Shown: positions 1-64,000 of the stretch, one piece after another
Layout of the letters: every line of letters begins with the position of its first letter
Position numbering within the stretch: the stretch's first letter is position 1
Source of the DNA: Bacteroidaceae bacterium
Lineage (GTDB): Bacteria; Bacteroidota; Bacteroidia; Bacteroidales; Bacteroidaceae
Length of the DNA stretch: 64,000 nucleotides
Reading direction: 5' to 3'
Assembly: GCA_017622495.1 (NCBI GenBank)
Contig: JAGAQY010000032.1
Location: forward strand, 1-64,000
Notes under the pieces: generated by a model
What the model was told of the DNA's origin: nothing
Seen by the model: only the letters and a program-made list of their open reading frames with translations
Database searches by the model: none
Program-made: the position numbers and the translations under genes

Positions 1-521
1 GGCAGGGGCACCTCGATCTCCTCTTCGCTCATCACGGCACGCTCTATGTCGCTGTCGGTGAGGTCGCGGCTCTTGCTCATGCGCTGCCGCTTGATGCGCT
101 GTGCCTCTATCTGCCGTTCGGTGCGCAGGCGCTCCTTGCGGCTCTCCTCGCGCACGCGGCGGTCGATGCTCTGGACGAGGGGCAGCAGCTCCGTCATGCG
201 TCCCTTGCCCGAAGCGGGCGAACCGTAGATGAGCGTCATCAGTGCCGTGCCATACTGGCGGTTGTCGTGCGCCACGCGGCAGTGTATGGTGGCTGTGCCC
301 AATAGTGTGAGCATGGCGAGGAGCTGCTGTGTGCGCAGGGCGCGGTCGGGGTAATGGGCCAGCACATCGGTGAGCAGCGGAGGCAGCGCCTCGAAGAAGC
401 TTTCGTCGAGTGGCAAGGGCAGGCAGTGGCCTGCATCGTCGGTGTAGGTACTCTGCTCTTCGAGCTGTTGGGGAATGTCGGCTGGGGAGCCGAGCAGGGC
501 GGTGAGTTCGTCGTTGGTCAT
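1..521 (-). CDS. DUF3987-like protein, 5' part only
   Basis: This is the first 173 codons of a minus-strand gene that runs off the left edge. It starts at ATG 519-521 with MTNDELTALL. After a leader of about 60 residues the reading includes a P-loop-like motif, IYGSPASGKGRM (near residues 98-109). A highly charged Arg/Glu-rich stretch follows (SIDRRVREESRKERLRTERQ). A glycine-rich nucleotide-binding loop followed by a charged helix is what I associate with the DUF3987 proteins of Bacteroides, which often sit beside small accessory genes and intergenic palindromes. The family is thought to be related to replication or primase-helicase functions, but no activity can be assigned here. Family assignment is from memory of the pattern and is moderate; the open frame is clear. 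Confidence 0.55.
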   Translation of the reverse strand, partial: MTNDELTALLGSPADIPQQLEEQSTYTDDAGHCLPLPLDESFFEALPPLLTDVLAHYPDRALRTQQLLAMLTLLGTATIHCRVAHDNRQYGTALMTLIYGSPASGKGRMTELLPLVQSIDRRVREESRKERLRTERQIEAQRIKRQRMSKSRDLTDSDIERAVMSEEEIEVPL

Positions 522-613
522 AATGTTTGAGTTTATAAGTTTTTTAGTTCTTTAGTTTGTAAGTTTTTTAGTTTCAATATCTTATCCCGTCGTGTACGGA
601 AAAACAGTTAAAG

Positions 614-698
614 AAAGTGCCAAATGGCACTTTCAGTGCCTTATCCGTCTGTGAATCATCGGATTGCAAAAGTGCCACGCCAAATGTTTTGGCACTTT
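614..698. repeat. Two related AAAGTGCC/GGCACTTT hairpins
   Basis: The 433-base gap 522-954 has no gene that I can see. It holds two versions of the same palindrome: AAAGTGCC(AAAT)GGCACTTT at 614-633, and AAAGTGCC...GGCACTTT at 669-698 with an inner CCAAA/TTTTGG pair. The flanks (about 527-585 and 805-875) are iterations of words such as AGTTTTTAAGTTTATAAG and their complements. Confidence 0.6.
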
Positions 699-718
699 CA
701 TAAATCCTCGGTTCTCGG

Positions 719-804
719 AAATCAGAGCCGTCCGATTTTTCCGCCGCAAGGCTCCGATAATTCTATCAAAAGGCTCTGATAAATCCATCGGACGGCTCTG
801 ATTT
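719..804. repeat. 18-bp perfect inverted repeat, 50-bp spacer
   Basis: AAATCAGAGCCGTCCGAT at 719-736 is repeated as its exact reverse complement at 787-804. The spacer carries two partial copies of the same word (GGCTCCGAT near 750 and GGCTCTGAT near 772). No open frame lies between the arms. Confidence 0.75.
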
Positions 805-907
805 TGAGTTTTTAAGTTTATAAGTTCATTAGTTTGTCAAACTCAAAAACTAAAGAACTCAAAAACTCAATTTCTATGCGAAGTAAGCCAATCTGCCGCG
901 CAACACC

Positions 908-945
908 AAAAAAATCACCGACGGGTGATATCTCGGTGATTTTTT
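908..945 (-). terminator. Bidirectional intrinsic terminator
   Basis: ATCACCGA/TCGGTGAT stem flanked by seven A on one side and six T on the other (908-921 with 933-945). It lies nine bases beyond the stop of the minus-strand gene at 955-1347 and most likely ends it. Confidence 0.8.
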
Positions 946-954
946 AACAATTGG

Positions 955-1347
955 CTATCGACACTCCAGCAACTCGTTGAGCATAGCCGCTATACGGTAC
1001 ATCCGTTCGTATGCCTGTAGGTTGATGCCATAGACGGTATCGTAGCGCCACTCCGCGAAGGGGCGCACATACATCGTGCGCGAGATGCCCTTCAGCGACT
1101 GGTAGCTGAGCGGCACGCGCCATTCCGCTGTAGGAAACACCTCCTCTATATAACAGCAGAAACCGCGGTAGTCTGTCCCATCAGGATAGATACCACGGTC
1201 TACCAATATGCGGAATATCGCCTGCCAGTGCACCTTGCGCGTGACGAGGTAACGCCCATCGGGCGTGCGGTATTGCAATAGCTTACTTAGGGCCTCCGCG
1301 ATGTCTGCAGCCCCCTCTCCTCTTGGAGAGGGATGGGGTGAGGCCAT
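955..1347 (-). CDS. Hypothetical protein; N-terminus made by a repeat
   Basis: An open frame of 130 codons that I do not recognise. From about residue 15 (ADIAEALSKLL) it looks like a genuine soluble domain, rich in Trp/Tyr/Arg (VHWQAIFRILVDRGIYPDGTDY ends one block, WRVPLSYQSLKGI another). The first 14 residues, MASPHPSPRGEGAA, are encoded by a REP-like hairpin (1313-1353); the SPRGEG peptide is a familiar by-product of such repeats. The real start may therefore have been lost or may lie in the small upstream frame at 1355-1447, whose coiled-coil sequence would suit an N-terminus of the same protein. It could be a functional truncated protein or the remains of a split gene. It has its own terminator. 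Confidence 0.5.
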   Translation of the reverse strand: MASPHPSPRGEGAADIAEALSKLLQYRTPDGRYLVTRKVHWQAIFRILVDRGIYPDGTDYRGFCCYIEEVFPTAEWRVPLSYQSLKGISRTMYVRPFAEWRYDTVYGINLQAYERMYRIAAMLNELLECR

Positions 1348-1353
1348 CCCTCT
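1313..1353. repeat. REP-like nested palindrome (SPRGEG type)
   Basis: CCCTCTCC(TCTT)GGAGAGGG at 1313-1332 overlaps a second palindrome, AGAGGGATGG...CCATCCCTCT at 1327-1353. The CTCTCC-hairpin-GGGGTGAGG pattern is a widespread bacterial extragenic palindrome type. Here it falls inside what was probably one coding sequence. Confidence 0.7.
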
Positions 1354-1354
1354 T

Positions 1355-1447
1355 TCATTTTTTTTCTAACTTCGCCAATCGGCTGTTAAGTTGTTCCACT
1401 TCACGTTCGAGCACGGTGATGCGTGCCAACAATTCTTTGTTGCCCAT
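1355..1447 (-). CDS. 30-residue coiled-coil ORF, likely 5' fragment
   Basis: ATG at 1445-1447 opens a 30-codon frame, MGNKELLARITVLEREVEQL followed by NSRLAKLEKK and TGA at 1355-1357. The heptad pattern of Leu/Ile/Val is a clean short coiled coil. It ends eight bases before the start of the 955-1347 frame and in a different phase. I read it as the original N-terminus of that gene, cut off by the REP-like hairpin. An independent micro-protein is possible. Confidence 0.4.
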   Translation of the reverse strand: MGNKELLARITVLEREVEQLNSRLAKLEKK

Positions 1448-1475
1448 AGTTCTATAATGATTAAAAATCGATTCT

Positions 1476-1507
1476 AAAAATCCCCACAGCCCTTAGAGCC
1501 GTGGGGA
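1476..1507 (-). terminator. Terminator of the RiPP operon
   Basis: On the minus strand CCCCACGGC pairs with GCTGTGGGG around a 7-base loop (1482-1506), followed by ATTTTT. It lies just beyond the stop of the last gene (1519) and closes the leftward operon. Confidence 0.85.
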
Positions 1508-1518
1508 AGCCGAAGTTA

Positions 1519-2010
1519 TTACTTCTTTTTACGTAAAAACAGTTTCTCAAACAGTGTAGGGTTCTCCAGCCTCACCCGTCCCAGCAAACCATATTTGTCG
1601 AGAAAGAGAGGATATATCTCCTCGTTGGGCCCGAAGCTGAGCTCCACGCTCTTCATCTTCATCATGTGGTCATACTTGGGGGTGGTGCTTGCGATGTAGC
1701 CCTTAAATTCGCATTGGATGTAGCGGTACAGGACAGGCATGCCCTCCTCCAGCTTCCACATGTCATGATCCTTGATGAAGGCCACGCCTGTGTAGTACCC
1801 ACCCGTAGAGTCACTGTACTCGCGCGTTACACGCGACTCCACCCACAGGTACTTGGGACAGCGGATGAAGCAGCTGGCCACAAGGAAGGCCACCGTCAGT
1901 CCGAAGATGATACCCAGCCCCCAGCGCACAGTCTTCGAAGGTATACGGCTCATCAGTTCCTGCACATCCTCGCTGTAGTCGTGCAGCTCCGGTAGTTCTC
2001 TTTTTTTCAT
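1519..2010 (-). CDS. Truncated HlyD-like adaptor of the RiPP exporter
   Basis: A 163-residue membrane-anchored protein, last gene of the RiPP operon. The start is ATG 2008-2010 (MKKRELPELHDYSEDVQELM); a longer reading would need TTG at 2037. The N-terminus matches the opening of Bacteroidetes HlyD/membrane-fusion proteins: a short cytoplasmic segment with SEDVQELMSRIP, then one membrane helix (about residues 30-52). Usual HlyD proteins have about 400 residues with a lipoyl domain and a long coiled-coil hairpin. Here the helix leads within some 25 residues into TGVAFIKDHDMWKLEEGMPV and EFKGYIAS, which resemble the membrane-proximal beta-barrel part, and the protein ends FEKLFLRKKK, like the normal C-terminus. 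The hairpin that would reach the outer membrane is missing. The role as partner of the C39 ABC exporter just upstream is inferred. Confidence 0.6.
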   Translation of the reverse strand: MKKRELPELHDYSEDVQELMSRIPSKTVRWGLGIIFGLTVAFLVASCFIRCPKYLWVESRVTREYSDSTGGYYTGVAFIKDHDMWKLEEGMPVLYRYIQCEFKGYIASTTPKYDHMMKMKSVELSFGPNEEIYPLFLDKYGLLGRVRLENPTLFEKLFLRKKK

Positions 2011-2041
2011 TGTAGTTTTGTATTTATGGTTCAACAATAGT

Positions 2042-4249
2042 TCAATTACCCAATTCCAGTTGGTTCTTCACCAGCGCATAGTACTCGCCGCGCCTCTCTA
2101 CCAGTTCGCGGTGCGTGCCCACTTCCACGATACGGCCTTTCTTCATCACCACTATCTGGTCGGCATTCATCACCGTACTCAGGCGGTGCGCCGCCACTAC
2201 CACTGTCTTGCCCTTGTAGAAGTCATACAGGTTGGTCATGATAAGGCGTTCGTTCGTGGCATCGAGAGCATTGGTGGCTTCATCGAAAAACAGGTATTCG
2301 GGATTCTTGTATATGGCACGCGCTATCAGTATACGTTGCCGCTGACCTTGGCTCACCCCGTTGCCCTCCATACCTATCTTGGTGTTGTACCCCATGGGCA
2401 TAGCCGAGATGAACTCATCGGCATTGGCCAGTATGGCTGCATCGTACATGCGCTCCACATCTATCTCGTCGGTGTCAAGTGCGATGTTTCGGGCTATTGT
2501 GTCAGAGAAGATGAAGCTCTCCTGCATCACCGACCCTGTGCGGCTGCGCCACAGGTGCGGGTTGATGGCATTGAGCGGCATACCGCCCACGCGTATGCTG
2601 CCGCTATTGGGAGTGTAGAATCCTTGCAGTAACTTTATCAGTGTTGACTTGCCGCAACCGCTCTCGCCCACCAGTGCCGTCACCTTCTGTTCGGGTATAT
2701 CAAGGTTGATGTCCTTTACGGCATAGTCGCGCTCGGCACCGCTGTAGCTGAATGTCAGGTTCTTGATTTCGATACTACGGTTCTTTGGCAGACGGCTCAT
2801 CTTCATATCAATATCGTGCTCCTCGTCCTCCTGTGCATGTATCTCGTTGAGGCGTTCAAGACTAATCTTTGCATCCTGCCACTTTTGCGCGAATCCTATG
2901 AAGTCGCGTATGGGTGCCGATACCTGTCCCAAGATGTAGGTAAGCGACATCATCATACCCAAGGTCATCTCACCGTTGACCACCGCGCGTGCAGCGATGT
3001 AGGTTGTCAGTATGTTGGTCGACTGGGTGAAGAATGCCGACCCCGTCTGCTGTATCTGTCCGATGGTGAGTCCGCGCACGCTGATCTTGAACAGCTTTAC
3101 CTGTATGCGCTCCCACTCCCATCGCTGCTGTTTCTCGCAGTTGTTGAGCTTGATGTCCTGCATACCCTGTATCATCTGTATCATCTTGCTCTGCTCGGTG
3201 GAAGCCTGATAGAAGCGCTTGATGTCGAGCTCCCTGCGGTAGCGCATGAAGTAGAGCACCCACAGCACGTAGAGCGTGTTGCCTACGGCGAATATCCCCA
3301 GTATGGTCAAGTTATAGTAGCCCAGCACAGCGGTGAAGACGAAGAAGTTGACGATGGAGAACACCATATTGAGCGAGTTGCCCATGAGCAGTGATTTGAT
3401 GCGTCCGTGGTCGCCTATGCGCTGCATGATGTCGCCCGTGCGTTTCGTGTCGAAGAAGTGGAGCGGCATGCTCATCAGCTTCATCAGGAAGTCCGAGATA
3501 AGGGCTATGTTGATGCGCGAACTCACATGCAGCATGATCCAGCTGCGTATATACCCCACCGAGAGCTGTACCACAAACAGTACCAATTGGGCAATGAGTA
3601 TGAGCGTAATGACATTCATGTCGCCCCCCTCGATGCCCCAATCCACCATAGCCTGTGTGAGGAACGGGAATATCAGTTGCAGCACACTGCCCACCAGCAG
3701 TCCCATCATCAGCTGCACAAACTGGCTCTTGTAAGGTTTCAGATAGCGGAGGAAGTAGCCCAGGCTATGCTTGCCGGTCACGATGTCGTCTTCGCGCTCG
3801 CCGAACTCCACACCTGGCTCCAGCATCAGAGCCGTACCGCAGTCGCATCCCTTCTCTTTCGTGCTTATCCAGCATTTGAGAAACTCCTTCTTGCTGAAGC
3901 AGAGCCTCTGTGTGGCTGGGTCGGAGATATAGATATCGTAATCCCCACTACGCCGTTTCTTGATTTTGTAACACACCACAAAGTGGTTCTGGTTCCAATG
4001 CAGTATGCAGGGGAACGTGCCGTCGCGCACAAGTTGCTCAAATGAGATCTTTACCCCCAGTGTATGGAAGCCGATATACTCGGCCGCATCGCTGATGCCC
4101 AGCATCGACACTCCTTCGCGCGATATGTAGCTGTGCTTGCGCAGCATCTCGGCCGAGTACATCTTGCCGTAGTGCTTGGCTATCATACGCAGACAGGTGG
4201 GGCCGCAGTCCACGGCCTCCTGCTGTTGATAGTGAGGGAACTTATCCAT
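2042..4249 (-). CDS. C39-peptidase ABC exporter (leader-cleaving)
   Basis: A peptidase-containing ABC transporter of 735 residues that should cut the precursor peptide after Gly-Gly and export it across the inner membrane. The N-terminal C39 domain shows the catalytic Cys in VDCGPTCLRMIAKHYG (C15), His in NHFVVCYKI (H89) and Asp in ISDPATQ (D110). A six-helix membrane domain spans roughly residues 155-440. The C-terminal ATPase has Walker A GESGCGKS, signature VSQGQRQR, Walker B YLFFDEA and switch AAHRLST. The start chosen is ATG 4247-4249 (MDKFPHYQQQE) rather than an upstream TTG. Length and domain order are normal for the bacteriocin-exporter type. It lies 12 bases after a glycosyltransferase gene and just before the short HlyD-like gene; no TolC gene is present in the window. 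Confidence 0.93.
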   Translation of the reverse strand: MDKFPHYQQQEAVDCGPTCLRMIAKHYGKMYSAEMLRKHSYISREGVSMLGISDAAEYIGFHTLGVKISFEQLVRDGTFPCILHWNQNHFVVCYKIKKRRSGDYDIYISDPATQRLCFSKKEFLKCWISTKEKGCDCGTALMLEPGVEFGEREDDIVTGKHSLGYFLRYLKPYKSQFVQLMMGLLVGSVLQLIFPFLTQAMVDWGIEGGDMNVITLILIAQLVLFVVQLSVGYIRSWIMLHVSSRINIALISDFLMKLMSMPLHFFDTKRTGDIMQRIGDHGRIKSLLMGNSLNMVFSIVNFFVFTAVLGYYNLTILGIFAVGNTLYVLWVLYFMRYRRELDIKRFYQASTEQSKMIQMIQGMQDIKLNNCEKQQRWEWERIQVKLFKISVRGLTIGQIQQTGSAFFTQSTNILTTYIAARAVVNGEMTLGMMMSLTYILGQVSAPIRDFIGFAQKWQDAKISLERLNEIHAQEDEEHDIDMKMSRLPKNRSIEIKNLTFSYSGAERDYAVKDINLDIPEQKVTALVGESGCGKSTLIKLLQGFYTPNSGSIRVGGMPLNAINPHLWRSRTGSVMQESFIFSDTIARNIALDTDEIDVERMYDAAILANADEFISAMPMGYNTKIGMEGNGVSQGQRQRILIARAIYKNPEYLFFDEATNALDATNERLIMTNLYDFYKGKTVVVAAHRLSTVMNADQIVVMKKGRIVEVGTHRELVERRGEYYALVKNQLELGN

Positions 4250-4261
4250 AAGCAATTGTGA

Positions 4262-5035
4262 TTAATCTAGGTGAAGACGCTGTTTGATTTCTTCGGTCGA
4301 ACTGTTTTCCGTTACGTGCAATTCATAAAACAGGCTACGCTTTTGCTGCTCTGAGTTATGCTTCCCATTCATGTTACGCGGATGCGACAGGTGATAAAGT
4401 ACTCCCTCAATTGTTTGTGTTCGATAGTCTAGATTGTTCCAACGTTCACAACGTTCCCAATCTTCTGGTCCCCATCCATAGAACAGTTCGTTTTCCATAC
4501 CGGCTTTCCGATACTTCTCAGTATTGACAATAAAAGCACCGCCACGCATGTTCGTCCCATAAATAAGACTCATCCGATGTTCGTATCGTGCCAGCATGTC
4601 AATATCTTTCTCTACGATATAACGCTCCCTTATCAACCGAGACAGATCCATAAATCGTCCATCATACGGGAAAGCGACTTCTACTTCGCCGCTACGCAGG
4701 ATTTCCATGGCAGCCACAACCTGTCCTGTAGGAAACACTACGTCAGCATCCCATACGGCAACATACGGAGTAGTTACACGCTCTACCATCTTATTTATGT
4801 AATAAGTGCGGTAATATACAGGGTCATAGTCCTCTATAAAGAGATACTCCACAGCTTTAGGTAGCAACCGCTGTACTATACCATTGTTATATTTGTCTGC
4901 TTCAAGCACTATAACATTAATGTCAAAGTGCTTGTAGAGGTATTCTACTACCGCCATCATATTCTCTAAACGTACCATCGAGTCTATGCGTATGGGAATC
5001 AGGACTGTCAAGTCTGTCAAATCAATCTTTTTCAT
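4262..5035 (-). CDS. Glycosyltransferase, GT-A fold, RiPP operon
   Basis: A 257-residue soluble glycosyltransferase of the GT2/galactosyltransferase kind. It opens with TVLIPIRIDSMVRLENM, carries a DxD metal/nucleotide-sugar motif in VAVWDADVVFP (near residue 95), and has the acceptor-side signature GGAFIVNTEKYRKAG...YGWGPEDWE (about residues 165-195), which resembles the GWGxED motif of beta-galactosyltransferases. There is no signal peptide or membrane helix, so it should act in the cytoplasm before export. It lies between the LanC-like gene (6-base gap) and the exporter gene (12-base gap), so glycosylation of the precursor peptide is the natural inference. Donor sugar and acceptor residue cannot be told. 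A role in surface glycan synthesis is less likely in this context. Confidence 0.75.
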   Translation of the reverse strand: MKKIDLTDLTVLIPIRIDSMVRLENMMAVVEYLYKHFDINVIVLEADKYNNGIVQRLLPKAVEYLFIEDYDPVYYRTYYINKMVERVTTPYVAVWDADVVFPTGQVVAAMEILRSGEVEVAFPYDGRFMDLSRLIRERYIVEKDIDMLARYEHRMSLIYGTNMRGGAFIVNTEKYRKAGMENELFYGWGPEDWERCERWNNLDYRTQTIEGVLYHLSHPRNMNGKHNSEQQKRSLFYELHVTENSSTEEIKQRLHLD

Positions 5036-5041
5036 CGTGTT

Positions 5042-6067
5042 CTATTTTTTTAGGTAGTCCATAAATAATATTGTACCGCAGAATCCTTGTAGCGAACGAT
5101 GTTTCTCAAAATACTCTTTCTCGCGGCTGGCTCTCTCCCAAGCTGAGGATTTCTCTATACGATGGAGCAACTCATGTTCATCACAAAATAGTTTCTCCTC
5201 AAGCAGTCGGTTGTAGGCTTGTATCAAGAGGTAAACAGCTATTACTCCATCCTGTGCAAAGATATTCTTGTCGTTCATCTCCTTGTACAATATATATTTT
5301 ATATCAATGGATCTACACAATGAGTCTGCAAACTCTTTCCACTCCGGCAGGTCCAATTCATCAGCAACCAAAGCGGCCACGTAAGCAAGCAACAGACGGT
5401 TCGCTTGTAGCATAGGACGTTGGGCAAATACGATGTAATGCATTTCACGCAAGATGAAGTTTATGCGCCTACGCTCTATCCCCATCCGATGCATTTGCAC
5501 CAGTGCCCATATATATTCACACAAAGGATATTGCATGGAAAACGGAAGTGGCTCTAAAAAGAAAGTCTCTGGACGGTTGATATAGATGTAGTTCATCAAT
5601 TCTATCATCAAGCGGCGCATTATCCAGCGTTCGTCTTCATCCTCCATGTCACGATAGCGTAGATTTACATATAGGAATATGTCAATCATCGGAACTGCCG
5701 CCTTATCTTTCATGTCCATATCCATTGCATTGCATATTGTGCGATAAATATGACAATCTATATTTTTTGCAACAACATTGATGTTTCCTGTAGAATATCC
5801 GTTACGGATCAAGTATGACAATGCCAATACAATGCCAGCCAACCCATTGGGTATGTCCAATGGAATTTGTGGTGTCAATCCTTGGTACAGTTCATCCAAC
5901 AGTTGATGCCCTTTTTGAGTATGCTCTGGAGATTTCAAGTTTCTGCCAGTTACATAATAATAGAGACACAGGCCAGCTTTTCCATTCAGCAGACCATAAT
6001 TTTCTACTTTTTTACCTTCATAGTTACTGTTTTCCAATAACCTTTCAATCAGTTCACGATGTTTCAT
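5042..6067 (-). CDS. LanC-like protein of the RiPP operon
   Basis: A 341-residue, mostly helical protein with the toroid-repeat look of the lanthionine synthetase C family: YGLLNGKAGLCLYYYV near the N-terminus, IPNGLAGIVLALSYL (about 75-90), and QGFCGTILFMDYLKK at the very end. In true LanC cyclases a zinc is held by two Cys and a His in WCYG and CHG motifs. Here the last motif reads FCG with no His, and no WCYG is visible, so the classical zinc site seems incomplete. No LanB dehydratase is encoded nearby. The protein may be a scaffold, a cyclase with altered chemistry, or a non-catalytic relative. Its start overlaps the stop of the outer-membrane gene upstream (ATGA, 6064-6067), which implies coupled translation. 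Confidence 0.7.
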   Translation of the reverse strand: MKHRELIERLLENSNYEGKKVENYGLLNGKAGLCLYYYVTGRNLKSPEHTQKGHQLLDELYQGLTPQIPLDIPNGLAGIVLALSYLIRNGYSTGNINVVAKNIDCHIYRTICNAMDMDMKDKAAVPMIDIFLYVNLRYRDMEDEDERWIMRRLMIELMNYIYINRPETFFLEPLPFSMQYPLCEYIWALVQMHRMGIERRRINFILREMHYIVFAQRPMLQANRLLLAYVAALVADELDLPEWKEFADSLCRSIDIKYILYKEMNDKNIFAQDGVIAVYLLIQAYNRLLEEKLFCDEHELLHRIEKSSAWERASREKEYFEKHRSLQGFCGTILFMDYLKK

Positions 6068-8373
6068 AAGTTCAATTCTTGTTTTTCGGTATCTGTAGTT
6101 GTCACATTGTTGTTCTTCCTTACCTTGCCACCGCCGATGGTGTAGCGGACGCTGAGTTTCACTCCAAAACTATTGTAGGTGATGTCGCTTATGCTTGTAG
6201 ATTTATAGCCGTCAAACGATATGGTGGAGAACGACTTGTGTGGAATCAGGTGGGGCGTAGCAATGACTTGGAGTGCTACGGGCATGCGGTTGTCAAGGAA
6301 CGAGCGACTGATGGTCAAGCCCGTCTGCTCGAAGATAAACTGCTTCTCTCCCTGAAGCAACGGTTGGTGCCTGTCCTCTATGGAGTAATAGGCGGCAAGG
6401 CGTAACTTTAGGGGCTTGACCTGATAGGACATACGGGTATAGGCCTGTGTAGAGCGGCTTTTTCGCATTGCGATACCGGGGGCTTCACGTTTATAAAGCC
6501 AGTACGAGCCACTAAGGTATAGATTCCACCCCTCGTCCTTGCCAAAATTATAGTCGCCGAAGAGGTTGAAGTGATGACTCGTCAGGTTACTATTGACGAG
6601 GGTCTCTTCGTATTCATTGGCCGACAGACGGCTATACCATGCGGAAATATCGTTCTTCGTATAGTCAAGCGTATAGGTGAAAGTTGCCCAGTTGTTCAGC
6701 TCGACACGTCCGAACACGTGGTGGTTTACACTCGGCAGCAGATTAGGATTACCTACGTGATGCATATAGTTGTTCATCTGCCAGCTGATGGGTGACAGCT
6801 GGTCGAGATTGGGATGTGTCACCGTGCAATTGTAGCGGGCATAGAGTTCGAGAATCTTCCACGGACTCCAATAGAGGCGGGTGTAAGGCATCAGTGAGGT
6901 ATGGGTATCGTTGCCTTTGCTGCTGTAGTTCTTCACATGGAGCAGCGAAGCGCCACCGCGCAAGTGCAGATGGTTACCGGGACGGTACGAGAGATTCGCG
7001 AAAAGATAGTTGCGATGGTTCTCCGAGGTGTAATGCTCGTCGGTTTCAGTCTTGCGGTTGGTATAGTCGCGGTAGTTGTACGAGTAGTCGGCATAGATCT
7101 TCCACGCATCGGTGATGCTGTATATGGTGTTGAGGTTGTAGCGGATGTCGTTCTTTTCGCCCGTATAGCTGCTCGTGCTTGTATACTCCTTGCCTTGGGC
7201 AAAGCGCTTGCGCTCCGTGATGTCGTACCGGTTATATGACAGGTCGCTCGTTACATTTAATCGCCCGAACAACTCACCACGGTAAAAGGCTCCCAGCGTG
7301 TAGTCATTGGTGCTATAGTTGTTGGAGGTCTCCTGCAGGAATCTGCGCATGCCTCTTTCGTCGGTCAGTGTCACATCGTAATCCGTCCCTTCGGCGTAGC
7401 CGCTCATCTTCGTCCAGGCCTGGATGGATAGCGAGTGTTTGCGGTTGAAGGCATAGTCGGCGCCCATAGTGAATGTGGCCCTACGCTCAAGCATGTCAAG
7501 ATTCGGGCCATCCAGCTCGTCCAATGGTGTAGAGCGTTCTACGGAAAGCCCTTCATACTCCTTCTCGTAGGCATTCACATCCCTGATCTTCACCTGCTTG
7601 TATGTTGACGAAGCAAACAGGTTCCACTTGTCTATCGAATAGGTGAAATCAGCTGTCGGCTGCACCTGATAGCCATGAATAGGCTTTATGTAGATGGTTC
7701 TTGGCGAGAAATCCCAGCCGATGTAGTCGCTGCGCAGTTCGAGGTTGACCACTACGTCATAGTCGGCATAGCGTCCGCTGGGATGCTCCATAATCTGTAT
7801 CTTATATATGCGTTTAGGGTTGAGATGCAGCGCATAGTCCTTGCCTTTGTTCACTCCATTGACCACCACAAGCACATTCTTCTCACCGTTGACCGTGATG
7901 TCGCCCGTTATCCAGTCTGACGTGACACCGTAGAGCTTGTCGAGCATCTGGGTGGCATAGGCCGTTCCCTTGCGTAACGAGTCGGTGACAAGGTAGCTCA
8001 CCATATCAGCATCGCGCTCGCTGAGACTGGCTGTTACCTCTACGTTGGCCAGCTGGTTGTCACTCGTGAGGGTGATGATGCCAAGGTCGGCAGGGAGTCC
8101 TTCGGCACGGTATATTGAGCAGGTCTTGTATCCTACATAGTCGATAAGTGCCCACACGGCTTGCTCCTCGATAGTTACGGAAAATCTACCGGCCGCATCG
8201 GTGATGCTGCCGCCCAGCAACAGGCTGTCGGCATCGAGTAGGCGCACCGTGGCATTCTCTATGACATTGTCGTCAAGTACGTCTTTAACTATGCCACGAT
8301 AGGTCTCGGCATGGAGCAGAGTCATTTCCCATGTCATAAGGAGGATTGCGAATATTCTTGTTCTGACGTTCAT
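6064..8373 (-). CDS. TonB-receptor-like outer-membrane barrel, RiPP operon
   Basis: A 769-residue outer-membrane protein. A signal peptide (residues 1-23, ending LLHAET) precedes a carboxypeptidase-regulatory-like beta-sandwich (about 24-105, IVKDVLDDNVIENATVRLLD). A plug-like region follows (about 125-215, VLVVVNGVNKGKDY, IYKIQIMEHPSGRY). The remainder is a long run of alternating aromatic strands typical of the large barrel family found in Bacteroidetes, ending in KQELNL. It is shorter than a SusC protein and has no SusD partner. Its position between the radical SAM and LanC-like genes is unusual. It may form the outer-membrane exit or re-uptake route for the peptide, or provide self-protection; none of these can be shown from the sequence. 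Confidence 0.8.
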   Translation of the reverse strand: MNVRTRIFAILLMTWEMTLLHAETYRGIVKDVLDDNVIENATVRLLDADSLLLGGSITDAAGRFSVTIEEQAVWALIDYVGYKTCSIYRAEGLPADLGIITLTSDNQLANVEVTASLSERDADMVSYLVTDSLRKGTAYATQMLDKLYGVTSDWITGDITVNGEKNVLVVVNGVNKGKDYALHLNPKRIYKIQIMEHPSGRYADYDVVVNLELRSDYIGWDFSPRTIYIKPIHGYQVQPTADFTYSIDKWNLFASSTYKQVKIRDVNAYEKEYEGLSVERSTPLDELDGPNLDMLERRATFTMGADYAFNRKHSLSIQAWTKMSGYAEGTDYDVTLTDERGMRRFLQETSNNYSTNDYTLGAFYRGELFGRLNVTSDLSYNRYDITERKRFAQGKEYTSTSSYTGEKNDIRYNLNTIYSITDAWKIYADYSYNYRDYTNRKTETDEHYTSENHRNYLFANLSYRPGNHLHLRGGASLLHVKNYSSKGNDTHTSLMPYTRLYWSPWKILELYARYNCTVTHPNLDQLSPISWQMNNYMHHVGNPNLLPSVNHHVFGRVELNNWATFTYTLDYTKNDISAWYSRLSANEYEETLVNSNLTSHHFNLFGDYNFGKDEGWNLYLSGSYWLYKREAPGIAMRKSRSTQAYTRMSYQVKPLKLRLAAYYSIEDRHQPLLQGEKQFIFEQTGLTISRSFLDNRMPVALQVIATPHLIPHKSFSTISFDGYKSTSISDITYNSFGVKLSVRYTIGGGKVRKNNNVTTTDTEKQELNL

Positions 8374-8407
8374 AGTGGGGTGATTTTTATGTGATTAATA
8401 TTTTTTC

Positions 8408-9700
8408 TTAGACGGTTATATGCTCGTTATGAATAACGCGCCAGCAATAATCCAATATGCGGTGCTCAAACAATGTGTCTGATTCTGCTAACCGGCATTT
8501 CGAACCATCAAGCATCGCTTTTGTGCGGCGTGCCGGGCAACCGCCATTACAGAGGGGAAAATATTGACAATCCCGACAAGGGCTATTCTCTGCCAGAATA
8601 TCTATATCCATAAATTCAGGTCGCTCTTCCCATACGATGCGCCCATCCTCATCAAGATGACCACGCAGTTCACTAAGAGAGTTATTGCCACATTTACCAA
8701 CTTTACCGTTGTAATAAAGCATATTATAATGTTTCATGTCTACATAGCATGGCGCAAACACCCCTTCTGTAAAGAATTTGTATCCGCTCTCGGCCAACCC
8801 GTGCTGTAGACCTATAAGGGCATCCATGGAAATTCTCTCTTCATCTATTTGCCAAACCTTTTGAAGGTCTATCTTTATCCGATGACGTAGTTCTTGTGGT
8901 ATAGCCGCATTCAACTCTGGCAAAAGTTCATCATCGGTTAATGTCTTGGGCGTATAATTAATACGAAGTGTTACACATGCTTGAAGATTGGTCTGAAGTA
9001 GATCCACTATGTTTCCCAAAGTCAGTCGAAAGGCTGATTCATGTATGTCGTCATATTTAATCTTGTCATGAGTCCGAGAACTTCCATCGATGGTTATTTG
9101 GTAATAGTTCACCTTCACCCTTCTTAGCATTTCTATCGTTTCATGTGTCAGTAATGCAGCATTAGTAGTGATACTTCCAACAAATCTTACGCCATGCTCT
9201 TTGCAATATTGTAATAAATAAGATGACAAATCTTCGATTGTTTGTGGCTCCATCAATGGCTCTCCACCAAACCAAGATAGAATATAGACCTTTATATCAT
9301 TTTCCTTTAGATACGTAGTTACATGTTTTTTGATCAGCTCCAGTTTTTCTTTTGACAAAACAGCCTTCTCATGTTTTTGGGTGCAATACCAGCATTTATA
9401 ATTGCAATTATAGGTCGGAAGCATAATCATTTTGTATATGGAAGAGTTTACGATGGACAATCTTTCTTCGCTAAGAATAGTTGATTCGTTCACATCGTCA
9501 TTATAAACGAAGTTACCAGCTTTCAACTTCTCTATTCTTGTTCCTTCAGTTTTCTCATAGTTGTCAGGGAATACCAATAATTTTGAATATGATTCAATAT
9601 CTTCGTCCTTTACGATAAAAAAGCGTTTACTGATTCCATTGAAAAATATACTTCTATTTGCATCAAACGGAACTATATATATGTACTTACCTGTTTTCAT
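8408..9700 (-). CDS. Radical SAM/SPASM peptide maturase
   Basis: A 430-residue radical S-adenosylmethionine enzyme that should modify the precursor encoded just upstream. Residues 1-90 are a leader-binding-like N-terminal part. The 4Fe-4S motif is CNYKCWYC (C99, C103, C106), followed by the GGEP motif (145-148) and other TIM-barrel elements (ITTNAALLT, ITIDGS). The C-terminal SPASM region has cysteines at 318, 337, 375, 378, 384, 388, 402 and 419, including CRDCQYFPLCNGGCP, enough for two auxiliary clusters. This is the layout of maturases that form thioether or C-C crosslinks in peptides, and of the group paired with Gly-Gly-leader precursors in Bacteroidales. The precursor's two cysteines make a thioether (sactipeptide/ranthipeptide-like) product attractive but unproven. 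A stem-loop separates it from the precursor gene. Confidence 0.92.
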   Translation of the reverse strand: MKTGKYIYIVPFDANRSIFFNGISKRFFIVKDEDIESYSKLLVFPDNYEKTEGTRIEKLKAGNFVYNDDVNESTILSEERLSIVNSSIYKMIMLPTYNCNYKCWYCTQKHEKAVLSKEKLELIKKHVTTYLKENDIKVYILSWFGGEPLMEPQTIEDLSSYLLQYCKEHGVRFVGSITTNAALLTHETIEMLRRVKVNYYQITIDGSSRTHDKIKYDDIHESAFRLTLGNIVDLLQTNLQACVTLRINYTPKTLTDDELLPELNAAIPQELRHRIKIDLQKVWQIDEERISMDALIGLQHGLAESGYKFFTEGVFAPCYVDMKHYNMLYYNGKVGKCGNNSLSELRGHLDEDGRIVWEERPEFMDIDILAENSPCRDCQYFPLCNGGCPARRTKAMLDGSKCRLAESDTLFEHRILDYCWRVIHNEHITV

Positions 9701-9719
9701 TTTAAATATTTATTAGAGA

Positions 9720-9746
9720 GTTTGTATGGATAGCGTCCATACAAAC
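9720..9746 (-). promoter_or_regulatory. Stem-loop between precursor and maturase genes
   Basis: GTTTGTATGGA (9720-9730) and TCCATACAAAC (9736-9746) form a perfect 11-bp stem with a 5-base loop. It begins 11 bases beyond the precursor stop and lies 19 bases before the maturase start. No strong T-run follows, so partial termination or mRNA stabilisation is likely. Such elements in RiPP operons raise precursor levels above enzyme levels. Confidence 0.75.
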
Positions 9747-9757
9747 CCTATTTAATG

Positions 9758-9922
9758 CTACTTCTGAGGGCAACTCAGATATATTGAGCACTCCCCAAAA
9801 ACATCTGTCGCATAGCTTCTACCTTGCTGTCCACCAATAATGTGGAGCATCTCTTTCTCTGACAACTGTACACCTTCAGCGAATGATGTACCTTGAAACT
9901 CTAATGAATTCAAAACTTTCAT
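9758..9922 (-). CDS. RiPP precursor peptide with Gly-Gly leader
   Basis: A 54-codon gene starting at ATG 9920-9922. The leader begins MKVLNSLEFQGTSF and ends LSEKEMLHIIGG, the double-glycine motif at residues 30-31 that a C39 exporter recognises. The 23-residue core starts QQGRSYATD and ends GECSIYLSCPQK, with Cys at 45 and 51 (a C-x5-C spacing) and Ser/Thr at 36, 39, 46 and 50. The gene sits immediately before the radical SAM/SPASM maturase and in the same operon as a C39 transporter, which is the expected place for a substrate. The leader resembles the Gly-Gly precursors of Bacteroidales that pair with radical SAM enzymes. The core sequence is not one I know. Possible modifications are a crosslink at the cysteines and glycosylation of Ser/Thr/Cys. 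Confidence 0.88.
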   Translation of the reverse strand: MKVLNSLEFQGTSFAEGVQLSEKEMLHIIGGQQGRSYATDVFGECSIYLSCPQK

Positions 9923-9974
9923 GATTTTTTTGTTTTTTAGATTGTTGATAAAATAATTTGATTAACACTATTCC

Positions 9975-10751
9975 CTATTTTAAGGGATGAAATAAAAGGC
10001 CTTTATTCTCTATTGATTGTATGTATTCCCTATCGTAGACGGGGCGATAGCGCATGGTGCCATTGTTGGTACCAGTATCAGAAATGTAATATCGATTACG
10101 AAACTCCGGCAGCACAAATTCGCCATGCCCACCTATATCTCCTACTGTATAGCCATGATTAAAAAGTGCCGTAGGCATCAACATCTCATAATGTCCGCTA
10201 TTGCCTTTTTTCAGATACTCATCCATAAACAGTAGAGCACGTGCCGAAAGGCGATATATCGGATTGAAAGACTTGATACAATGGATGGGAGATATCACCT
10301 CATCTTTCCACACAACAGGATGCCACCACCGCCAATCTGCATTCCGTGAAGTACGTCGCTCAATGTGCGAACTTATCAAATCGTTTTTAATACCTTCTAT
10401 GGATGCAAAGAAATCATACCAACTTCCTGTAAACGTCACATCATACTCTACAATCCAATAGTAATCATACTCGGGATGATCCAAGCCGAAGCGTTGCATC
10501 ACAAAATTCAGACTGCCAATCATCGTGTACGTAATGGCCGTATAGCCCAAAGCATTGAGCATGGTAGAATCGAAAAAGAAAAATCGAATATGATTGCTAC
10601 AAGCCAATGCTTGCTCTTTATCGCCACCCTCGGCATCGAACGCCCAGAAGAGTTCGTGATTGGGCGGTAGCTCGTGGCGCAGCTTCTCATACCGCGCCAC
10701 GATATCGTCATTGATGATGTGTGATACAAAGAGTACCGCTACCTTGTTCAT
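9975..10751 (-). CDS. Glycosyltransferase-like protein, RiPP operon
   Basis: A 258-residue soluble protein encoded just upstream of the precursor peptide gene. It begins MNKVAVLFVSHIINDDIVARY, has an acidic motif in YYWIVEYDVTFTGSW (near residues 100-114, an E-x-D of the kind that binds metal and nucleotide sugar), a Trp-rich stretch ADWRWWHPVVW (about 140-150), and GHYEMLMPTALFNHGY near 190. These features suggest a GT-A type glycosyltransferase distantly like the DUF3405 group, but the match is weak and from memory. It is not closely related to the other glycosyltransferase of the operon, so two different sugar transfers or a transferase plus a modified relative are possible. Gaps are 52 bases to the precursor and 7 bases to the DUF3244 gene. 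Confidence 0.6.
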   Translation of the reverse strand: MNKVAVLFVSHIINDDIVARYEKLRHELPPNHELFWAFDAEGGDKEQALACSNHIRFFFFDSTMLNALGYTAITYTMIGSLNFVMQRFGLDHPEYDYYWIVEYDVTFTGSWYDFFASIEGIKNDLISSHIERRTSRNADWRWWHPVVWKDEVISPIHCIKSFNPIYRLSARALLFMDEYLKKGNSGHYEMLMPTALFNHGYTVGDIGGHGEFVLPEFRNRYYISDTGTNNGTMRYRPVYDREYIQSIENKGLLFHPLK

Positions 10752-10758
10752 GATGGAA

Positions 10759-11139
10759 TCAGTCTATCGTAAATGTTCCGTGATATCTATCGCCATAGGC
10801 AGTCACCAAGGTAAGGGTGTAGCTACCAGCACCGCCACTGGCTATACTAATTTCGCCCATTCCATCGGCAGAATCCACCGTTCCCGACCAGTTATTTCCG
10901 ATAGTTGTATTTCGCACGCTTACCTCTACATCACCTACATTGTGCGTGAAGTCAAGAAAAATGGTCTCGCCCTGGTAGTAAGCCTCAAGAGGGATGATAA
11001 CAACTCCTCGTTCATCTCCATACCCTTTTTCAGGAGTGAGTACTATAGGCTTCTTAATAGGATTCTCGTCTTCAGCAAAGGCATTACCCACCATCACCAA
11101 TCCCATCAACAGGGAAAAGAAAAATACTTTTGTTTTCAT
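10759..11139 (-). CDS. DUF3244 secreted protein, first gene of RiPP operon
   Basis: A 126-residue exported protein. The start is ATG 11137-11139, giving a signal peptide MKTKVFFFSLLMGLVMVGNA ending FAED. The mature part is a small all-beta domain (VVIIPLEAYYQGETIFLDFT, then AGSYTLTLVTAYGDRYHGTF) that matches the DUF3244 pattern: a predicted Ig-like fold found in many short secreted Bacteroides proteins, with no known activity. It is the promoter-proximal gene of the operon, seven bases before the first glycosyltransferase gene. An immunity or carrier role for the exported peptide is conceivable because of this position, but nothing in the sequence proves it. Confidence 0.75.
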   Translation of the reverse strand: MKTKVFFFSLLMGLVMVGNAFAEDENPIKKPIVLTPEKGYGDERGVVIIPLEAYYQGETIFLDFTHNVGDVEVSVRNTTIGNNWSGTVDSADGMGEISIASGGAGSYTLTLVTAYGDRYHGTFTID

Positions 11140-11187
11140 TGCTTGTAAAAATTTAAGTTTGTGAATGATTTTGTTTGATTTCTGCGA

Positions 11188-11220
11188 CAAAGGTAGAGGG
11201 TTTTGTGTCCTCAAGACAAA
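11188..11220 (-). promoter_or_regulatory. Promoter of the RiPP operon
   Basis: On the minus strand TACCTTTG (11188-11195) matches the Bacteroidetes -7 consensus TAnnTTTG, and TTTG (11217-11220) lies 21 bases upstream as the -33 element. The predicted transcription start is near 11181, giving a 5' leader of about 40 bases before the DUF3244 gene. Confidence 0.75.
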
Positions 11221-11240
11221 GAAAAGGGCAAGAAATCGCC

Positions 11241-11360
11241 TTGCAAAGACCTTTGTAAACGATTGGTTTATTGCGCGTTATAACTTTGCAAGATTTTAAA
11301 ACCTTGCAGGTTGTAAATGACTGTTGTAAATCAATGCATTACAAACACGCTCTGCAAGGT
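11241..11360. promoter_or_regulatory. Candidate operator array, TTG(C/T)AA words
   Basis: Between the divergent RiPP operon and the TPR gene the words TTGCAA/TTGTAA recur on both strands: 11241, 11252, 11285, 11304, 11311, 11324, 11339 and 11353. They form TTGCAAAG/CTTTGTAA (11241-11258, one mismatch), the inverted pair ACCTTGCAG (11301-11309) and CTGCAAGGT (11352-11360), and direct repeats of TTGTAAAT at 11311 and 11324. Confidence 0.5.
11281..11288 (+). promoter_or_regulatory. -7 element for the TPR regulator gene
   Basis: TAACTTTG fits TAnnTTTG. No good -33 TTTG is found at 19-21 bases, which is common for regulated promoters. The start would lie near 11295, so the inverted repeat 11301-11360 would be in the transcribed leader of about 180 bases. 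Confidence 0.5.
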
Positions 11361-11471
11361 GGAGAAATGGATAAAAACAGCTGTTGATTGCTGATTTTGC
11401 AATATCATGCCAGCACATTTGCTTTATTGAATGGCTTTTTGTACTTTTACGGCAAGAAAAACCGACACCTT

Positions 11472-13169
11472 ATGAACACACGCAATACACTGCCACTGAT
11501 ATTGGTACTGATGATAGCTCTGCTCACGGGATGCACCAACCGCGCAGCGATGGAGGAGCTTGCATACTTGGAGACACGCATGGAGGCCAATGCCGACAGC
11601 GTGCGCACCGCACTGGCTGCCATGAATGGCAACCGGCTGCGTGGTGAAGCACGAGCCTTGCACGCCCTGCTCTATAGCCAGGCACTGGACAAGTGCTATA
11701 TAGACGTGACCAACGACTCACTGATAAGCATAGCCACAAAGTATTATCGCAAGGGGGATGAGCCGCTGCGTGCACTGCAGGCACTGTACTATCATGGGCG
11801 AGTGATGGAGAATGCAAAGGAGTATCATCAAGCGATAGCATTGTATACTGAAGCCGAACGGTATGCTGATGAAGTAGAAGTTCCTTATATAAAAGGGTTA
11901 CTATACGGTCATTTGGGGGCATTGTACTCACAAGACATAAACTACAAAAACGCTCTGGATTACAACAAGAAAGCCTATGAGTATTATGAAAAGGCTGGAC
12001 TCATGCGCCTGCAACACATCAAACTGAGGGATATAGGACTAATATATCTGTTAATGGAGCGTGTCAATGACGCAGAAATCTGTCTGAAAAAGGTCCTTGA
12101 CTGGGCTTATAAGAATCAGGATAGGAAGCTCTGTAAGACTTCAACGGAAAATCTGCTTTATCTCTATTATGTAACAGAAGATACTGCCTCTACAAGAAAA
12201 TTATATGAAGGAAAAGAGTACGAGTTATGCAAAGATGTACTTGAAGACGACCTTTATTTAGTCGATTACTTTGCTATGAAACAAGATGCAGACAGGGCAA
12301 AAATGCATTTAGAACAAACTTGGTTGCGGGCAAATACAATAAGTGACACGATAAAGGCATATCAAGTTGCATCTCATATGCATAAAAGATTAGGAAACTA
12401 CAAAGAAGCTTTAGATTACCATATCGAGTTGTTGCGCATACAGAACGAAGAATTACGCCATACTTTGGAACAGCCCTTACTTGCCGCGCAACGCGACTTC
12501 CTGCAAAACCAAAATGAGTTGACAGAGGTGAAGCTGCAGAAAAGCCGACAGGCGATATTTTTCATCTGTGTGGTGGCCATACTGGCAATAGCCATCATCA
12601 TTATAGTATCGCGCACACGCGCACGAAAGAAACGTGAGGAGCTGGACGGCTACGTGAACCTCACCGAAGACCTACAACGATCGCTATACAGCAAGGAGGA
12701 GGCGATAAGCCGTATGGGAGAACAGCTACAGCTGCAAGATGAGCAGGCACGCACCATGAACACACGACTGGCCGACCTCATGCGAGGACGATACGAGCTG
12801 CTCAACGAACTTACCAACACCTACTATGAGACCAGCGGAAGCAAGGCCGACCGCGAAGCCATATACCAGAAGGTGAAGAAGGCCATAGACCGCATGGCAG
12901 GAAACCGCAAGGAGATGCAAGAGCTGGAGAGCATTGTCAACGAATACTGCGACAACGCCATGGCACACATACATGCCGAACTGCCCGAGCTGCCCTACGA
13001 CGACACGGTGCTGCTCTGCTACATCTATGCCGGATTCTCGGCCAAGGCCATACACCTGTTTACCAAGAACAGCATATCGAACATCTACTCACGCAAGTCG
13101 CGCCTGAGAGAGCACATCAAGCAATCTGACGCGCCCCACCGCCAGCAATTGCTGGATATGATGCCATAA
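11472..13169 (+). CDS. Membrane-tethered TPR lipoprotein, likely regulator
   Basis: A 565-residue protein started at ATG 11472 (MNTRNTLPLILV), which gives a lipoprotein signal ending LLTGC (C21). The periplasmic half (about 60-350) is a series of tetratricopeptide-type helical pairs, for example EPLRALQALYYHGRVMENAKEY. One membrane helix follows (about 361-380, FFICVVAILAIAIIIIVS), then a charged coiled coil (RKKREELDGYVNLTEDLQ). The C-terminus, about 490-565, ends in a small helical domain (VLLCYIYAGFSAKAIHLFTK, then NSISNIYSRKSRLREHI) that looks like a helix-turn-helix. This layout, sensor outside and putative DNA-binding domain inside, recurs in Bacteroidetes TPR regulators. It is divergent from the RiPP operon across a gap full of repeated motifs, so it probably controls that operon. 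The middle of the gene is more AT-rich than its ends. Confidence 0.75.
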   Translation: MNTRNTLPLILVLMIALLTGCTNRAAMEELAYLETRMEANADSVRTALAAMNGNRLRGEARALHALLYSQALDKCYIDVTNDSLISIATKYYRKGDEPLRALQALYYHGRVMENAKEYHQAIALYTEAERYADEVEVPYIKGLLYGHLGALYSQDINYKNALDYNKKAYEYYEKAGLMRLQHIKLRDIGLIYLLMERVNDAEICLKKVLDWAYKNQDRKLCKTSTENLLYLYYVTEDTASTRKLYEGKEYELCKDVLEDDLYLVDYFAMKQDADRAKMHLEQTWLRANTISDTIKAYQVASHMHKRLGNYKEALDYHIELLRIQNEELRHTLEQPLLAAQRDFLQNQNELTEVKLQKSRQAIFFICVVAILAIAIIIIVSRTRARKKREELDGYVNLTEDLQRSLYSKEEAISRMGEQLQLQDEQARTMNTRLADLMRGRYELLNELTNTYYETSGSKADREAIYQKVKKAIDRMAGNRKEMQELESIVNEYCDNAMAHIHAELPELPYDDTVLLCYIYAGFSAKAIHLFTKNSISNIYSRKSRLREHIKQSDAPHRQQLLDMMP

Positions 13170-13311
13170 CAACGGACACACGTAATACCGAGTCGGGCGC
13201 ATCGTTCACACATGCTTCTAGCCGCTCCAACTCACGCATGGAAAGGCGACCGCCACACCCCATGCAGAGGGTAGCGAGAAGAAGGGTGTATATCACGGTG
13301 CGGAGCTTCAT
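13117..13311 (-). pseudogene. Truncated TPR-regulator lipoprotein gene
   Basis: A 64-codon frame, MKLRTVIYTLLLATLCMGCG then RELERLEACVNDAPDSVLR, starting 7 bases after the SusC/D operon's third gene. The lipobox and the segment LERLEACVNDAPDSVLR align with LAYLETRMEANADSVRTAL at the start of the intact TPR gene at 11472-13169, so this is the 5' end of a paralogous regulator. Homology stops near 13171, exactly where the intact gene on the other strand ends (stop 13167-13169); the last 17 or so codons are antisense to that gene and meaningless. A deletion that fused the two convergent genes explains the picture. Confidence 0.7.
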
Positions 13312-13317
13312 GGTGTG

Positions 13318-14217
13318 CTAATAACCTTGATTCTTCAATATGCGTGCTTCGTCCTCGCTAATCCACTCGACGGCATTGATGAAGGTGCCCACAACGTTGG
13401 TCCCTTCGGCCATGCCGGGTACCCATACGGTCATGTACTGGAAGATGAACTTCTCGCACGAGCTGTAATAGCTCACGAGCGATGAGGGCTGGTAGGCGTG
13501 GAGCATGCCGTCGCCATAGATGGTGCCGAAGGCTTCACCGGTGGTGGCCATGGTCTGGTCGTCCATCTCGATGAGCGGATTGAGCATATCTTCGGTAGTG
13601 AAGCGCACCTTCATGTCGTAACCGTCGTAGAAGTAGTCGTGAAGGATGACCGCAGTGGAATCTTCAGGGTCGACCTCCGTCGTTATCAGACGCATATCCT
13701 TTATCGAGTAGTCCATCAGGAAGGTAGATGTCACTACGGCATAGCCGGTGAAGGCGTTGATATCGAACGGGCATATCTTACGCAGGATGACCTTAGTCTC
13801 GTTGCCCTCGTAGAGGCTCCACTGGACATCGTCATCGGTAATCAGGCGAAGCACCAGCGTAGGGTCTTCGTCAATAGTCAGGTTATCATAGATGGCATGT
13901 ACGCGCACACTCGTAGCCAGCTCGCCAGCCTTGATGACCACGGTATTGGACTCCAATGTGTAATGGACTCCCTCGATGGCACTGCTCTCCTTGTCGACCA
14001 CCTCCACGGCAAGCGTGCGGTCTTTGTCGCTGGCTTGTGTGGCCGCGATATGAATGTCGAAAACCTCTTCGCTGTTCTCTACACCCAATACCGAGAGGGT
14101 ATCGGCAAACATGATGTAGAGCGGCCCGTCGTATACGGTGCGCTGCTCCTCACAACTGGTCAGTCCGGCAAGCATCACGAGCGATGCCACCATGCCGAGA
14201 AATATCTTCTTGTTCAT
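13318..14217 (-). CDS. SusD-operon surface lipoprotein, DUF4843/4984-like
   Basis: A 299-residue lipoprotein: MNKKIFLGMVASLVMLAGLT then SCEE, with the lipidated Cys at 22. The first half (about 35-150) has a Calx-beta-like pattern (SEEVFDIHIAATQASDKDRT, VHYTLESNTVVIKAGE). The second half is an unrelated beta-rich domain ending VGTFINAVEWISEDEARIL. Proteins of this design commonly follow SusC and SusD in Bacteroides and help to bind the ligand on the cell surface. It lies 15 bases downstream of the SusD gene. The exact Pfam family is uncertain. Confidence 0.65.
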   Translation of the reverse strand: MNKKIFLGMVASLVMLAGLTSCEEQRTVYDGPLYIMFADTLSVLGVENSEEVFDIHIAATQASDKDRTLAVEVVDKESSAIEGVHYTLESNTVVIKAGELATSVRVHAIYDNLTIDEDPTLVLRLITDDDVQWSLYEGNETKVILRKICPFDINAFTGYAVVTSTFLMDYSIKDMRLITTEVDPEDSTAVILHDYFYDGYDMKVRFTTEDMLNPLIEMDDQTMATTGEAFGTIYGDGMLHAYQPSSLVSYYSSCEKFIFQYMTVWVPGMAEGTNVVGTFINAVEWISEDEARILKNQGY

Positions 14218-14232
14218 ACGTTCGTATCCTTA

Positions 14233-15777
14233 TTATTTGTTACTCTCATTGGGTTCAATATCGGCGCCCGGCGACTCCAGTTCGTGCTGCGGTATGGGCC
14301 ATACGAAGAGCGGATTGTCGGCCTCGACCTTGAGGCTGCTGCCGTTGCTGAGCGACTGCTCCTGCGGTGTGCGCTCGAAGCCCTTGTGCCAGCGCTTGAG
14401 GTCCTGAAGGCGGAAACCCTCCATATAGAGTTCCTTTACGCGCTCCTCTTCGATGATGTCCATAGCATTTGCCTCGGTGAGCGAAGCCGATACACCTGAG
14501 CTGTAGCGTGCCTTGCGCAGCTCGAGGATGTCGGTCGAGGCCTTGGCATAGAGCTTCTGCTGGGCGTATGCCTCGGCACGGATGAGGTACTGCTCAGAGA
14601 GGCGGAAGACCTGTGGCTCACATACGTGGAGTATCTGCGCACCTTCAAACAGCTCCTGATTGCCCCAGTACTTGGCGAGCAACGGCCAGGTGAGTCCGTG
14701 GCTGTGGCCAGTGGTCACTTGGCAAAAGTTGACGCTATAGCGCATATCGTTGGCTGCATACAAGCCCAACACCCACTGGGCAGGCACATAGTCGGGCTTA
14801 TAGGACTGATAGTCCCAGTTGAAGAATACCGAGCCCAGAGCACCACCGTATGCCGTGGTGGTGAAGCCCACCTGCCAGATGCTCTCGGTGGAGAGGTTGT
14901 AGCGCCACATATACTCGTAGTAGCTGATCTGCTTGTTGGTCATCGACAAGTAGTCGGTCATGGTGGTATAGGGAGTATTTGCACTTGATAGGGCAAACTC
15001 TCCACTCTCGATGAGCAGGGTGGAGTACTTGATGGCATTGTCGTAGTCTTTCATATAGAGGGCTACACGCGCACGCAACGCGTATACCGTAAATATACTG
15101 AAGTAGGGACTGCTGTAGAAGGTGTAGCTGTCGTCCTCATCGGTCAGCTGCAGCAAGTCCTCGGCACGTTCGAGGTCGGCAATGACAAAGGCATACGAAT
15201 CTTTCAGCGAAGCGCGCGACAGCGAATCGGTTTTATAATAGTCCTTCTTGATGACTACACCCAGCTCATTGGCCGCCTCCTCATCGCTCTCATACGCTTT
15301 GCAGAAGAGCTTGATAAGCTCCGAATAGGCCAAGGCACGGGCAAAATAGGCCTCGCCGCAATATTGTTCCAGACGGTCGAAGTCTGTGTCGTCGTAGATA
15401 TTCTCGCGCACCTTGTCGGCATTGGCCAGCAGGAAGTTGCATCGTCCAATCACATCGTACAGAGCGCCATACACGGAGGTGATTTGCGAATTGGTGGCCA
15501 GGATGTCCCAACGCCAGATGTCGCCATAGGTATTGGTGTATCCGTTGACGGCATAGGCGAGGTCGGCCTGCAGGTCGGGCAGCAGGGTGAGGTAACCACT
15601 ATACAGCGCACCACTGAGCCAGGCGCTATAGATACCGATGACAGCTTGGTTGGCCTCGTCGATGGTGGTGATGGCACTATCGGCTGGAATTTCATCTTGC
15701 GGATACTTGTCGAGGCAAGATGACAGCATGCACACGCTGAGTGCAATGAACAAGGATGTTTTTATTTTTCTAATCAT
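14233..15777 (-). CDS. SusD/RagB family surface binding protein
   Basis: A 514-residue outer-membrane lipoprotein with signal and lipobox (MIRKIKTSLFIALSVCMLSS then CLDKYP; Cys 21). The sequence shows typical RagB/SusD features: NQAVIGIYSAWLSG near residue 43, the TPR-like helices ALYDVIGRCNFLLANADKVR and YFARALAYSELIKLF, the strand-helix block ARVALYMKDYDNAIKYSTLL, and the C-terminal IIEERVKELYMEGFRLQDLK-RW motif, which is nearly universal. SusD lids close over the SusC channel and capture an oligosaccharide or peptide. It lies 93 bases after the SusC gene. No glycosidase lies in the operon, so the ligand is unknown. Confidence 0.93.
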   Translation of the reverse strand: MIRKIKTSLFIALSVCMLSSCLDKYPQDEIPADSAITTIDEANQAVIGIYSAWLSGALYSGYLTLLPDLQADLAYAVNGYTNTYGDIWRWDILATNSQITSVYGALYDVIGRCNFLLANADKVRENIYDDTDFDRLEQYCGEAYFARALAYSELIKLFCKAYESDEEAANELGVVIKKDYYKTDSLSRASLKDSYAFVIADLERAEDLLQLTDEDDSYTFYSSPYFSIFTVYALRARVALYMKDYDNAIKYSTLLIESGEFALSSANTPYTTMTDYLSMTNKQISYYEYMWRYNLSTESIWQVGFTTTAYGGALGSVFFNWDYQSYKPDYVPAQWVLGLYAANDMRYSVNFCQVTTGHSHGLTWPLLAKYWGNQELFEGAQILHVCEPQVFRLSEQYLIRAEAYAQQKLYAKASTDILELRKARYSSGVSASLTEANAMDIIEEERVKELYMEGFRLQDLKRWHKGFERTPQEQSLSNGSSLKVEADNPLFVWPIPQHELESPGADIEPNESNK

Positions 15778-15785
15778 ATTGTTAT

Positions 15786-15862
15786 CTTTTCCAACCTCAG
15801 ATTACTCTGATTTCTCAGATTTCTATTGACTAACAATTCGTGTAATCTGCGGAATCTGTGGT
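15786..15862. repeat. Iterated-word inverted arms between susC and susD
   Basis: CTCAGATTACTCTGATTTCT-type iterations on the left (15795-15822) face GTGTAATCTGCGGAATCTGT on the right (about 15840-15860). The word is roughly AATCTG(C/T)GG. It is one of many such blocks in this window. Confidence 0.6.
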
Positions 15863-15870
15863 TTTTTATT

Positions 15871-18807
15871 TTAGAACGACAATTCAATACCCAGTGAGAA
15901 CTGGCGCGACATAGGATACTGTGCCGCATACACATTGCTGGTCGACTCAGGGTCGATGCCGCTGAATCGGGTGAAAGTGAAGAGATTCTGCCCCTGCACG
16001 TAAAGGCGTGCGCCACCTATGCCCTTGAGCTTGGCCAAGGTAGAGGGCTGCAGCGTGTAGCTGAGCATGAGGTTCTTCATGCGCAGGAACGAAGCATCCT
16101 CGAGGAAGCGGGAGTCCATCTGCGGAGTTACACCATAGCGGGGTATGTCGGTAATGTCACCGGGCTTCTTCCAACGGTCATAGAGCAGGCGCTTCGACTG
16201 GTTGTATACGGTATACAATCCGTTGCTCTCTTCGAAGAAGCGGTCATTATTGAACATCCAACGATTGGCCACCCAGGCAAACTGGGTGCTCACGGCCCAA
16301 CCCTTCCACTGCACGGAGGTGCCGAAGCCGCCTTGCCACGGTGCCATATAGGTCTTGTCAACAAGCACCTTGTCCGACTCGCGGAACTCGGTGGTGATGT
16401 TACCCTCCTTGTCGTACCAGAGGGCATCGCCATTGGCAGGGTTGACACCGGCGTAGCGATTGATGTAGAACTCGCCAACAGGATGTCCGACAACGAGCTT
16501 GGTCGAGGTGCCTGACATCTCGTATTCGTTCAGACCGTTATAGAGTTCGGTAATCTCATTATGGTTGTACGATGCATTACCGCTGATGTTCCATACAAAG
16601 TCCTCCGTGCGAATCACATCGAGGTTGGCCGACAGTTCCACGCCACGGTTGACCATAGCACCCACATTGTCCCAGCGCTGGCCGAATCCATTGTTAGCAT
16701 ACGACTGAGGCACAAGCATCAGCATATCGGTAGTGAGCTTGTTGTAGAACTCAATATCCACATTGAAGCGGTGAAGGAATCCCAAGTGCAACGCCAGGTT
16801 ACTGCTCCATAGCTGCTCCCAGCTGAGATCAGGATTTCCTTCACTCGATGGAGCGATACCCGACTCCCCATTATATATATATCCACCGCCCACCAGAGCC
16901 AGATGGTCGTAGTTGGGAATAGAGGAGTTGCCCGATGTACCGGTGCTGAGTGCAACCTGGGCATTGGTAATCCATGTATAGGGACGCATAAACTTCTCCT
17001 TCAGCACGTTCCACATCAAACCCACACTCCAGAAGCCAGCCCAGCGGCCATTCTTTCCGAAACGCGAAGAAGCATCGGTACGGAGCGAGAAGTCGGCATA
17101 GTATTTATCCATATAGTTATACTCACCACGTCCGAAGAAGGAGAGGTAGGCATAGCTCGAATAGCTGTTGGCCCACGACGAAGCGTATGTACCGTTCGAC
17201 AAGGTGGTGAGGAAGTCGTTGTTCTGTCCGCGTGTCACCACCTGGAAACTCTCGGAGCGGTAGTTTACGCCCTCCTGTCCGAGCAGGAAGTTGAAATCGT
17301 GTATGTGATCAATGTCGAACTTATAGTTGGCGGTATTGGTTGCCGTGAGCTGCATCGTGTTGCCTGTAGCGTTGGCCGCCGTACCTATGCCATTGTTGCC
17401 GGGGAAGCTGGGCAGCGACTTCACGTCGGTCGTCGAGAGCGAGAAGTCAATACCGAGCTGCGAACGCAGGGTAAGGTTCTTCACCGGGGTAGCCTCGGCG
17501 TAGATGGTGCTCAGCACCTTGTATTTCTTCATCAGCTGCGGGTTAGTCTGCATCCACTCGATGGGGTTCTGCGTAGTACCCGTCCATGAACCATCTTTCG
17601 ACGAAGCGATGCTGCCGTCCTCGCGATAGGGATTCCAATAAGGCAGCATGAAGCGGCTTGCCGAGATGGGCGTATAGAGTGTGTAGGCACCCTCGTCGGC
17701 CTGCTGCACCTCTTCGTAAGCGAGCATCGTGTTGGTTCCCATCTTGAGCCATTCGCCAGCCTTCACGTCGGCATTGCTGCGCAGCGAGTAGCGGCGAAAG
17801 GTAGAACCCAGCGCGATACCGTCCTGGTCGTAGAAGTTGGCCGACACGAAGTAGTTCATGCGCTCCGTGGCACGGCTCACCGAGAAGTCATAGTTCTGCA
17901 ACATGGCACGGTTGTTGAAGATAGCCCGCTGCCAGTTCACATCGGTCAAGCTCAGCAGGTCATAGTCCTGTCCCTTGTCGAGGCCTAATTCCTTCTCAAA
18001 CTGTATGCGCTCGGCCGTGTTCATCAGTGTCCACTCCTTGGAGCTGGCGAGCTGTGAGAATCCGGCCTGTGCACGTAGCGTCACCTTGGGTTTCTCCATC
18101 TGTGTGCCACGCTTGGTCGTGATCACCACCACACCATTGGCAGCACGTGCACCATAGATAGAGGTCGACGAGGCATCCTTGAGCACCGACACCGACTCGA
18201 TATCGCTCGGGCTGATGGTGTTGAAGTCAGAACTTGAGATGGGCACACCATCGAGGATGAAGAGCGGTGCCGTACCCGAGTTGATGGAGTTGGTACCACG
18301 TATTTGGAAGGTAGCCGCCTTGGAGGGCTCACCCGAGTTGGAGAGCACCGTTAAGCCCGCCGTCTGTCCCTGCAGTGCCTGGTCGAATCCCGCTGCAGGC
18401 ACCTCGGCAATCTTGTCGGCCTTCACCGTACCTACCGAGCCCGCAATGGTACCCTTCTTCCTTACACCGTAGGCCACCACTACAACCTCTTCAACCATCT
18501 GCGCATCTGAAAGCATCTCGATGTTAAGCGTCTTTGTCGCAGCAGTCACCTTATGCTGCTGCTCCTGCATGCCGAGGTAGGTGAAGCTCAGCGTAGCCTC
18601 CTTGCCTGTAACTTCAATAGCATAGTTACCGTCAAAATCTGTGATTACACCATTGTCAGGGTTCTCCAACTGGCGTATAGCCACACCTATCAATGGTTCG
18701 TTGTCCTCTTTCGAAATGATTGTTCCCTTCACGGTAAAGTTCTGTGCCAGCACCGTCTGGAAGGCTATCATCATCCCCAAGACAATCATCAGCGTTCTTC
18801 TTCTCAT
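15871..18807 (-). CDS. SusC/RagA family TonB-linked transporter
   Basis: A 978-residue outer-membrane TonB-dependent transporter. After the signal peptide (MRRRTLMIVLGMMIAFQTVL-AQ) come a carboxypeptidase-regulatory-like domain (about 25-100), the TonB box region VEEVVVVAYGVRKKGT (about 107-122), the plug domain (GQTAGLTVLSN, TFQIRGTNSIN, PLFILDGVPIS, VLKDASSTSIYGARAANGVV, about 125-235) and a 22-strand barrel with the C-terminal PMSRQFSLGIELSF. Length and order are standard. It forms a pedestal-bin complex with the SusD protein encoded next to it. Because the operon lacks carbohydrate enzymes and a dedicated sensor, the substrate could be a glycan degraded elsewhere or a peptide, as for RagAB. 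Confidence 0.95.
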   Translation of the reverse strand: MRRRTLMIVLGMMIAFQTVLAQNFTVKGTIISKEDNEPLIGVAIRQLENPDNGVITDFDGNYAIEVTGKEATLSFTYLGMQEQQHKVTAATKTLNIEMLSDAQMVEEVVVVAYGVRKKGTIAGSVGTVKADKIAEVPAAGFDQALQGQTAGLTVLSNSGEPSKAATFQIRGTNSINSGTAPLFILDGVPISSSDFNTISPSDIESVSVLKDASSTSIYGARAANGVVVITTKRGTQMEKPKVTLRAQAGFSQLASSKEWTLMNTAERIQFEKELGLDKGQDYDLLSLTDVNWQRAIFNNRAMLQNYDFSVSRATERMNYFVSANFYDQDGIALGSTFRRYSLRSNADVKAGEWLKMGTNTMLAYEEVQQADEGAYTLYTPISASRFMLPYWNPYREDGSIASSKDGSWTGTTQNPIEWMQTNPQLMKKYKVLSTIYAEATPVKNLTLRSQLGIDFSLSTTDVKSLPSFPGNNGIGTAANATGNTMQLTATNTANYKFDIDHIHDFNFLLGQEGVNYRSESFQVVTRGQNNDFLTTLSNGTYASSWANSYSSYAYLSFFGRGEYNYMDKYYADFSLRTDASSRFGKNGRWAGFWSVGLMWNVLKEKFMRPYTWITNAQVALSTGTSGNSSIPNYDHLALVGGGYIYNGESGIAPSSEGNPDLSWEQLWSSNLALHLGFLHRFNVDIEFYNKLTTDMLMLVPQSYANNGFGQRWDNVGAMVNRGVELSANLDVIRTEDFVWNISGNASYNHNEITELYNGLNEYEMSGTSTKLVVGHPVGEFYINRYAGVNPANGDALWYDKEGNITTEFRESDKVLVDKTYMAPWQGGFGTSVQWKGWAVSTQFAWVANRWMFNNDRFFEESNGLYTVYNQSKRLLYDRWKKPGDITDIPRYGVTPQMDSRFLEDASFLRMKNLMLSYTLQPSTLAKLKGIGGARLYVQGQNLFTFTRFSGIDPESTSNVYAAQYPMSRQFSLGIELSF

Positions 18808-18873
18808 CAGTCGTCTTTATTGCGTTATTTTATCGTTTTTTACTCCCAAAATGCCTATTTTACGAAAGGACTG

Positions 18874-18881
18874 CAAAGGTA
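18874..18881 (-). promoter_or_regulatory. -7 element of the susC operon
   Basis: TACCTTTG on the minus strand, 66 bases before the SusC start; the -33 region is only T-rich. The 349-base gap 18808-19156 holds this promoter, the opposing one for the permease gene and AT-rich DNA; I see no gene in it. Confidence 0.6.
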
Positions 18882-19109
18882 CGCATAATTAATGAATAAA
18901 AGAAAAATATCTCTGCATATTTATAGTTAAAGAAAACGGCGTTTTTAGTGATAAAAAGCAAACAAAGTGCATATAGCACACAGCTTTTGCATATTTATTC
19001 TGCCGATTATTCGCCAATAATAATAATTTTCTTAATAATGTCACCACGCCCACTTCAATCACAAAGCAAAAAGGCACACAAAAACTAATCACGATGTAAA
19101 TATTTTGTC

Positions 19110-19117
19110 TATATTTG
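19110..19117 (+). promoter_or_regulatory. -7 element of the sugar permease gene
   Basis: TATATTTG matches TAnnTTTG, 39 bases before the ATG at 19157. No clear -33 element. Confidence 0.5.
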
Positions 19118-19156
19118 CAAAATATATCATACTATTAACCCAATATCAGGAATGCC

Positions 19157-20446
19157 ATGAACAAGCCCACAACCAAACTCGTAGAGAAAAAATATCTCAT
19201 ACCCTTCATCTTAGTCACCTCGCTGTTTGCCCTATGGGGATTTGCCAACGACATCACCAACCCCATGGTAGCAGCTTTCCAGACGTTGATGGAGTTATCG
19301 GCAGCCAAGGCCTCGCTCGTGCAGTTCGCTTTCTATGGCGGTTATGCCACCATGGCCGTACCAGCAGCCCTGTTTATTCGTAAATATAGTTACAAGAGTG
19401 GTATCCTGTTAGGATTGGCTCTATATGCCATTGGTGCCTTCATGTTCATCCCCGCAGCTGCTTATCAAGAGTTTACCTTCTTCTGCATATCGCTCTACGT
19501 ACTCACCTTTGGCCTGGCTTTTTTGGAGACCACTGCCAATCCCCTTATCCTATCATTGGGAGATCCGAAAACTGCTACCCGCCGCCTCAACCTTGCGCAA
19601 GCCTTCAACCCCATGGGGTCGCTCTCGGGCATGGCAGTTGCTGCACTGATTGTGCTTCCCAACCTCATCTCAGACAAACGTGATGCAGCCGGAGAGGTCA
19701 TCTTCCATTCGCTCAGCGAAGCCGAGAAGGCCAATATCCGCCTACATGACCTTGCCGTGATACGCGACCCCTACGTGATGCTCGGATTACTTGTACTCGC
19801 CGTATTCCTCATCTTTGTGTTCACCAAGATTCCTCAAACTCGAGGCGAGGGTGTAAAAGCAAAAACAAGCGATACCCTGCGTCGTCTTTGGCACAACAAG
19901 CTGTATCGAAGTGGGGTGATAGCACAGATGTTCTACGTGGCTGCTCAGATTATGGTGTGGACATTCATTATCCAGTATGCCGACAACTTAGGCATCGACA
20001 AGGCCACAGCACAGAAGTTCAACATCGCAGCCATGGCCTTCTTCCTCACTTCGCGTTTCATCAGTACCTTCTTGATGAAATACATCAACTCGCGCCGTCT
20101 GTTGATGCTCTTTGGCATTGGGGCCTGCACTGCAACTCTTGGCACCATCTTCATACAAGGTATGGGAGGCCTCTACTGCCTTGTGGCTATCAGCGGTTTC
20201 ATGAGCCTCATGTTCCCCACCATTTATGGTATCGCCTTAGAAGACGTACAACCCGAAGACACCACTTTGGGTGCAGCCTTCCTCGTGATGGCCATTGTGG
20301 GCGGAGCCGTAATGCCTCCACTCCAGGGTACTGTCATCGACTTTGGCACCATAGCAGGATTACCGGCAGTAAACGTATCCTTTGCCCTCCCGCTCCTCTG
20401 CTTCGCATTCGTCACCTACTACGGATGGAAGGCTACAAAAAGTTAA
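19157..20446 (+). CDS. fucP: FucP-type sugar:proton symporter (MFS)
   Basis: A 429-residue major facilitator superfamily protein with 12 membrane helices, of the fucose/glucose/galactose permease group. Characteristic stretches are TSLFALWGFANDITNPMVAA in helix 1, LVQFAFYGGYATMAVPAAL in helix 2 and FGLAFLETTANPLILSLGDP before helix 5, followed by LNLAQAFNPMGSLSGM. The family imports L-fucose or related hexoses with protons into the cytoplasm. Length is normal and the start, ATG 19157, is supported by a promoter 39 bases upstream. It is monocistronic. No fucose catabolic genes are next to it, so the sugar could equally be glucose or galactose; the gene symbol is a family label. Confidence 0.85.
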   Translation: MNKPTTKLVEKKYLIPFILVTSLFALWGFANDITNPMVAAFQTLMELSAAKASLVQFAFYGGYATMAVPAALFIRKYSYKSGILLGLALYAIGAFMFIPAAAYQEFTFFCISLYVLTFGLAFLETTANPLILSLGDPKTATRRLNLAQAFNPMGSLSGMAVAALIVLPNLISDKRDAAGEVIFHSLSEAEKANIRLHDLAVIRDPYVMLGLLVLAVFLIFVFTKIPQTRGEGVKAKTSDTLRRLWHNKLYRSGVIAQMFYVAAQIMVWTFIIQYADNLGIDKATAQKFNIAAMAFFLTSRFISTFLMKYINSRRLLMLFGIGACTATLGTIFIQGMGGLYCLVAISGFMSLMFPTIYGIALEDVQPEDTTLGAAFLVMAIVGGAVMPPLQGTVIDFGTIAGLPAVNVSFALPLLCFAFVTYYGWKATKS

Positions 20447-20490
20447 GCAACATTTACTCCAATAAATTCGTTTATCTCAGTTTTTTTCTG

Positions 20491-20531
20491 TAATTTTGTT
20501 CCGCTTTAGGCTGTCCCCTTAGCAAGGGACA
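20491..20531 (+). promoter_or_regulatory. gyrB promoter and leader hairpin
   Basis: TAATTTTG (20491-20498) is the -7 element. TGTCCC (20512-20517) pairs with GGGACA (20526-20531) in the predicted 5' leader, about 26 bases ahead of the gyrB start. Confidence 0.5.
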
Positions 20532-20557
20532 ACTTTCATGAGAACAAAACGAAAAAT

Positions 20558-22525
20558 ATGGAAATAAACGAAGAAATCAAAGCAAACGCCGCAAGCAACT
20601 ATTCGGCGGAAAACATCCAGGTACTCGAAGGACTTGAAGCCGTGCGCAAACGTCCCGCCATGTACATCGGCGACATCTCGGTGAAGGGTCTCCACCATCT
20701 TGTATATGAAGTAGTGGATAACTCTATCGACGAAGCACTGGCAGGCTATTGCAGCCACATCGAGGTATATATCAACGAAGACAACTCCATCACCGTACAG
20801 GACAACGGACGCGGTATCCCCGTAGACTGGCACGAGAAAGAGCAGCGCTCAGCACTCGAGGTAGTAATGACCGTACTACACGCCGGTGGTAAGTTCGACA
20901 AAGGCTCATACAAGGTATCAGGCGGTCTGCACGGTGTAGGTGTATCGTGCGTAAACGCCCTGTCAACACACATGATGACCCAGGTATTCCGTGATGGGAA
21001 AATCTATCAGCAGGAGTACTCTTGCGGTAAGCCTCTCTACGCAGTAAAGACCGTAGGCGATGCCGACCGCACCGGTACACGCCAGCAGTTCTGGCCCGAC
21101 CGCACCATCTTCACCGCACACGAGTACAGCTACGACATCCTGGCCAACCGTATGCGCGAACTGGCGTTCCTCAATGCCGGTATCACCATCACCCTTACCG
21201 ACCTTCGCGACAAAGACGAGGAGGGCAACGTACGCACCGAGACATTCCACTCGGAGGAGGGACTGAAAGAGTTTGTCCGCTATGTAGACTCTTCACGCGA
21301 GCACCTCTTCAACGACATCATCTACCTCAACACCGAGAAGCAGGGTGTGCCCATTGAGGTAGCCATCATGTACAATACCTCGTACTCGGAGAACATACAT
21401 TCCTACGTCAACAACATCAACACCATAGAGGGCGGTACCCACCTTGCAGGTTTCCGCACCGCGCTGACCCGTACACTCAAGAAGTATGCCGAAGACACCA
21501 AGGCACTGGAGAAGGCCAAGGTAGAGATTGCTGGCGAGGACTTCCGCGAAGGCCTTACCGCCGTCATATCCATCAAGGTGGCAGAGCCTCAGTTTGAGGG
21601 ACAGACCAAGACCAAGCTCGGCAACTCCGAGGTGGCAGGTGCCGTACAGCAGGCCGTAGGCGAGACACTCACCAACTACCTTGAGGAGCACCCGAAAGAG
21701 GCCAAGATGATTGTAGACAAGGTGGTGCTGGCCGCACAGGCACGTATCGCAGCCCGCAAGGCACGCGAGAGCGTACAGCGCAAGAACCCCATGAGCGGTG
21801 GCGGATTGCCCGGCAAACTGGCCGACTGCTCCGACAAGGACCCCATGAACTGCGAACTCTTCATCGTCGAGGGTGACTCGGCCGGCGGATCGGCCAAGCA
21901 GGGTCGCTCACGCCTCACACAGGCCATCCTACCCATCCGCGGTAAGATCTTCAACGTGGAACGTGTGATGTGGCACAAGGCCTTCGAGCACGAAGAGGTG
22001 AACAACATCATACAAGCCCTTGGCGTACGCTTCGGACTTAACCCTGAGAACAGCAAGGAGGCCAACTACGAGAAGCTGCGCTACTACAAGACCATCATCA
22101 TGACCGATGCCGACGTCGATGGCTCACACATCGACACCCTCTTGATGACCCTCTTCTACCGCTACATGCCCGAGCTCATCGAAAACGGACACCTCTTCAT
22201 CGCCACCCCACCCCTCTACCTCTGTAGCAAGGGCAAGAACAAGCGCTACTGCTACGACGATGCCGACAAGGATCGCTTCATCGCCGAGTTCGGTAACGGC
22301 AGCGAGGCTGGCATCACCATCCAGCGCTATAAGGGTCTTGGTGAGATGAACCCCGAGCAGTTGTGGGAGACTACCATGAACCCCGAGACACGCCTCCTGA
22401 AGCAGGTGACCATCGAGAACGCCGCCGCAGCCGACTACGTATTCTCCATGCTCATGGGCGAGGATGTAGGCCCGCGTCGCGAGTTCATCGAGAAGAACGC
22501 TACCTATGCCAACATCGACGCATAA
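20558..22525 (+). CDS. gyrB: DNA gyrase subunit B
   Basis: A 655-residue type II topoisomerase ATPase subunit that, with GyrA, introduces negative supercoils. The GHKL ATPase domain shows VVDNSIDEALAG, VQDNGRGIPVDWH and the glycine-rich lid SGGLHGVGVSCVNALS. The transducer domain follows, then the TOPRIM domain with EGDSAGGSAKQGRSR (from about residue 437) and the metal-binding DADVDGSHI (about 517), and the C-terminal IQRYKGLGEMNPEQLWETTM. The length fits GyrB of Bacteroidetes, which lack the insertion of enteric GyrB. GyrB is favoured over ParE by overall length and the QRYKGLGEM context. It has its own promoter and a strong terminator (22557-22601). Confidence 0.96.
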   Translation: MEINEEIKANAASNYSAENIQVLEGLEAVRKRPAMYIGDISVKGLHHLVYEVVDNSIDEALAGYCSHIEVYINEDNSITVQDNGRGIPVDWHEKEQRSALEVVMTVLHAGGKFDKGSYKVSGGLHGVGVSCVNALSTHMMTQVFRDGKIYQQEYSCGKPLYAVKTVGDADRTGTRQQFWPDRTIFTAHEYSYDILANRMRELAFLNAGITITLTDLRDKDEEGNVRTETFHSEEGLKEFVRYVDSSREHLFNDIIYLNTEKQGVPIEVAIMYNTSYSENIHSYVNNINTIEGGTHLAGFRTALTRTLKKYAEDTKALEKAKVEIAGEDFREGLTAVISIKVAEPQFEGQTKTKLGNSEVAGAVQQAVGETLTNYLEEHPKEAKMIVDKVVLAAQARIAARKARESVQRKNPMSGGGLPGKLADCSDKDPMNCELFIVEGDSAGGSAKQGRSRLTQAILPIRGKIFNVERVMWHKAFEHEEVNNIIQALGVRFGLNPENSKEANYEKLRYYKTIIMTDADVDGSHIDTLLMTLFYRYMPELIENGHLFIATPPLYLCSKGKNKRYCYDDADKDRFIAEFGNGSEAGITIQRYKGLGEMNPEQLWETTMNPETRLLKQVTIENAAAADYVFSMLMGEDVGPRREFIEKNATYANIDA

Positions 22526-22556
22526 GAACGGCTACAAGCAAAAGAGAGTATTATAT

Positions 22557-22601
22557 AAAAGGAACACGCGCGAGGCTGATGCCTCACGCGTGTTCCTTTT
22601 T
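22557..22601. terminator. Bidirectional terminator gyrB/mtgA
   Basis: AAGGAACACGCG-CGAGGC, loop TGAT, GCCT-CACGCGTGTTCCTT, bordered by A-run and T-run. It separates the convergent gyrB and mtgA genes. Confidence 0.9.
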
Positions 22602-22606
22602 CACTA

Positions 22607-23272
22607 CTACTTCCCCATCAGCTTCATCTGGACAAGGATATCATTCTGGCGACGTCGCATATAGTCCGAGGGAACCTTCGAGCTGTAGCGCTTAGGGTTG
22701 GGCAAGGTGGCGGCAATGAGCGCACAGTCTGAGCGAGTGAGTCCATCGGCCGACTTCCCGAAATGGTGCCGCGCCACAGCCTCGGCACCATAGATGCGCG
22801 GGCCCATCTCTATACTGTTGAGATACACTTCCAAGATACGCTCCTTGGGCCACAGCCACTCGATAAGTACGGTATAGTAAGCCTCCACGGCCTTGCGTGC
22901 CCAGGTAGAGGTGCAGAAGGTAAACACATTCTTGGCCGTCTGCTGACTGATAGTGCTGCCGCCACGCTTGCGCTTGCCCGCCTTGCGCTCCTCGATAGCA
23001 TTGCCAATCTCCTTCCAGTCGAACCCACTATGCTGGTAAAACCGCTGGTCCTCAGAGGCCACCACAGCATCGGCCAGATGAGGCGATATTTCCTCCATCG
23101 GCACCCAATCGTGATGAAACGTTGTAGGCTCACCCTTCAGAGCGGCCTTCACTGCATTCTTCACCATCAGTGGAGTCACCGGCACCGGTACATAGCGGTA
23201 TAGCACCACACTGCCTATGCTTAGCAGGAAGAGCGCGATGACTATACGGAAAATTATACGAAAGAGACGCAT
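22607..23272 (-). CDS. mtgA: Monofunctional peptidoglycan glycosyltransferase
   Basis: A 221-residue inner-membrane enzyme that polymerises lipid II into glycan strands. One N-terminal anchor helix (about residues 5-27) is followed by a GT51 domain containing the catalytic-Glu motif VVASEDQRFYQHSGFDWKEI (about 70-89), RGGSTISQQTAKNVF (about 103-117), and KERILEVYLNSIEMG (about 142-156). There is no transpeptidase domain and the length is typical of MtgA. It stands alone, convergent with gyrB, and is not next to the dcw genes further right. Confidence 0.95.
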   Translation of the reverse strand: MRLFRIIFRIVIALFLLSIGSVVLYRYVPVPVTPLMVKNAVKAALKGEPTTFHHDWVPMEEISPHLADAVVASEDQRFYQHSGFDWKEIGNAIEERKAGKRKRGGSTISQQTAKNVFTFCTSTWARKAVEAYYTVLIEWLWPKERILEVYLNSIEMGPRIYGAEAVARHHFGKSADGLTRSDCALIAATLPNPKRYSSKVPSDYMRRRQNDILVQMKLMGK

Positions 23273-23277
23273 GGGAG

Positions 23278-23394
23278 GGGAAAGGGAAGAGGGATGAGGG
23301 AAGAGTTAAGAGGGAAGAGCTAAGAGGGAAGAGGGGAAATTTGGTTGCCTGGAGGCAACTCTTCACTCTTCACTCTTCCCTTTTCCCTCTTAAC
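23278..23394. repeat. GGGAAGAG / CTCTTCCC repeat block A
   Basis: Left arm: iterations of GGGAAGAGTTAAGAG (23278-23337). Centre: hairpin TTGCCTGGAGGCAA (near 23343-23356). Right arm: AACTCTTCACTCTTCACTC and similar. The same centre-right sequence GGCAACTCTTC recurs in blocks at 23981 and 24455. Confidence 0.75.
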
Positions 23395-23976
23395 TCAAAT
23401 AATTCCTTGATTGGCCAGTTCCTCTGCCACAAGCTCCAGCTCGGCATACCAGTCCTCGCCGAAGCGGCGGATGAGGGGTTCCTTAAGGAACTTATAGAGC
23501 GGGAGATTCTCCTTCTGGCCTTTGAGGACAGCCACCTTGCACACATCCCAACGGTCGTAGTTGAGGGCGCGGTAGGGACCATACTCGCCTACACGGATGG
23601 GATAGAGGTGGCACGATACGGGTTTGTAGAAGGGTACGCGCCCTTGGCGGTAGGCCCGCTCGATGGCACAGTAGCAGCAGCCACGCTCGTCGTAGCAGGT
23701 AAACACGCAGTCCTTGCCATTCACAATGGAGGTGACGAGTTCGCCACTGGGGTCATAGTACGAGATACCCTGGCGGTTAATCACTTCGCGTGCCTCGGGC
23801 AGCAGCTCGTCCCATATCTCGGGCAGCAGCGCCTCCACCTCCTTCACCTCGTCGGGCGTGATGGGCGCACCTGCATCGCCCTCGATACAGCAGGCACCGT
23901 TGCAACCCTCAAGGTCGCACAGAAACTTCTCTTTGAATACGTCGAATGATACGACTACACCGTTTACTTCTACCAT
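23395..23976 (-). CDS. DUF3109 cysteine-rich protein
   Basis: A 193-residue cytoplasmic protein. ATG 23974-23976 (MVEVNGVVVSFDVF) is the proper start; the frame stays open further upstream only because it runs through the repeat block. It has eight or more cysteines arranged as CDLEGCNGACC (about residues 20-30), CVFTCYDERGCCYCAIERAY (about 94-113), CHLYP (about 126) and DVCKV. That pattern matches the DUF3109 family, related to the Zn/Fe-binding YkgJ group. The metal and the function are unknown. The family is nearly universal in Bacteroidales. Confidence 0.85.
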   Translation of the reverse strand: MVEVNGVVVSFDVFKEKFLCDLEGCNGACCIEGDAGAPITPDEVKEVEALLPEIWDELLPEAREVINRQGISYYDPSGELVTSIVNGKDCVFTCYDERGCCYCAIERAYRQGRVPFYKPVSCHLYPIRVGEYGPYRALNYDRWDVCKVAVLKGQKENLPLYKFLKEPLIRRFGEDWYAELELVAEELANQGII

Positions 23977-23980
23977 TTTA

Positions 23981-24117
23981 AGAGAGAAGAGGGACGAGGG
24001 AAGAGGGAAGAGGGACGAGGGAAGAGTTAGGAGGGAAAAGGGAAGAGGGAAAAGACTGGGCGGCAACTCTCTTCCTTTTTCACTTTTCACTCTTCCTTCT
24101 TCACTCTTCCTTCTTTG
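23981..24117. repeat. GGGAAGAG / CTCTTCC repeat block B
   Basis: Purine arm of GAGGGAAGAGGGACGA units (23983-24050), centre GGGCGGCAACTCTCTTCC, then a pyrimidine arm (24062-24115). The pyrimidine arm overlaps the 3' end of the four-helix-bundle gene. Confidence 0.75.
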
Positions 24118-24449
24118 GATGTTTTTAATATTGTTATCAATAATTTCTTCAACTCCACACAATCTGCGTACATTGACTCAAACTGTTCTTTTGTCAGAAT
24201 ATCGGTTTCGTGTAAAATTTCCAGCCAATATAGACTCTCGGCGCATTCTTTCAATGCTATCTGTTGTTTGGCTATAAAGTCTGGCTTGCTTATTGCATAT
24301 TGGGCTTCGGCAATATTGGCGCCAATACTTGTGCCTGACCGTAGCAGTTGCTTAGACATGACATGCTCGCCCTTTGTCTTCGTGAGATAAGAATAGAGGT
24401 TTACTATGCGAACGGCAAAAGCTTTGCTTTTAGGAAACGCGATGTCCAT
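24087..24449 (-). CDS. Four-helix-bundle protein (23S rRNA IVP family)
   Basis: A 120-residue helical protein with the hallmark run LSKQLLRSG-like (here MSKQLLRSGTSIGANIAEAQ) followed by SKPDFIAKQQIALKECAESL and YWLEILHETDILTKEQF. These belong to the four-helix-bundle family first seen inside intervening sequences of 23S rRNA genes. Copies also sit in intergenic DNA throughout Bacteroidetes. The function is unknown; a pentameric nucleic-acid-binding bundle has been suggested. The last residues (SKEGRVKKEE) are encoded by repeat DNA, and repeat blocks lie on both sides. The start is ATG 24447-24449. No mobility gene is present. Confidence 0.85.
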   Translation of the reverse strand: MDIAFPKSKAFAVRIVNLYSYLTKTKGEHVMSKQLLRSGTSIGANIAEAQYAISKPDFIAKQQIALKECAESLYWLEILHETDILTKEQFESMYADCVELKKLLITILKTSKEGRVKKEE

Positions 24450-24454
24450 AATAG

Positions 24455-24570
24455 GGAAGAGTTAACAGTGAAGAGGGAAGAGTTAACAGGGAAGAGTTGG
24501 GAGGGAAAAGGGAAGAGGGAGAAAGTAAAAGGCCGGATGGCAACTCTTCACTCTTCCCTCTTCACTTTTC
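24455..24570. repeat. GGGAAGAG / CTCTTCC repeat block C
   Basis: Purine arm with GGGAAGAGTTAACAG units (24455-24530), centre GGCCGGATGGCAACTCTTCA, pyrimidine arm to 24570. It is the third copy of the family within 1.3 kb and adjoins the gpmI stop codon. Confidence 0.75.
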
Positions 24571-24572
24571 AC

Positions 24573-26072
24573 TTAAATCAGCTGCTTGCCTGTCATCTCG
24601 GCCGGTACAGGCAGACCCATAATCTTCAGTACCGAGGGAGCCACGTCGGCAAGGATGCCGTCGGCAGGCTGTACGTCCTTGTTCTCGGTAACGTAGATGA
24701 AGGGCACGGGATTGAGCGAGTGGGCTGTGTTGGGCGAACCGTCAGCATTCACTGCATTGTCGGCATTGCCGTGGTCGGCGATGATGATAGCCTCGTAGCC
24801 GGTCTCCTTGGCAGCCTCGATAACGTCCTTCACGCACTCGTCGACAGCCTTCACGGCAGCCTCGATGGCGCTGTATACGCCGGTGTGGCCCACCATGTCG
24901 CCATTGGCGAAGTTCACGACGATGAGGTCGTACTTGTCTTCGCGGATAGCCTCCACGAGCTTGGTGCGCACCTCGTAGGCACTCATCTCGGGTTGCAGGT
25001 CATAGGTAGCCACCTTGGGTGAGGGCACCAGGATGCGGTCCTCGCCGTCGAACGGAGTCTCGCGGCCACCGTTGAGGAAGAAGGTCACGTGGGCATACTT
25101 CTCTGTCTCGGCAATGTGGAGCTGCTTGAGGCCCTTCGATGCCACATACTCGCCGAGGGTGTTCTCCACGTTCTCCTTGTCGAAGAGGATGTGTACGCCC
25201 TTGAACGATGCATCGTACGGAGTCATGCAGTAGTACTGCAATCCGGGGATGGTATGCATGCCAGCCTCGGGCATATCCTGCTGTGTGAGCACTACGGTGA
25301 GCTCCTTGGCGCGGTCGTTGCGGTAGTTGAAGAAAATCACTACGTCGCCCTCCTTGATGGTGCCGTCATAGTTGCTGTTCACGATGGGGAGGATAAACTC
25401 GTCGGTCACGCCCTCAGCGTACGACTCCTCTACGGCCTTCACCATGTCGCTGGCCTTCTTGCCCTCGCCACTTACGAGCAGGTCATAGGCCACCTTCACG
25501 CGCTCCCAGCGCTTGTCGCGGTCCATCGCGTAGTAACGACCGATGATAGAGGCAATCTTGGCATTGTGCTCCACGAGCTGACCGATGAATCCTGCACCAC
25601 TCTTGGGGTCGGTGTCGCGACCGTCCATGAAGCAGTGTACGTAAGTGTTGTCGATGCCATACACACCGGCGATGTCGATGAGCTTGAAGAGATGGTCGAG
25701 TGAGCTGTGCACGCCACCATCAGAGGTGAGGCCCATGAGGTGGAGGTTCTTGCCATTCTCCTTGGCGTAGCTGTAGGCAGCCACGATCTCCTTGTTCTGC
25801 AGGATGCTGTTGTCGGCACAGGCACGGTTGATCTTCACGAGGTCCTGGTATACTACGCGGCCGGCACCGATGTTGAGGTGGCCCACCTCGGAGTTACCCA
25901 TCTGTCCGTCGGGCAAACCCACGTTCTCGCCGCTGGCCTGCAGCTGAGAGTGAGGATAAGTACTCATCAGGTAGTCCCAATAGGGAGTGGGAGTGTTGAA
26001 GATAACGTCACCCTTACCGTGGTTGCCGAAACCCCAACCGTCCAAAATCATCAATAATGCTTTCTTTGACAT
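24573..26072 (-). CDS. gpmI: Phosphoglycerate mutase, cofactor-independent
   Basis: A 499-residue alkaline-phosphatase-superfamily enzyme that interconverts 3- and 2-phosphoglycerate in glycolysis. It starts [18 protein letters not shown], giving the first metal Asp. The catalytic Ser lies in [16 protein letters not shown] (about residues 57-72), followed by [13 protein letters not shown] (about 148). The metal-binding C-terminal motifs are [13 protein letters not shown] and [12 protein letters not shown]. The length of about 500 is standard. The gene is preceded by an unusual palindrome cluster (26107-26202) that may affect its expression. Confidence 0.96.
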
Positions 26073-26106
26073 ACGATCTGTGTATTAATTGGTTTATATT
26101 GTTTTT

Positions 26107-26202
26107 AGTCTCACTTAATCTCACCGCAGTGAGACTCGAGTATCGCAGTAGTGAGACTACAATTTCACCGCACTGAGACTCGAGTATCACTATAGTGATA
26201 CT
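26107..26202. repeat. Palindrome cluster upstream of gpmI
   Basis: AGTCTCAC/GTGAGACT (26107-26136), a repeated CGCA(G/C)TGAGACTCGAGTATC (26125 and 26168), and a perfect 20-bp palindrome AGTATCACTATAGTGATACT (26183-26202) follow each other in 96 bases. The rest of the gap 26073-26370 is AT-rich and has no visible gene. Confidence 0.8.
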
Positions 26203-26370
26203 GCCATAATTGAATAATTAACGTACAAAGATAATGCAAAGAAGCGAATAAATCCAACTTTATCCTCAACAAGTGCAACTAATCTTCGCTAATCAATGCA
26301 AAAATAGACAAAATCGGCGACATCAGCGATAGGATAATGTCATTAGCAAAGAAAACGATACCCTCATTTG

Positions 26371-27891
26371 TCACTCAATGATGTTGAGCATCTTGATGGT
26401 GGCCTTGATGGCCGCCTCCGTCTGGTCGGCATCGAGGCCGCGGGTCTTGAAGGTCTTACCCTCGTGCTCCCACGTGATGATGGTTTGCACGAATGCATCG
26501 GTACGGCCACCAGGGGGGATGGAGACGGCGTAGTTGGTGAGCATGGGGAACTTGCGGCCCAGCGTCTCCTTATAGATCTTGCGCAGGGCACGCACGAAGG
26601 CGTCGTACTGTCCGTCGCCACTGGCGTTCTGCTCGTACACTTGGTCGCCGATGCTCAGCTTGAGCGAAGCCATGGGCTTGAGGCCCTGCGAGAGGGTGAC
26701 GTAGTAGCTCAGGAGCTTCACTCGGGCATCCTCCACGGAGTGTTTCAGCACATCGGAGATGATGTAGGGGAGGTCTTCTTGTGTAACTACCTCCTTCTTG
26801 TCGCCCAGTTCGATGATGCGCGCGGTGACCTTGCGCATGGCCTCATCGTCGAGTTCGAGGCCCAGGGCTTCGAGGTTCTTGCGTATGTTGGCCTTGCCGC
26901 TGGTCTTTCCCAAGGCATACTCGCGCTTGCGGCCGAAGCGTTCGGGTAGCAGCTCGTTACAGTAAAGGTTGTTCTTATTGTCGCCATCGGCATGCACGCC
27001 TGCCACCTGGGTAAAGACGTTCTCACCCACGATGGGTTTGTTGGCGGGGATGGTGATACCCGAATAAGACTCCACGAGGCGACTCACGTCGTTGAGACGC
27101 TCCTCATTGATGGAGGTCTCGGCACCGAAGTGGTCGCGCAAGATGGCCTGCACGCTGGCCAAGGGAGCATTGCCCGCACGCTCGCCCAATCCATTGATGG
27201 TGGTATGGAGACCCTTGGCACCAGCCAGCACGGCGGCATACACATTGCTCACAGCAAGGTCGTAGTCGTTGTGGCCATGAAAGTCGAAGTGGGTATCTGG
27301 GTAGCGCTGCACCATCACGCCCATGAACTTCTGCACCTGCATGGGATTGAGAATGCCGAGGGTATCGGGGAGCATGAAGCGGCGTATGCCACAATCGCGC
27401 AGACCGTCCATGAGCTGGAACACATAGTCGGGCGAGTTCTTCATGCCGTTGCTCCAGTCCTCGAGGTACACGTTCACCGCTACGCCCTGCTCGGTGGCAT
27501 AGGCTACAGTGCGGCGTATGTCGGCGATATGCTCCTCGGGCGTGCGCTTGAGTTGCTCGGTGCAGTGCTTGAGCGAACCCTTGGTGAGGAGGTTCATCAC
27601 ACGGGCGCCACAACGGCGTATCCAGTCGACCGAGGTAGTGCCATCGACAAAGCCGAGGATTTCCACCTTGTCGATATGTCCGGCACGGGTGGCCCAGTCG
27701 CAGATAGCCTTGACCGACTCGGCCTCACCGTCCGATACGCGGGCCGAGGCCACCTCGATGCGGTTTACGCGGAGGTCGTCGAGCAAGCAACGTGCAATGG
27801 AAAGTTTCTCGTGGGGTACGAACGATACGCCGCTGGTCTGCTCGCCATCGCGCAGCGTAGTGTCCATTATCTCAATCTGTCGAGTTGTCAT
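26371..27891 (-). CDS. LeuA-family acyltransferase (isopropylmalate/citramalate synthase type)
   Basis: A 506-residue enzyme of the HMGL-like TIM-barrel family with a C-terminal LeuA allosteric domain. MDTTLRDGEQTSGVSF is the catalytic R-D motif, HFDFHGHNDYDLAVSNVYAA carries the metal-binding HxH, and NGLGERAGNAPLASV is the conserved loop. The regulatory domain spans roughly 395-506. These enzymes condense acetyl-CoA with 2-oxoisovalerate (leucine) or pyruvate (isoleucine by the citramalate route). The barrel fits the second LeuA-like type common in Bacteroides, whose substrate I cannot fix from sequence. No leuB, leuC or leuD is adjacent. It lies downstream of asnS with its own -7 element (27916-27923). 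Confidence 0.8.
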   Translation of the reverse strand: MTTRQIEIMDTTLRDGEQTSGVSFVPHEKLSIARCLLDDLRVNRIEVASARVSDGEAESVKAICDWATRAGHIDKVEILGFVDGTTSVDWIRRCGARVMNLLTKGSLKHCTEQLKRTPEEHIADIRRTVAYATEQGVAVNVYLEDWSNGMKNSPDYVFQLMDGLRDCGIRRFMLPDTLGILNPMQVQKFMGVMVQRYPDTHFDFHGHNDYDLAVSNVYAAVLAGAKGLHTTINGLGERAGNAPLASVQAILRDHFGAETSINEERLNDVSRLVESYSGITIPANKPIVGENVFTQVAGVHADGDNKNNLYCNELLPERFGRKREYALGKTSGKANIRKNLEALGLELDDEAMRKVTARIIELGDKKEVVTQEDLPYIISDVLKHSVEDARVKLLSYYVTLSQGLKPMASLKLSIGDQVYEQNASGDGQYDAFVRALRKIYKETLGRKFPMLTNYAVSIPPGGRTDAFVQTIITWEHEGKTFKTRGLDADQTEAAIKATIKMLNIIE

Positions 27892-27915
27892 AACAATCTC
27901 TTTACCTTAAAACTA

Positions 27916-27958
27916 CAAAAATAGTGCAAACGGGCGAAATACGAAAGCCCGTTTGCAC
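27916..27958 (-). terminator. asnS terminator overlapping next promoter
   Basis: GTGCAAACGGGC and GCCCGTTTGCAC form a 12-bp stem (27924-27935 with 27947-27958), followed on the minus strand by TATTTTTG. The same TATTTTTG (27916-27923) fits the -7 consensus for the LeuA-family gene that starts at 27891. Confidence 0.75.
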
Positions 27959-27974
27959 CTATACGACCCAAATC

Positions 27975-29378
27975 TTAGAAATTGGCGTTGTTCGGCGTAC
28001 GGGGGAAGGGGATGACATCACGAATGTTGGTCATACCTGTCACGAAGAGCAGCAAACGCTCGAAGCCGAGGCCGAAGCCCGAGTGGGGGCAGGTACCATA
28101 CTTGCGGGTGTCGAGATACCACCACATATCCTTCATGGGGATACCCAACTCCTCAACGCGAGCGAGCAGCTTGTCATAGTCAGCCTCACGCTCTGAGCCA
28201 CCGATAATCTCACCAATCTTGGGGAAGAGCACGTCCATGGCACGTACGGTCTTGCCATCCTCGTTCTGCTTCATGTAGAAGGCCTTGATCTCCTTGGGAT
28301 AGTCGGTAAGGATAACAGGACGCTTAAAGTGCTCCTCCACGAGGTAACGCTCGTGCTCAGAAGCGAGGTCGGCACCCCAGAATACGGGGAACTCAAACTT
28401 ATGACCCTTGGCTACGGCATCCTCGAGAATCTTGATACCCTCGGTATAGGGCAGACGCACAAACTCCTCCTTGATGACACCTTCGAGACGGGCGATGAGC
28501 TCCTTGTCGAACATGTCGTTGAGGAACTTCACATCGTCGTAGCAGTGCTCAAGTGCCCAGCGTACGCAGTGCTTGATGAAGTCCTCAGCAAGCTGCATGT
28601 TGTCGTTGATATCATTGAAGGCAACCTCAGGCTCGATCATCCAGAACTCGGCGAGGTGACGCGGAGTGTTGGAGTTCTCGGCACGGAAGGTAGGGCCGAA
28701 GGTATAGATGGCACCAAGTGCTGTAGCAGCAAGCTCGCCTTCGAGCTGGCCCGATACGGTGAGCGAGGCCTGCTTGCCGAAGAAGTCGCTGTCATAGTTG
28801 ATACTGCCGTTCTCGTCCTTCTTCAGGTCGTAGAGGTTCATGGTAGTTACCTGGAACATCTGACCGGCACCCTCACAGTCCGAAGCGGTGATGATGGGGG
28901 TGTGGAAGTAGAAGAAGCCACGCTCGTGGAAGAACTGGTGGATGGCAATGGCCATATTGTGACGGATGCGGTAGACGGCACCGAAAGTGTTGGTACGGGG
29001 ACGCAGATGAGCAATCTCACGGAGGAACTCCATGGAGTGGCCCTTCTTCTGCAGAGGATAAGTGTTGTCGCACTCGCCCAACACCTCAATCTCACGTGCC
29101 TGAATCTCGGCTGCCTGGCCAGCACCAACCGACTGCACCAATTCGCCATTGATGCTCAGGCAAGCACCGGTGGTAATCTTCTTGAGCATCTCCTCGTCAA
29201 AGTTGGCAAGGTCCACTACAATCTGTATATTCTTGATGGTAGAACCGTCGTTCAGTGCAATGAAGTTTACCTGCTTACTGCCACGACGGGTACGTACCCA
29301 TCCTTTCACGTTGACCATAGCACCAAAGTCGGTACGCTTCAGGAGGTCAACAATACGTGTTCTGATGATTGTGTCCAT
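27975..29378 (-). CDS. asnS: Asparaginyl-tRNA synthetase
   Basis: A 467-residue class II aminoacyl-tRNA synthetase that charges tRNA-Asn. The N-terminal OB-fold anticodon domain (about 15-110) holds [20 protein letters not shown]. The catalytic core has motif 1 around [16 protein letters not shown], motif 2 near [20 protein letters not shown], and motif 3 [20 protein letters not shown] close to the end, which finishes [14 protein letters not shown]. The NTPRHLAEF signature and the PRTPNNANF tail favour AsnS over AspS. Length is normal. A strong terminator follows. Confidence 0.97.
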
Positions 29379-29397
29379 ATCTTACTTCTTTTATTTG

Positions 29398-29516
29398 TAG
29401 TTAAAGGGAGTTAAAGGGAGATAGTCGCTTCGCGCCTTGGGGAGATAAAGCCAATTGTTTTTCGCGCGGGGTAACTATTGGCTTTTAACTCCATTTATCT
29501 CCTTTTATCTCCATAA
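29398..29516. repeat. GGAGTTAAAGGGAG-type repeat, copy 1
   Basis: AGTTAAAGGGAGTTAAAGGG on the left, a middle AGTCGCTTCGCGCCTTGGGG, an inverted pair AGCCAAT/ATTGGCT, and CTCCATTTATCTCC units on the right. A second copy of the family lies at 63541-63720. Confidence 0.75.
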
Positions 29517-29521
29517 ATTAA

Positions 29522-30931
29522 TTACTCATACGCTCCCATGCGCAGCATGTTGACCTCCTTCTCGGTAAGGAAGCGCCAGTCGCCACGGCGAACGTTCTTC
29601 TTGGTGAGTCCGGCAAACTGTACGCGGTCGAGACGCAATACACGGTAGCCCACTGCCTCGAACATACGACGTACGATACGGTTGCGGCCACTGTGGATCT
29701 CTACACCTACGAGTGATTTGTCGGTGTCAGAGGTATAACTGATCTCGTCGGCATGAATCTCGCCATCCTCAAGCTGTACGCCAGTAGCCAACTGCTCCAT
29801 ATCGGCAGCGGTTAGGTTCTTGTCGAGACGCACGTGATAGATCTTCTTCTTCAGGAAACGGGGATGTGTCAGTTTTGATGCCAACTCGCCATCATTCGTG
29901 AGCAGGAGCACACCTGTGGTATTGCGGTCGAGACGGCCTACGGGATAGATACGCTCCTTACAAGCACCCTTCACGAGGTCCATCACGGTCTTGCGATCCT
30001 GAGGATCCTCTACGGTGGTCACATAATCCTTCGGTTTATTGAGCAAGATATAAATCTTGCGTTCAATGCTGATGGTCTGGTCGTGGAAACGCACCTCATC
30101 GCCACGCTTTACCTTGGTGCCGAGCTCGGTCACTACCTGTCCGTTAACGGTCACTACACCAGCAGTAATGAAATCGTCAGCCTCGCGGCGTGAACATACG
30201 CCAGCATTGGCGAGATATTTATTCAAGCGGATTGGTTCGTTGGGATCTTTCAGTTCCTCACGATACTGGATCTGCTTCTTCTTGCTATATCTATTGTCAC
30301 CGAAGCCTCCCTTCTTCTTGAAGCCACCTGCGGCAGGACGCTGACCATAGCCTCCCTCTCGATTAAAACGGGGACGCTGAGCATAGCTACCCTCGCCACC
30401 TTCACGGTTGTAGCGCGGACGGAATGCGTTTTCGACATCAGAGTTCCATGAGTTGCCCGGTTCAGGACGATCATACGAAGGACGGCTATAGGGCTTGTTC
30501 ACCGGACGATAGCTATTACCTTCTCCATCATTGAAACGACGACGGGTGTAATCGCTATTGTAGCTATTGTTACGGCTGTAAGTACGCTCACCATTATAAG
30601 AACGCTCTGAATTGTATGAACGTTCGCCATTGTACTGACGTTCTCCATCGAAGTTGCGCTCACGATTGAAACGGGGGCGGTTGCCATCAAAATTAGGGTT
30701 AAAAGAGCTACGCTGCGGACGCTCTACTTTAGCATAACGGGGTGCACCCTCCTCGCGATTGAAGCGAGGACGCTGTGGGCGTGTGGTGCCATCGGCGTTT
30801 CTCACGAAACGCTGTCTGGGCGCACGGTGACCATCGTTGTTCCAACTGTTTTCGCGGTTGTACGAACTGCGTTCGTTACCGCCATTCTCTGATTCGAATC
30901 CCTCGAATCGATTTACATTGTCTGTAGTCAT
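29522..30931 (-). CDS. rRNA pseudouridine synthase (RluB/E/F type)
   Basis: A 469-residue enzyme in two parts. Residues 1-220 or so are low complexity, rich in Arg, Asn, Tyr, Gly and Ser, with many versions of RPRFNREGG and YNGERSYNSER; this is predicted to be disordered and RNA-binding. From about 228 the globular part starts: an S4 domain (RLNKYLANAGVCSRREADDF) followed by an RsuA/RluB-type catalytic domain with VGRLDRNTTGVLLLTNDGEL (catalytic Asp near 340) and SGRNRIVRRMFEAVGY. The enzyme should convert a uridine in 23S rRNA to pseudouridine. The long arm is seen in other Bacteroidetes relatives but is not part of the E. coli enzymes. Confidence 0.9.
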   Translation of the reverse strand: MTTDNVNRFEGFESENGGNERSSYNRENSWNNDGHRAPRQRFVRNADGTTRPQRPRFNREEGAPRYAKVERPQRSSFNPNFDGNRPRFNRERNFDGERQYNGERSYNSERSYNGERTYSRNNSYNSDYTRRRFNDGEGNSYRPVNKPYSRPSYDRPEPGNSWNSDVENAFRPRYNREGGEGSYAQRPRFNREGGYGQRPAAGGFKKKGGFGDNRYSKKKQIQYREELKDPNEPIRLNKYLANAGVCSRREADDFITAGVVTVNGQVVTELGTKVKRGDEVRFHDQTISIERKIYILLNKPKDYVTTVEDPQDRKTVMDLVKGACKERIYPVGRLDRNTTGVLLLTNDGELASKLTHPRFLKKKIYHVRLDKNLTAADMEQLATGVQLEDGEIHADEISYTSDTDKSLVGVEIHSGRNRIVRRMFEAVGYRVLRLDRVQFAGLTKKNVRRGDWRFLTEKEVNMLRMGAYE

Positions 30932-31079
30932 AATGATTTGTTCTTTTCCTGCCTCGCGGCAGATGATTTGTTCCTTTTTTGATTAAGGGCTTGTTAAGGT
31001 TCCTAATATTTATTTATGGATTATGAAGCAAACAGCTGTTCGCCTCTGTCATCTTTCAACTTTCATCTTTCAACTTGGC

Positions 31080-32426
31080 TTACACTCCCGTGTAGTTCCA
31101 AGGAGCAATCTCCTTAAGTTCGGCCTTTACGGCATCGCTCACGTCAAGGCCATCGATAAACTCCTGCATCGACTCGGCAGTCACGGCAGCGTTGGTGCGG
31201 GTGAGCGCCTTCAATGCTTCGTAGGGGTTAGGATAGCCCTCACGACGGAGGATGGTCTGTATGGCCTCAGCAGCCACATTCCAGCTGTTGTCAAGGTCGC
31301 GACGGATAGCCGCTTCGTTGAGCAGCAACTTGCCGAGTCCCTTGAGCGAGCTCTGGATGGCAATGGCAATATGGCCGAAGGGTACACCGACGTTGCGGAG
31401 CACCGTAGAGTCGGTAAGGTCACGCTGCAGGCGGCTGATGGGGAGCTTGCTTGCCAAGTGCTCAAGGATGGCATTGGCGATACCAAGGTTACCTTCGGCA
31501 TTCTCGAAGTCGATGGGGTTCACCTTGTGGGGCATAGCACTTGAGCCTACCTCACCGGCCTTAATCTTCTGCTTGAAGTACTCCATGGAGATGTACTGCC
31601 AGAAGTCGCGGTTCATATCTATCATGATGGTATTGATGCGCTTGAGGGCATCGAAAATACCGGCCAGGTAGTCGTAGTTAGATATCTGTGTGGTATACTG
31701 CTCGCGCTGTAGGCCGAGATACTCAGCTACGAAGCGGTTGCCCACAGCCTTCCAGTCGTGCTGGGGATAGGCCACGTGGTGAGCATTGTAGTTGCCGGTA
31801 GCACCGCCAAACTTGGCCGTGATGGGGCAAGCCTTGAGCACGGCAAGCTGCTGCTCCAGTCGATAGGCAAACACGCGTACCTCCTTGCCCAAGCGAGTGG
31901 GCGAAGCGGGCTGGCCGTGGGTCTTGGCCAGCATGGGGATAGCATCCCACTCGTCGGCATACGTATTGAGCTGTGCGATGAGCTGTTCAATAAGGGGGTA
32001 ATACACATCGGCTAATGCCTCTTTCACAGAGAGGGGCACCGAGGTGTTGTTGATGTCCTGTGAGGTAAGACCGAAGTGCACGAACTCCTTGAACGGGATA
32101 AGTGCGGATTCCTTGTCAAACTGCTCCTTGATGAAGTACTCCACAGCCTTCACATCATGGTTAGTAACGCTCTCAATCTCCTTCACGCGAGCTGCATCAG
32201 CTTCAGAGAAGTTTGTATAGATGCTACGCAAGTAGGGGAAAAGGCTCTTGTCGACACCCTGCAACTGAGGCAAGGGAAGCTCGCAAAGCATGATGAAATA
32301 CTCGATCTCTACACGTACACGGTAACGAATAAGAGCATACTCAGAAAAATACTCGGCCAACGATGCGGTCTTGCTACGATAGCGACCGTCGATGGGCGAT
32401 ACTGCTGTAAGGATATCCAACTCCAT
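31080..32426 (-). CDS. purB: Adenylosuccinate lyase
   Basis: A 448-residue member of the fumarase/aspartase superfamily acting at two steps of purine synthesis, releasing fumarate from SAICAR and from adenylosuccinate. The start is ATG 32424-32426 (MELDILTAVSPIDGRYRSKT). Visible motifs include TNHDVKAVEYFIKEQF, HFGLTSQDINNTSVP (about residues 123-137), KTHGQPASPTRLGKE, and the flexible signature loop GSSAMPHKVNPIDFENAEGN with the catalytic Ser. The family usually has 430-480 residues. It is divergent from dnaG, with its own -7 element. Confidence 0.96.
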   Translation of the reverse strand: MELDILTAVSPIDGRYRSKTASLAEYFSEYALIRYRVRVEIEYFIMLCELPLPQLQGVDKSLFPYLRSIYTNFSEADAARVKEIESVTNHDVKAVEYFIKEQFDKESALIPFKEFVHFGLTSQDINNTSVPLSVKEALADVYYPLIEQLIAQLNTYADEWDAIPMLAKTHGQPASPTRLGKEVRVFAYRLEQQLAVLKACPITAKFGGATGNYNAHHVAYPQHDWKAVGNRFVAEYLGLQREQYTTQISNYDYLAGIFDALKRINTIMIDMNRDFWQYISMEYFKQKIKAGEVGSSAMPHKVNPIDFENAEGNLGIANAILEHLASKLPISRLQRDLTDSTVLRNVGVPFGHIAIAIQSSLKGLGKLLLNEAAIRRDLDNSWNVAAEAIQTILRREGYPNPYEALKALTRTNAAVTAESMQEFIDGLDVSDAVKAELKEIAPWNYTGV

Positions 32427-32510
32427 AATAATCTTGAAAATGATGGTTATTTCGTGTCTTGCCAAATCATTCAAAAGGGCAACGCATCACTGCATGCCAT
32501 TTTGAGCCTA

Positions 32511-32518
32511 CAAAGTTA
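32511..32518 (-). promoter_or_regulatory. -7 element of purB
   Basis: TAACTTTG on the minus strand, 85 bases before the purB ATG. Confidence 0.55.
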
Positions 32519-32636
32519 CGCTTTTTTATCCATATAACGCGCGTGAAAAATGAAAAGTTTGTTATAAAGACGAGTTTAGCCGAAGGTTAGAGTAATTCCT
32601 CCTCATAAATTGCAATTCATAACACATAATTCATAA

Positions 32637-32644
32637 TAAATTTG
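32637..32644 (+). promoter_or_regulatory. -7 element of dnaG
   Basis: TAAATTTG, 35 bases before the dnaG ATG. It is preceded by AATTCATAACACATAATTCA, one of the iterated-word stretches. Confidence 0.55.
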
Positions 32645-32678
32645 TATCTTCGCGCGACGAAGTTGACAAGCATAGCCA

Positions 32679-34709
32679 ATGATTGACCAAGCGACCATAG
32701 ACCGCATCATGGATGCCGCACAGATAGTAGATGTGGTATCGGAATTTGTCACCCTGCGCCGAAGGGGCGTCAATTACGTTGGTCTATGCCCATTCCACAA
32801 CGAGAAGACGCCTTCATTCAGCGTATCGCCCTCGAAGGGTGTATGCAAGTGCTTCAGTTGTGGCAAGGGAGGCAACGTGGTGCATTTCATCATGGAACAC
32901 GAGCAGCTCAACTACTACGAAGCTCTGAAATGGCTGGCCAAGAAATACGGCATCGAGGTCAAAGAGCGCGAGCTATCCGATGAGGAGAAACAAGCGCAGA
33001 GCGTACGTGAGAGTCTTTTTCTGGTCAACGACTTTGCCAACGGCTATTTTCAGGACATCCTACACAACCACCCTGACGGACAGGCTATCGGCATGAGCTA
33101 TTTCCGCCAACGCGGTTTCCGTGACGACATCATCAAGAAGTTCCAACTGGGGTTTAGCACCGAAGGACGTGACGCCTTGGCTAAGGAGGCGAAAAGACGC
33201 GGGTTCAACACCGACTATCTGACAAAAACCGGTCTGTGCTATACTCGCGATGACGGCCAGTTGCGCGACCGTTTCTGGGGGCGCGTCATATTTCCCGTAC
33301 ATACACTATCAGGCAAGGTGGTGGCTTTTGGCGGACGCGTGCTGAAGACCGACTCCAAAGTAGCCAAGTATGTCAACTCGCCCGAATCGGAGATATACCA
33401 TAAGAGCCGTGAGCTCTATGGCATATACTTTGCCAAGCAAGCTATCGTAAAGCAAGACAAGTGCTTCCTTGTGGAGGGATATACCGACGTAATATCGATG
33501 CATCAAGCCGGAGTGGAGAATGTGGTAGCCTCATCGGGCACCTCGCTCACCTCGGGGCAGATACGCATGATACACCGCTTCACCAACAACATCACCGTAC
33601 TCTATGATGGCGATATGGCGGGCATCAAGGCATCGCTGCGCGGTATCGACATGTTGCTTGAGGAGGGTATGAACATCAAGGTAATGCTACTGCCCGACGG
33701 TGATGACCCCGACAGCTTTGCCCGCAAGCACAATGCCACAGAATTTCAGGAGTATATAACAGCCCATGAGGTAGACTTCATTCGATTCAAGACCAATCTC
33801 TTGATGACAGATGCCAAGGGCGATCCCTACAAACGCTCCGAGGTAATCAAGGATATCGTAAAAAGTATCGCCGTCATACCTGAAGCCATCGTGCGCTCTG
33901 AATATATCAAAGAGTGCAGCCAGATGCTCCACGTGGAGGAACGTATACTGGTAAGCGAAGTAGCCAAACTGAAAAAAGAGAAAGAGGCATCTGGTACCAC
34001 CACAAAGAGAGACGAAACAGGAAACACTGCCCCTCCATCACCAGAAAACCACTCGGGCAATCAGGAAGAGTCAAGCACTCCTTCCCCTTCAGACACCCCC
34101 ATAGCCACCTCTGCCACAGAGCCTGCAGGGAGTCAGATAACGCAGCCTCTATGGACCAGCAACCCACTATTCATGAAAGAGCAGCTCATCGTGCAGCAAC
34201 TGATGCGCCACGGAGAAAAAGTAATGTTTATAGATGAGGAAACCGGCAGCGAGGTTACCGTAACCGAATATGTGGTGTCTGATCTGGAGGCAGACGGTAT
34301 CACCCTAAGCACACCTCTTTTTGCCGAGGTGATACAGGAGCTGAAGCAACACATTGGTACACCCGGATTCACTGCAGAACGATATTTCGTTGGGCATGCC
34401 AACCCCACACTAAGCCGACTGGCCGCAGATCTTGTAGAAGAGAAGTACCAGTTGAGCAAGTATCACTCCAAGACACAATCTGTTGTCAAAGAGGCCGACC
34501 GCCTACACGAGATTATGCCACACCTACTCGGCGACTACAAAATGGCTATCGTGGACATAGAACTGAAAGAGACTCAGAATCAGCTACGACAACCCACCGT
34601 AATGAACGACCCTGCCCTATGCATGGAGACGATGGCTCGCTATAAGCAGCTGATGGAGACTAGAAAAGTGATGGCCAAGATTCTTGGCGACCGTGTAATA
34701 GGCACATGA
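32679..34709 (+). CDS. dnaG: DNA primase
   Basis: A 676-residue primase that makes RNA primers at the replication fork. The N-terminal zinc-binding domain has CPFHNEKTPSFSV (about 38) and CKCFSCGKGGNVVHF (about 56). The RNA polymerase domain includes the DnaG core and TOPRIM with CFLVEGYTDVISMHQAG (about 262) and VLYDGDMAGIKAS. A Ser/Thr/Pro-rich linker (about 445-485, TPSPSDTPIATSATEP) leads to the C-terminal helicase-interaction region. The length, somewhat above the E. coli enzyme, fits Bacteroidetes. No rpoD follows, unlike the classical rpsU-dnaG-rpoD operon. Confidence 0.96.
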   Translation: MIDQATIDRIMDAAQIVDVVSEFVTLRRRGVNYVGLCPFHNEKTPSFSVSPSKGVCKCFSCGKGGNVVHFIMEHEQLNYYEALKWLAKKYGIEVKERELSDEEKQAQSVRESLFLVNDFANGYFQDILHNHPDGQAIGMSYFRQRGFRDDIIKKFQLGFSTEGRDALAKEAKRRGFNTDYLTKTGLCYTRDDGQLRDRFWGRVIFPVHTLSGKVVAFGGRVLKTDSKVAKYVNSPESEIYHKSRELYGIYFAKQAIVKQDKCFLVEGYTDVISMHQAGVENVVASSGTSLTSGQIRMIHRFTNNITVLYDGDMAGIKASLRGIDMLLEEGMNIKVMLLPDGDDPDSFARKHNATEFQEYITAHEVDFIRFKTNLLMTDAKGDPYKRSEVIKDIVKSIAVIPEAIVRSEYIKECSQMLHVEERILVSEVAKLKKEKEASGTTTKRDETGNTAPPSPENHSGNQEESSTPSPSDTPIATSATEPAGSQITQPLWTSNPLFMKEQLIVQQLMRHGEKVMFIDEETGSEVTVTEYVVSDLEADGITLSTPLFAEVIQELKQHIGTPGFTAERYFVGHANPTLSRLAADLVEEKYQLSKYHSKTQSVVKEADRLHEIMPHLLGDYKMAIVDIELKETQNQLRQPTVMNDPALCMETMARYKQLMETRKVMAKILGDRVIGT

Positions 34710-34770
34710 GATATAGGCCTCACGCGCGTACATTAATATAATATTGGGAGATTAGCCTCAGTCACATCCG

Positions 34771-35361
34771 TTAACCACGGATGAGATTCATAAACTCTTC
34801 ACGCGTCTTGGCCTGATTGAAGGCACCCGTAAAGTCCGAAGTCGTAGTGATTGAGTTTTGCTTCTCCACACCACGCATCTGCATACACATGTGCTGTGCC
34901 TCCACTACCACCATCACTCCTAAAGGGTTGAGAGTTTCCTGTATACACTCCTTGATTTGTAGTGTCATGCGCTCCTGCACTTGCAGACGATGCGAGAAGA
35001 TATCGACCACGCGGGCAATCTTGCTCAGCCCCGTGATATAGCCATTAGGGATATAGGCCACATGTACCTTTCCGAAAAACGGCAACATGTGGTGTTCGCA
35101 GAGCGAATAGAAATCAATATTCTTCACGATGACCATCTGGCTATAATCCTCCTTGAACTTGGCAGAGTTGAGCACAGCCTTCGGATCCATGCGATAGCCA
35201 CGAGTGAGTGTCTGCATAGCACGTGCCACTCGCTGAGGTGTCTTTACCAAGCCTTCCCGTTCGGCATCTTCACCCAACAAGCCCAATATCTGGCGGTAAT
35301 GCTCTTCTAATTCGGGATTACGTTCGTCAATAGGATAATTGCTCGGATTCTCCATCATCAT
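34771..35361 (-). CDS. folE: GTP cyclohydrolase I
   Basis: A 196-residue enzyme that converts GTP to dihydroneopterin triphosphate, the first step of folate synthesis. Motifs: [16 protein letters not shown], the zinc and active-site block [20 protein letters not shown] (about 85-104), [20 protein letters not shown], and the zinc Cys in [12 protein letters not shown]. The three consecutive ATG codons leave the start uncertain by two residues. Its first codon overlaps the stop of the SPOR-domain gene (ATGATG at 35356-35361), which implies coupled translation. Confidence 0.96.
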
Positions 35362-35810
35362 AGCGTAATATTGATCAGTTGGTTAGGAAGGATAGCTATC
35401 TCCTTGAAGTTACCCGACTTCTTGAGCATACGCATCACTTGGTCGGCCTCCTCAATCGTTTTGTAGTCGCCCACTCGGCACACCCATCGGGGTGCCACAA
35501 ACTCGGCGTAGACCGGTATCTCGGGATGATTGTTCTTGACAAACTGGGCTGCCTTCTGAGCCTCTTCCTTAGCATTGCGTGTATTGCCTCCTGCATATAT
35601 CTGTATGCGATAGCCCACCGTCTGCAACTTCTTTCCCTTGTTCAAGGCAGGATTATACACCATGCCCAAGAGAGAGTTGAGACGTGCATCCTGATGGATA
35701 GTAACTACTCCCTCGCCCGGTACTATCTGTTCAAGCCGGTCTACGATATTGTCCTGCGCTACAAGCGGCAGACTGACAAGGGTCAGCAGCAATACACAAA
35801 GTCGTTTCAT
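35358..35810 (-). CDS. SPOR-domain secreted protein
   Basis: A 150-residue exported protein starting at ATG 35808-35810: signal peptide [19 protein letters not shown]. The C-terminal 75 residues are a SPOR fold ([20 protein letters not shown] then [20 protein letters not shown]). SPOR domains bind denuded peptidoglycan glycans, often at the division site. The gap to tpiA upstream is 65 bases and contains a hairpin. The arrangement tpiA-SPOR-folE is common in Bacteroides. Confidence 0.9.
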
Positions 35811-35824
35811 AATGATAAACAAGA

Positions 35825-35865
35825 AAGGAGTTCGGGAGTCAGGAGACTGAACTCCTGAACTCCTT
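35825..35865 (-). terminator. Hairpin after tpiA
   Basis: AAGGAGTTCGGGAGT (35825-35839) pairs with ACTCCTGAACTCCTT (35851-35865), one G-T pair, then TTTCTTG on the minus strand. It is also an example of the iterated-word arms (GGAGTTC, GGAGTC). Confidence 0.65.
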
Positions 35866-35875
35866 AAAAGAATAC

Positions 35876-36637
35876 TTAAGCCTTGAATGCATCAATGATG
35901 CCCTTGAAATCCTCTACCTTCAGTGCAGCGCCACCAATGAGGCCACCGTCAACGTCGGGGTTAGCGAAGAGTTCCTTGGCATTTGAGGGTTTGCAGCTAC
36001 CGCCATAGAGGATGGAGGTGTTGTCAGCCACTTCCTTGCCAAACTGCTTAGCAATCACTGAGCGGATATAAGCATGGATCTCCTGAGCCTGCTCTGCAGT
36101 AGCGGTCTTGCCGGTACCGATAGCCCAAACGGGCTCGTAAGCGAGCACAATCTTAGAGAAGTCCTCAGCAGAGAGACCAAAGAGAGAGCCTTCGAGCTGA
36201 TTGTATACAACCTCGTTCTGCTTGCCAGCCTCACGCTCCTCAAGCACCTCACCAATGCAGAAGATAGGAGTCAGACCGTTAGCCAGAGCCAAGAGAACCT
36301 TCTCCTTAAGGATTTCGGGAGTCTCACCATAGTAAGCACGACGCTCAGAGTGACCCAAGATTACATACTGGGCACCAGTAGAAGCTACCATAGCGGCAGA
36401 CACTTCACCGGTATAAGCACCAGAAGCCTTGTCTGCGCAGTTCTCGGCACCTACAGCAATAATACCCTTGTCAACGATAGGTGTTACCGAAGCCAAGTGG
36501 ATGAACGGAGTGCAGATGATAACCTCACAGTTGGGTTTGTCAGCTGTCAAAGCCTCGTTCAACTCAGTAGCCAAAGCAATACCCTCCTGGAGAGTCTTGT
36601 TCATTTTCCAGTTTCCTGCAACAATGTTCTTTCTCAT
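35876..36637 (-). CDS. tpiA: Triosephosphate isomerase
   Basis: A 253-residue TIM barrel interconverting dihydroxyacetone phosphate and glyceraldehyde 3-phosphate. Active-site residues are visible: Asn/Lys in [11 protein letters not shown], His in [12 protein letters not shown], Glu in [16 protein letters not shown], and the phosphate loops [16 protein letters not shown] and [13 protein letters not shown]. Length is normal. A promoter lies 61 bases upstream. Confidence 0.98.
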
Positions 36638-36697
36638 TTTCTTTTGATTTTAACAGTTAATATTGTTTTCGTATATTCATTTTCTTCTATCAAGATG

Positions 36698-36705
36698 CAA
36701 AGGTA
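36698..36705 (-). promoter_or_regulatory. -7 element of tpiA
   Basis: TACCTTTG within TTTTATGTACCTTTGCA, similar in its flanks to the murC and mraY promoters (TTATGTATCTTCGCAG). Confidence 0.65.
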
Positions 36706-36810
36706 CATAAAAGCGGGCGAATAAACAAGGATTTAATGGCAGCGAACGCGAAAGCCACTATACGTTCCCATAAAGAGACGATAGAGGAATCCGCCACTAT
36801 GCATCACTTA

Positions 36811-38079
36811 CTATTCCTTACTCTTCCCTCCTACTCTATCAACAGCCACAAGGAGCAGTAGCGGGAAGAACATCCAGAAAGCCATTGCTATGCGTCGCGC
36901 CGCAACCTCATGCGGGGTCACGACCAATGCGGCATTATCCTCTATACGTACACTTAGCTGCTCATCACGCGGGATGTCAACTGTACTCCATTTCCCCACG
37001 ATGGTAGCATCTTTCAGTACAATAAGTCCAGGATTGGCTCGTACCATGGTCTTGAGTAATATATCATCGGCATTCAAATAGGGATAGGATGCCCCCGTGC
37101 GTTCTGTCCATTGGGCAATAGCCTGGGCATTTGACGATGTCAACATGTAGAACTGGTGACCGCCTACCTTGGCATAGTCGTACAGGTCATTGATAACATC
37201 AAGCATACCCTCATTTGCTCTTCTGAGCTCATGTGACACTACCAGGAATGTATAGCCAGGATAGTCAAGGACATCCCATGTCACATCCTCGCCATCAAGC
37301 GTAGAGAGATGAAAATCGGCGATGGGAGGCACATATCCCTTGCTCACCAAACGGCTCTCACGCTTCACAAAAGTCCACGTAGAGTCGGGATAATCATCAA
37401 AGGTAAATGTACGCTGCTCACCATCTTTCTCCAGTACGAAGAGAGTTTCATATTCGTCCTGCGGAGCATCATCAGGTATCGTCATACTCTCTGTGATGCT
37501 GGTGCCGATAGCATAAGGGCGGAAGTCCAATACAGGCAGATGCCGCATATTGTAGCGCATGAATACAGCGATAGAAGCCAAAGCATACACAAAAATCAGC
37601 CATTGAGTACGCTCCGATATAACGCGCCATATACGCTTATGATATACCAGCACCGTGACGGCCATAAGAAGCAGCACGACATTCTTCCCGAAGGTCTGCC
37701 AGTTGGTCAACACCACAGCATCGCCAAAGCAGCCGCAGTCGCTAACAGGATTGGTCAACGCCAGCACCAATGTCAACGGTGTCATCACACCAAGGAAAAT
37801 AATCATCAGCCATAGGTAGAAGCGTCGGTACAGGCCGAAGAATAGTGCCACACCCATCACATACTCTACTGCAATAAGTGCCCATGCGCCCAGCAACAGT
37901 ATCCCAGGGTGCACAGCCAAGCCAAAGGCATCGGCATAGTCGGCCATCTTGTACACCGTACCCATAGGGTCGACAGCCTTCACGAAGCCGGAGAAAGCAA
38001 ATACCAGAGCCAGCGCAAAGCGCAAAGCATTGATGGTGATACCTGATGCTATATGTACGGATTTATTCTCCAAAGTCAA
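36811..38079 (-). CDS. DoxX/MauE-like membrane protein, BT_3928-type
   Basis: A 422-residue inner-membrane protein. The N-terminal half (about residues 12-170) has four helices of the DoxX/MauE type, beginning ALRFALALVFAFSGFVKAVD and including VEYVMGVALFFGLYRRFYLW. After a fifth helix comes a soluble thioredoxin-like part (about 235-395: PPIADFHLSTLDGEDVTWDV, FLVVSHELRRANEGM), without an obvious CxxC, then a last helix (AFWMFFPLLLLVAV). It matches the conserved Bacteroides protein lying between DUF1599 and tpiA. A redox or quinone-linked role is suggested by DoxX/MauE but unproven. No ATG is available: the start is probably TTG 38077-38079, overlapping the DUF1599 gene by 17 bases. Confidence 0.75.
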   Translation of the reverse strand: MTLENKSVHIASGITINALRFALALVFAFSGFVKAVDPMGTVYKMADYADAFGLAVHPGILLLGAWALIAVEYVMGVALFFGLYRRFYLWLMIIFLGVMTPLTLVLALTNPVSDCGCFGDAVVLTNWQTFGKNVVLLLMAVTVLVYHKRIWRVISERTQWLIFVYALASIAVFMRYNMRHLPVLDFRPYAIGTSITESMTIPDDAPQDEYETLFVLEKDGEQRTFTFDDYPDSTWTFVKRESRLVSKGYVPPIADFHLSTLDGEDVTWDVLDYPGYTFLVVSHELRRANEGMLDVINDLYDYAKVGGHQFYMLTSSNAQAIAQWTERTGASYPYLNADDILLKTMVRANPGLIVLKDATIVGKWSTVDIPRDEQLSVRIEDNAALVVTPHEVAARRIAMAFWMFFPLLLLVAVDRVGGKSKE

Positions 38080-38602
38080 TCTTTATCAGTCCAAACACCG
38101 AGTAGTTTATCATGTCCATATAGTTGGCATCTACCCCCTCCGACACGATTGTCTGCCCTTCATTGCTTTCAATCTGCTTGGTACGATATATTTTCATCAA
38201 TATCAAGTCTGTGTATGAGCTGATGCGCATGCTCCGCCAAGCCTCATCATAGTCATGATTCTTGGCCTTCATCAGGTTCAGTGCCTTAGTGGCATATTCA
38301 TCATATTTAGCCAATGCCACCTCAGGAGACATATCATCAGCCTCGGCATACCCAAGTTCAAGCTGTATGAGAGCAATAATGCCGTAGTTGACAATACCTA
38401 TAAACTCAGAGCGTATGCCTTCGTCGACCATCGTCTCGCCTTTCGTCTCGATACTGCGTATGCGATTGGCCTTGATGAAGATCTGATCGGTCACAGAGGT
38501 CGGACGCATGATACGCCACGCTGCGCCATAGTCTTTCAACTTTTTGGCGAACAGGTCACGACAGGTTGCAATGATCTGTTCGAATTGTCTGTTTGTATCC
38601 AT
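38063..38602 (-). CDS. DUF1599 protein
   Basis: A 179-residue soluble protein made of two similar halves: CRDLFAKKLKDYGAAWRIMR with TDQIFIKANRIRSIETKGE in the first and KALNLMKAKNHDYDEAWRSM with TDLILMKIYRTKQIESNEGQ in the second. This internal duplication is the DUF1599 signature, a family proposed to be linked with nucleotide metabolism. The function is not established. It overlaps the DoxX-like gene by 17 bases; the two are probably co-transcribed. Confidence 0.88.
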   Translation of the reverse strand: MDTNRQFEQIIATCRDLFAKKLKDYGAAWRIMRPTSVTDQIFIKANRIRSIETKGETMVDEGIRSEFIGIVNYGIIALIQLELGYAEADDMSPEVALAKYDEYATKALNLMKAKNHDYDEAWRSMRISSYTDLILMKIYRTKQIESNEGQTIVSEGVDANYMDMINYSVFGLIKIDFGE

Positions 38603-38667
38603 ATCAGTTGAGGGTTTGGAATTGAAGATTGAGAGTTAAGGAAGAATTCCGAATTGTGAATTGTCAA

Positions 38668-39522
38668 TTAGTAAAGCCTAAGCACCTGTCCTGGGCGCAG
38701 GATGGTCTTGGTTGTGATACCATTGAGCTTGCACAGATTCTTCACCGTAGTTCCCTTACGTGCCGCAATGCGACCCAGCGAATCCCCCTTGCGCACCTTA
38801 TAGTACGTGTCGGGGTCAGAAGGATCATACACCTTCTTTTTCGGTTTCTTATATAAATAGGTATCGCCAGTGACATCTTGGTTGGGAAAGTCAAACATCA
38901 GAGCGGGGTCGAGCGCCTTGCCCAGCAGACGGGTCTCAAAATGCAGATGAGTACCGGTGCTACGTCCCGTATTACCACCCAATCCTATAGGATCGCCCGC
39001 CTTTACCACCTCATTCTCATCCACCAGTTTCTTTGTCAGGTGAGCGTACAACGTCTCCAGACCATTCGCATGGCGTATCACCACATAGTTTCCATAGCCA
39101 CGACGCTGATAGCTCACATAACGCACCTTGCCATCAAATGCAGCACGGATAGTATCTCCACGCTGAACCTTCACATCCAGTCCGTAGTGGATACGACGGC
39201 GACGCGGACGATAGCCAAAGATGTCCGTAATCTTAGTATTCTCTGTGGGCATGCAGAATCCCGTCAGGTCAATGAGGAAAGAGTCGGGTATCACCACATT
39301 GGTATACTTATGCGCATATTCGTTGCTCCACTCGGGATAGAGATCATCGGCAGGATATTCATAAGTTTCAGCCTTGATGAGGCGGTTGAGCACCACAGAG
39401 TCGATACGTGCCATCTGCTTGTCCAGGGGTGCTTGCGCAGCCAGCAGGTCCTGTCCATAGGCTTGTGATGCCACAGCCATAAAAGCAAGCAGAGCAATAT
39501 TCTTAAGTAGGTTGATTTTCAT
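38668..39522 (-). CDS. M23 peptidase with LysM, secreted
   Basis: A 284-residue exported cell-wall protein starting at ATG 39520-39522 (MKINLLKNIALLAFMAVASQ, signal peptide ending AYGQ). The M23/LytM domain (about 100-205) shows RRRIHYGLDVKVQRGDTIRA, YGNYVVIRHANGLETLYAHL and STGTHLHFETRLLGK, so the H-x-x-x-D and H-x-H zinc ligands are present (GLD and HLH), consistent with an active endopeptidase. A C-terminal LysM (about 233-280, YYKVRKGDSLGRIAARKGTT) binds peptidoglycan. It lies where ftsA and ftsZ would be expected after ftsQ, but has its own promoter. Confidence 0.93.
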   Translation of the reverse strand: MKINLLKNIALLAFMAVASQAYGQDLLAAQAPLDKQMARIDSVVLNRLIKAETYEYPADDLYPEWSNEYAHKYTNVVIPDSFLIDLTGFCMPTENTKITDIFGYRPRRRRIHYGLDVKVQRGDTIRAAFDGKVRYVSYQRRGYGNYVVIRHANGLETLYAHLTKKLVDENEVVKAGDPIGLGGNTGRSTGTHLHFETRLLGKALDPALMFDFPNQDVTGDTYLYKKPKKKVYDPSDPDTYYKVRKGDSLGRIAARKGTTVKNLCKLNGITTKTILRPGQVLRLY

Positions 39523-39553
39523 TCTTTTACTTTGCACAGATAATTTCAAACTG

Positions 39554-39561
39554 CAAAGTTA
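39554..39561 (-). promoter_or_regulatory. -7 element of the M23 peptidase gene
   Basis: TAACTTTG on the minus strand, 32 bases before the chosen ATG; this supports the later start codon. Confidence 0.6.
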
Positions 39562-39630
39562 GTACATTTATCGCAGATAGCAAAACGTAGTTTTGATTTA
39601 TTATTCGTAAACGGGATTAGGACTCCCCTC

Positions 39631-39697
39631 GTTAACCCTTAATCGTTAATCGTTCATCATTAATCGTTAATCGTTAATCGTTAAACGTCCACCGTTC
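39631..39697. repeat. AATCGTTA iterated repeat
   Basis: About eight imperfect copies of TTAATCGTTAATCG / TTCATCATT in 67 bases, directly downstream of ftsQ. A related GATGAACGATTAACGGTTAA occurs near 44008. The irregular unit and lack of spacers exclude a CRISPR. Confidence 0.7.
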
Positions 39698-39698
39698 A

Positions 39699-40427
39699 TC
39701 ACTCCCTCGTCCCTATCACCTGATTGCTATAGTCCACATTGATGCGCGAATAACGGTTCCACCCTACCTCGCTAAGTCCCTTTTCATAAAAGGTCTGCAG
39801 CTTGTCAAACTTATGTGCATAGTTCCCTGGGGCACCCAATACGATGACATGGTTGCCTACACGAGGTACCAGTTCCAGTTCGCCGTGCCGAGTCACACAG
39901 ATCTGCTCTACCTGTGCATTCCACAGTTCATTATCCTGCAAGTACAGTGCAAGTTCAAGCAACTCCTTCTTCGCAAAATCGCGGGTAATATACCCCGTAG
40001 CCACGGGAACATATACAGCCTTTGCTATACGCTCTATCATCTCACCCTCCTCATCGAGATAGTAGCTTTCGCCTCCGTTGGCCATCACGCGCAAGATGGG
40101 ACGACGGCACTTCACCTCCACCACCACATGTCCGTTTATCGTCTTATAGCACTCGCTTGACGCGATGAGCGGAGATGCCTCCAGAGCCTCCTCTATAGCA
40201 TGTAGGCTCACCTCTTCGAGCGGCTTTCCAGTGGGGTTCAGACCACTCTTAGCCAGCAATGCGACTACATCGGCTGTATTCATGTACCCAGTCTCAAGAC
40301 TATCACGCATCTCGAGGCGAACCCCCTTACAGACCTGACCCGCAGGCTTGTTGCAAAGAGCGATGGCGGCAAAGACAATGTAGCCCGCCAGTAGGACAAG
40401 GGCAATAGTGGAAAGCAGCTTTTTCAT
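39699..40427 (-). CDS. ftsQ: Cell division protein FtsQ
   Basis: A 242-residue bitopic membrane protein of the divisome. It has one N-terminal helix (about residues 5-25, ALVLLAGYIVFAAIALCN), then a POTRA-like region (about 45-110, TADVVALLAKSGLNPTGKPL, VVVEVKCRRPILRVMANGGE) and a C-terminal beta domain (ARVG-like strands, HVIVLGAPGNYAHKFDKLQT). Although FtsQ is poorly conserved, the position just after murC makes the call firm. It is shorter than the E. coli protein, as usual in Bacteroidetes. ftsA and ftsZ do not follow. Confidence 0.9.
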   Translation of the reverse strand: MKKLLSTIALVLLAGYIVFAAIALCNKPAGQVCKGVRLEMRDSLETGYMNTADVVALLAKSGLNPTGKPLEEVSLHAIEEALEASPLIASSECYKTINGHVVVEVKCRRPILRVMANGGESYYLDEEGEMIERIAKAVYVPVATGYITRDFAKKELLELALYLQDNELWNAQVEQICVTRHGELELVPRVGNHVIVLGAPGNYAHKFDKLQTFYEKGLSEVGWNRYSRINVDYSNQVIGTRE

Positions 40428-40435
40428 AAATAAAA

Positions 40436-40531
40436 AAGTTAAAAGTTAAGAATTAAAAGTCAAGAGTTAAAACTAAGGTCCACCTATCTTGATTTATAGT
40501 TCCCGCCTGTTCTAATTTTTAATTTATAATT
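40436..40531. repeat. AGTTAAAAGTTAAG iterated arms between murC and ftsQ
   Basis: AAGTTAAAAGTTAAGAATTA and similar words (40436-40472), about 35 bases of unique sequence, then TTCTAATTTTTAATTTATAA (40508-40528). The arms are imperfectly complementary. Confidence 0.65.
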
Positions 40532-41911
40532 TTAGTTCTTCAAAATCTTCGTTATCTCAGTTGCATAATTCTCGATGTCGCCTGCACCAAGCGTTACGAG
40601 TACCTCCAGTTCATCTTTCTTGGCCTCCACTGTGGCAAGTACATCACTTTTGCTTATCATCAGTTTCTGCACATGGGCAGCCAGATTATCGTATATGAGC
40701 TGGCTGGTTACACCAGGGATAGGCAACTCACGGGCAGGATAGATATCGGTAAGGATTACCTCATCGAAGAGCGAGAGACTCTCGGCAAACTCACGATAGA
40801 AATCCTGTGTACGTGAGTAAAGGTGAGGTTGGAAGATGGCTGTCACCTTACGTCCAGCATACAGTTCGCGTATCGAGAGGGCGCTCTGGCGAATCTCGGC
40901 CGGATGATGGGCATAATCGCTGAGATACACCTTTGTGGCGCTCTTCAGTTTGAAGTCGAAACGGCGCTCCACACCTCGGAAGCTCTCCATGCCTGCACGC
41001 AGTTCCTCATCGGTGACACCCGCCAGACGGGCCATCGCCATAGCCGCCACCCCATTGTCAATATTGACACTCAAGGGCACACCGAGACGAATGTCCTTGA
41101 CCGTGCCCTCGGGATGAACGAAGTCAATCACAATCTCCCCACCGCCAACACGTATATTCTCGGCATGAAAATCACCCCTGTCGCGAGAATAGGTATATAC
41201 ACGCACTCCCGGCTGCACCTGCGGCTTTATCTCCAGCCCCTCGTGGATGATGAGCACACCGTCAGGTCGGATGAGCGAGGTGTACTTCTCGAAACTCTCC
41301 CAGTAAGCCTCAGGCGTACCATAGATATCCAGGTGATCTGGATCCGTAGAAGTGATTACCGACATGTAGGGGCGCAGTTGATGAAACGAGCGGTCAAACT
41401 CATCGGCCTCGATTACCACATAGTCACTCTTGTCAGTCAGCAGCAGATTGGTACCATAGTTCTGCGATATGCCACCCAGAAAAGCCGTTGTCCCCACATG
41501 AGAGCCATAGATAAGGTGGGCAGCCATAGTTGATGTAGTCGTCTTTCCATGCGTACCCGCCACACACAGACCTCGGCGGCTGCGGGTGATGGTACCCAGC
41601 AGTTGGGCACGCTTCTGAATCTCAAATCCCTGTTCGCGAAACCACGTAAGTTCACTATGCTCCTGCGGCACCGCCGGTGTGTACACCACCAAGGTATGTG
41701 CCTTGTCTTTACAGCTATCGGGAATCATCGTACAGTCATCCTCATAGTGGATCGCTGCACCCTCAGCATTGAGGCGCTCAGTGAGCTCACTCGACGTACG
41801 GTCATACCCCGCCACCACCTTGCCTAATGACAAGAAGTAGCGCACCAAAGCACTCATACCGATACCACCGGCACCAATGAAATATACAGACTTTATCGAA
41901 TCAATCTCCAT
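40532..41911 (-). CDS. murC: UDP-N-acetylmuramate--L-alanine ligase
   Basis: A 459-residue Mur ligase adding L-Ala to UDP-MurNAc. The N-terminal Rossmann domain has YFIGAGGIGMSALVRYFLSL. The ATP loop is VAGTHGKTTTSTMAAHL (about residues 117-133), followed by the central ligase motifs EADEFDRSFHQL and STDPDHLDIYG. The C-terminal domain includes LSDYAHHPAEIRQSAL and IFQPHLYSRTQDFYREF. Length is normal. It has its own promoter, nearly identical in sequence to that of mraY, which suggests that it is not transcribed with ftsW. murG is not adjacent. Confidence 0.97.
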   Translation of the reverse strand: MEIDSIKSVYFIGAGGIGMSALVRYFLSLGKVVAGYDRTSSELTERLNAEGAAIHYEDDCTMIPDSCKDKAHTLVVYTPAVPQEHSELTWFREQGFEIQKRAQLLGTITRSRRGLCVAGTHGKTTTSTMAAHLIYGSHVGTTAFLGGISQNYGTNLLLTDKSDYVVIEADEFDRSFHQLRPYMSVITSTDPDHLDIYGTPEAYWESFEKYTSLIRPDGVLIIHEGLEIKPQVQPGVRVYTYSRDRGDFHAENIRVGGGEIVIDFVHPEGTVKDIRLGVPLSVNIDNGVAAMAMARLAGVTDEELRAGMESFRGVERRFDFKLKSATKVYLSDYAHHPAEIRQSALSIRELYAGRKVTAIFQPHLYSRTQDFYREFAESLSLFDEVILTDIYPARELPIPGVTSQLIYDNLAAHVQKLMISKSDVLATVEAKKDELEVLVTLGAGDIENYATEITKILKN

Positions 41912-41947
41912 GTTCCTTTTTCCTTATATTTACCTTTCTCAATTTAG

Positions 41948-41969
41948 CTGCGAAGATACATAAAATAAT
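41948..41969 (-). promoter_or_regulatory. murC promoter, shared 22-bp box
   Basis: TATCTTCG (41951-41958, minus strand) is a TAnnTTTG variant. The 22 bases 41948-41969 are identical to 49758-49779 ahead of mraY. Confidence 0.65.
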
Positions 41970-42040
41970 TGACAAAGTATAATTTCAGCAATGGACACTT
42001 GCAAACTTACAATTATCTCACCCTTTGTACCATTACAGTT

Positions 42041-42075
42041 TGGAGGACGTAGCACATAAGTTACTACGTCCTCCA
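42041..42075 (-). terminator. Terminator of the WG-repeat gene
   Basis: TGGAGGACGTAG and CTACGTCCTCCA form a perfect 12-bp stem (42041-42052 with 42064-42075) 26 bases beyond the stop at 42102. There is only a weak T-run. Confidence 0.7.
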
Positions 42076-42101
42076 CTATATCTATAAATCCTGATGATGC
42101 A

Positions 42102-43910
42102 TTACATGACCACGGTCGTTGTGTCCGTCGCTATTGGGACCAAGGAGCTGGTGTCTTCATGCTTTGGCTGCTCCATATAGACCTTCTTCTTAATCGTCAC
42201 CTCAGGAGCTGCATCCTTCTTGGCCTCACCATTGGCATCCAGGGGAGTGGTGTAGGTAATCTCAAAGGGGTAGATGCTGGGCGGGCAGCCCTCTTCGCGC
42301 ACACAAATATGTACATAATTGACGCCCTCACGTACAGAGTCGAGGTTGCATACATACCTTGTCTCGGAGAGTTTCACCACCTCGGAAGGCAGTGAGTCGC
42401 TGAGTATCTCTACGCTAAATGGGTAGTCTGCCTCGCCCACCTCCTTTACCATGGTCATATTGACCGTGAAAGAGACCTTACCATCTTCAACAAAAGTCTC
42501 AGACTCGTCCAGGTCTACATTGATGTATTTCACATGCCATGCCTTTATCTTTATGGAGTCGATGGGGTATACCAAGCGGTCATACGTGATCTGTACCGGA
42601 TAGGACACATCAATCGTCATGTCGGGCAGACTATCGGGTATCGCGAGCTTGCACTTGTACTGCACATAGTTGCCATACTCGGTGTTCTTGGTTTCCAAGG
42701 AGAGTTTATCGACGCTGCAGCCATGTTGCGGGTCAAGGTCGAAACGACACTTGTCGGCCGAGATGACCGACGGCAATTCGAGGCGCACAGGTACCACACG
42801 GTTCTTGTGTCTGAAACCAACATCATTGCCATCGTTCAGCAAGAGTCGATACGGGAGGTGCTCATCATATACCAACAGCCCCCACTTACCATCCAAGCAG
42901 ACTGCCGCATAGTTGCCAACAGCAAAGCCGTAATCCTCAAACTGGGGAGGCAGCACTACCCTACCCTTAGACACGATGCCCCATCTGTAGCCCTTCTGCA
43001 ATGCTTGCAGTGGGGAGCGATACCTCAACGGCTCCTGCACCTGCTTCGTATACACCTTCTCTGTGCCATCGGCATAGTTGACTCTTTTGAGCTGCATCAA
43101 CTCATCGAAATAGAACTCCACGAAATCGTTCTTTCCGCTCTTGCCTCTCAGCACATAGGTACCTCTGCTCTCTTTCAGGAGTTGCTCCTTCTCTCCTACG
43201 ACAGCCAGCTGTTTCTTTACATTGGTCTCTGCCAAGGTGGCAAAGGCAGGAGTCAGCACTGTGCTCTCTGTGCTCACCCAATATATCTTGTTCTTATACA
43301 CAGCCACTCCTATGCCCTCATCATTCAAGGATGAAAGGAACTGCACATCGAGCCGGTCGACCTCCTTGCCTTTATATGTGAAGGACACGATTTTATGGTC
43401 GGCGGTGACATGCAGATAATGCGGATTCTTCAACTTCTCGGCCGACTCATACGCCAGGCTAGCAGCTACGCCACAGTTGAACGGGTACACCTGGGCGAGA
43501 TGGGAGTAGACAGACTCCTCGCCCTGCGCATTCAGAGAGCAGTAGAAGTCGCCTCGCTTCACCAGCAAACGGCCATCGCTAAAGTAGGGATAGTCATATA
43601 CTACAGTATATCCACTGAGAGGAACGAATCGCCCTTCGTCATCATAGAAGCCCACAACGTTCTCAGTGTCATGATCCGTCACCACAGAAAGTTGCTCCAC
43701 GAAGGGGTGCATAAGGTCGCTCGTGGCATCTACATGCACACCCTCCAACGTGTTTATTGAGGTTGTTCCCAAAGAGTCTCCTATAATCAGTGGAGCACCT
43801 TCGGCAATGTAGATACTATCGTAAACGGGAGGCATCACCCATCTCACTACCTGTCCGCTTACCGCAAGGACAGAGATTACAAACAAAATCACAAAGGAGA
43901 ATCTTCTCAT
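42102..43910 (-). CDS. WG-repeat secreted protein
   Basis: A 602-residue exported protein with signal peptide MRRFSFVILFVISVLAVSGQ. The central region contains WG-type repeats: KGYRWGIVSKGRVVLPPQFE and VCLDGKWGLLVYDEH (about 310-355), with less regular copies before (SLNDEGIGVAVYKNKIYWVS). The C-terminal 200 residues are beta-rich with no match that I recognise (VEDGKVSFTVNMTMVKEVGE), and the tail is charged and Thr-rich. WG repeats are found in envelope proteins of Bacteroidetes, with no known activity. It occupies part of the slot between ftsW and murC where murG is normally found. It has its own promoter and terminator, so it is a separate unit. Confidence 0.7.
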   Translation of the reverse strand: MRRFSFVILFVISVLAVSGQVVRWVMPPVYDSIYIAEGAPLIIGDSLGTTSINTLEGVHVDATSDLMHPFVEQLSVVTDHDTENVVGFYDDEGRFVPLSGYTVVYDYPYFSDGRLLVKRGDFYCSLNAQGEESVYSHLAQVYPFNCGVAASLAYESAEKLKNPHYLHVTADHKIVSFTYKGKEVDRLDVQFLSSLNDEGIGVAVYKNKIYWVSTESTVLTPAFATLAETNVKKQLAVVGEKEQLLKESRGTYVLRGKSGKNDFVEFYFDELMQLKRVNYADGTEKVYTKQVQEPLRYRSPLQALQKGYRWGIVSKGRVVLPPQFEDYGFAVGNYAAVCLDGKWGLLVYDEHLPYRLLLNDGNDVGFRHKNRVVPVRLELPSVISADKCRFDLDPQHGCSVDKLSLETKNTEYGNYVQYKCKLAIPDSLPDMTIDVSYPVQITYDRLVYPIDSIKIKAWHVKYINVDLDESETFVEDGKVSFTVNMTMVKEVGEADYPFSVEILSDSLPSEVVKLSETRYVCNLDSVREGVNYVHICVREEGCPPSIYPFEITYTTPLDANGEAKKDAAPEVTIKKKVYMEQPKHEDTSSLVPIATDTTTVVM

Positions 43911-43970
43911 ATTCTAAAGTTTTTCTAAACTCATTCAATTGCCGAAACACATCCTACCCTTTCGGCAGGG

Positions 43971-43978
43971 CAAAGATA
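43971..43978 (-). promoter_or_regulatory. -7 element of the WG-repeat gene
   Basis: TATCTTTG on the minus strand, 60 bases before the ATG. The gap 43911-44258 (348 bases) also holds an AACGATTAACGGTTAACG repeat (about 44006-44030), an imperfect hairpin AGTGAAAAGG/CCTTTTTACT (about 44092-44113) and the terminator at 44203; no gene is seen. Confidence 0.6.
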
Positions 43979-44202
43979 GGAAATTAATTTCAAATATGAT
44001 TCTTTAACGATGAACGATTAACGGTTAACGTAGAGCGAAAGAATACGAGTTTTGCAAGAATCCATACACGCGCACCTTGCATTTCAACGAGTGAAAAGGA
44101 CCTTTTTACTCGGTGAAAAGGCTTAAACCAAGGAATAATGGGTCAAAATTGAACCAGCGACATAAGCTAATCAAAAATACTACTCCAAACATACTATAGA
44201 AA

Positions 44203-44233
44203 CAAGACTGGCCCTTGTTAATAGCCAGTCTTG
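44203..44233 (-). terminator. Terminator of the lipoprotein gene
   Basis: CAAGACTGGC (44203-44212) pairs with GCCAGTCTTG (44224-44233), followed on the minus strand by TTTC. It is 26 bases beyond the stop at 44259. Confidence 0.75.
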
Positions 44234-44258
44234 CTTCTTATGGAGTCAATTTTCGATA

Positions 44259-45560
44259 TTAAAGGCTTAGATATCGTACCTTATTACCACTACTGATATA
44301 TTCAATGCTAATTTTTCCTAACTCATCAGTATATGTGTTTTCTGAACTCTGCTTATATTTTTTCGACAAGAATTCATTTACTTTCTTCTGATCGAGGAGA
44401 GATGTCAAAGACACATCAACGACATTGACAGTCTCACCATCAAACATCAGCGAAACCTGATCTACATATTCCAATCCTGCATAGCCAAGCATATCATCAG
44501 CAATTTCGAACTCAATGAAAGAGTTCAAATCTTCATATCGTTCACAATCAATATAGAACATCTCCTTAACCTCTTGTCTGTTCTTACCCAAAGCGACGCT
44601 AAAGTCCTCAAACAAATCGTGATTGATATAAGTAAACTCTACTTTACTTTCATTATCCCACACTATCTTCACATTAGATCTGCTAAAGTCCTGCTTATCT
44701 GTATAAATATACGGAGGTGTCTTCGCCGATGCATCCTTATAATACTTAGCTCCCAAATAATTCGTCAGGCTTGTCTTTGTGAAAGCCAAATGTTTGAAAG
44801 CTAAAGTAACTTTTACAACCAATCCAGTACGACGATTTATAGAGAATTCCAAATTTTTATCTTCTCCATTATACACAATCATAAACCCAGAATTGTCTTC
44901 TACAGAGCCATACTCTGCCAAGACCTCTTCTTTGGTATATCCTATAGCACGGGCATAATCGGGGATAAGGCCTCCAGCCGTCACCAATATTACAGCCGTA
45001 CCCTCAGAAGCGACCACATCAACCAATGTAATACCTTCGGCCACAGCTGCTATCACTCCTGTATGATCTACAACTCTGGCTACTTTCTCGTTATGAGAAA
45101 CATACTTTGTAATCTTGCCAGCAACTTTCTCCGCATAGTACCCCTCGTTAGGAGTATATATTTCCCCAAAACCCAAATCAAGCCTATCTACCAACTTGGC
45201 ATAGGTCCTCGTCTCACCCGTCACATTATCTTTGACAGTAAATGAGTTTGTTTTTAGCTTGGTCACCATCCAGTCCAACGATTTAGTAAGTCCCACAGCG
45301 GTTAGATTCACTTTATCTATAACGCTAAAACTACCTTCAGGCTTATATCCTACAAAAGCGGCATCGGCCAAGACCGTAGTATAATAGAAACCGCCATTGG
45401 GGGTAAACTTAAGGATTTCAGTAACGCCTGTTGCGGCATTGTCATATACCCAAGTTCCCGTCAGGGCGTCATTGGTCACTACTATTGGTTCCGGTTCCGG
45501 ATCCTTATTACAGCTCGCCAATAGGCAAACCATACTAATCAAATAAAACAGTTTCTTCAT
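44259..45560 (-). CDS. Lipoprotein with Ig-like (BID_2-type) domain
   Basis: A 433-residue lipoprotein: MKKLFYLISMVCLLASCNKD, lipidated Cys 17. Residues about 35-125 look like a lipocalin-type stress-response domain common in Bacteroides lipoproteins (ALTGTWVYDNAATGVTEILK, GGFYYTTV). A bacterial Ig-like stretch follows (about 150-190, VSHNEKVARVVDHTGVIAAV, with ITLVDVVASEG). The rest has three similar blocks ending in short beta strands (FTKTSLTNYLGAKYYKD, DLFEDFSVALGKNRQEV, LTSLLDQKKVNEFLSKKY). No function can be assigned. The gene is AT-richer than its neighbours, has its own promoter and terminator, and lies between ftsW and the WG-repeat gene. Confidence 0.65.
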   Translation of the reverse strand: MKKLFYLISMVCLLASCNKDPEPEPIVVTNDALTGTWVYDNAATGVTEILKFTPNGGFYYTTVLADAAFVGYKPEGSFSVIDKVNLTAVGLTKSLDWMVTKLKTNSFTVKDNVTGETRTYAKLVDRLDLGFGEIYTPNEGYYAEKVAGKITKYVSHNEKVARVVDHTGVIAAVAEGITLVDVVASEGTAVILVTAGGLIPDYARAIGYTKEEVLAEYGSVEDNSGFMIVYNGEDKNLEFSINRRTGLVVKVTLAFKHLAFTKTSLTNYLGAKYYKDASAKTPPYIYTDKQDFSRSNVKIVWDNESKVEFTYINHDLFEDFSVALGKNRQEVKEMFYIDCERYEDLNSFIEFEIADDMLGYAGLEYVDQVSLMFDGETVNVVDVSLTSLLDQKKVNEFLSKKYKQSSENTYTDELGKISIEYISSGNKVRYLSL

Positions 45561-45615
45561 GTCAATAGCTCTTTATAGTTAATAATATGGTTTGGAATCA
45601 ACATGTTCCAAGTCG

Positions 45616-45623
45616 CAAATATA
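45616..45623 (-). promoter_or_regulatory. -7 element of the lipoprotein gene
   Basis: TATATTTG on the minus strand, 55 bases before the ATG. Confidence 0.55.
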
Positions 45624-45662
45624 CGGATTATTATAATATATAGTTACATTATCGCCGTTTTT

Positions 45663-46922
45663 TTAACGTTTCGAGGCATTCACGATTGTTGAGTCGCGCA
45701 AGATTTCGGGTATGTCCTCTTCGGTCTGCTCAGCCGCAGCAGCCTGGGCATCGCGTGTCATCTTCTCGGTATGGTAACTCACGCTGAGTATCATACCGAT
45801 GTAGCAACAATTGATGAGGGTAGAGGTTCCTCCACGGCTTATCAGGGGCAGGGGCTGACCTGTAACTGGGAAGAGGCCAACGGCAACCATCATATTGAGC
45901 ATGGCCTGCGCCACAAGCATCAGCGCGCAGCCCATGACCAGAAAGGCGGGGAAGTAGCCACGACTCTTCTGCGCTATCTTGGCTGCTCGTATGAGCAGGA
46001 TGATATAGAGGAGCACCACAAAGGCACCTCCCAGCAAGCCCAACTCTTCGATGATGATGGCAAAGATGAAGTCGGAATATGCCTGAGGCAGATAGTCGCG
46101 CTCCACGGAGTTGCCCGGGCCACGACCAATGATATTGCTCGATGCAATGGCCATCGTGGCATGTGTCTCCTGGAAGTTCTCGTCAGTAATTCTGAACTGT
46201 GCAGCAGGCACCGCCTCAGAATCGCCAAAACGTTGTATACGGGCTTGCCAAGTGGTCAAGCGATTAAGTCCGGGGATATTCCTCAATGTCTTGCTGGGCA
46301 CGAAAAGCAACACAGAGAGGAAGAGCGCAACAGCAGCACCCAGCACGAGCACCAGTTTGCCCAACTGACGCATCGGGATGCGTCCCACATACATCATCAG
46401 GAACACCACGCCGAAGAGGAGCACGGCGGTAGAGAGGTTTTCCGGCGCGATGAGCCCGCACACGATAACGGTCATCCAGAGTATCCATTTCATAGCTTGG
46501 GGTGTAGCACCATCCTCTGTCTGCATACGCGACAGGATAACTGCCGTACCCATGACCACGCCCACCTTGGCAAACTCAGAGGGCTGGATGGTAAAGCCTG
46601 CAACCTTCATCCATCGGGCAGCATCATTGACATCGACGCCCTTAACCAACACCCAAATTAGCATGCATATAGATGCAGGCACGAGCACCAGCGGCAACGT
46701 CTTATAGAAACGATAAGGAATGAGGTGAGCAATATACACCACCACAAAACCCAAAAACAGATAGGTACTATGCTGACGGATAGGCCACCAGTAGTTTCCT
46801 CCACTCTTATAGGTGAGCATACTGGCTGCACTGAACACCTCAACTACCGAGATGAGCAGGAGCAGCATAAACACTACCCAAACGACCTTGTCGCCACGAA
46901 ATACTCTATTCAGGAAATCCAT
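45663..46922 (-). CDS. ftsW: Lipid II polymerase FtsW
   Basis: A 419-residue SEDS family glycosyltransferase that, with FtsI, makes septal peptidoglycan. Ten membrane helices are visible, with FTIQPSEFAKVGVVMGTAVI (helix 4 region), LNRLTTWQARIQRFGDSEAV and PQAYSDFIFAIIIEELGLLG on the periplasmic side (the catalytic Asp lies in this block), and the final PLPLISRGGTSTLINCCYIG. The position after murD argues for FtsW rather than RodA. The C-terminal 30 residues are a charged cytoplasmic tail. The gap from murD is 171 bases and contains iterated-word repeats. Confidence 0.94.
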   Translation of the reverse strand: MDFLNRVFRGDKVVWVVFMLLLLISVVEVFSAASMLTYKSGGNYWWPIRQHSTYLFLGFVVVYIAHLIPYRFYKTLPLVLVPASICMLIWVLVKGVDVNDAARWMKVAGFTIQPSEFAKVGVVMGTAVILSRMQTEDGATPQAMKWILWMTVIVCGLIAPENLSTAVLLFGVVFLMMYVGRIPMRQLGKLVLVLGAAVALFLSVLLFVPSKTLRNIPGLNRLTTWQARIQRFGDSEAVPAAQFRITDENFQETHATMAIASSNIIGRGPGNSVERDYLPQAYSDFIFAIIIEELGLLGGAFVVLLYIILLIRAAKIAQKSRGYFPAFLVMGCALMLVAQAMLNMMVAVGLFPVTGQPLPLISRGGTSTLINCCYIGMILSVSYHTEKMTRDAQAAAAEQTEEDIPEILRDSTIVNASKR

Positions 46923-47093
46923 TGTTTTTATTATTTTGTAGTTAGATGTAGTAAAATGGATGTCTTATTCGTATGTGCCATCCAGCTATAGGAAGAAACT
47001 CGAACATTTGTAGAGATTCTTCACTTTGTTCAGAATGACAAGACATTTGGCATTTATCTACTTAATCTCCATTTAACTCCTTAATCTACATAA

Positions 47094-48425
47094 TCAAAGT
47101 CGCCTCACACACTCCTTAAACTGCTCGCCGCGGTCTTCGTAGCTCTTGAAGAGGTCGAAGCTGGCACAGCAGGGACTGAGCAGCACGGCTTCGCCCTTCT
47201 GAGCCATACGGTAAGCCGCATCGACCGCATCCTTCATGCTCTGCACATCGGCCACGGGCAATCCGAAGGGGTCGAAGAACTGGTGCAACTTTTCATTGTG
47301 CAAGCCCATATAGATGAGTCCCACACACTTCTCACGCACGAGGTCGGCAATCTCACTGTAGTCGTTGCCCTTGTCCTTACCGCCAAGGATAAGGATGGTC
47401 TTCTGCGTCATGCTCTGCAGGGCATACCAGCAACTGTTGACATTCGTGGCCTTGGAATCGTTGATATAGTCGACACCACGCACACGAGCCACATATTCCA
47501 GCCGATGCTCCACCCCCTTAAAGGAGGCCAGTGCCTCGCGGATTACCTCTTTCTTAATGCCCGACAAGGACGCCGAGATACCTGCCGCCATCGAGTTGTA
47601 GAGGTTGTGCTTGCCGGTAAGGGCCAACTCTTCCTGCTCCATGTTGAAGGCGTAGGGGGCGGTGAAGTAGAGTTCATCAGCATCGGTGTAGGCAGTGACA
47701 CCCTCGCGCTTGTCCTCGGCAAAGGGGTACAGCCTGGCGTGTATGCCATGCTTGGAGAGTTCGCGCTGGATGATGGGGTCGTCGTTCCAGAAGATGAAGG
47801 CATCATCATCGGTCTGGTTCTGCACGATGCGGAACTTGGCATCCACATACTCCTGCATATTGTGGTTGTAGCGGTCGAGGTGGTCGGGCGTGATGTTGAG
47901 CAGGATGGCAATGTTGGCACGGAACTCATACATATTGTCGAGCTGGAAGCTGCTCAGTTCGATGATATACCAGTCATAGTCACAGGTAGCCACCTGATAG
48001 GCCAGGCTCTGCCCGATGTTTCCCGCAAGCCCCACATTGTAGCCTGCGCTCTTGAAGATATGGTAGATGAGCGATGTAGTAGTTGTCTTACCATTACTAC
48101 CCGTGATACACACCATCTTGGCATCGGTGTAGCGTCCGGCAAACTCAATCTCCGAGATGACCGGTATGCCCCGCTCCTGTATCTTGAGCATCATGGGTGC
48201 ATCGCCCGGTATGCCGGGGCTCTTGATTACCTCGTCGGCATTCAGGATGAGCGCCTCGGTATGCTGCCCGTCCTCCCATGCGATATGATACTCGTCGAGC
48301 ATCTGCTTGTAATGCTCCTTGATCTTCGACATATCGGAGAGGAATACATCGAAACCCTTCTTCTGTGCCAGGACAGCGGCACCTACGCCACTCTCGCCTC
48401 CGCCTAATATTACGATTCGCTTCAT
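47094..48425 (-). CDS. murD: UDP-MurNAc-L-Ala--D-Glu ligase
   Basis: A 443-residue Mur ligase that adds D-glutamate. N-terminal Rossmann: IVILGGGESGVGAAVLAQKK. ATP loop: VCITGSNGKTTTTSLIYHIF (about 105-124). Central: WYIIELSSFQLDNMYEFRAN and NITPDHLDRYNHNM. C-terminal: VDYINDSKATNVNSCWYALQ and ILILGGKDKGNDY, then LLSPCCASFDLFKSYEDRGE. All are MurD signatures and the length is normal. It lies 2 bases after mraY, so they are co-transcribed. Confidence 0.97.
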   Translation of the reverse strand: MKRIVILGGGESGVGAAVLAQKKGFDVFLSDMSKIKEHYKQMLDEYHIAWEDGQHTEALILNADEVIKSPGIPGDAPMMLKIQERGIPVISEIEFAGRYTDAKMVCITGSNGKTTTTSLIYHIFKSAGYNVGLAGNIGQSLAYQVATCDYDWYIIELSSFQLDNMYEFRANIAILLNITPDHLDRYNHNMQEYVDAKFRIVQNQTDDDAFIFWNDDPIIQRELSKHGIHARLYPFAEDKREGVTAYTDADELYFTAPYAFNMEQEELALTGKHNLYNSMAAGISASLSGIKKEVIREALASFKGVEHRLEYVARVRGVDYINDSKATNVNSCWYALQSMTQKTILILGGKDKGNDYSEIADLVREKCVGLIYMGLHNEKLHQFFDPFGLPVADVQSMKDAVDAAYRMAQKGEAVLLSPCCASFDLFKSYEDRGEQFKECVRRL

Positions 48426-48427
48426 TG

Positions 48428-49708
48428 TTATCTTATCTTCAATGTTATTATCGTCACCGCAGCCAATATGATGGTTACAATCCAGAAACGCACGGTGATC
48501 TTCGCCTCATGGAAAAGGGTGTCGGGGTGGGTCACCTTGATGCTACAGCCCGGATCCATTTTCTGCACCTGTGCCACCGAGGTACGGAAATGGTCATGGA
48601 TGGGGGTACGCTTAAAGAAGCGTTGCTTGACCCCTTTCTTCTTGCCTGCCTTATAATAGAAACGTTGGATGATGACCGAGAGGCTCTCCACGAAGAACAC
48701 ACCACAAAGGATGGGGATGAGCAGCTCCTTGCGGATGATGATGGCACTCACAGCAATGATGCCACCGATGGTGAGGCTGCCGGTATCGCCCATGAACACC
48801 TGAGCAGGGAAGGCATTGTACCAAAGGAAGCCAATGAGTGCACCTACGAATGCACACAGATATACTACCAGCTCCTCGGAACCAGGGATATACATGATAT
48901 TAAGATAGCCTGCCATGGAGATGTGACTGGACACGTAGGCCAGTATGCCCAGCACCACACCAATGATGGCCGAGTTACCCGCTGCCATGCCGTCCATACC
49001 GTCGTTGAGGTTGGCACTGTTGGACACTGCCGTCACCACGAGGATGGTCATGAAGACAAACAAGAGCCAGCCGCCCACCTGCTTGTACTCGCCCAACCAG
49101 TTGAAGGCATCGGCATAGTCGAGGTTGTTGTTCTTGAAGAAGGGGATGGTGGTCTTGGTAGACTTTGTAGCTTCACTCTTGTGAACAATCTCGGTTGCTG
49201 AATTGGCTCCACGCTGCACCTCGATATTTTCGCGGATGACTGCATCGTCGCTCAGGTAGAGTGTGAGACCCACGATGATGCCGAGACCCACCTGGCCGAT
49301 AATCTTGAACTTGCCGTGCAAGCCCTCCTTATCGCGTTTGAACACCTTGATATAGTCGTCGGCAAAGCCCAAGGCGCCAAGCCACACCGTGGTGACAAGC
49401 ATGAGGATCATATATACATTGTCGAGACGGCCGAGCAGCAAGCACGGGATGAGTATCGCTGCCAGGATGATGACACCACCCATCGTGGGAGTGCCTATCT
49501 TCTGCACACCGAAGGGGTCGATGCTCGCATCGCGCTGCGTCTCGGTAATCTGCTGCCGCTTGAGCATATTGATAAAGTGCTTACCGTAGATGGTAGACAC
49601 CAGCAGCGCAATGATGATGGCCAGCAGTGAACGGAACGAGATATAGGTAAACATGCCCGCACCAGGTACGTTCAGTTCGTCAAGGTAGTTAAAAAGGTAG
49701 TATAACAT
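48428..49708 (-). CDS. mraY: Phospho-MurNAc-pentapeptide transferase
   Basis: A 426-residue, ten-helix membrane enzyme that makes lipid I from UDP-MurNAc-pentapeptide and undecaprenyl phosphate. Signatures: KIGTPTMGGVIILAAILIPC (about 71-90), LGFADDYIKVFKRDKEGLHG with the Asp-Asp pair, NLNDGMDGMAAGNSAIIGVV, VFMGDTGSLTIGGIIAVSAI, and the HHH-like loop QRFFKRTPIHDHFRTS. It is longer than the E. coli enzyme because of an insertion around residues 165-200, which is usual in Bacteroidetes. It starts a transcription unit mraY-murD(-ftsW) and is separated from murE by 12.4 kb. Confidence 0.97.
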   Translation of the reverse strand: MLYYLFNYLDELNVPGAGMFTYISFRSLLAIIIALLVSTIYGKHFINMLKRQQITETQRDASIDPFGVQKIGTPTMGGVIILAAILIPCLLLGRLDNVYMILMLVTTVWLGALGFADDYIKVFKRDKEGLHGKFKIIGQVGLGIIVGLTLYLSDDAVIRENIEVQRGANSATEIVHKSEATKSTKTTIPFFKNNNLDYADAFNWLGEYKQVGGWLLFVFMTILVVTAVSNSANLNDGMDGMAAGNSAIIGVVLGILAYVSSHISMAGYLNIMYIPGSEELVVYLCAFVGALIGFLWYNAFPAQVFMGDTGSLTIGGIIAVSAIIIRKELLIPILCGVFFVESLSVIIQRFYYKAGKKKGVKQRFFKRTPIHDHFRTSVAQVQKMDPGCSIKVTHPDTLFHEAKITVRFWIVTIILAAVTIITLKIR

Positions 49709-49757
49709 TGTATTACAGTTTCTTTAGATACGTATATTCGGGAATCACAAAAATCAA

Positions 49758-49779
49758 CTGCGAAGATACATAAAATAAT
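49758..49779 (-). promoter_or_regulatory. mraY promoter, shared 22-bp box
   Basis: TATCTTCG (49761-49768, minus strand) lies 53 bases before the mraY ATG. The whole 22-base box is identical to that ahead of murC (41948-41969). Confidence 0.65.
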
Positions 49780-49967
49780 GGACAATTATGAAAAGAATAC
49801 TTCAAAAAATATTGAGTATGTATCGGCGGGCAATCTATCACTGGAAAGTTTTTTTATAGAATATTTCAAAAAAGCACAAAAAAAATTAGTTTATATCGGC
49901 AATATTTCTTTTATTTGCCAACTATATTGGAAATAATACCGTGTAACAAACTTAATAATACAAAAAA

Positions 49968-51812
49968 ATGACGGAAACGCGCGATCCTCAGGCCGATGCT
50001 ATACAGCAAGAGCCGGTAGTAGAAGGGAACGCTTCGCCCCAAAGCGAAGCAACAGAAGCACAAGTTGCCAATGACATACAAGCATCTTCTGATGCAGAAG
50101 AGGTGCCACAAGATAAAGCCGAGGCACCACAGACATGCGAGGATATCATCGCAAGAATAAAAGTCCTTGCCGAAGACCCCTTGAATGCCCCCAAAGAGGA
50201 GCTTGACCAACTGAAACAAGCATTCTATAAGATACACCGTGCAACGGTAGAGGCTGCACGAGAAGCACACATCACAGCTGGCGGTGCACCCGAGGACTTC
50301 AAGGTAGACACCACTCAGGAAGAGGCCTATAAAGCAGCCATGAGCGTGATCAAAGAGAAACGCGCTGAGCAGCTACGAGAAGAGGAACGCATACGCGAAG
50401 AGAATGCCCTACGCAAAGAGGCTATACTTGACCGCATACAGGCGATGGTTGACAATGCCGACAAGGAGCAAGCATCGTACAACGACTTCAAGGCCCTGCA
50501 ACAAGAATGGAAAGAGGTGGGCGAAGTGTCTGCAACCAAGCAAACAGAACTGTGGAAACGCTACCAGTTGCTGACCGAGCGATTCTACGACATTCTGAAA
50601 CTCAATATCGAGTTCAGGGAGTACGACTTCAAGAAGAACCTCGATGCCAAGAATCGTCTGTGCGAGGCTGCCGAACGACTATCCGAAGAGGAGGACGTAA
50701 TTTCAGCTTTCCATCAATTGCAGAAGTTGCATCAGGAATTCAGAGAGACTGGTCCCGTAGCCAAGGAACTGCGCGAAGACATCTGGAACCGCTTTAAGGC
50801 AGCATCGACCATTGTAAACAAACGCCACCAGCAACATTTCGAGGAATTGAAGCAGAAGGAACAGGACAACCTGGAAAAGAAAACAGCTATCTGCGAAGCT
50901 GTAGAGGCGATAGAACTCGACAAACTGACAGGGTATGCTCACTGGAACGAAAAGACACAAGAGGTGATTGCACTGCAGGAGGAATGGAAGACTATCGGGT
51001 TTGCACCACAAAAGATGAATACCAAGATATTCGAGCGTTTCCGCGCTGCATGCGACAATTTCTTCAATCATAAGGCCGAATTCTTCAAAGAGATGAGAGA
51101 TGGCCTGTCGGTAAACCTGGAGAAGAAGATCAGCTTGTGCGAACAGGCCGAGGCACTACAAGACAGTACCGACTGGAAGGCTACTGCCGATAAGCTGGCT
51201 GCGCTACAGCGCGAATGGAAGACCATAGGCCCTGTTGCAAAGAAGCAGTCAGACGCTGTATGGAGACGCTTCATCACTGCATGCGACGCTTTCTACGAGA
51301 AACGCAAAGAGGCTGGTGCCTCGCAGCGCTCGGTAGAGCATGAGAACCTTGCTAAAAAGAAAGAGGTTATAGCAGCCCTCTCGGCCATAAATCCCGAGAA
51401 CATCACCGAAACAGATACAGCCAAGATGCATGAGCTCATCCGTGAGTGGAACAGCATAGGGCATGTACCCTTCCGCGACAAGGACAAGATATACAAGCAA
51501 TACAAGGCGCTTATAGATGGCCTCTTTGATGCTCTACACAAAAACGAGGCTACCAGAAAGGTGGCACGATTCAAAGATTCCATAAAGGAAGGCATGAACG
51601 TAAACAGAGAGCGTGAGAGACTGCTCAGAGCATACGATAACATGTGCAATGAGATAAAAACTTACGAGAACAATCTGGGATTCCTTACATCATCAAGCAA
51701 GAGCGGTAATAACCTCGTGGCAGAGATGCAACGAAAGATGGAAAAGCTGAAAGCGGATGCCGAAGTAATCCTCAAGAAAATAAAGGCATTGGAGGAGGAA
51801 GATAAGGAATAA
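49968..51812 (+). CDS. DUF349 coiled-coil protein
   Basis: A 614-residue, very charged cytoplasmic protein. After an acidic, Gln-rich N-terminus (about 1-50) come repeated units of about 70 residues of DUF349, each with a W-x-x-[IV]-G core: LQQEWKEVGEVSATKQTELW, LHQEFRETGPVAKELREDIW, LQEEWKTIGFAPQKMNTKIF, LQREWKTIGPVAKKQSDAVW and IREWNSIGHVPFRDKDKIYK. A C-terminal coiled coil follows (LVAEMQRKMEKLKADAEVIL). The family is widespread in Bacteroidetes and of unknown function; in actinobacteria a DUF349 protein has been linked to cell growth. It is transcribed alone, convergent with the Lrp gene. Confidence 0.9.
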   Translation: MTETRDPQADAIQQEPVVEGNASPQSEATEAQVANDIQASSDAEEVPQDKAEAPQTCEDIIARIKVLAEDPLNAPKEELDQLKQAFYKIHRATVEAAREAHITAGGAPEDFKVDTTQEEAYKAAMSVIKEKRAEQLREEERIREENALRKEAILDRIQAMVDNADKEQASYNDFKALQQEWKEVGEVSATKQTELWKRYQLLTERFYDILKLNIEFREYDFKKNLDAKNRLCEAAERLSEEEDVISAFHQLQKLHQEFRETGPVAKELREDIWNRFKAASTIVNKRHQQHFEELKQKEQDNLEKKTAICEAVEAIELDKLTGYAHWNEKTQEVIALQEEWKTIGFAPQKMNTKIFERFRAACDNFFNHKAEFFKEMRDGLSVNLEKKISLCEQAEALQDSTDWKATADKLAALQREWKTIGPVAKKQSDAVWRRFITACDAFYEKRKEAGASQRSVEHENLAKKKEVIAALSAINPENITETDTAKMHELIREWNSIGHVPFRDKDKIYKQYKALIDGLFDALHKNEATRKVARFKDSIKEGMNVNRERERLLRAYDNMCNEIKTYENNLGFLTSSSKSGNNLVAEMQRKMEKLKADAEVILKKIKALEEEDKE

Positions 51813-51841
51813 CTCCATCAAGCAGTATAGCGCACAAAAAG

Positions 51842-51876
51842 ACAGCGGCGACACACAAGCAGTGTGTCGCCGCTGT
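51842..51876. terminator. Bidirectional hairpin DUF349/Lrp
   Basis: ACAGCGGCGACACAC and GTGTGTCGCCGCTGT form a perfect 15-bp stem with loop AAGCA between the convergent genes. Confidence 0.85.
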
Positions 51877-51889
51877 TATAATAGATACA

Positions 51890-52357
51890 TCAATCTGCAT
51901 CAGGAATGGGCATCTGCCTTCTGAACACCTCGTTGAACGAGATAAGTGTTTCAGTACGCGCCAAGCCAAGAGGCAATAGCTTGTCGTGAATCACATCTTT
52001 CAGTTCGGCATTTCCCTTTACATACATCTTGATAAACAGGTCATATTTACCTGTAGTGTAATGACATTCTACAACTTCCGGAATCTGCTCCAGCGCCTCG
52101 ACTACCCGATCAAACTCAGAGGGTTCCTTCAAATAGAGACCCACATAAGCACATGTCTCAAGACCTATCTTGGTAGGATTGAGCTTAAATTCAGAGCCAC
52201 TGAGCACGCCTAAACTCATCATTTTCTGTATACGCTGATGAATGGCGGCTCCAGAAACATTGCACTCACGAGCGACCTCCAAGTACGGGATACGAGCATT
52301 GTTTGCTACCATCCTAAGTATCTGGATATCCAAAGCATCTAATTGATAATGTCCCAT
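51890..52357 (-). CDS. Lrp/AsnC family regulator
   Basis: A 155-residue transcription factor. The N-terminal helix-turn-helix is clear (LDALDIQILRMVANNARIPY, VARECNVSGAAIHQRIQKM; about 6-55), and the C-terminal RAM domain (about 68-145) includes TCAYVGLYLKEPSEFDRVVE, IPEVVECHYTTGKYDLFIKM and a Gly-poor ligand loop. Family members sense amino acids and oligomerise. It is a stand-alone gene, next to but not in the same unit as the ExbB/ExbD operon, whose terminator lies just upstream of its start. Confidence 0.93.
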   Translation of the reverse strand: MGHYQLDALDIQILRMVANNARIPYLEVARECNVSGAAIHQRIQKMMSLGVLSGSEFKLNPTKIGLETCAYVGLYLKEPSEFDRVVEALEQIPEVVECHYTTGKYDLFIKMYVKGNAELKDVIHDKLLPLGLARTETLISFNEVFRRQMPIPDAD

Positions 52358-52378
52358 AACAAATTGTCTGCATTAAAA

Positions 52379-52402
52379 AAAGCGGGTAGAAACACCCGCT
52401 TC
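52379..52402 (-). terminator. Terminator of the exbB-exbD operon
   Basis: AGCGGGT (52381-52387) pairs with ACCCGCT (52394-52400), with seven T following on the minus strand. It ends the operon 24 bases beyond the stop at 52424. Confidence 0.85.
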
Positions 52403-52423
52403 TTTTTATAGTGTTACGTAAAA

Positions 52424-52888
52424 TTACTGACGCTTTCCGCCTGAGTAAACGATATTCAACGCCCAAGCCTCACGCAATGCCATCTTCACATCGGTCACGA
52501 CACCCATCTGGGTCTCTTCATCGATCTTCATTGACACTCGCATGAAAGGTTTGTCACGCTCAGCCATTGACTCACGCTCCTGATAGACGTATTCACCGAT
52601 AGCATCTACCTCAGCAAAGTCGTCATTGAGCTGAATACGAGTACCTGTACCCATCTTTGAGCGGAACTCCTTCGTAGGCTTACCTATGTATACATACGAA
52701 ACCAACGATTTCTTCTCGAGCTTCTCGATTTCAGTACCTTTAGGAGTAGTGAACTCCACTCTCAAAGTCACCTCACGCATAGAGGTTACCATCATGAAGA
52801 AGAACAGGATACTGAAGATCAAGTCAGGGAGTGACGAGGTATTCAGTTCAGGAACTTCCTTGCTACCATTCTTATTAAATTTTCCCAT
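52424..52888 (-). CDS. ExbD/TolR family protein, second copy
   Basis: A 154-residue bitopic membrane protein of the energy-transducing complex. The N-terminal helix (about 19-38, LPDLIFSILFFFMMVTSM) contains the family's essential acidic residue (Asp 22 in SLPDLIF). A periplasmic beta-alpha domain follows (LVSYVYIGKPTKEFRSKMGT, DKPFMRVSMKIDEETQMGVV, TDVKMALREAWALNIVYSGG). It is 2 bases after the first ExbD gene. Two different ExbD proteins with one ExbB are normal in Bacteroidetes, where many SusC transporters need energy from the proton gradient. Confidence 0.9.
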   Translation of the reverse strand: MGKFNKNGSKEVPELNTSSLPDLIFSILFFFMMVTSMREVTLRVEFTTPKGTEIEKLEKKSLVSYVYIGKPTKEFRSKMGTGTRIQLNDDFAEVDAIGEYVYQERESMAERDKPFMRVSMKIDEETQMGVVTDVKMALREAWALNIVYSGGKRQ

Positions 52889-52890
52889 GA

Positions 52891-53517
52891 TTAGTTTCCT
52901 CCATATTTTTTAGGTTCAGCCTCTGAAATCTTCAGCGGATACACACCTCTGATAGCCAGAGCCTCATCCGATTCCGGATCAAGATGTCTATAATGCTTTC
53001 CAAACTTGCTAAGAGCCAACTCGTCACGCAGTTCGTTGTATGCAGCCATCAGTTCGTTCTGAATCTGGAAATACACTTCATACTGTGTACTACGGTCAGT
53101 CTGCACTGAGATGATGTGGTTCTTAGTTACAGGATAAACGCCCAAAATGGGAAGAGGAGGATCAGCAGGGTGGAACTCCGGCATGTTGGGTTTATTCTCG
53201 GGATTTGAGATAAACTCCTTGGCAATCTCACGCAGTTCAGAAACCTGTACACCAGCCTTTGACACACGTGATGACTCATCACCATAGTAGTACATGATTT
53301 CGTTGTTCATATTTACCTGAACCACAAACACGTTTCTACCCTTCACCTTAACGTCATCTTCCAACTGATTGGGATCTGGTGGCGGCGGCAAACGACGTAC
53401 CAGACCGGTATCCGTATCCATTGATGTAGTAATCAAGAAGAAGATCAACAGGATGAACGAGATGTCGGCCAATGAGCTACCATTCAATCCAGGAACTTTT
53501 CTTTTCTTTCTTGCCAT
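52891..53517 (-). CDS. ExbD/TolR family protein, first copy
   Basis: A 208-residue ExbD-like protein. The transmembrane helix (about 13-33) includes the conserved Asp in GSSLADISFILLIFFLITTS (Asp 18). The periplasmic part is longer than in the neighbouring copy, with a Pro-rich linker (RRLPPPPDPNQLEDD) and the insertion NPENKPNMPEFHPADPPLP. The C-terminus ends in a short basic tail. It lies 26 bases after the 156-residue membrane protein gene. Confidence 0.9.
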   Translation of the reverse strand: MARKKRKVPGLNGSSLADISFILLIFFLITTSMDTDTGLVRRLPPPPDPNQLEDDVKVKGRNVFVVQVNMNNEIMYYYGDESSRVSKAGVQVSELREIAKEFISNPENKPNMPEFHPADPPLPILGVYPVTKNHIISVQTDRSTQYEVYFQIQNELMAAYNELRDELALSKFGKHYRHLDPESDEALAIRGVYPLKISEAEPKKYGGN

Positions 53518-53543
53518 AATTAAAATCTCCTATAAATTATGAC

Positions 53544-54014
53544 TTACTTCTTGAAAATTCCTGTCAAGCTTGCTATCAATGCGATTGCAGTTACAACGAG
53601 CAATACATAAATTGTATAAATGATAGCATCTGTTGCTTGCAACCAGAAGGCATCTTCGTAAAGACCTGTACCAGTCAAGATAGGCGCCTTGCTGCCAATA
53701 AACCATGCGATTACCAGAACAGGGATGAACAACCACAAACCCACCTTAGCGGCAACCTTGCCCCATGCAGGCATGTTTGAATCAATCTTACCACCCTTTG
53801 CACCTACTGCACCTACGATTGTACATACAGCACAGATTGCTACCAGTGCGTACATCCAATACATGAGCAGATCAGTGAACTGCGGTGATTTATAGAAGCC
53901 ACTGGGGAGTGACTCCATATTTCCGAATCCAACGCAGAAGAACAATACCAATACCACTGCAGAGAGTGCTATCAGCACGTAATATACGATGGACGCTATT
54001 TTACTCGCTTTCAT
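53544..54014 (-). CDS. Small polytopic membrane protein, ExbB operon
   Basis: A 156-residue protein with four predicted helices: VYYVLIALSAVVLVLFFCVG (about 10-29), LMYWMYALVAICAVCTIVGA (about 49-68), LWLFIPVLVIAWFIGSKA (about 92-109) and ATDAIIYTIYVLLVVTAIAL (about 128-147). I do not recognise a named family, but the position between ExbB and ExbD genes is recurrent in Bacteroides. A helper or structural subunit of the proton-driven complex is inferred. Gaps are 28 bases on the ExbB side and 26 on the ExbD side. Confidence 0.75.
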   Translation of the reverse strand: MKASKIASIVYYVLIALSAVVLVLFFCVGFGNMESLPSGFYKSPQFTDLLMYWMYALVAICAVCTIVGAVGAKGGKIDSNMPAWGKVAAKVGLWLFIPVLVIAWFIGSKAPILTGTGLYEDAFWLQATDAIIYTIYVLLVVTAIALIASLTGIFKK

Positions 54015-54042
54015 TGTTATTTACAGTTAACGTGTTTGTTTA

Positions 54043-54864
54043 TTACTTCTTCAAGTTGTACTTCATGATCAAATCCAAGAGAGTGATAGAAGAGTCTTCC
54101 ATATCAGTGGTAAGAGCCTCAATCTTAGAAAGGATGAAGTTGTAGAAAATCTGAAGAACAAGAGCAACGATAATACCGAAGATAGTGGTAATCAAGGCCA
54201 CCTTCATACCACCGGCAACAACGGTCGGGCTAATATCACCAGCCTTCTGGATATCGTCGAACGCCATAACCATACCGATCACAGTACCCAAGAATCCGAG
54301 TGAAGGAGCCATAGCGATGAAGAGAGTTACCCAAGAGCAATTCTTCTCAAGAGCAGCAGACTGAACGCCACCGTAAGAAACTACTGAACGCTCAACTACA
54401 TCGATACCCTCATCGATACGCAACAGACCCTGGTAGCAGATAGAAGCTACAGGACCGCGAGTGTTGCGGCAGATATCCTTAGCACCTTCTACATCACCCT
54501 TAGCCAAAGCAGCCTCGATAGCAGCCATGAGCTTCTTGGTGTTAACCTCAGCAAGGCTCAGGTAGATGATACGCTCGATACAGAAAGCCAAACCAAGAAC
54601 CAATGCGATAGCAACCAATGACATGAAGCTTGCATCACCCTCAATGAACTTTGTCTTAAGAGCCTTGTGCATACCAACAACCTCTTCCTCCTCAACGGGA
54701 GCAACTTCCTCAGCGGGAGCGGTTTCTTCTACAGCAGCAGAATCAACTGCAGCTGAATCAACTGTTTCTGTTTGTGCAGCTACTTCGTCCTGAGCAACTA
54801 CTGTCTGTGTCAATCCAAATGAAAGGATTCCGAACATTGCAAATACTGCAAAAAACTTTTTCAT
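54043..54864 (-). CDS. exbB: MotA/TolQ/ExbB proton channel
   Basis: A 273-residue inner-membrane protein. The N-terminus has a signal-like helix (KFFAVFAMFGILSFGLTQTV) followed by an Ala/Glu/Val-rich stretch (VDSAAVDSAAVEETAPAEEV), an extension typical of Bacteroidetes ExbB proteins. Three helices follow (about 80-100, about 170-195 and 215-240), including MAPSLGFLGTVIGMVMAFDD and VAGGMKVALITTIFGIIVAL, which line the proton path. With the ExbD proteins it should drive TonB. It is the first gene of the operon. Confidence 0.93.
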   Translation of the reverse strand: MKKFFAVFAMFGILSFGLTQTVVAQDEVAAQTETVDSAAVDSAAVEETAPAEEVAPVEEEEVVGMHKALKTKFIEGDASFMSLVAIALVLGLAFCIERIIYLSLAEVNTKKLMAAIEAALAKGDVEGAKDICRNTRGPVASICYQGLLRIDEGIDVVERSVVSYGGVQSAALEKNCSWVTLFIAMAPSLGFLGTVIGMVMAFDDIQKAGDISPTVVAGGMKVALITTIFGIIVALVLQIFYNFILSKIEALTTDMEDSSITLLDLIMKYNLKK

Positions 54865-54923
54865 TGTGTTTTACTTTTAATTAATACTATTATTTAAATT
54901 ATTACTAAAATTCTCTCTTTGTG

Positions 54924-55011
54924 CGGAAAGAAGGGGATTCGAACCCCTGATACGCTTTTGACGTATACACGCTTTCCAGGCGTGCCTCTTCAACCACTCG
55001 AGCACCTTTCC
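54924..55011 (-). tRNA. tRNA-Ser (anticodon GGA)
   Basis: An 88-base tRNA on the minus strand: 5' acceptor GGAAAGG (55005-55011), D-loop, anticodon loop CTGGAAA (anticodon GGA), a long variable arm typical of tRNA-Ser, T-arm AGGGGTTCGAATCCCCT, 3' acceptor TCTTTCC with discriminator G. CCA is not encoded. It stands alone between exbB and sppA; I see no integrase or attachment repeat beside it. Confidence 0.95.
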
Positions 55012-55249
55012 AAATGCATCCTTTTGCGACACATTATAGGAAAACGAGCGCAAATTACGAATAATTTCTCTATTCCGCGCCATTTTCAGCTACAAAAGTA
55101 TTGTTTTTTTTCTTTGCAACCATAAAAAACACGATTAATCTTCAAAAAAAGTTATTTTTTGTGCTTTCAGAAAAACATTATCTAAACAAATTGCACTATC
55201 TCCTTGCAAAATATTCAAACTTATCGTAGGAGAATTCAAAGCAAAAACA

Positions 55250-55257
55250 TACCTTTG
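55250..55257 (+). promoter_or_regulatory. -7 element of the sppA operon
   Basis: TACCTTTG, 37 bases before the sppA ATG. No convincing -33 element. The gap 55012-55294 has no visible gene. Confidence 0.6.
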
Positions 55258-55294
55258 CGAAAACAAAGAACAGAATAATATACAAGACCTTTTT

Positions 55295-57070
55295 ATGAAA
55301 GACTTTCTGAAGTACACTTTAGCCACAATTGTTGGTTTGATGGCCTGCATGATTATCGTGACAATCATCAGCATCGTATCTATCGTAGGAATTGCTGCAT
55401 CTGCAGAAACCACTACATCGGTCAAAGAGAACAGCCTCTTCAAATTGGAACTAAAAGGCGAAGTTACCGAGCGCATGATAGACAACCCATTCGCCTCACT
55501 CATGTCGCAAGAGCAGACGGCACTTGGCCTGAATGACATTCTCTCAAGCATACAGAAGGCCGCAGAGAACGAATATATCAAAGGTATATACCTGGAGGCA
55601 GAGGGCATCATCGCCAGTCCCGCCACCACAGAAGAGATCCGCAATGCGCTCATACGCTTCAAGCAGACGGGCAAGTTTATCGTAGCATACGGCGACAACT
55701 ACACCGGGTCAGACTACTATATCTGCAGTGTGGCCGACAAGGTAATCCTCAACCCACAAGGCATGGTCGACTGGCATGGTACGGCCTCACAGACTATATA
55801 CTTCAAGGACCTGCTTGCCCAGTTAGGCGTTGAGATGGAGGTATTCAAGGTAGGCACATATAAATCGGCCGTTGAGCCTTATACATCAATGGAGATGAGC
55901 GACGAGAACCGCGAGCAGATTACGGCTTATATCACCTCTATATGGAACAATATGGTTGACGGAGTGTCGCTCTCACGCGGCCTAACTGCCGAGCAACTCA
56001 ATGAGTATGCCGACCGCTACATCGCATTCGAAGGGGCAGAGGCCAGCCTTGAGGCAGGACTTGTCGACACCTTATTATATATGGACGGCACCAGGGCTTA
56101 CCTGAAGGAGAAAATGGAGATCGAGGCCGACAAACGCCTCAACATATTGTCACTTGGTGAGGTTAAAAACATCCAGAAGAATGTACCTCTGGACAAGAGT
56201 GGCAACATCATCGCCATGTACTATGCTGAAGGCCAGATTGTGGATGCCCCATCAACAGGCATGGCAACGGATCCTGAGATTGTGGGCGAGAAGGTAGCCA
56301 TGGATCTCCGCAAGTTGCGCGATGACGAGGCCATAAAGGCCGTTATCTTGCGTGTAAACTCACCTGGCGGTAGTGCGTTTGCCTCTGAGCAGATATGGAA
56401 CGAGGTAGTAAAGCTCAAGGAGAAGAAGCCCGTTATCGTATCCATGGGCGACTATGCAGCCTCGGGCGGTTACTACATCTCCTGTGCAGCCGACACGATT
56501 ATTGCGCAGCCCAACACCCTTACAGGTTCTATCGGCATCTTCGGCATGTTCCCCAACCCTCACAAGCTCATCAACGACAAGCTTAAGCTGAACGTAGAGA
56601 CAGTGAAGACAAACAAGCATGCAGATTTCGGCAGCATGAACCGCCCCTTCAATGACGACGAGCGCGCTATCATGCAACGTTATATCAACCAAGGATATGC
56701 CACCTTCATTAAGCGCTGCGCCGATGGTCGCGGCATGAGCACTGCCGACATTGAAGCAATAGCACAAGGCCGTGTATGGACTGGCGAGATGGCCATGGAA
56801 ATTGGACTCGTAGACCTGCTCGGCGATATCGAACTGGCCAAAGAGATCGCTGCCGAGAAGGCGGGCATCGAGAATTATACGCTCATCAGCTACCCCAAGG
56901 AGCAGGGAGCATTTGATATGTTCTTGAATCAGGCGAAAGAGAGTTATATCGAAGCGCGTATCGGAAAGGTTGTAGGAGATTTCAAGCCCGAGTTGGACCT
57001 CATCTACAATCTTGAGAATATGAACCGCATTCAGGCCCGCCTGCCCTACCACATACACTTAATGAACTAA
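55295..57070 (+). CDS. sppA: Signal peptide peptidase SppA, long form
   Basis: A 591-residue membrane-anchored serine protease that removes leftover signal peptides. One N-terminal helix (about 5-30) precedes two SppA/S49 domains. The Lys of the Ser/Lys dyad lies in EVFKVGTYKSAVEPYTSMEM (near residue 190) and the Ser in SMGDYAASGGYYISCAADTI (near 389). The nearby RVNSPGGSAFASEQIW and LTGSIGIFGMFPNPHKL are also typical. Length matches the 67K type, as in E. coli. It begins a plus-strand run with lpxK, punA and thiL. Confidence 0.95.
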   Translation: MKDFLKYTLATIVGLMACMIIVTIISIVSIVGIAASAETTTSVKENSLFKLELKGEVTERMIDNPFASLMSQEQTALGLNDILSSIQKAAENEYIKGIYLEAEGIIASPATTEEIRNALIRFKQTGKFIVAYGDNYTGSDYYICSVADKVILNPQGMVDWHGTASQTIYFKDLLAQLGVEMEVFKVGTYKSAVEPYTSMEMSDENREQITAYITSIWNNMVDGVSLSRGLTAEQLNEYADRYIAFEGAEASLEAGLVDTLLYMDGTRAYLKEKMEIEADKRLNILSLGEVKNIQKNVPLDKSGNIIAMYYAEGQIVDAPSTGMATDPEIVGEKVAMDLRKLRDDEAIKAVILRVNSPGGSAFASEQIWNEVVKLKEKKPVIVSMGDYAASGGYYISCAADTIIAQPNTLTGSIGIFGMFPNPHKLINDKLKLNVETVKTNKHADFGSMNRPFNDDERAIMQRYINQGYATFIKRCADGRGMSTADIEAIAQGRVWTGEMAMEIGLVDLLGDIELAKEIAAEKAGIENYTLISYPKEQGAFDMFLNQAKESYIEARIGKVVGDFKPELDLIYNLENMNRIQARLPYHIHLMN

Positions 57071-57076
57071 GCCAAC

Positions 57077-58198
57077 ATGAGTGAGGGTCCCATCAGACGG
57101 CACTGGTCCCTAGCTCCCCTTACGCTATTATATAGGATAGTAACGGGAATTAGAAACAAACTCTTCGAATGGAAGATTCTTCCCTCCGAAGAGTTTGACA
57201 TACCCATTATCTCTGTAGGCAACCTTACGGTAGGCGGAACTGGAAAAACGCCACATACCGAATACCTCATCAAACTACTAAAAGACAAGCATAAGGTAGC
57301 TCTATTGAGCCGAGGCTACAAGCGCAAGACCAAAGGATTTCAGTTGGCCACAACCGACAGCACAGCCAAAGAGATTGGCGATGAGCCTTATCAAATAAAG
57401 AAGAAGTTCCCCGACATTCATGTAGCCGTTGACGCAGACCGCCGCCATGGCATACACCAGCTATGCGAGAGTACGGCGACAGAGAACACCGAGGTCATCC
57501 TGCTCGATGATGCATTCCAACACCGTTACGTAACGCCAGGCATCAACATCGTGCTGATGGATTACAACCGTCCCATATACGAAGACACACTGATGCCCAC
57601 CGGCATGTTGCGCGAGCCAGCATCGAGCCTGTACCGTGCCCATGTCATCATCACTACCAAATGTCCGAAAAACATCAAACCCATAGATTACCGTATCGTA
57701 GCCAAGAATCTGGAGTTGCGTCCATACCAACGGCTCTTCTTCACTGCATTCAGCTATGGCGACATGGTAGCATTCAATGACCCCACAAGGCATAGGGCCC
57801 TATCTTCCTTATCGAAGCAAACACATATCCTCCTGGTCACAGGGATAGCTACGGCTGCTCCTTTGGTAGAGAAACTGCGCGAATCCACCGACCAAATCAC
57901 ACACATGGAGTATGGCGACCACCACAACTTCTCACGTTCGGAGCTACAGCTTATAAGCAACACATTCGCAAAGATCGGCGCTACAGACAGGCTCATCATC
58001 ACTACAGAGAAAGATGCAGCCCGCCTGAGCACCTGCCAACTTGACGAGAGCATAGTAGACCACCTGTACATCCTTCCCATAGAGGTGGAGTTCCTCCAAG
58101 GCCAACAAGAATCATTCAATAATTATATCACCGACTATGTTAGCAAAAATTCAAGAAACCGCATCGTTCATCAAAGGGCAGATGCACACAAGTCCTGA
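57077..58198 (+). CDS. lpxK: Tetraacyldisaccharide 4'-kinase
   Basis: A 373-residue inner-membrane enzyme of lipid A synthesis that phosphorylates the 4'-position of the disaccharide. The P-loop is [20 protein letters not shown] (from about residue 45), followed by [15 protein letters not shown] and the metal-binding [20 protein letters not shown] (about 138-157). Bacteroidetes LpxK is a little longer than the E. coli protein, and the length here is normal. It starts 7 bases after sppA. The last 20 codons overlap punA in another frame. Confidence 0.95.
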
Positions 58199-58949
58199 GA
58201 CAGCCATTATCCTCGGTACTGGCCTGGGTAGTCTTGTCAACGAGATAACTGAGAAGTACGAAATCAAATACGAAGACATCCCCAACTTCCCCGTCTCAAC
58301 AGTCGAGGGACATAGCGGGAAACTCATTTTCGGCAAGCTCGGCAACAAGGACATCATGGCCATGCAGGGCCGTTTCCATTACTACGAGGGCTATTCCATG
58401 AAGGAGGTAACCTTCCCCGTCAGAGTCATGCGCGAGTTGGGCATCAAGACCCTCTTCGTATCCAACGCTGCCGGCGGCATGAACCCTGATTTCGAGATTG
58501 GCGACCTCATGATCATCACCGACCACATCAACCACTTCCCCGAGCATCCCCTCCGTGGCAAGAATATTGATTACGGCCCACGCTTCCCGGATATGAGCGA
58601 GGCCTACAACCGCCAGCTCATCAATCAGGCCAAGGCCATAGCCGCAGAAAAGGATATCCGCGTTGTCGAGGGCGTATATGTTGGTGTCAGTGGTCCGACC
58701 TTCGAGACCCCAGCCGAATACAAGCTTTACCGTATCTTTGGAGGCGACGCCGTAGGCATGAGCACCGTCCCCGAAGTGATCGTAGCCAAGCATTGCGGCA
58801 TCCGCGTATTTGGTATGTCAGTAATCACCGACCTCGGTGTAGAAGGCAAGATTGTGGAGGTCACACACGAAGAGGTGCAGGCAGCTGCCGACAAGGCACA
58901 ACCCTTCATGACCGAGATAATGCGTGAACTTATCAATCGTGCAGACTAA
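58137..58949 (+). CDS. punA: Purine nucleoside phosphorylase
   Basis: A 270-residue PNP of the trimeric class. Motifs: [16 protein letters not shown] (about 18-33, phosphate binding), [14 protein letters not shown], the active-site [20 protein letters not shown], the purine-site [20 protein letters not shown] with [11 protein letters not shown], and [20 protein letters not shown]. It splits inosine or guanosine into base and ribose 1-phosphate. The start at ATG 58137 ([14 protein letters not shown]) fits family N-termini, so the 62-base overlap with lpxK seems real. Confidence 0.95.
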
Positions 58950-59986
58950 TGGAACCTAAGAAGACACCTATATCTACCCTTGGCGAGTTTGGCCTCATCC
59001 GTCATCTCACCGAGGACATCAAGCTGGAGAACGCCTCATCAAAATATGGCATCGGCGACGACTGTGCCGTCCTTGAGTACCCCGACAAGCAGGTGCTTGT
59101 CACTACAGACCTGCTCATGGAGGGTGTACACTTCGACCTCACCTACGTCCCCCTCAAGCATCTCGGATACAAAGCTGTGATGGTCAACCTTTCTGACATC
59201 TATGCCATGAACGGAACGCCCCGTCAAATCACCGTATCGCTGGCTATCAGCAAACGTTTCGGCGTAGAAGACCTGGAAGACCTGTATGCAGGCATGCGAC
59301 TGGCCTGTGAGGCGCATCACGTAGATATTGTCGGCGGTGACACCACCTCCTCCCTTACCGGACTTGCCATCAGCATAACCGCTATCGGCGATGCCCCTAA
59401 AGACAAGGTAGTATATCGCAATGGTGCCCACGAGACCGACCTGATCTGCGTATCAGGCAATCTGGGAGCAGCCTATATGGGACTGCAGCTACTCGAGCGT
59501 GAGAAGAACGTGTTCATGGGCGAGAGCACTAACGTGCAGCCCGACTTTGCCGGCAAGGAATACCTGCTCGAGCGCCAGCTAAAGCCTGAAGCACGCGGCG
59601 ACATCATCCGTGCTCTCGCCGAAGCAGACATCAAGCCTACAGCCATGATGGACATCTCCGATGGCCTATCCTCTGAGCTCATGCACATCTGCCGACAGAG
59701 CGGAACGGGCTGCCGAGTATATGAAGAGCACATACCTCTCGACTACCAAACAGCCGTCATGGCCGAAGAGTTCAACATGAATGTCAGCACCTGTGCCCTC
59801 AATGGCGGTGAAGACTACGAGCTGCTGTTCACCGTACCCCTGGCCGACTACGACAAGGTAAGCAAAATCAAGGATGTACGCCTCATCGGGCACATCACCA
59901 AGCCGGAACTTGGCTGCATGCTCATCACACGTGACGGTGGCGAGATGGAGCTGAAAGCCCAAGGCTGGCAGGCACTCACAGAATAG
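58949..59986 (+). CDS. thiL: Thiamine-monophosphate kinase
   Basis: A 345-residue enzyme of the AIR-synthase-like superfamily phosphorylating thiamine monophosphate to the diphosphate. Motifs: GIGDDCAVLEYPDKQVLVTT, DLLMEGVHFDLTY, AVMVNLSDIYAMNGTPRQIT, DIVGGDTTSSLTGLAIS (about 129-145) and MDISDGLSSELMHICRQSG; also LNGGEDYELLFTV. Start ATG overlaps the stop of punA by one base (TAATG), so the two are translationally coupled. No other thiamine gene is nearby. Confidence 0.95.
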   Translation: MEPKKTPISTLGEFGLIRHLTEDIKLENASSKYGIGDDCAVLEYPDKQVLVTTDLLMEGVHFDLTYVPLKHLGYKAVMVNLSDIYAMNGTPRQITVSLAISKRFGVEDLEDLYAGMRLACEAHHVDIVGGDTTSSLTGLAISITAIGDAPKDKVVYRNGAHETDLICVSGNLGAAYMGLQLLEREKNVFMGESTNVQPDFAGKEYLLERQLKPEARGDIIRALAEADIKPTAMMDISDGLSSELMHICRQSGTGCRVYEEHIPLDYQTAVMAEEFNMNVSTCALNGGEDYELLFTVPLADYDKVSKIKDVRLIGHITKPELGCMLITRDGGEMELKAQGWQALTE

Positions 59987-60015
59987 AGACTAATTTACAT
60001 CAAAAAAACAATCAC

Positions 60016-61998
60016 ATGAATAAAAGGACATTTATATCCTTTGCCATAGGCATAGCAGCCATTGCAAGCATAGCACAGACAATCCCCAACGGCAATCCTC
60101 ACCGTTTTCGTGCTACACAGAACCCCATCATTACACACAAGCATACAGCAGACCCCGCTCCTTTTGTCAAGGGAGACACACTATACCTCTATACAGGAGT
60201 TGACTTCGCCGGCAATCAGGGAGGCTACAAGATGCACGAATGGGCTCTCTTCACAACCACCGACATGATGAACTGGACAGAGCACAAGAGTCCGCTCCAC
60301 GTCGACGAGTTCAAATGGCAAAATTCACATGCCGCCTATGCAGCCCATGTAGCCGAGAAGGACGGCAAGTACTACTTCTATGTATCGACCAACTGGTGCG
60401 GTATCGGTGTGGCAGTAGCAGACTCGCCCTACGGCCCCTTCAAAGACGTGTTGGGCAAGCCATTACTCACCAATGCCGACTGCCCTGGCACCGACCATTC
60501 ATGGGCCTGCATCGACCCTGCCATCTACCAAGACGAGGAGGGAAATGCATGGATCTACTGGGGAAACCGCCGATGCTTTGCCGCCAAACTGAAGCCCAAC
60601 ATGATAGAGATCGACGGAGAGGTGATGGACATCACTCCCGAGGGTTCCAACTTTACAGAAGCTCCTTGGGTACACAAGCACAACGGGAAGTACTATCTGA
60701 CCTTTGCTACGGGATGGCCCGAGAAGTTGGGTTATGCCATAGGCGATACACCCATAGGTCCGTTTAAGTACAAAGGCATCTTCTCTGAGGTAGCAGGCAA
60801 CAGCAACACCACCCACCCCGGCATTGTAGAGTTTAAGGGCAAGACCATCCTCTTCACCCACAATGGTGCCCTGCATACCGGCACCAGCTATTCACGCTCT
60901 GTATGCGCACAGGAGTTGAAGTACGACAAGGAAGGCAACATCACGAAGTGCGATATAACCACCGATGGCGTGCCCTATCTGCAAGAGTATTACGACCGCA
61001 AAGCCAAGGAGGAGAAAGCAGCCCGCAAGATGGAGAAAAAGATGGGCGCCTACCTCATGGTATACCACAAGGATGCCGACCACGGCCTGCACATGGCCAT
61101 CAGCTACGATGGCTATGAGTTCATCGCCCTCAACGAGGATAAGCCCCTCATCGCTGGCGACACCATCGCCATGCAGAAGGGCATACGCGACCCGCATATC
61201 TTCCGTGGCCCCGACGGCGCCTTCTACCTCGCCATGACCGACCTCCACGTGTTTGGCGTGCGCGACGGCCACCGCACCACGGAGTGGGAGCGCGACGGAC
61301 GCAAGTATGGTTGGGGAAACAATCGCGGACTCGTACTCATGAAGAGTACCGACCTGAAACACTGGACCCGCACCAACCTCAACTTCCAGAAGATGGGAGG
61401 CAAGTGGGCCGAAGTGGGCTGTGTGTGGGCTCCCGAGACTTGCTACGACTATGAGAAAGGCAAGCTGTTCCTGCACTTTACCACCCGTTTCGGCAACGGG
61501 CGCAACATGATATACTACGTCTACATGAATGATGACTTCACGGCCATGGACAGTGAGCCCCAACTCCTGTTTGAGGCTCCCGAAGGCCGATACAACGTGA
61601 TCGACAGCGACATCATGTACCACGACGGCACCTATCACCTCTACTACGTATCACACGAGCGCGGCGCAACCATCAAGCATGCCACAGCAGCCGACATCAA
61701 AGGTCCCTACACGATGGACGAGCACTACTACGACGGCGTAAAGACCAGCCACGAGGCTCCCAACTGCTGGAAGCGTATCGGTGAAGACACATGGGTGGTG
61801 ATGCACGACAACTTCCATGCCCACCCCCACAACTTCGGTTTCACCGAGACACACGACTTCATCCACTACACCCCACTGGGCAATTTTGGCGATGGCAAGA
61901 TGACACGCACCAACTTCGCAGAGCAGAAGCACGGTGCCATCATCCACATCACCAAGAAGGAGGCCAAGATGCTGGAGAGGTATTGGAACAAGAAGTAA
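60016..61998 (+). CDS. Tandem GH43 family glycosidase, secreted
   Basis: A 660-residue exported glycoside hydrolase with signal peptide (about 1-20, ending SIAQT). It contains two five-bladed-propeller domains. In the first (about 30-325) the expected three acidic residues are Asp 46 (TADPAPF), Asp 167 (ACIDPAIY) and Glu 215 (NFTEAPWVH). In the second (about 345-655) plausible equivalents are Asp 392 (IRDPHIF), Asp 532 (IDSDIMYHDG) and Glu 580 (SHEAPNCW), with WAPETCYDYEKGKLFLHF between. GH43 enzymes are arabinofuranosidases, xylosidases or galactanases. Both domains look active, which suggests two specificities in one polypeptide. It lies 29 bases after thiL. No SusC/D gene is close. Confidence 0.88.
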   Translation: MNKRTFISFAIGIAAIASIAQTIPNGNPHRFRATQNPIITHKHTADPAPFVKGDTLYLYTGVDFAGNQGGYKMHEWALFTTTDMMNWTEHKSPLHVDEFKWQNSHAAYAAHVAEKDGKYYFYVSTNWCGIGVAVADSPYGPFKDVLGKPLLTNADCPGTDHSWACIDPAIYQDEEGNAWIYWGNRRCFAAKLKPNMIEIDGEVMDITPEGSNFTEAPWVHKHNGKYYLTFATGWPEKLGYAIGDTPIGPFKYKGIFSEVAGNSNTTHPGIVEFKGKTILFTHNGALHTGTSYSRSVCAQELKYDKEGNITKCDITTDGVPYLQEYYDRKAKEEKAARKMEKKMGAYLMVYHKDADHGLHMAISYDGYEFIALNEDKPLIAGDTIAMQKGIRDPHIFRGPDGAFYLAMTDLHVFGVRDGHRTTEWERDGRKYGWGNNRGLVLMKSTDLKHWTRTNLNFQKMGGKWAEVGCVWAPETCYDYEKGKLFLHFTTRFGNGRNMIYYVYMNDDFTAMDSEPQLLFEAPEGRYNVIDSDIMYHDGTYHLYYVSHERGATIKHATAADIKGPYTMDEHYYDGVKTSHEAPNCWKRIGEDTWVVMHDNFHAHPHNFGFTETHDFIHYTPLGNFGDGKMTRTNFAEQKHGAIIHITKKEAKMLERYWNKK

Positions 61999-62024
61999 CG
62001 GTCCCTCTGGTATACAAAAGGAAA

Positions 62025-62058
62025 CACCCCCTGCTGCAGTCCGTTGCAGCAGGGGGTG
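62025..62058. terminator. Hairpin between GH43 and murE
   Basis: CACCCCCTGCTGCA and TGCAGCAGGGGGTG form a perfect 14-bp stem with loop GTCCGT between the convergent genes. There is no long T-run. Confidence 0.8.
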
Positions 62059-62077
62059 CTCATTATTGCGTTTTCAG

Positions 62078-63529
62078 TCACACGGCAAATGTATCACGCA
62101 GCACTTCCTTGTCGTCGAAGTGATGCTTCACCCCCTTTATGTCCTGATAGTTCTCGTGCCCCTTGCCGGCAACGAGGATGACATCGCCCTTCTCGGCAAG
62201 CATGCAGGCCGTGCGTATGGCCTCACGACGGTCAACGATGGAGATCACGCAGGACTTCTGCGCAGGAGTGAGCCCCGCAAGCATGTCATTGATGATGTCT
62301 TGCGGCTCCTCGAAACGGGGGTTATCGCTGGTGATGATGACCCTGTCGCTCCCCTTCACGGCCTCCTGAGCCATGATGGGGCGCTTGCCCTTGTCGCGGT
62401 TGCCACCGGCACCTACCACGGTGATGACCTTGCCCTTGCCACCCTGCACCTCGTGAATGGCACTCAGCACATTGGCTATGGCATCGGGAGTGTGGGCATA
62501 GTCGACAATGGCGGTGAAGCCCTGCGGGGAGTGTACGGCATCGAAGCGTCCGTTCACGGGGCGCAACGTGCTGAGCACGGTGAGCACCTCTTCGGGGCGC
62601 TTGCCCAAGAGGCAGGCTGTGCCATATACGGCAAGGAGGTTACTGGCGTTGAACTTACCGATGAACTGCACGAACACCTCCACGCCGTTGATGTCGAGCA
62701 TCATGCCGTCGAAGTAGTGCTCGAGGATACGTCCCTTGAAGTCGGCCAGGCTACGGAGCGAGTAGGTATACACCTTGGCACGCGTGTTCTGCGTCATCAC
62801 CAGTCCGTTCTTGTCGTCGAGGTTGGTCACCACGAAAGCATCCTTGGGCAGTGCATCGAAGAAGGCCTTCTTGGCACGCAGGTAGTTGTCCACGGTCTTG
62901 TGATAGTCCATATGGTCGCGCGTGAGGTTGGTGAAGATACCTCCTGCAAACTTAAGTCCACCGATACGGCGCTGTGCCACGGAGTGTGAGCTCACCTCCA
63001 TGAATACATACTTGCAGCCCTCATCAGCCATACGTCCCAGCAGGGCATTGAGGGTGATGGCATCGGGCGTGGTATGCTCGGTAGGGATGGCCTCGCCATC
63101 TATGTAGTTGCATACGGTAGAGATGAGTCCGACCTTATATCCCATCGCGCGGAACATGTCATATAGGAGTGTCGCGATGGTGGTCTTGCCATTGGTGCCG
63201 GTGACACCTATCAGCCTCACCTTCTCCGTAGGATGATCATGGAAGGCCGTAGCGATAGGGCCTACGGCTTCTTCGCTGTCGGCCACACGGACGTAGGTGA
63301 TGCCTTCGGTCAACGACTCGGGCAACTGCTCACACACGATGGCTACAGCCCCCTTGTCAATGGCGCCTTGTATATATTTATGTCCGTCGACCTGTGTGCC
63401 ACGCATAGCCACAAAAAGATGGCCGGCTGCGATACGGCGCGAGTCGATATGCACATCGGCAATGTCGCACTGCGCATTGCCAATGACCTCTTCTACACGT
63501 AATCCTTTGATGATGTCTGAGAGTAACAT
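62078..63529 (-). CDS. murE: UDP-MurNAc-tripeptide ligase (meso-DAP)
   Basis: A 483-residue Mur ligase that adds the third residue of the stem peptide. N-terminal [23 protein letters not shown] loop [18 protein letters not shown] (about 109-126); [20 protein letters not shown]; carboxylated-Lys region [10 protein letters not shown]; and [15 protein letters not shown]. The specificity motif DNPR (402-405) is the one that binds meso-diaminopimelate, so the wall is of the DAP type. It follows ftsI with a 197-base repeat-rich gap, and its downstream neighbours are not the usual mraY genes. Confidence 0.97.
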
Positions 63530-63540
63530 ATTATTTCCTT

Positions 63541-63720
63541 TTTTTAGTTATTAAAGGGAGTTATGTGTTTTGTGTAGTTATAAGGAGTTAAAGGGAGTTA
63601 GTCGCTCCGCTCCTTGGGAGATAAAGGCCATTAGCTTTTTCGCACGTAAGGACATTTAGCCTTTATCTCCATTTATCTCCATTTATCTCCTTCTATCTCC
63701 TTCTATCTCCTAAAACATTT
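63541..63720. repeat. GGAGTTAAAGGGAG-type repeat, copy 2
   Basis: AAGGGAGTTATGTG and AAGGAGTTAAAGGGAGTTAG on the left, middle AGTCGCTCCGCTCCTTGGGA, a loosely inverted GGCCATTAGC/TTTAGCC pair, and five CTCCATTTATCTCCTTCTA-type units on the right (63660-63712). It is related to 29398-29516. Confidence 0.75.
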
Positions 63721-63726
63721 AGCATC

Positions 63727-64000
63727 TTACTTCAACTTCAAATATATGGTCTGTCCTTTACGGACCGCATTGCCATGAGGTATGCTCTGCGAATACACCT
63801 TGCCCTTGCCCGAGATATTCACCTTGAGTCCACATGCCTCAAGCATATACAGGGCGTCTTTGGCTCCGAGCCCCTTCACATTGGGAACCTTTCCTTCGGC
63901 AGGGGTAAAGTCCACCTCGGTGAGTTGCAGTTGCTCTCCTGTATTTTTCACTTCGCCCCATATCGCTCTTTCTTTATTGTAGGCCTGATCGGCATTCCAT
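63727..64000 (-). CDS. ftsI: FtsI-type PBP, C-terminal PASTA end only
   Basis: The last 90 codons of a gene that enters from the right edge. The reading WNADQAYNKERAIWGEV is open to base 64000. The final 65 residues form a PASTA domain (GKVPNVKGLGAKDALYMLEA, CGLKVNISGKGKVYSQSIPH, ending RKGQTIYLKLK). Division-specific penicillin-binding proteins of Bacteroidetes end in PASTA and their gene precedes murE, as here; this makes FtsI (PBP3-like transpeptidase) the best call although its catalytic part is outside the window. Confidence 0.85.
   Translation of the reverse strand, partial: WNADQAYNKERAIWGEVKNTGEQLQLTEVDFTPAEGKVPNVKGLGAKDALYMLEACGLKVNISGKGKVYSQSIPHGNAVRKGQTIYLKLK

Follow-up and report, generated by a model that had tools for sequence, protein, structure and literature searches.

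A 54-codon gene beside a radical SAM/SPASM maturase in a Bacteroidaceae bacterium very probably encodes a RiPP precursor

The thioether synthase CteB makes a Cys-Thr gamma-thioether and binds the leader of its substrate through an RRE (PMC8326336). CteA/CteB and the ranthipeptide/sactipeptide synthases likewise have the architecture of RRE, radical SAM domain and full SPASM domain that we find, with the RRE predicted, in the maturase described here. At the same time, CteB is only about 17% identical to our maturase in structural alignment, and the adjoining peptide lacks a SCIFF-type six-Cys core. The GG-Bacteroidales systems (TIGR04149 precursor, TIGR04148 maturase, TIGR04150 pseudo-rSAM, TIGR04157 glycosyltransferase) have the same leader type as our locus and, like it, LanC-like and glycosyltransferase (GT) partners and a C39 exporter; our locus differs in that its maturase is not TIGR04148, it has no pseudo-rSAM, and its precursor lies under the TIGR04149 cutoff. 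The Bacteroidales RiPP clusters of Fernandez-Cantos et al. 2023 (PMC10352776), in the portion of that paper considered here, also combine a radical SAM (rSAM) protein with a PCAT exporter, GG leaders, GTs and LanC-like proteins without zinc ligands, and those that contain LanC carry pseudo-rSAMs; a hairpin downstream of the precursor and a fixed exchange slot, the former reported and the latter proposed below, are not described in that portion. Our cluster is a further variant among Bacteroidales rSAM RiPP clusters already known as a type, a type predicted in large numbers whose products are uncharacterised in the literature we found.

The precursor gene, its leader and the maturase

In the window, by which we mean the whole 64,000-nt stretch of DNA analysed, the locus comprises the following features. 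Its minus-strand genes, from DUF3244 (10759..11214) through to the 172-aa protein (1519..2037), make up one operon, and the TPR gene is divergent from it.

1519..2037, minus: one-TM protein of 172 aa, a candidate for a short membrane-fusion-like protein, forming the right frame of the slot; homologues in the G008, G012 and G006 slot (sister species, see below)
2042..4255, minus: C39-peptidase ABC exporter (PCAT); PF03412, PF00664, PF00005; Cys17, His91 and Asp112 motifs
4262..5035, minus: galactosyltransferase-like protein (Glyco_transf_7C); PF02709
5042..6067, minus: LanC-like alpha/alpha-toroid protein without zinc triad; PF05147, E 7e-6
6064..8373, minus: outer-membrane beta-barrel protein (OMP_b-brl_3); PF14905; present in related clusters
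8408..9700, minus: radical SAM/SPASM peptide maturase with N-terminal RRE-like domain; PF04055
9717..9749, minus: 14-bp hairpin between the precursor and maturase genes; -18.6 kcal/mol, z -7.5
9758-9922, minus: precursor ORF, ATG to stop, 54 aa; MKVLNSLEFQGTSFAEGVQLSEKEMLHIIGG|QQGRSYATDVFGECSIYLSCPQK
9758..9829, minus: core, residues 32-54, QQGRSYATDVFGECSIYLSCPQK, plus stop codon; assigned from sequence; C-[ST]-x(2,4)-C motif
9830..9922, minus: leader, residues 1-31, with C-terminal end LSEKEMLHIIGG; TIGR04149 match 1-33; leader kept in related-cluster peptides
9975..10751, minus: DUF3405 protein, GT-like, last gene of the slot's left frame; PF11885; invariant E102 and D104
10759..11214, minus: small DUF3244 protein with signal-like N-terminus; PF11589
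11388..13169, plus: TPR protein, divergently oriented; lipoprotein-like signal, one TM; TPR matches, the best (PF13424) just under cutoff

The sequence-only reading had described a 54-residue ORF at 9758-9922 with Cys45, Cys51 and four core Ser/Thr, all of which the translation confirms (the 23-residue core holds, besides the two Cys, Ser36, Thr39, Ser46 and Ser50). Its placing of this ORF between a glycosyltransferase and a maturase holds as well: the ORF begins 52 bp after the DUF3405 gene, whose GT-like product has a conserved E-x-D, and ends 57 bp before the radical SAM gene. A strict leader pattern was found in one of the 300 small ORFs of the window and in none of 40 simulated 64-kb sequences, and for a looser pattern 0.28 chance occurrences are expected per 64 kb; the only leader-type ORF in the window is the one that abuts the maturase gene. 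When searched as a profile, TIGR04149 (GG_sam_targ_CFB), the family to which the leaders of GG-Bacteroidales rSAM peptides belong, matched precursor residues 1-33 with 21.5 bits (E 1.6e-4), which is below the curated cutoff of 25 bits and so stops short of family membership, and this is the best TIGR04149 match of the whole genome. The leader end LSEKEMLHIIGG together with a PF03412 exporter and its triad motifs marks a double-glycine leader exported by a PCAT, and, judging from sequence, the C39 exporter should cut after GG.

The adjoining maturase has what is expected of an rSAM/SPASM enzyme acting on this peptide, namely CxxxCxxC, a seven-Cys SPASM domain and a predicted RRE. Its SAM-cluster cysteines (C99, C103, C106) and SPASM cysteines (C318, C337, C375, C378, C384, C388, C402) are invariant in 14 homologues. 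In the AlphaFold2 model (pLDDT 86), three strands plus helices make up an N-terminal domain, which on this basis is predicted to be an RRE-like, CteB-like peptide-recognition domain. CteB is both the best PDB sequence match (5wgg, E 5e-12) and the top Foldseek match of the model; VIA-align gave nearly full-length alignments with CteB (5why_A, Z 18.8 over 374 residues) and TigE (8vpo, Z 18.9 over 371 residues) and ranked ChlB (9gm3_A, Z 19.2) first, aligned without the N-terminal domain, the three Z values being tied. Among the matches listed, the maturase was above the cutoff of no NCBIfam maturase model. TIGR04148 had sub-cutoff matches only in the whole genome, all on other contigs and none at the precursor locus; the TIGR04148 system was ruled out as the identity of this cluster because the maturase has no TIGR04148 match.

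Related peptides, the hairpin and the tailoring genes

Relatives were sought in the family, the order and named genomes, and peptides were taken from beside maturase homologues. A conserved leader and a variable core had been predicted from the window alone, and this is what the comparison returned: among peptides encoded next to homologous maturases the leader is retained while the core varies, with 52% mean pairwise identity over the last 14 leader residues and 10% over the first 14 core residues (eight peptides). The window's maturase and its five closest relatives form a clade of six with support 99/99 (the window, Segatella copri iA622, a roe deer Bacteroides MAG, B. timonensis and two Prevotella/Bacteroidaceae genomes), and the clade's peptides end in ECSIYLSCPQK, KCTFIICF, RCTDNCSI, KCTWFCS, KCTWFC and KCTWFCG, all of which contain C-[ST]-x(2,4)-C. 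Peptides at the five closest maturases end in C-[ST]-x(2,3)-C, of which the window's C-S-x4-C is a longer version, and outside the clade a C-x(4,7)-C spacing recurs. In the peptides of the closest maturases the number of Cys is mostly five, in short-spaced arrays, and no feature but Cys is common to all their cores, a sign that Cys is the residue that is modified. The core itself yielded no homologue, and tblastn with the whole precursor against 14 related loci gave no match; no maturase relative was found in viral contigs, and plasmids yielded only remote radical SAM proteins (at most 29%).

The S. copri iA622 cluster (L039/L021) has the same order of GT, precursor, maturase, OMP, LanC-like, Glyco_transf_7C and PCAT genes. 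Its precursor, of 47 aa, ends in KCTFIICF. It differs in the C-x4-C of the precursor core, in a maturase only 38% identical, and in having no 172-aa gene after the exporter. Other arrangements were seen in passing: one Prevotella cluster (L037 15846-19478) has a second precursor CNPWSDCDAWNCAPDCQC, a second maturase and a further gene after the exporter, as does L038; L022 12905-13192 encodes a repeat-type precursor core of nine near-identical 7-residue units (GSGCADA); and the window's own genome holds, on another contig (C7; L026 5582-7153), a second maturase of the wider family with a GG peptide bearing NCDC/NCNC motifs.

The conserved leader and variable core, together with a maturase and a GG-cleaving exporter that have their key residues, support the precursor reading, and the 54-codon gene is real and, very probably, encodes a RiPP precursor.

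The gap between the precursor and maturase genes also holds a hairpin, unrelated in sequence, in S. copri, L035, L036, L037, L040, L044 and other clusters. A z below -3 was seen in 11 of 13 gaps after the precursor versus 2 of 19 other gaps (12 clusters; Mann-Whitney p ~1e-5, an optimistic value, some of the loci being closely related). A strong U-tract is absent from the window's hairpin, and Rfam gave nothing at the gathering threshold in 1-14000; a literature search turned up nothing useful on precursor-downstream hairpins or on TigE. This is the pattern to expect if an attenuator, or a stabiliser of the transcript 3' end, holds the peptide message above that of the enzymes, and the hairpin is a candidate for either role. 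It indirectly supports the earlier guess, likewise drawn from the letters of the DNA, that the peptide gene is highly expressed and is the most abundant part of the operon in the transcriptome. Such a hairpin is also a simple marker for spotting missed precursors.

The LanC-like/Glyco_transf_7C pair occurs also in S. copri, G089, G359 and G378, and beside other maturases in L068 and L069 (both with C-x6-C peptides) and L070, which makes it a tailoring pair that goes with more than one maturase. In two of these Bacteroidaceae loci (L068 11180-12445, L069 11352-12614) a transglycosylase-domain protein (PF00912) follows the pair. Homologues of the TPR protein, a candidate regulator, were found in 15 of 29 related loci by one-sequence search. 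DUF3244 proteins recur beside precursors, and the window's may be an immunity protein. The 172-aa one-TM protein matched no family in profile searches.

Proposed pathway and alternative readings

In the pathway that we propose, the N-terminal domain of the maturase would bind the leader, and 5'-deoxyadenosyl radical chemistry with two SPASM clusters would join Cys45 and/or Cys51 to carbons of nearby residues, to form thioether rings of the kind made by CteB-type enzymes. A sugar may be put on a core Ser or Thr by the glycosyltransferase and LanC-like proteins (although the glycosyltransferases could act on a substrate other than the precursor), the C39-ABC exporter would cut after GG31 and release a 23-residue product, and the hairpin would hold the level of peptide transcript above that of enzyme transcript. 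Taken as a whole, the locus is best explained as encoding the precursor of a peptide that is modified by a radical SAM enzyme and secreted, an explanation that we hold with high confidence; cross-link, glycosylation and bioactivity of the product we infer. From the likeness to CteB, a thioether is the most likely outcome for the window's peptide. On the residues themselves, Cys45 and Cys51 may be linked in one macrocycle, in two thioethers or in a disulfide. Ser46 cannot give a CteB-like Cgamma-Thr link, and core conservation names no acceptor, only C-[ST] near the C-terminus being common to the cores. With two Cys in 23 residues the core is unusually simple, which should make the chemistry of the maturase easy to read.

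The alternative that survives best keeps the precursor but has Cys45 and Cys51 form a disulfide, with the maturase performing a carbon-carbon cross-link, epimerisation or oxidation. Two Cys at C-x5-C spacing would suit a disulfide formed after export, and SPASM enzymes have many chemistries, with TigE, ChlB and SuiB all among the structural matches; at the same time, the best PDB sequence match is a thioether synthase and the peptides of the closest maturases single out Cys, so that we regard this reading as unlikely, if the most serious of its kind. A GG-leader bacteriocin that carries no modification, or only glycosylation, with the maturase acting on some other peptide, is distinctly improbable. 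Two GT-like genes and a C39 exporter in the same operon would fit such a product, and bacteroidetocins, which are unmodified GG-leader bacteriocins, are known in Bacteroidales (PMC10352776, in the portion considered), but the window offers the maturase no second leader-type ORF, and the order precursor-hairpin-maturase recurs in about ten related clusters.

A lanthipeptide, in which the LanC-like protein would form lanthionine from core Ser/Thr and Cys, is suggested by the LANC_like match and by a core that has these residues. The zinc triad (C...CH) is not conserved between the window and S. copri proteins, however, and no operon protein matches a Ser/Thr dehydratase (LanB/LanM), the one weak LanM match being the LanC-like part; the LanC-like model (pLDDT 65) had Foldseek matches at E >= 0.1, to the alpha/alpha toroid only. 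Lack of the zinc ligands is reported for other Bacteroidales LanC-like proteins too (PMC10352776, same portion). With zinc ligands and dehydratase both missing we rejected this reading, which we consider extremely improbable. Hardly any weight falls on a chance ORF without a product, to which its shortness and the lack of a core homologue might point, given the conserved leader, the conserved place beside a maturase, the hairpin and the failure of the strict pattern to arise in simulation.

A chromosomal slot in sister species

Sister species have flanking DNA in common with the window and differ in the middle, in a small sample of one genome per species from partly incomplete assemblies. The frame genes are TPR, DUF3244 and DUF3405 on one side and the 172-aa membrane protein on the other, DUF3405 being 77-78% identical (aa) in G012 and G008. 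In the comparison with G008, the stop codon of DUF3405 (9975) is the exact point at which nucleotide similarity breaks off; identity is just 65% for the exporter and 83% for the 172-aa gene (up to 2037). G008 carries an unrelated module, with a different maturase (36%, split in two frames) and a Cys/Ser/Gly-rich precursor. The split maturase (L025 4568-5835) is either a decayed gene or an assembly error. G012 has in this slot its own GG precursor together with a maturase that matches TIGR04148 (519 bits), a pseudo-rSAM that matches TIGR04150 (349 bits) and a glycosyltransferase whose TIGR04157 score, 386 bits, narrowly misses the cutoff of 400. Its proteins compare with the window's at 98% for the exporter, 77% for DUF3405, 68% for the 172-aa protein and 32% for Glyco_transf_7C. 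At the DNA level, identity of about 50% gives way to more than 90% where the exporter starts (near 4250) and drops again inside the 172-aa gene (near 1900); gyrB of the two species is 89% identical. In G006 the slot has no RiPP, its place being taken by a 951-aa protein without a Pfam match (L095 3598-6453).

The window also has a 64-aa ORF (13117-13311, minus), arranged tail to tail with the TPR gene 11388-13169, which is intact. The DNA of this ORF is 78-80% identical to the TPR gene starts of G012 and G002, and the ORF may be what is left of an earlier regulator that was displaced by a change of slot content.

The simplest reading of the slot contents is that modules are exchanged through recombination in common frame genes; in so small a sample, with partly incomplete assemblies, some cases may instead reflect vertical divergence with loss. 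These data suggest a fixed site at which sister species trade RiPP modules, so that related gut bacteria may differ mainly in the peptide they secrete. For the product, a narrow-spectrum bacteriocin or a pheromone is the most likely role. An antagonistic peptide is in keeping with C39 export, with cores that vary on leaders that do not, and with exchange among closely related species; a self-sensed pheromone would also agree with the TPR membrane protein that recurs at these loci. More tentatively, and with rather more doubt than belief, we propose that in this genus the slot is a cassette dock through which species exchange whole rSAM-RiPP modules that differ in maturase class, and that the module of the window makes a glycosylated, thioether-ringed 23-residue peptide of an undescribed chemical type.

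If modules are indeed traded, these bacteria would resemble pneumococci and their bacteriocin locus. In the pneumococcal blp locus, fixed frame genes surround exchangeable peptide modules, and the window's slot appears to have the same combination of fixed frame and exchangeable modules; blp, however, is Gram-positive and encodes unmodified bacteriocins, whereas the slot described here exchanges the maturase as well and sometimes the exporter.
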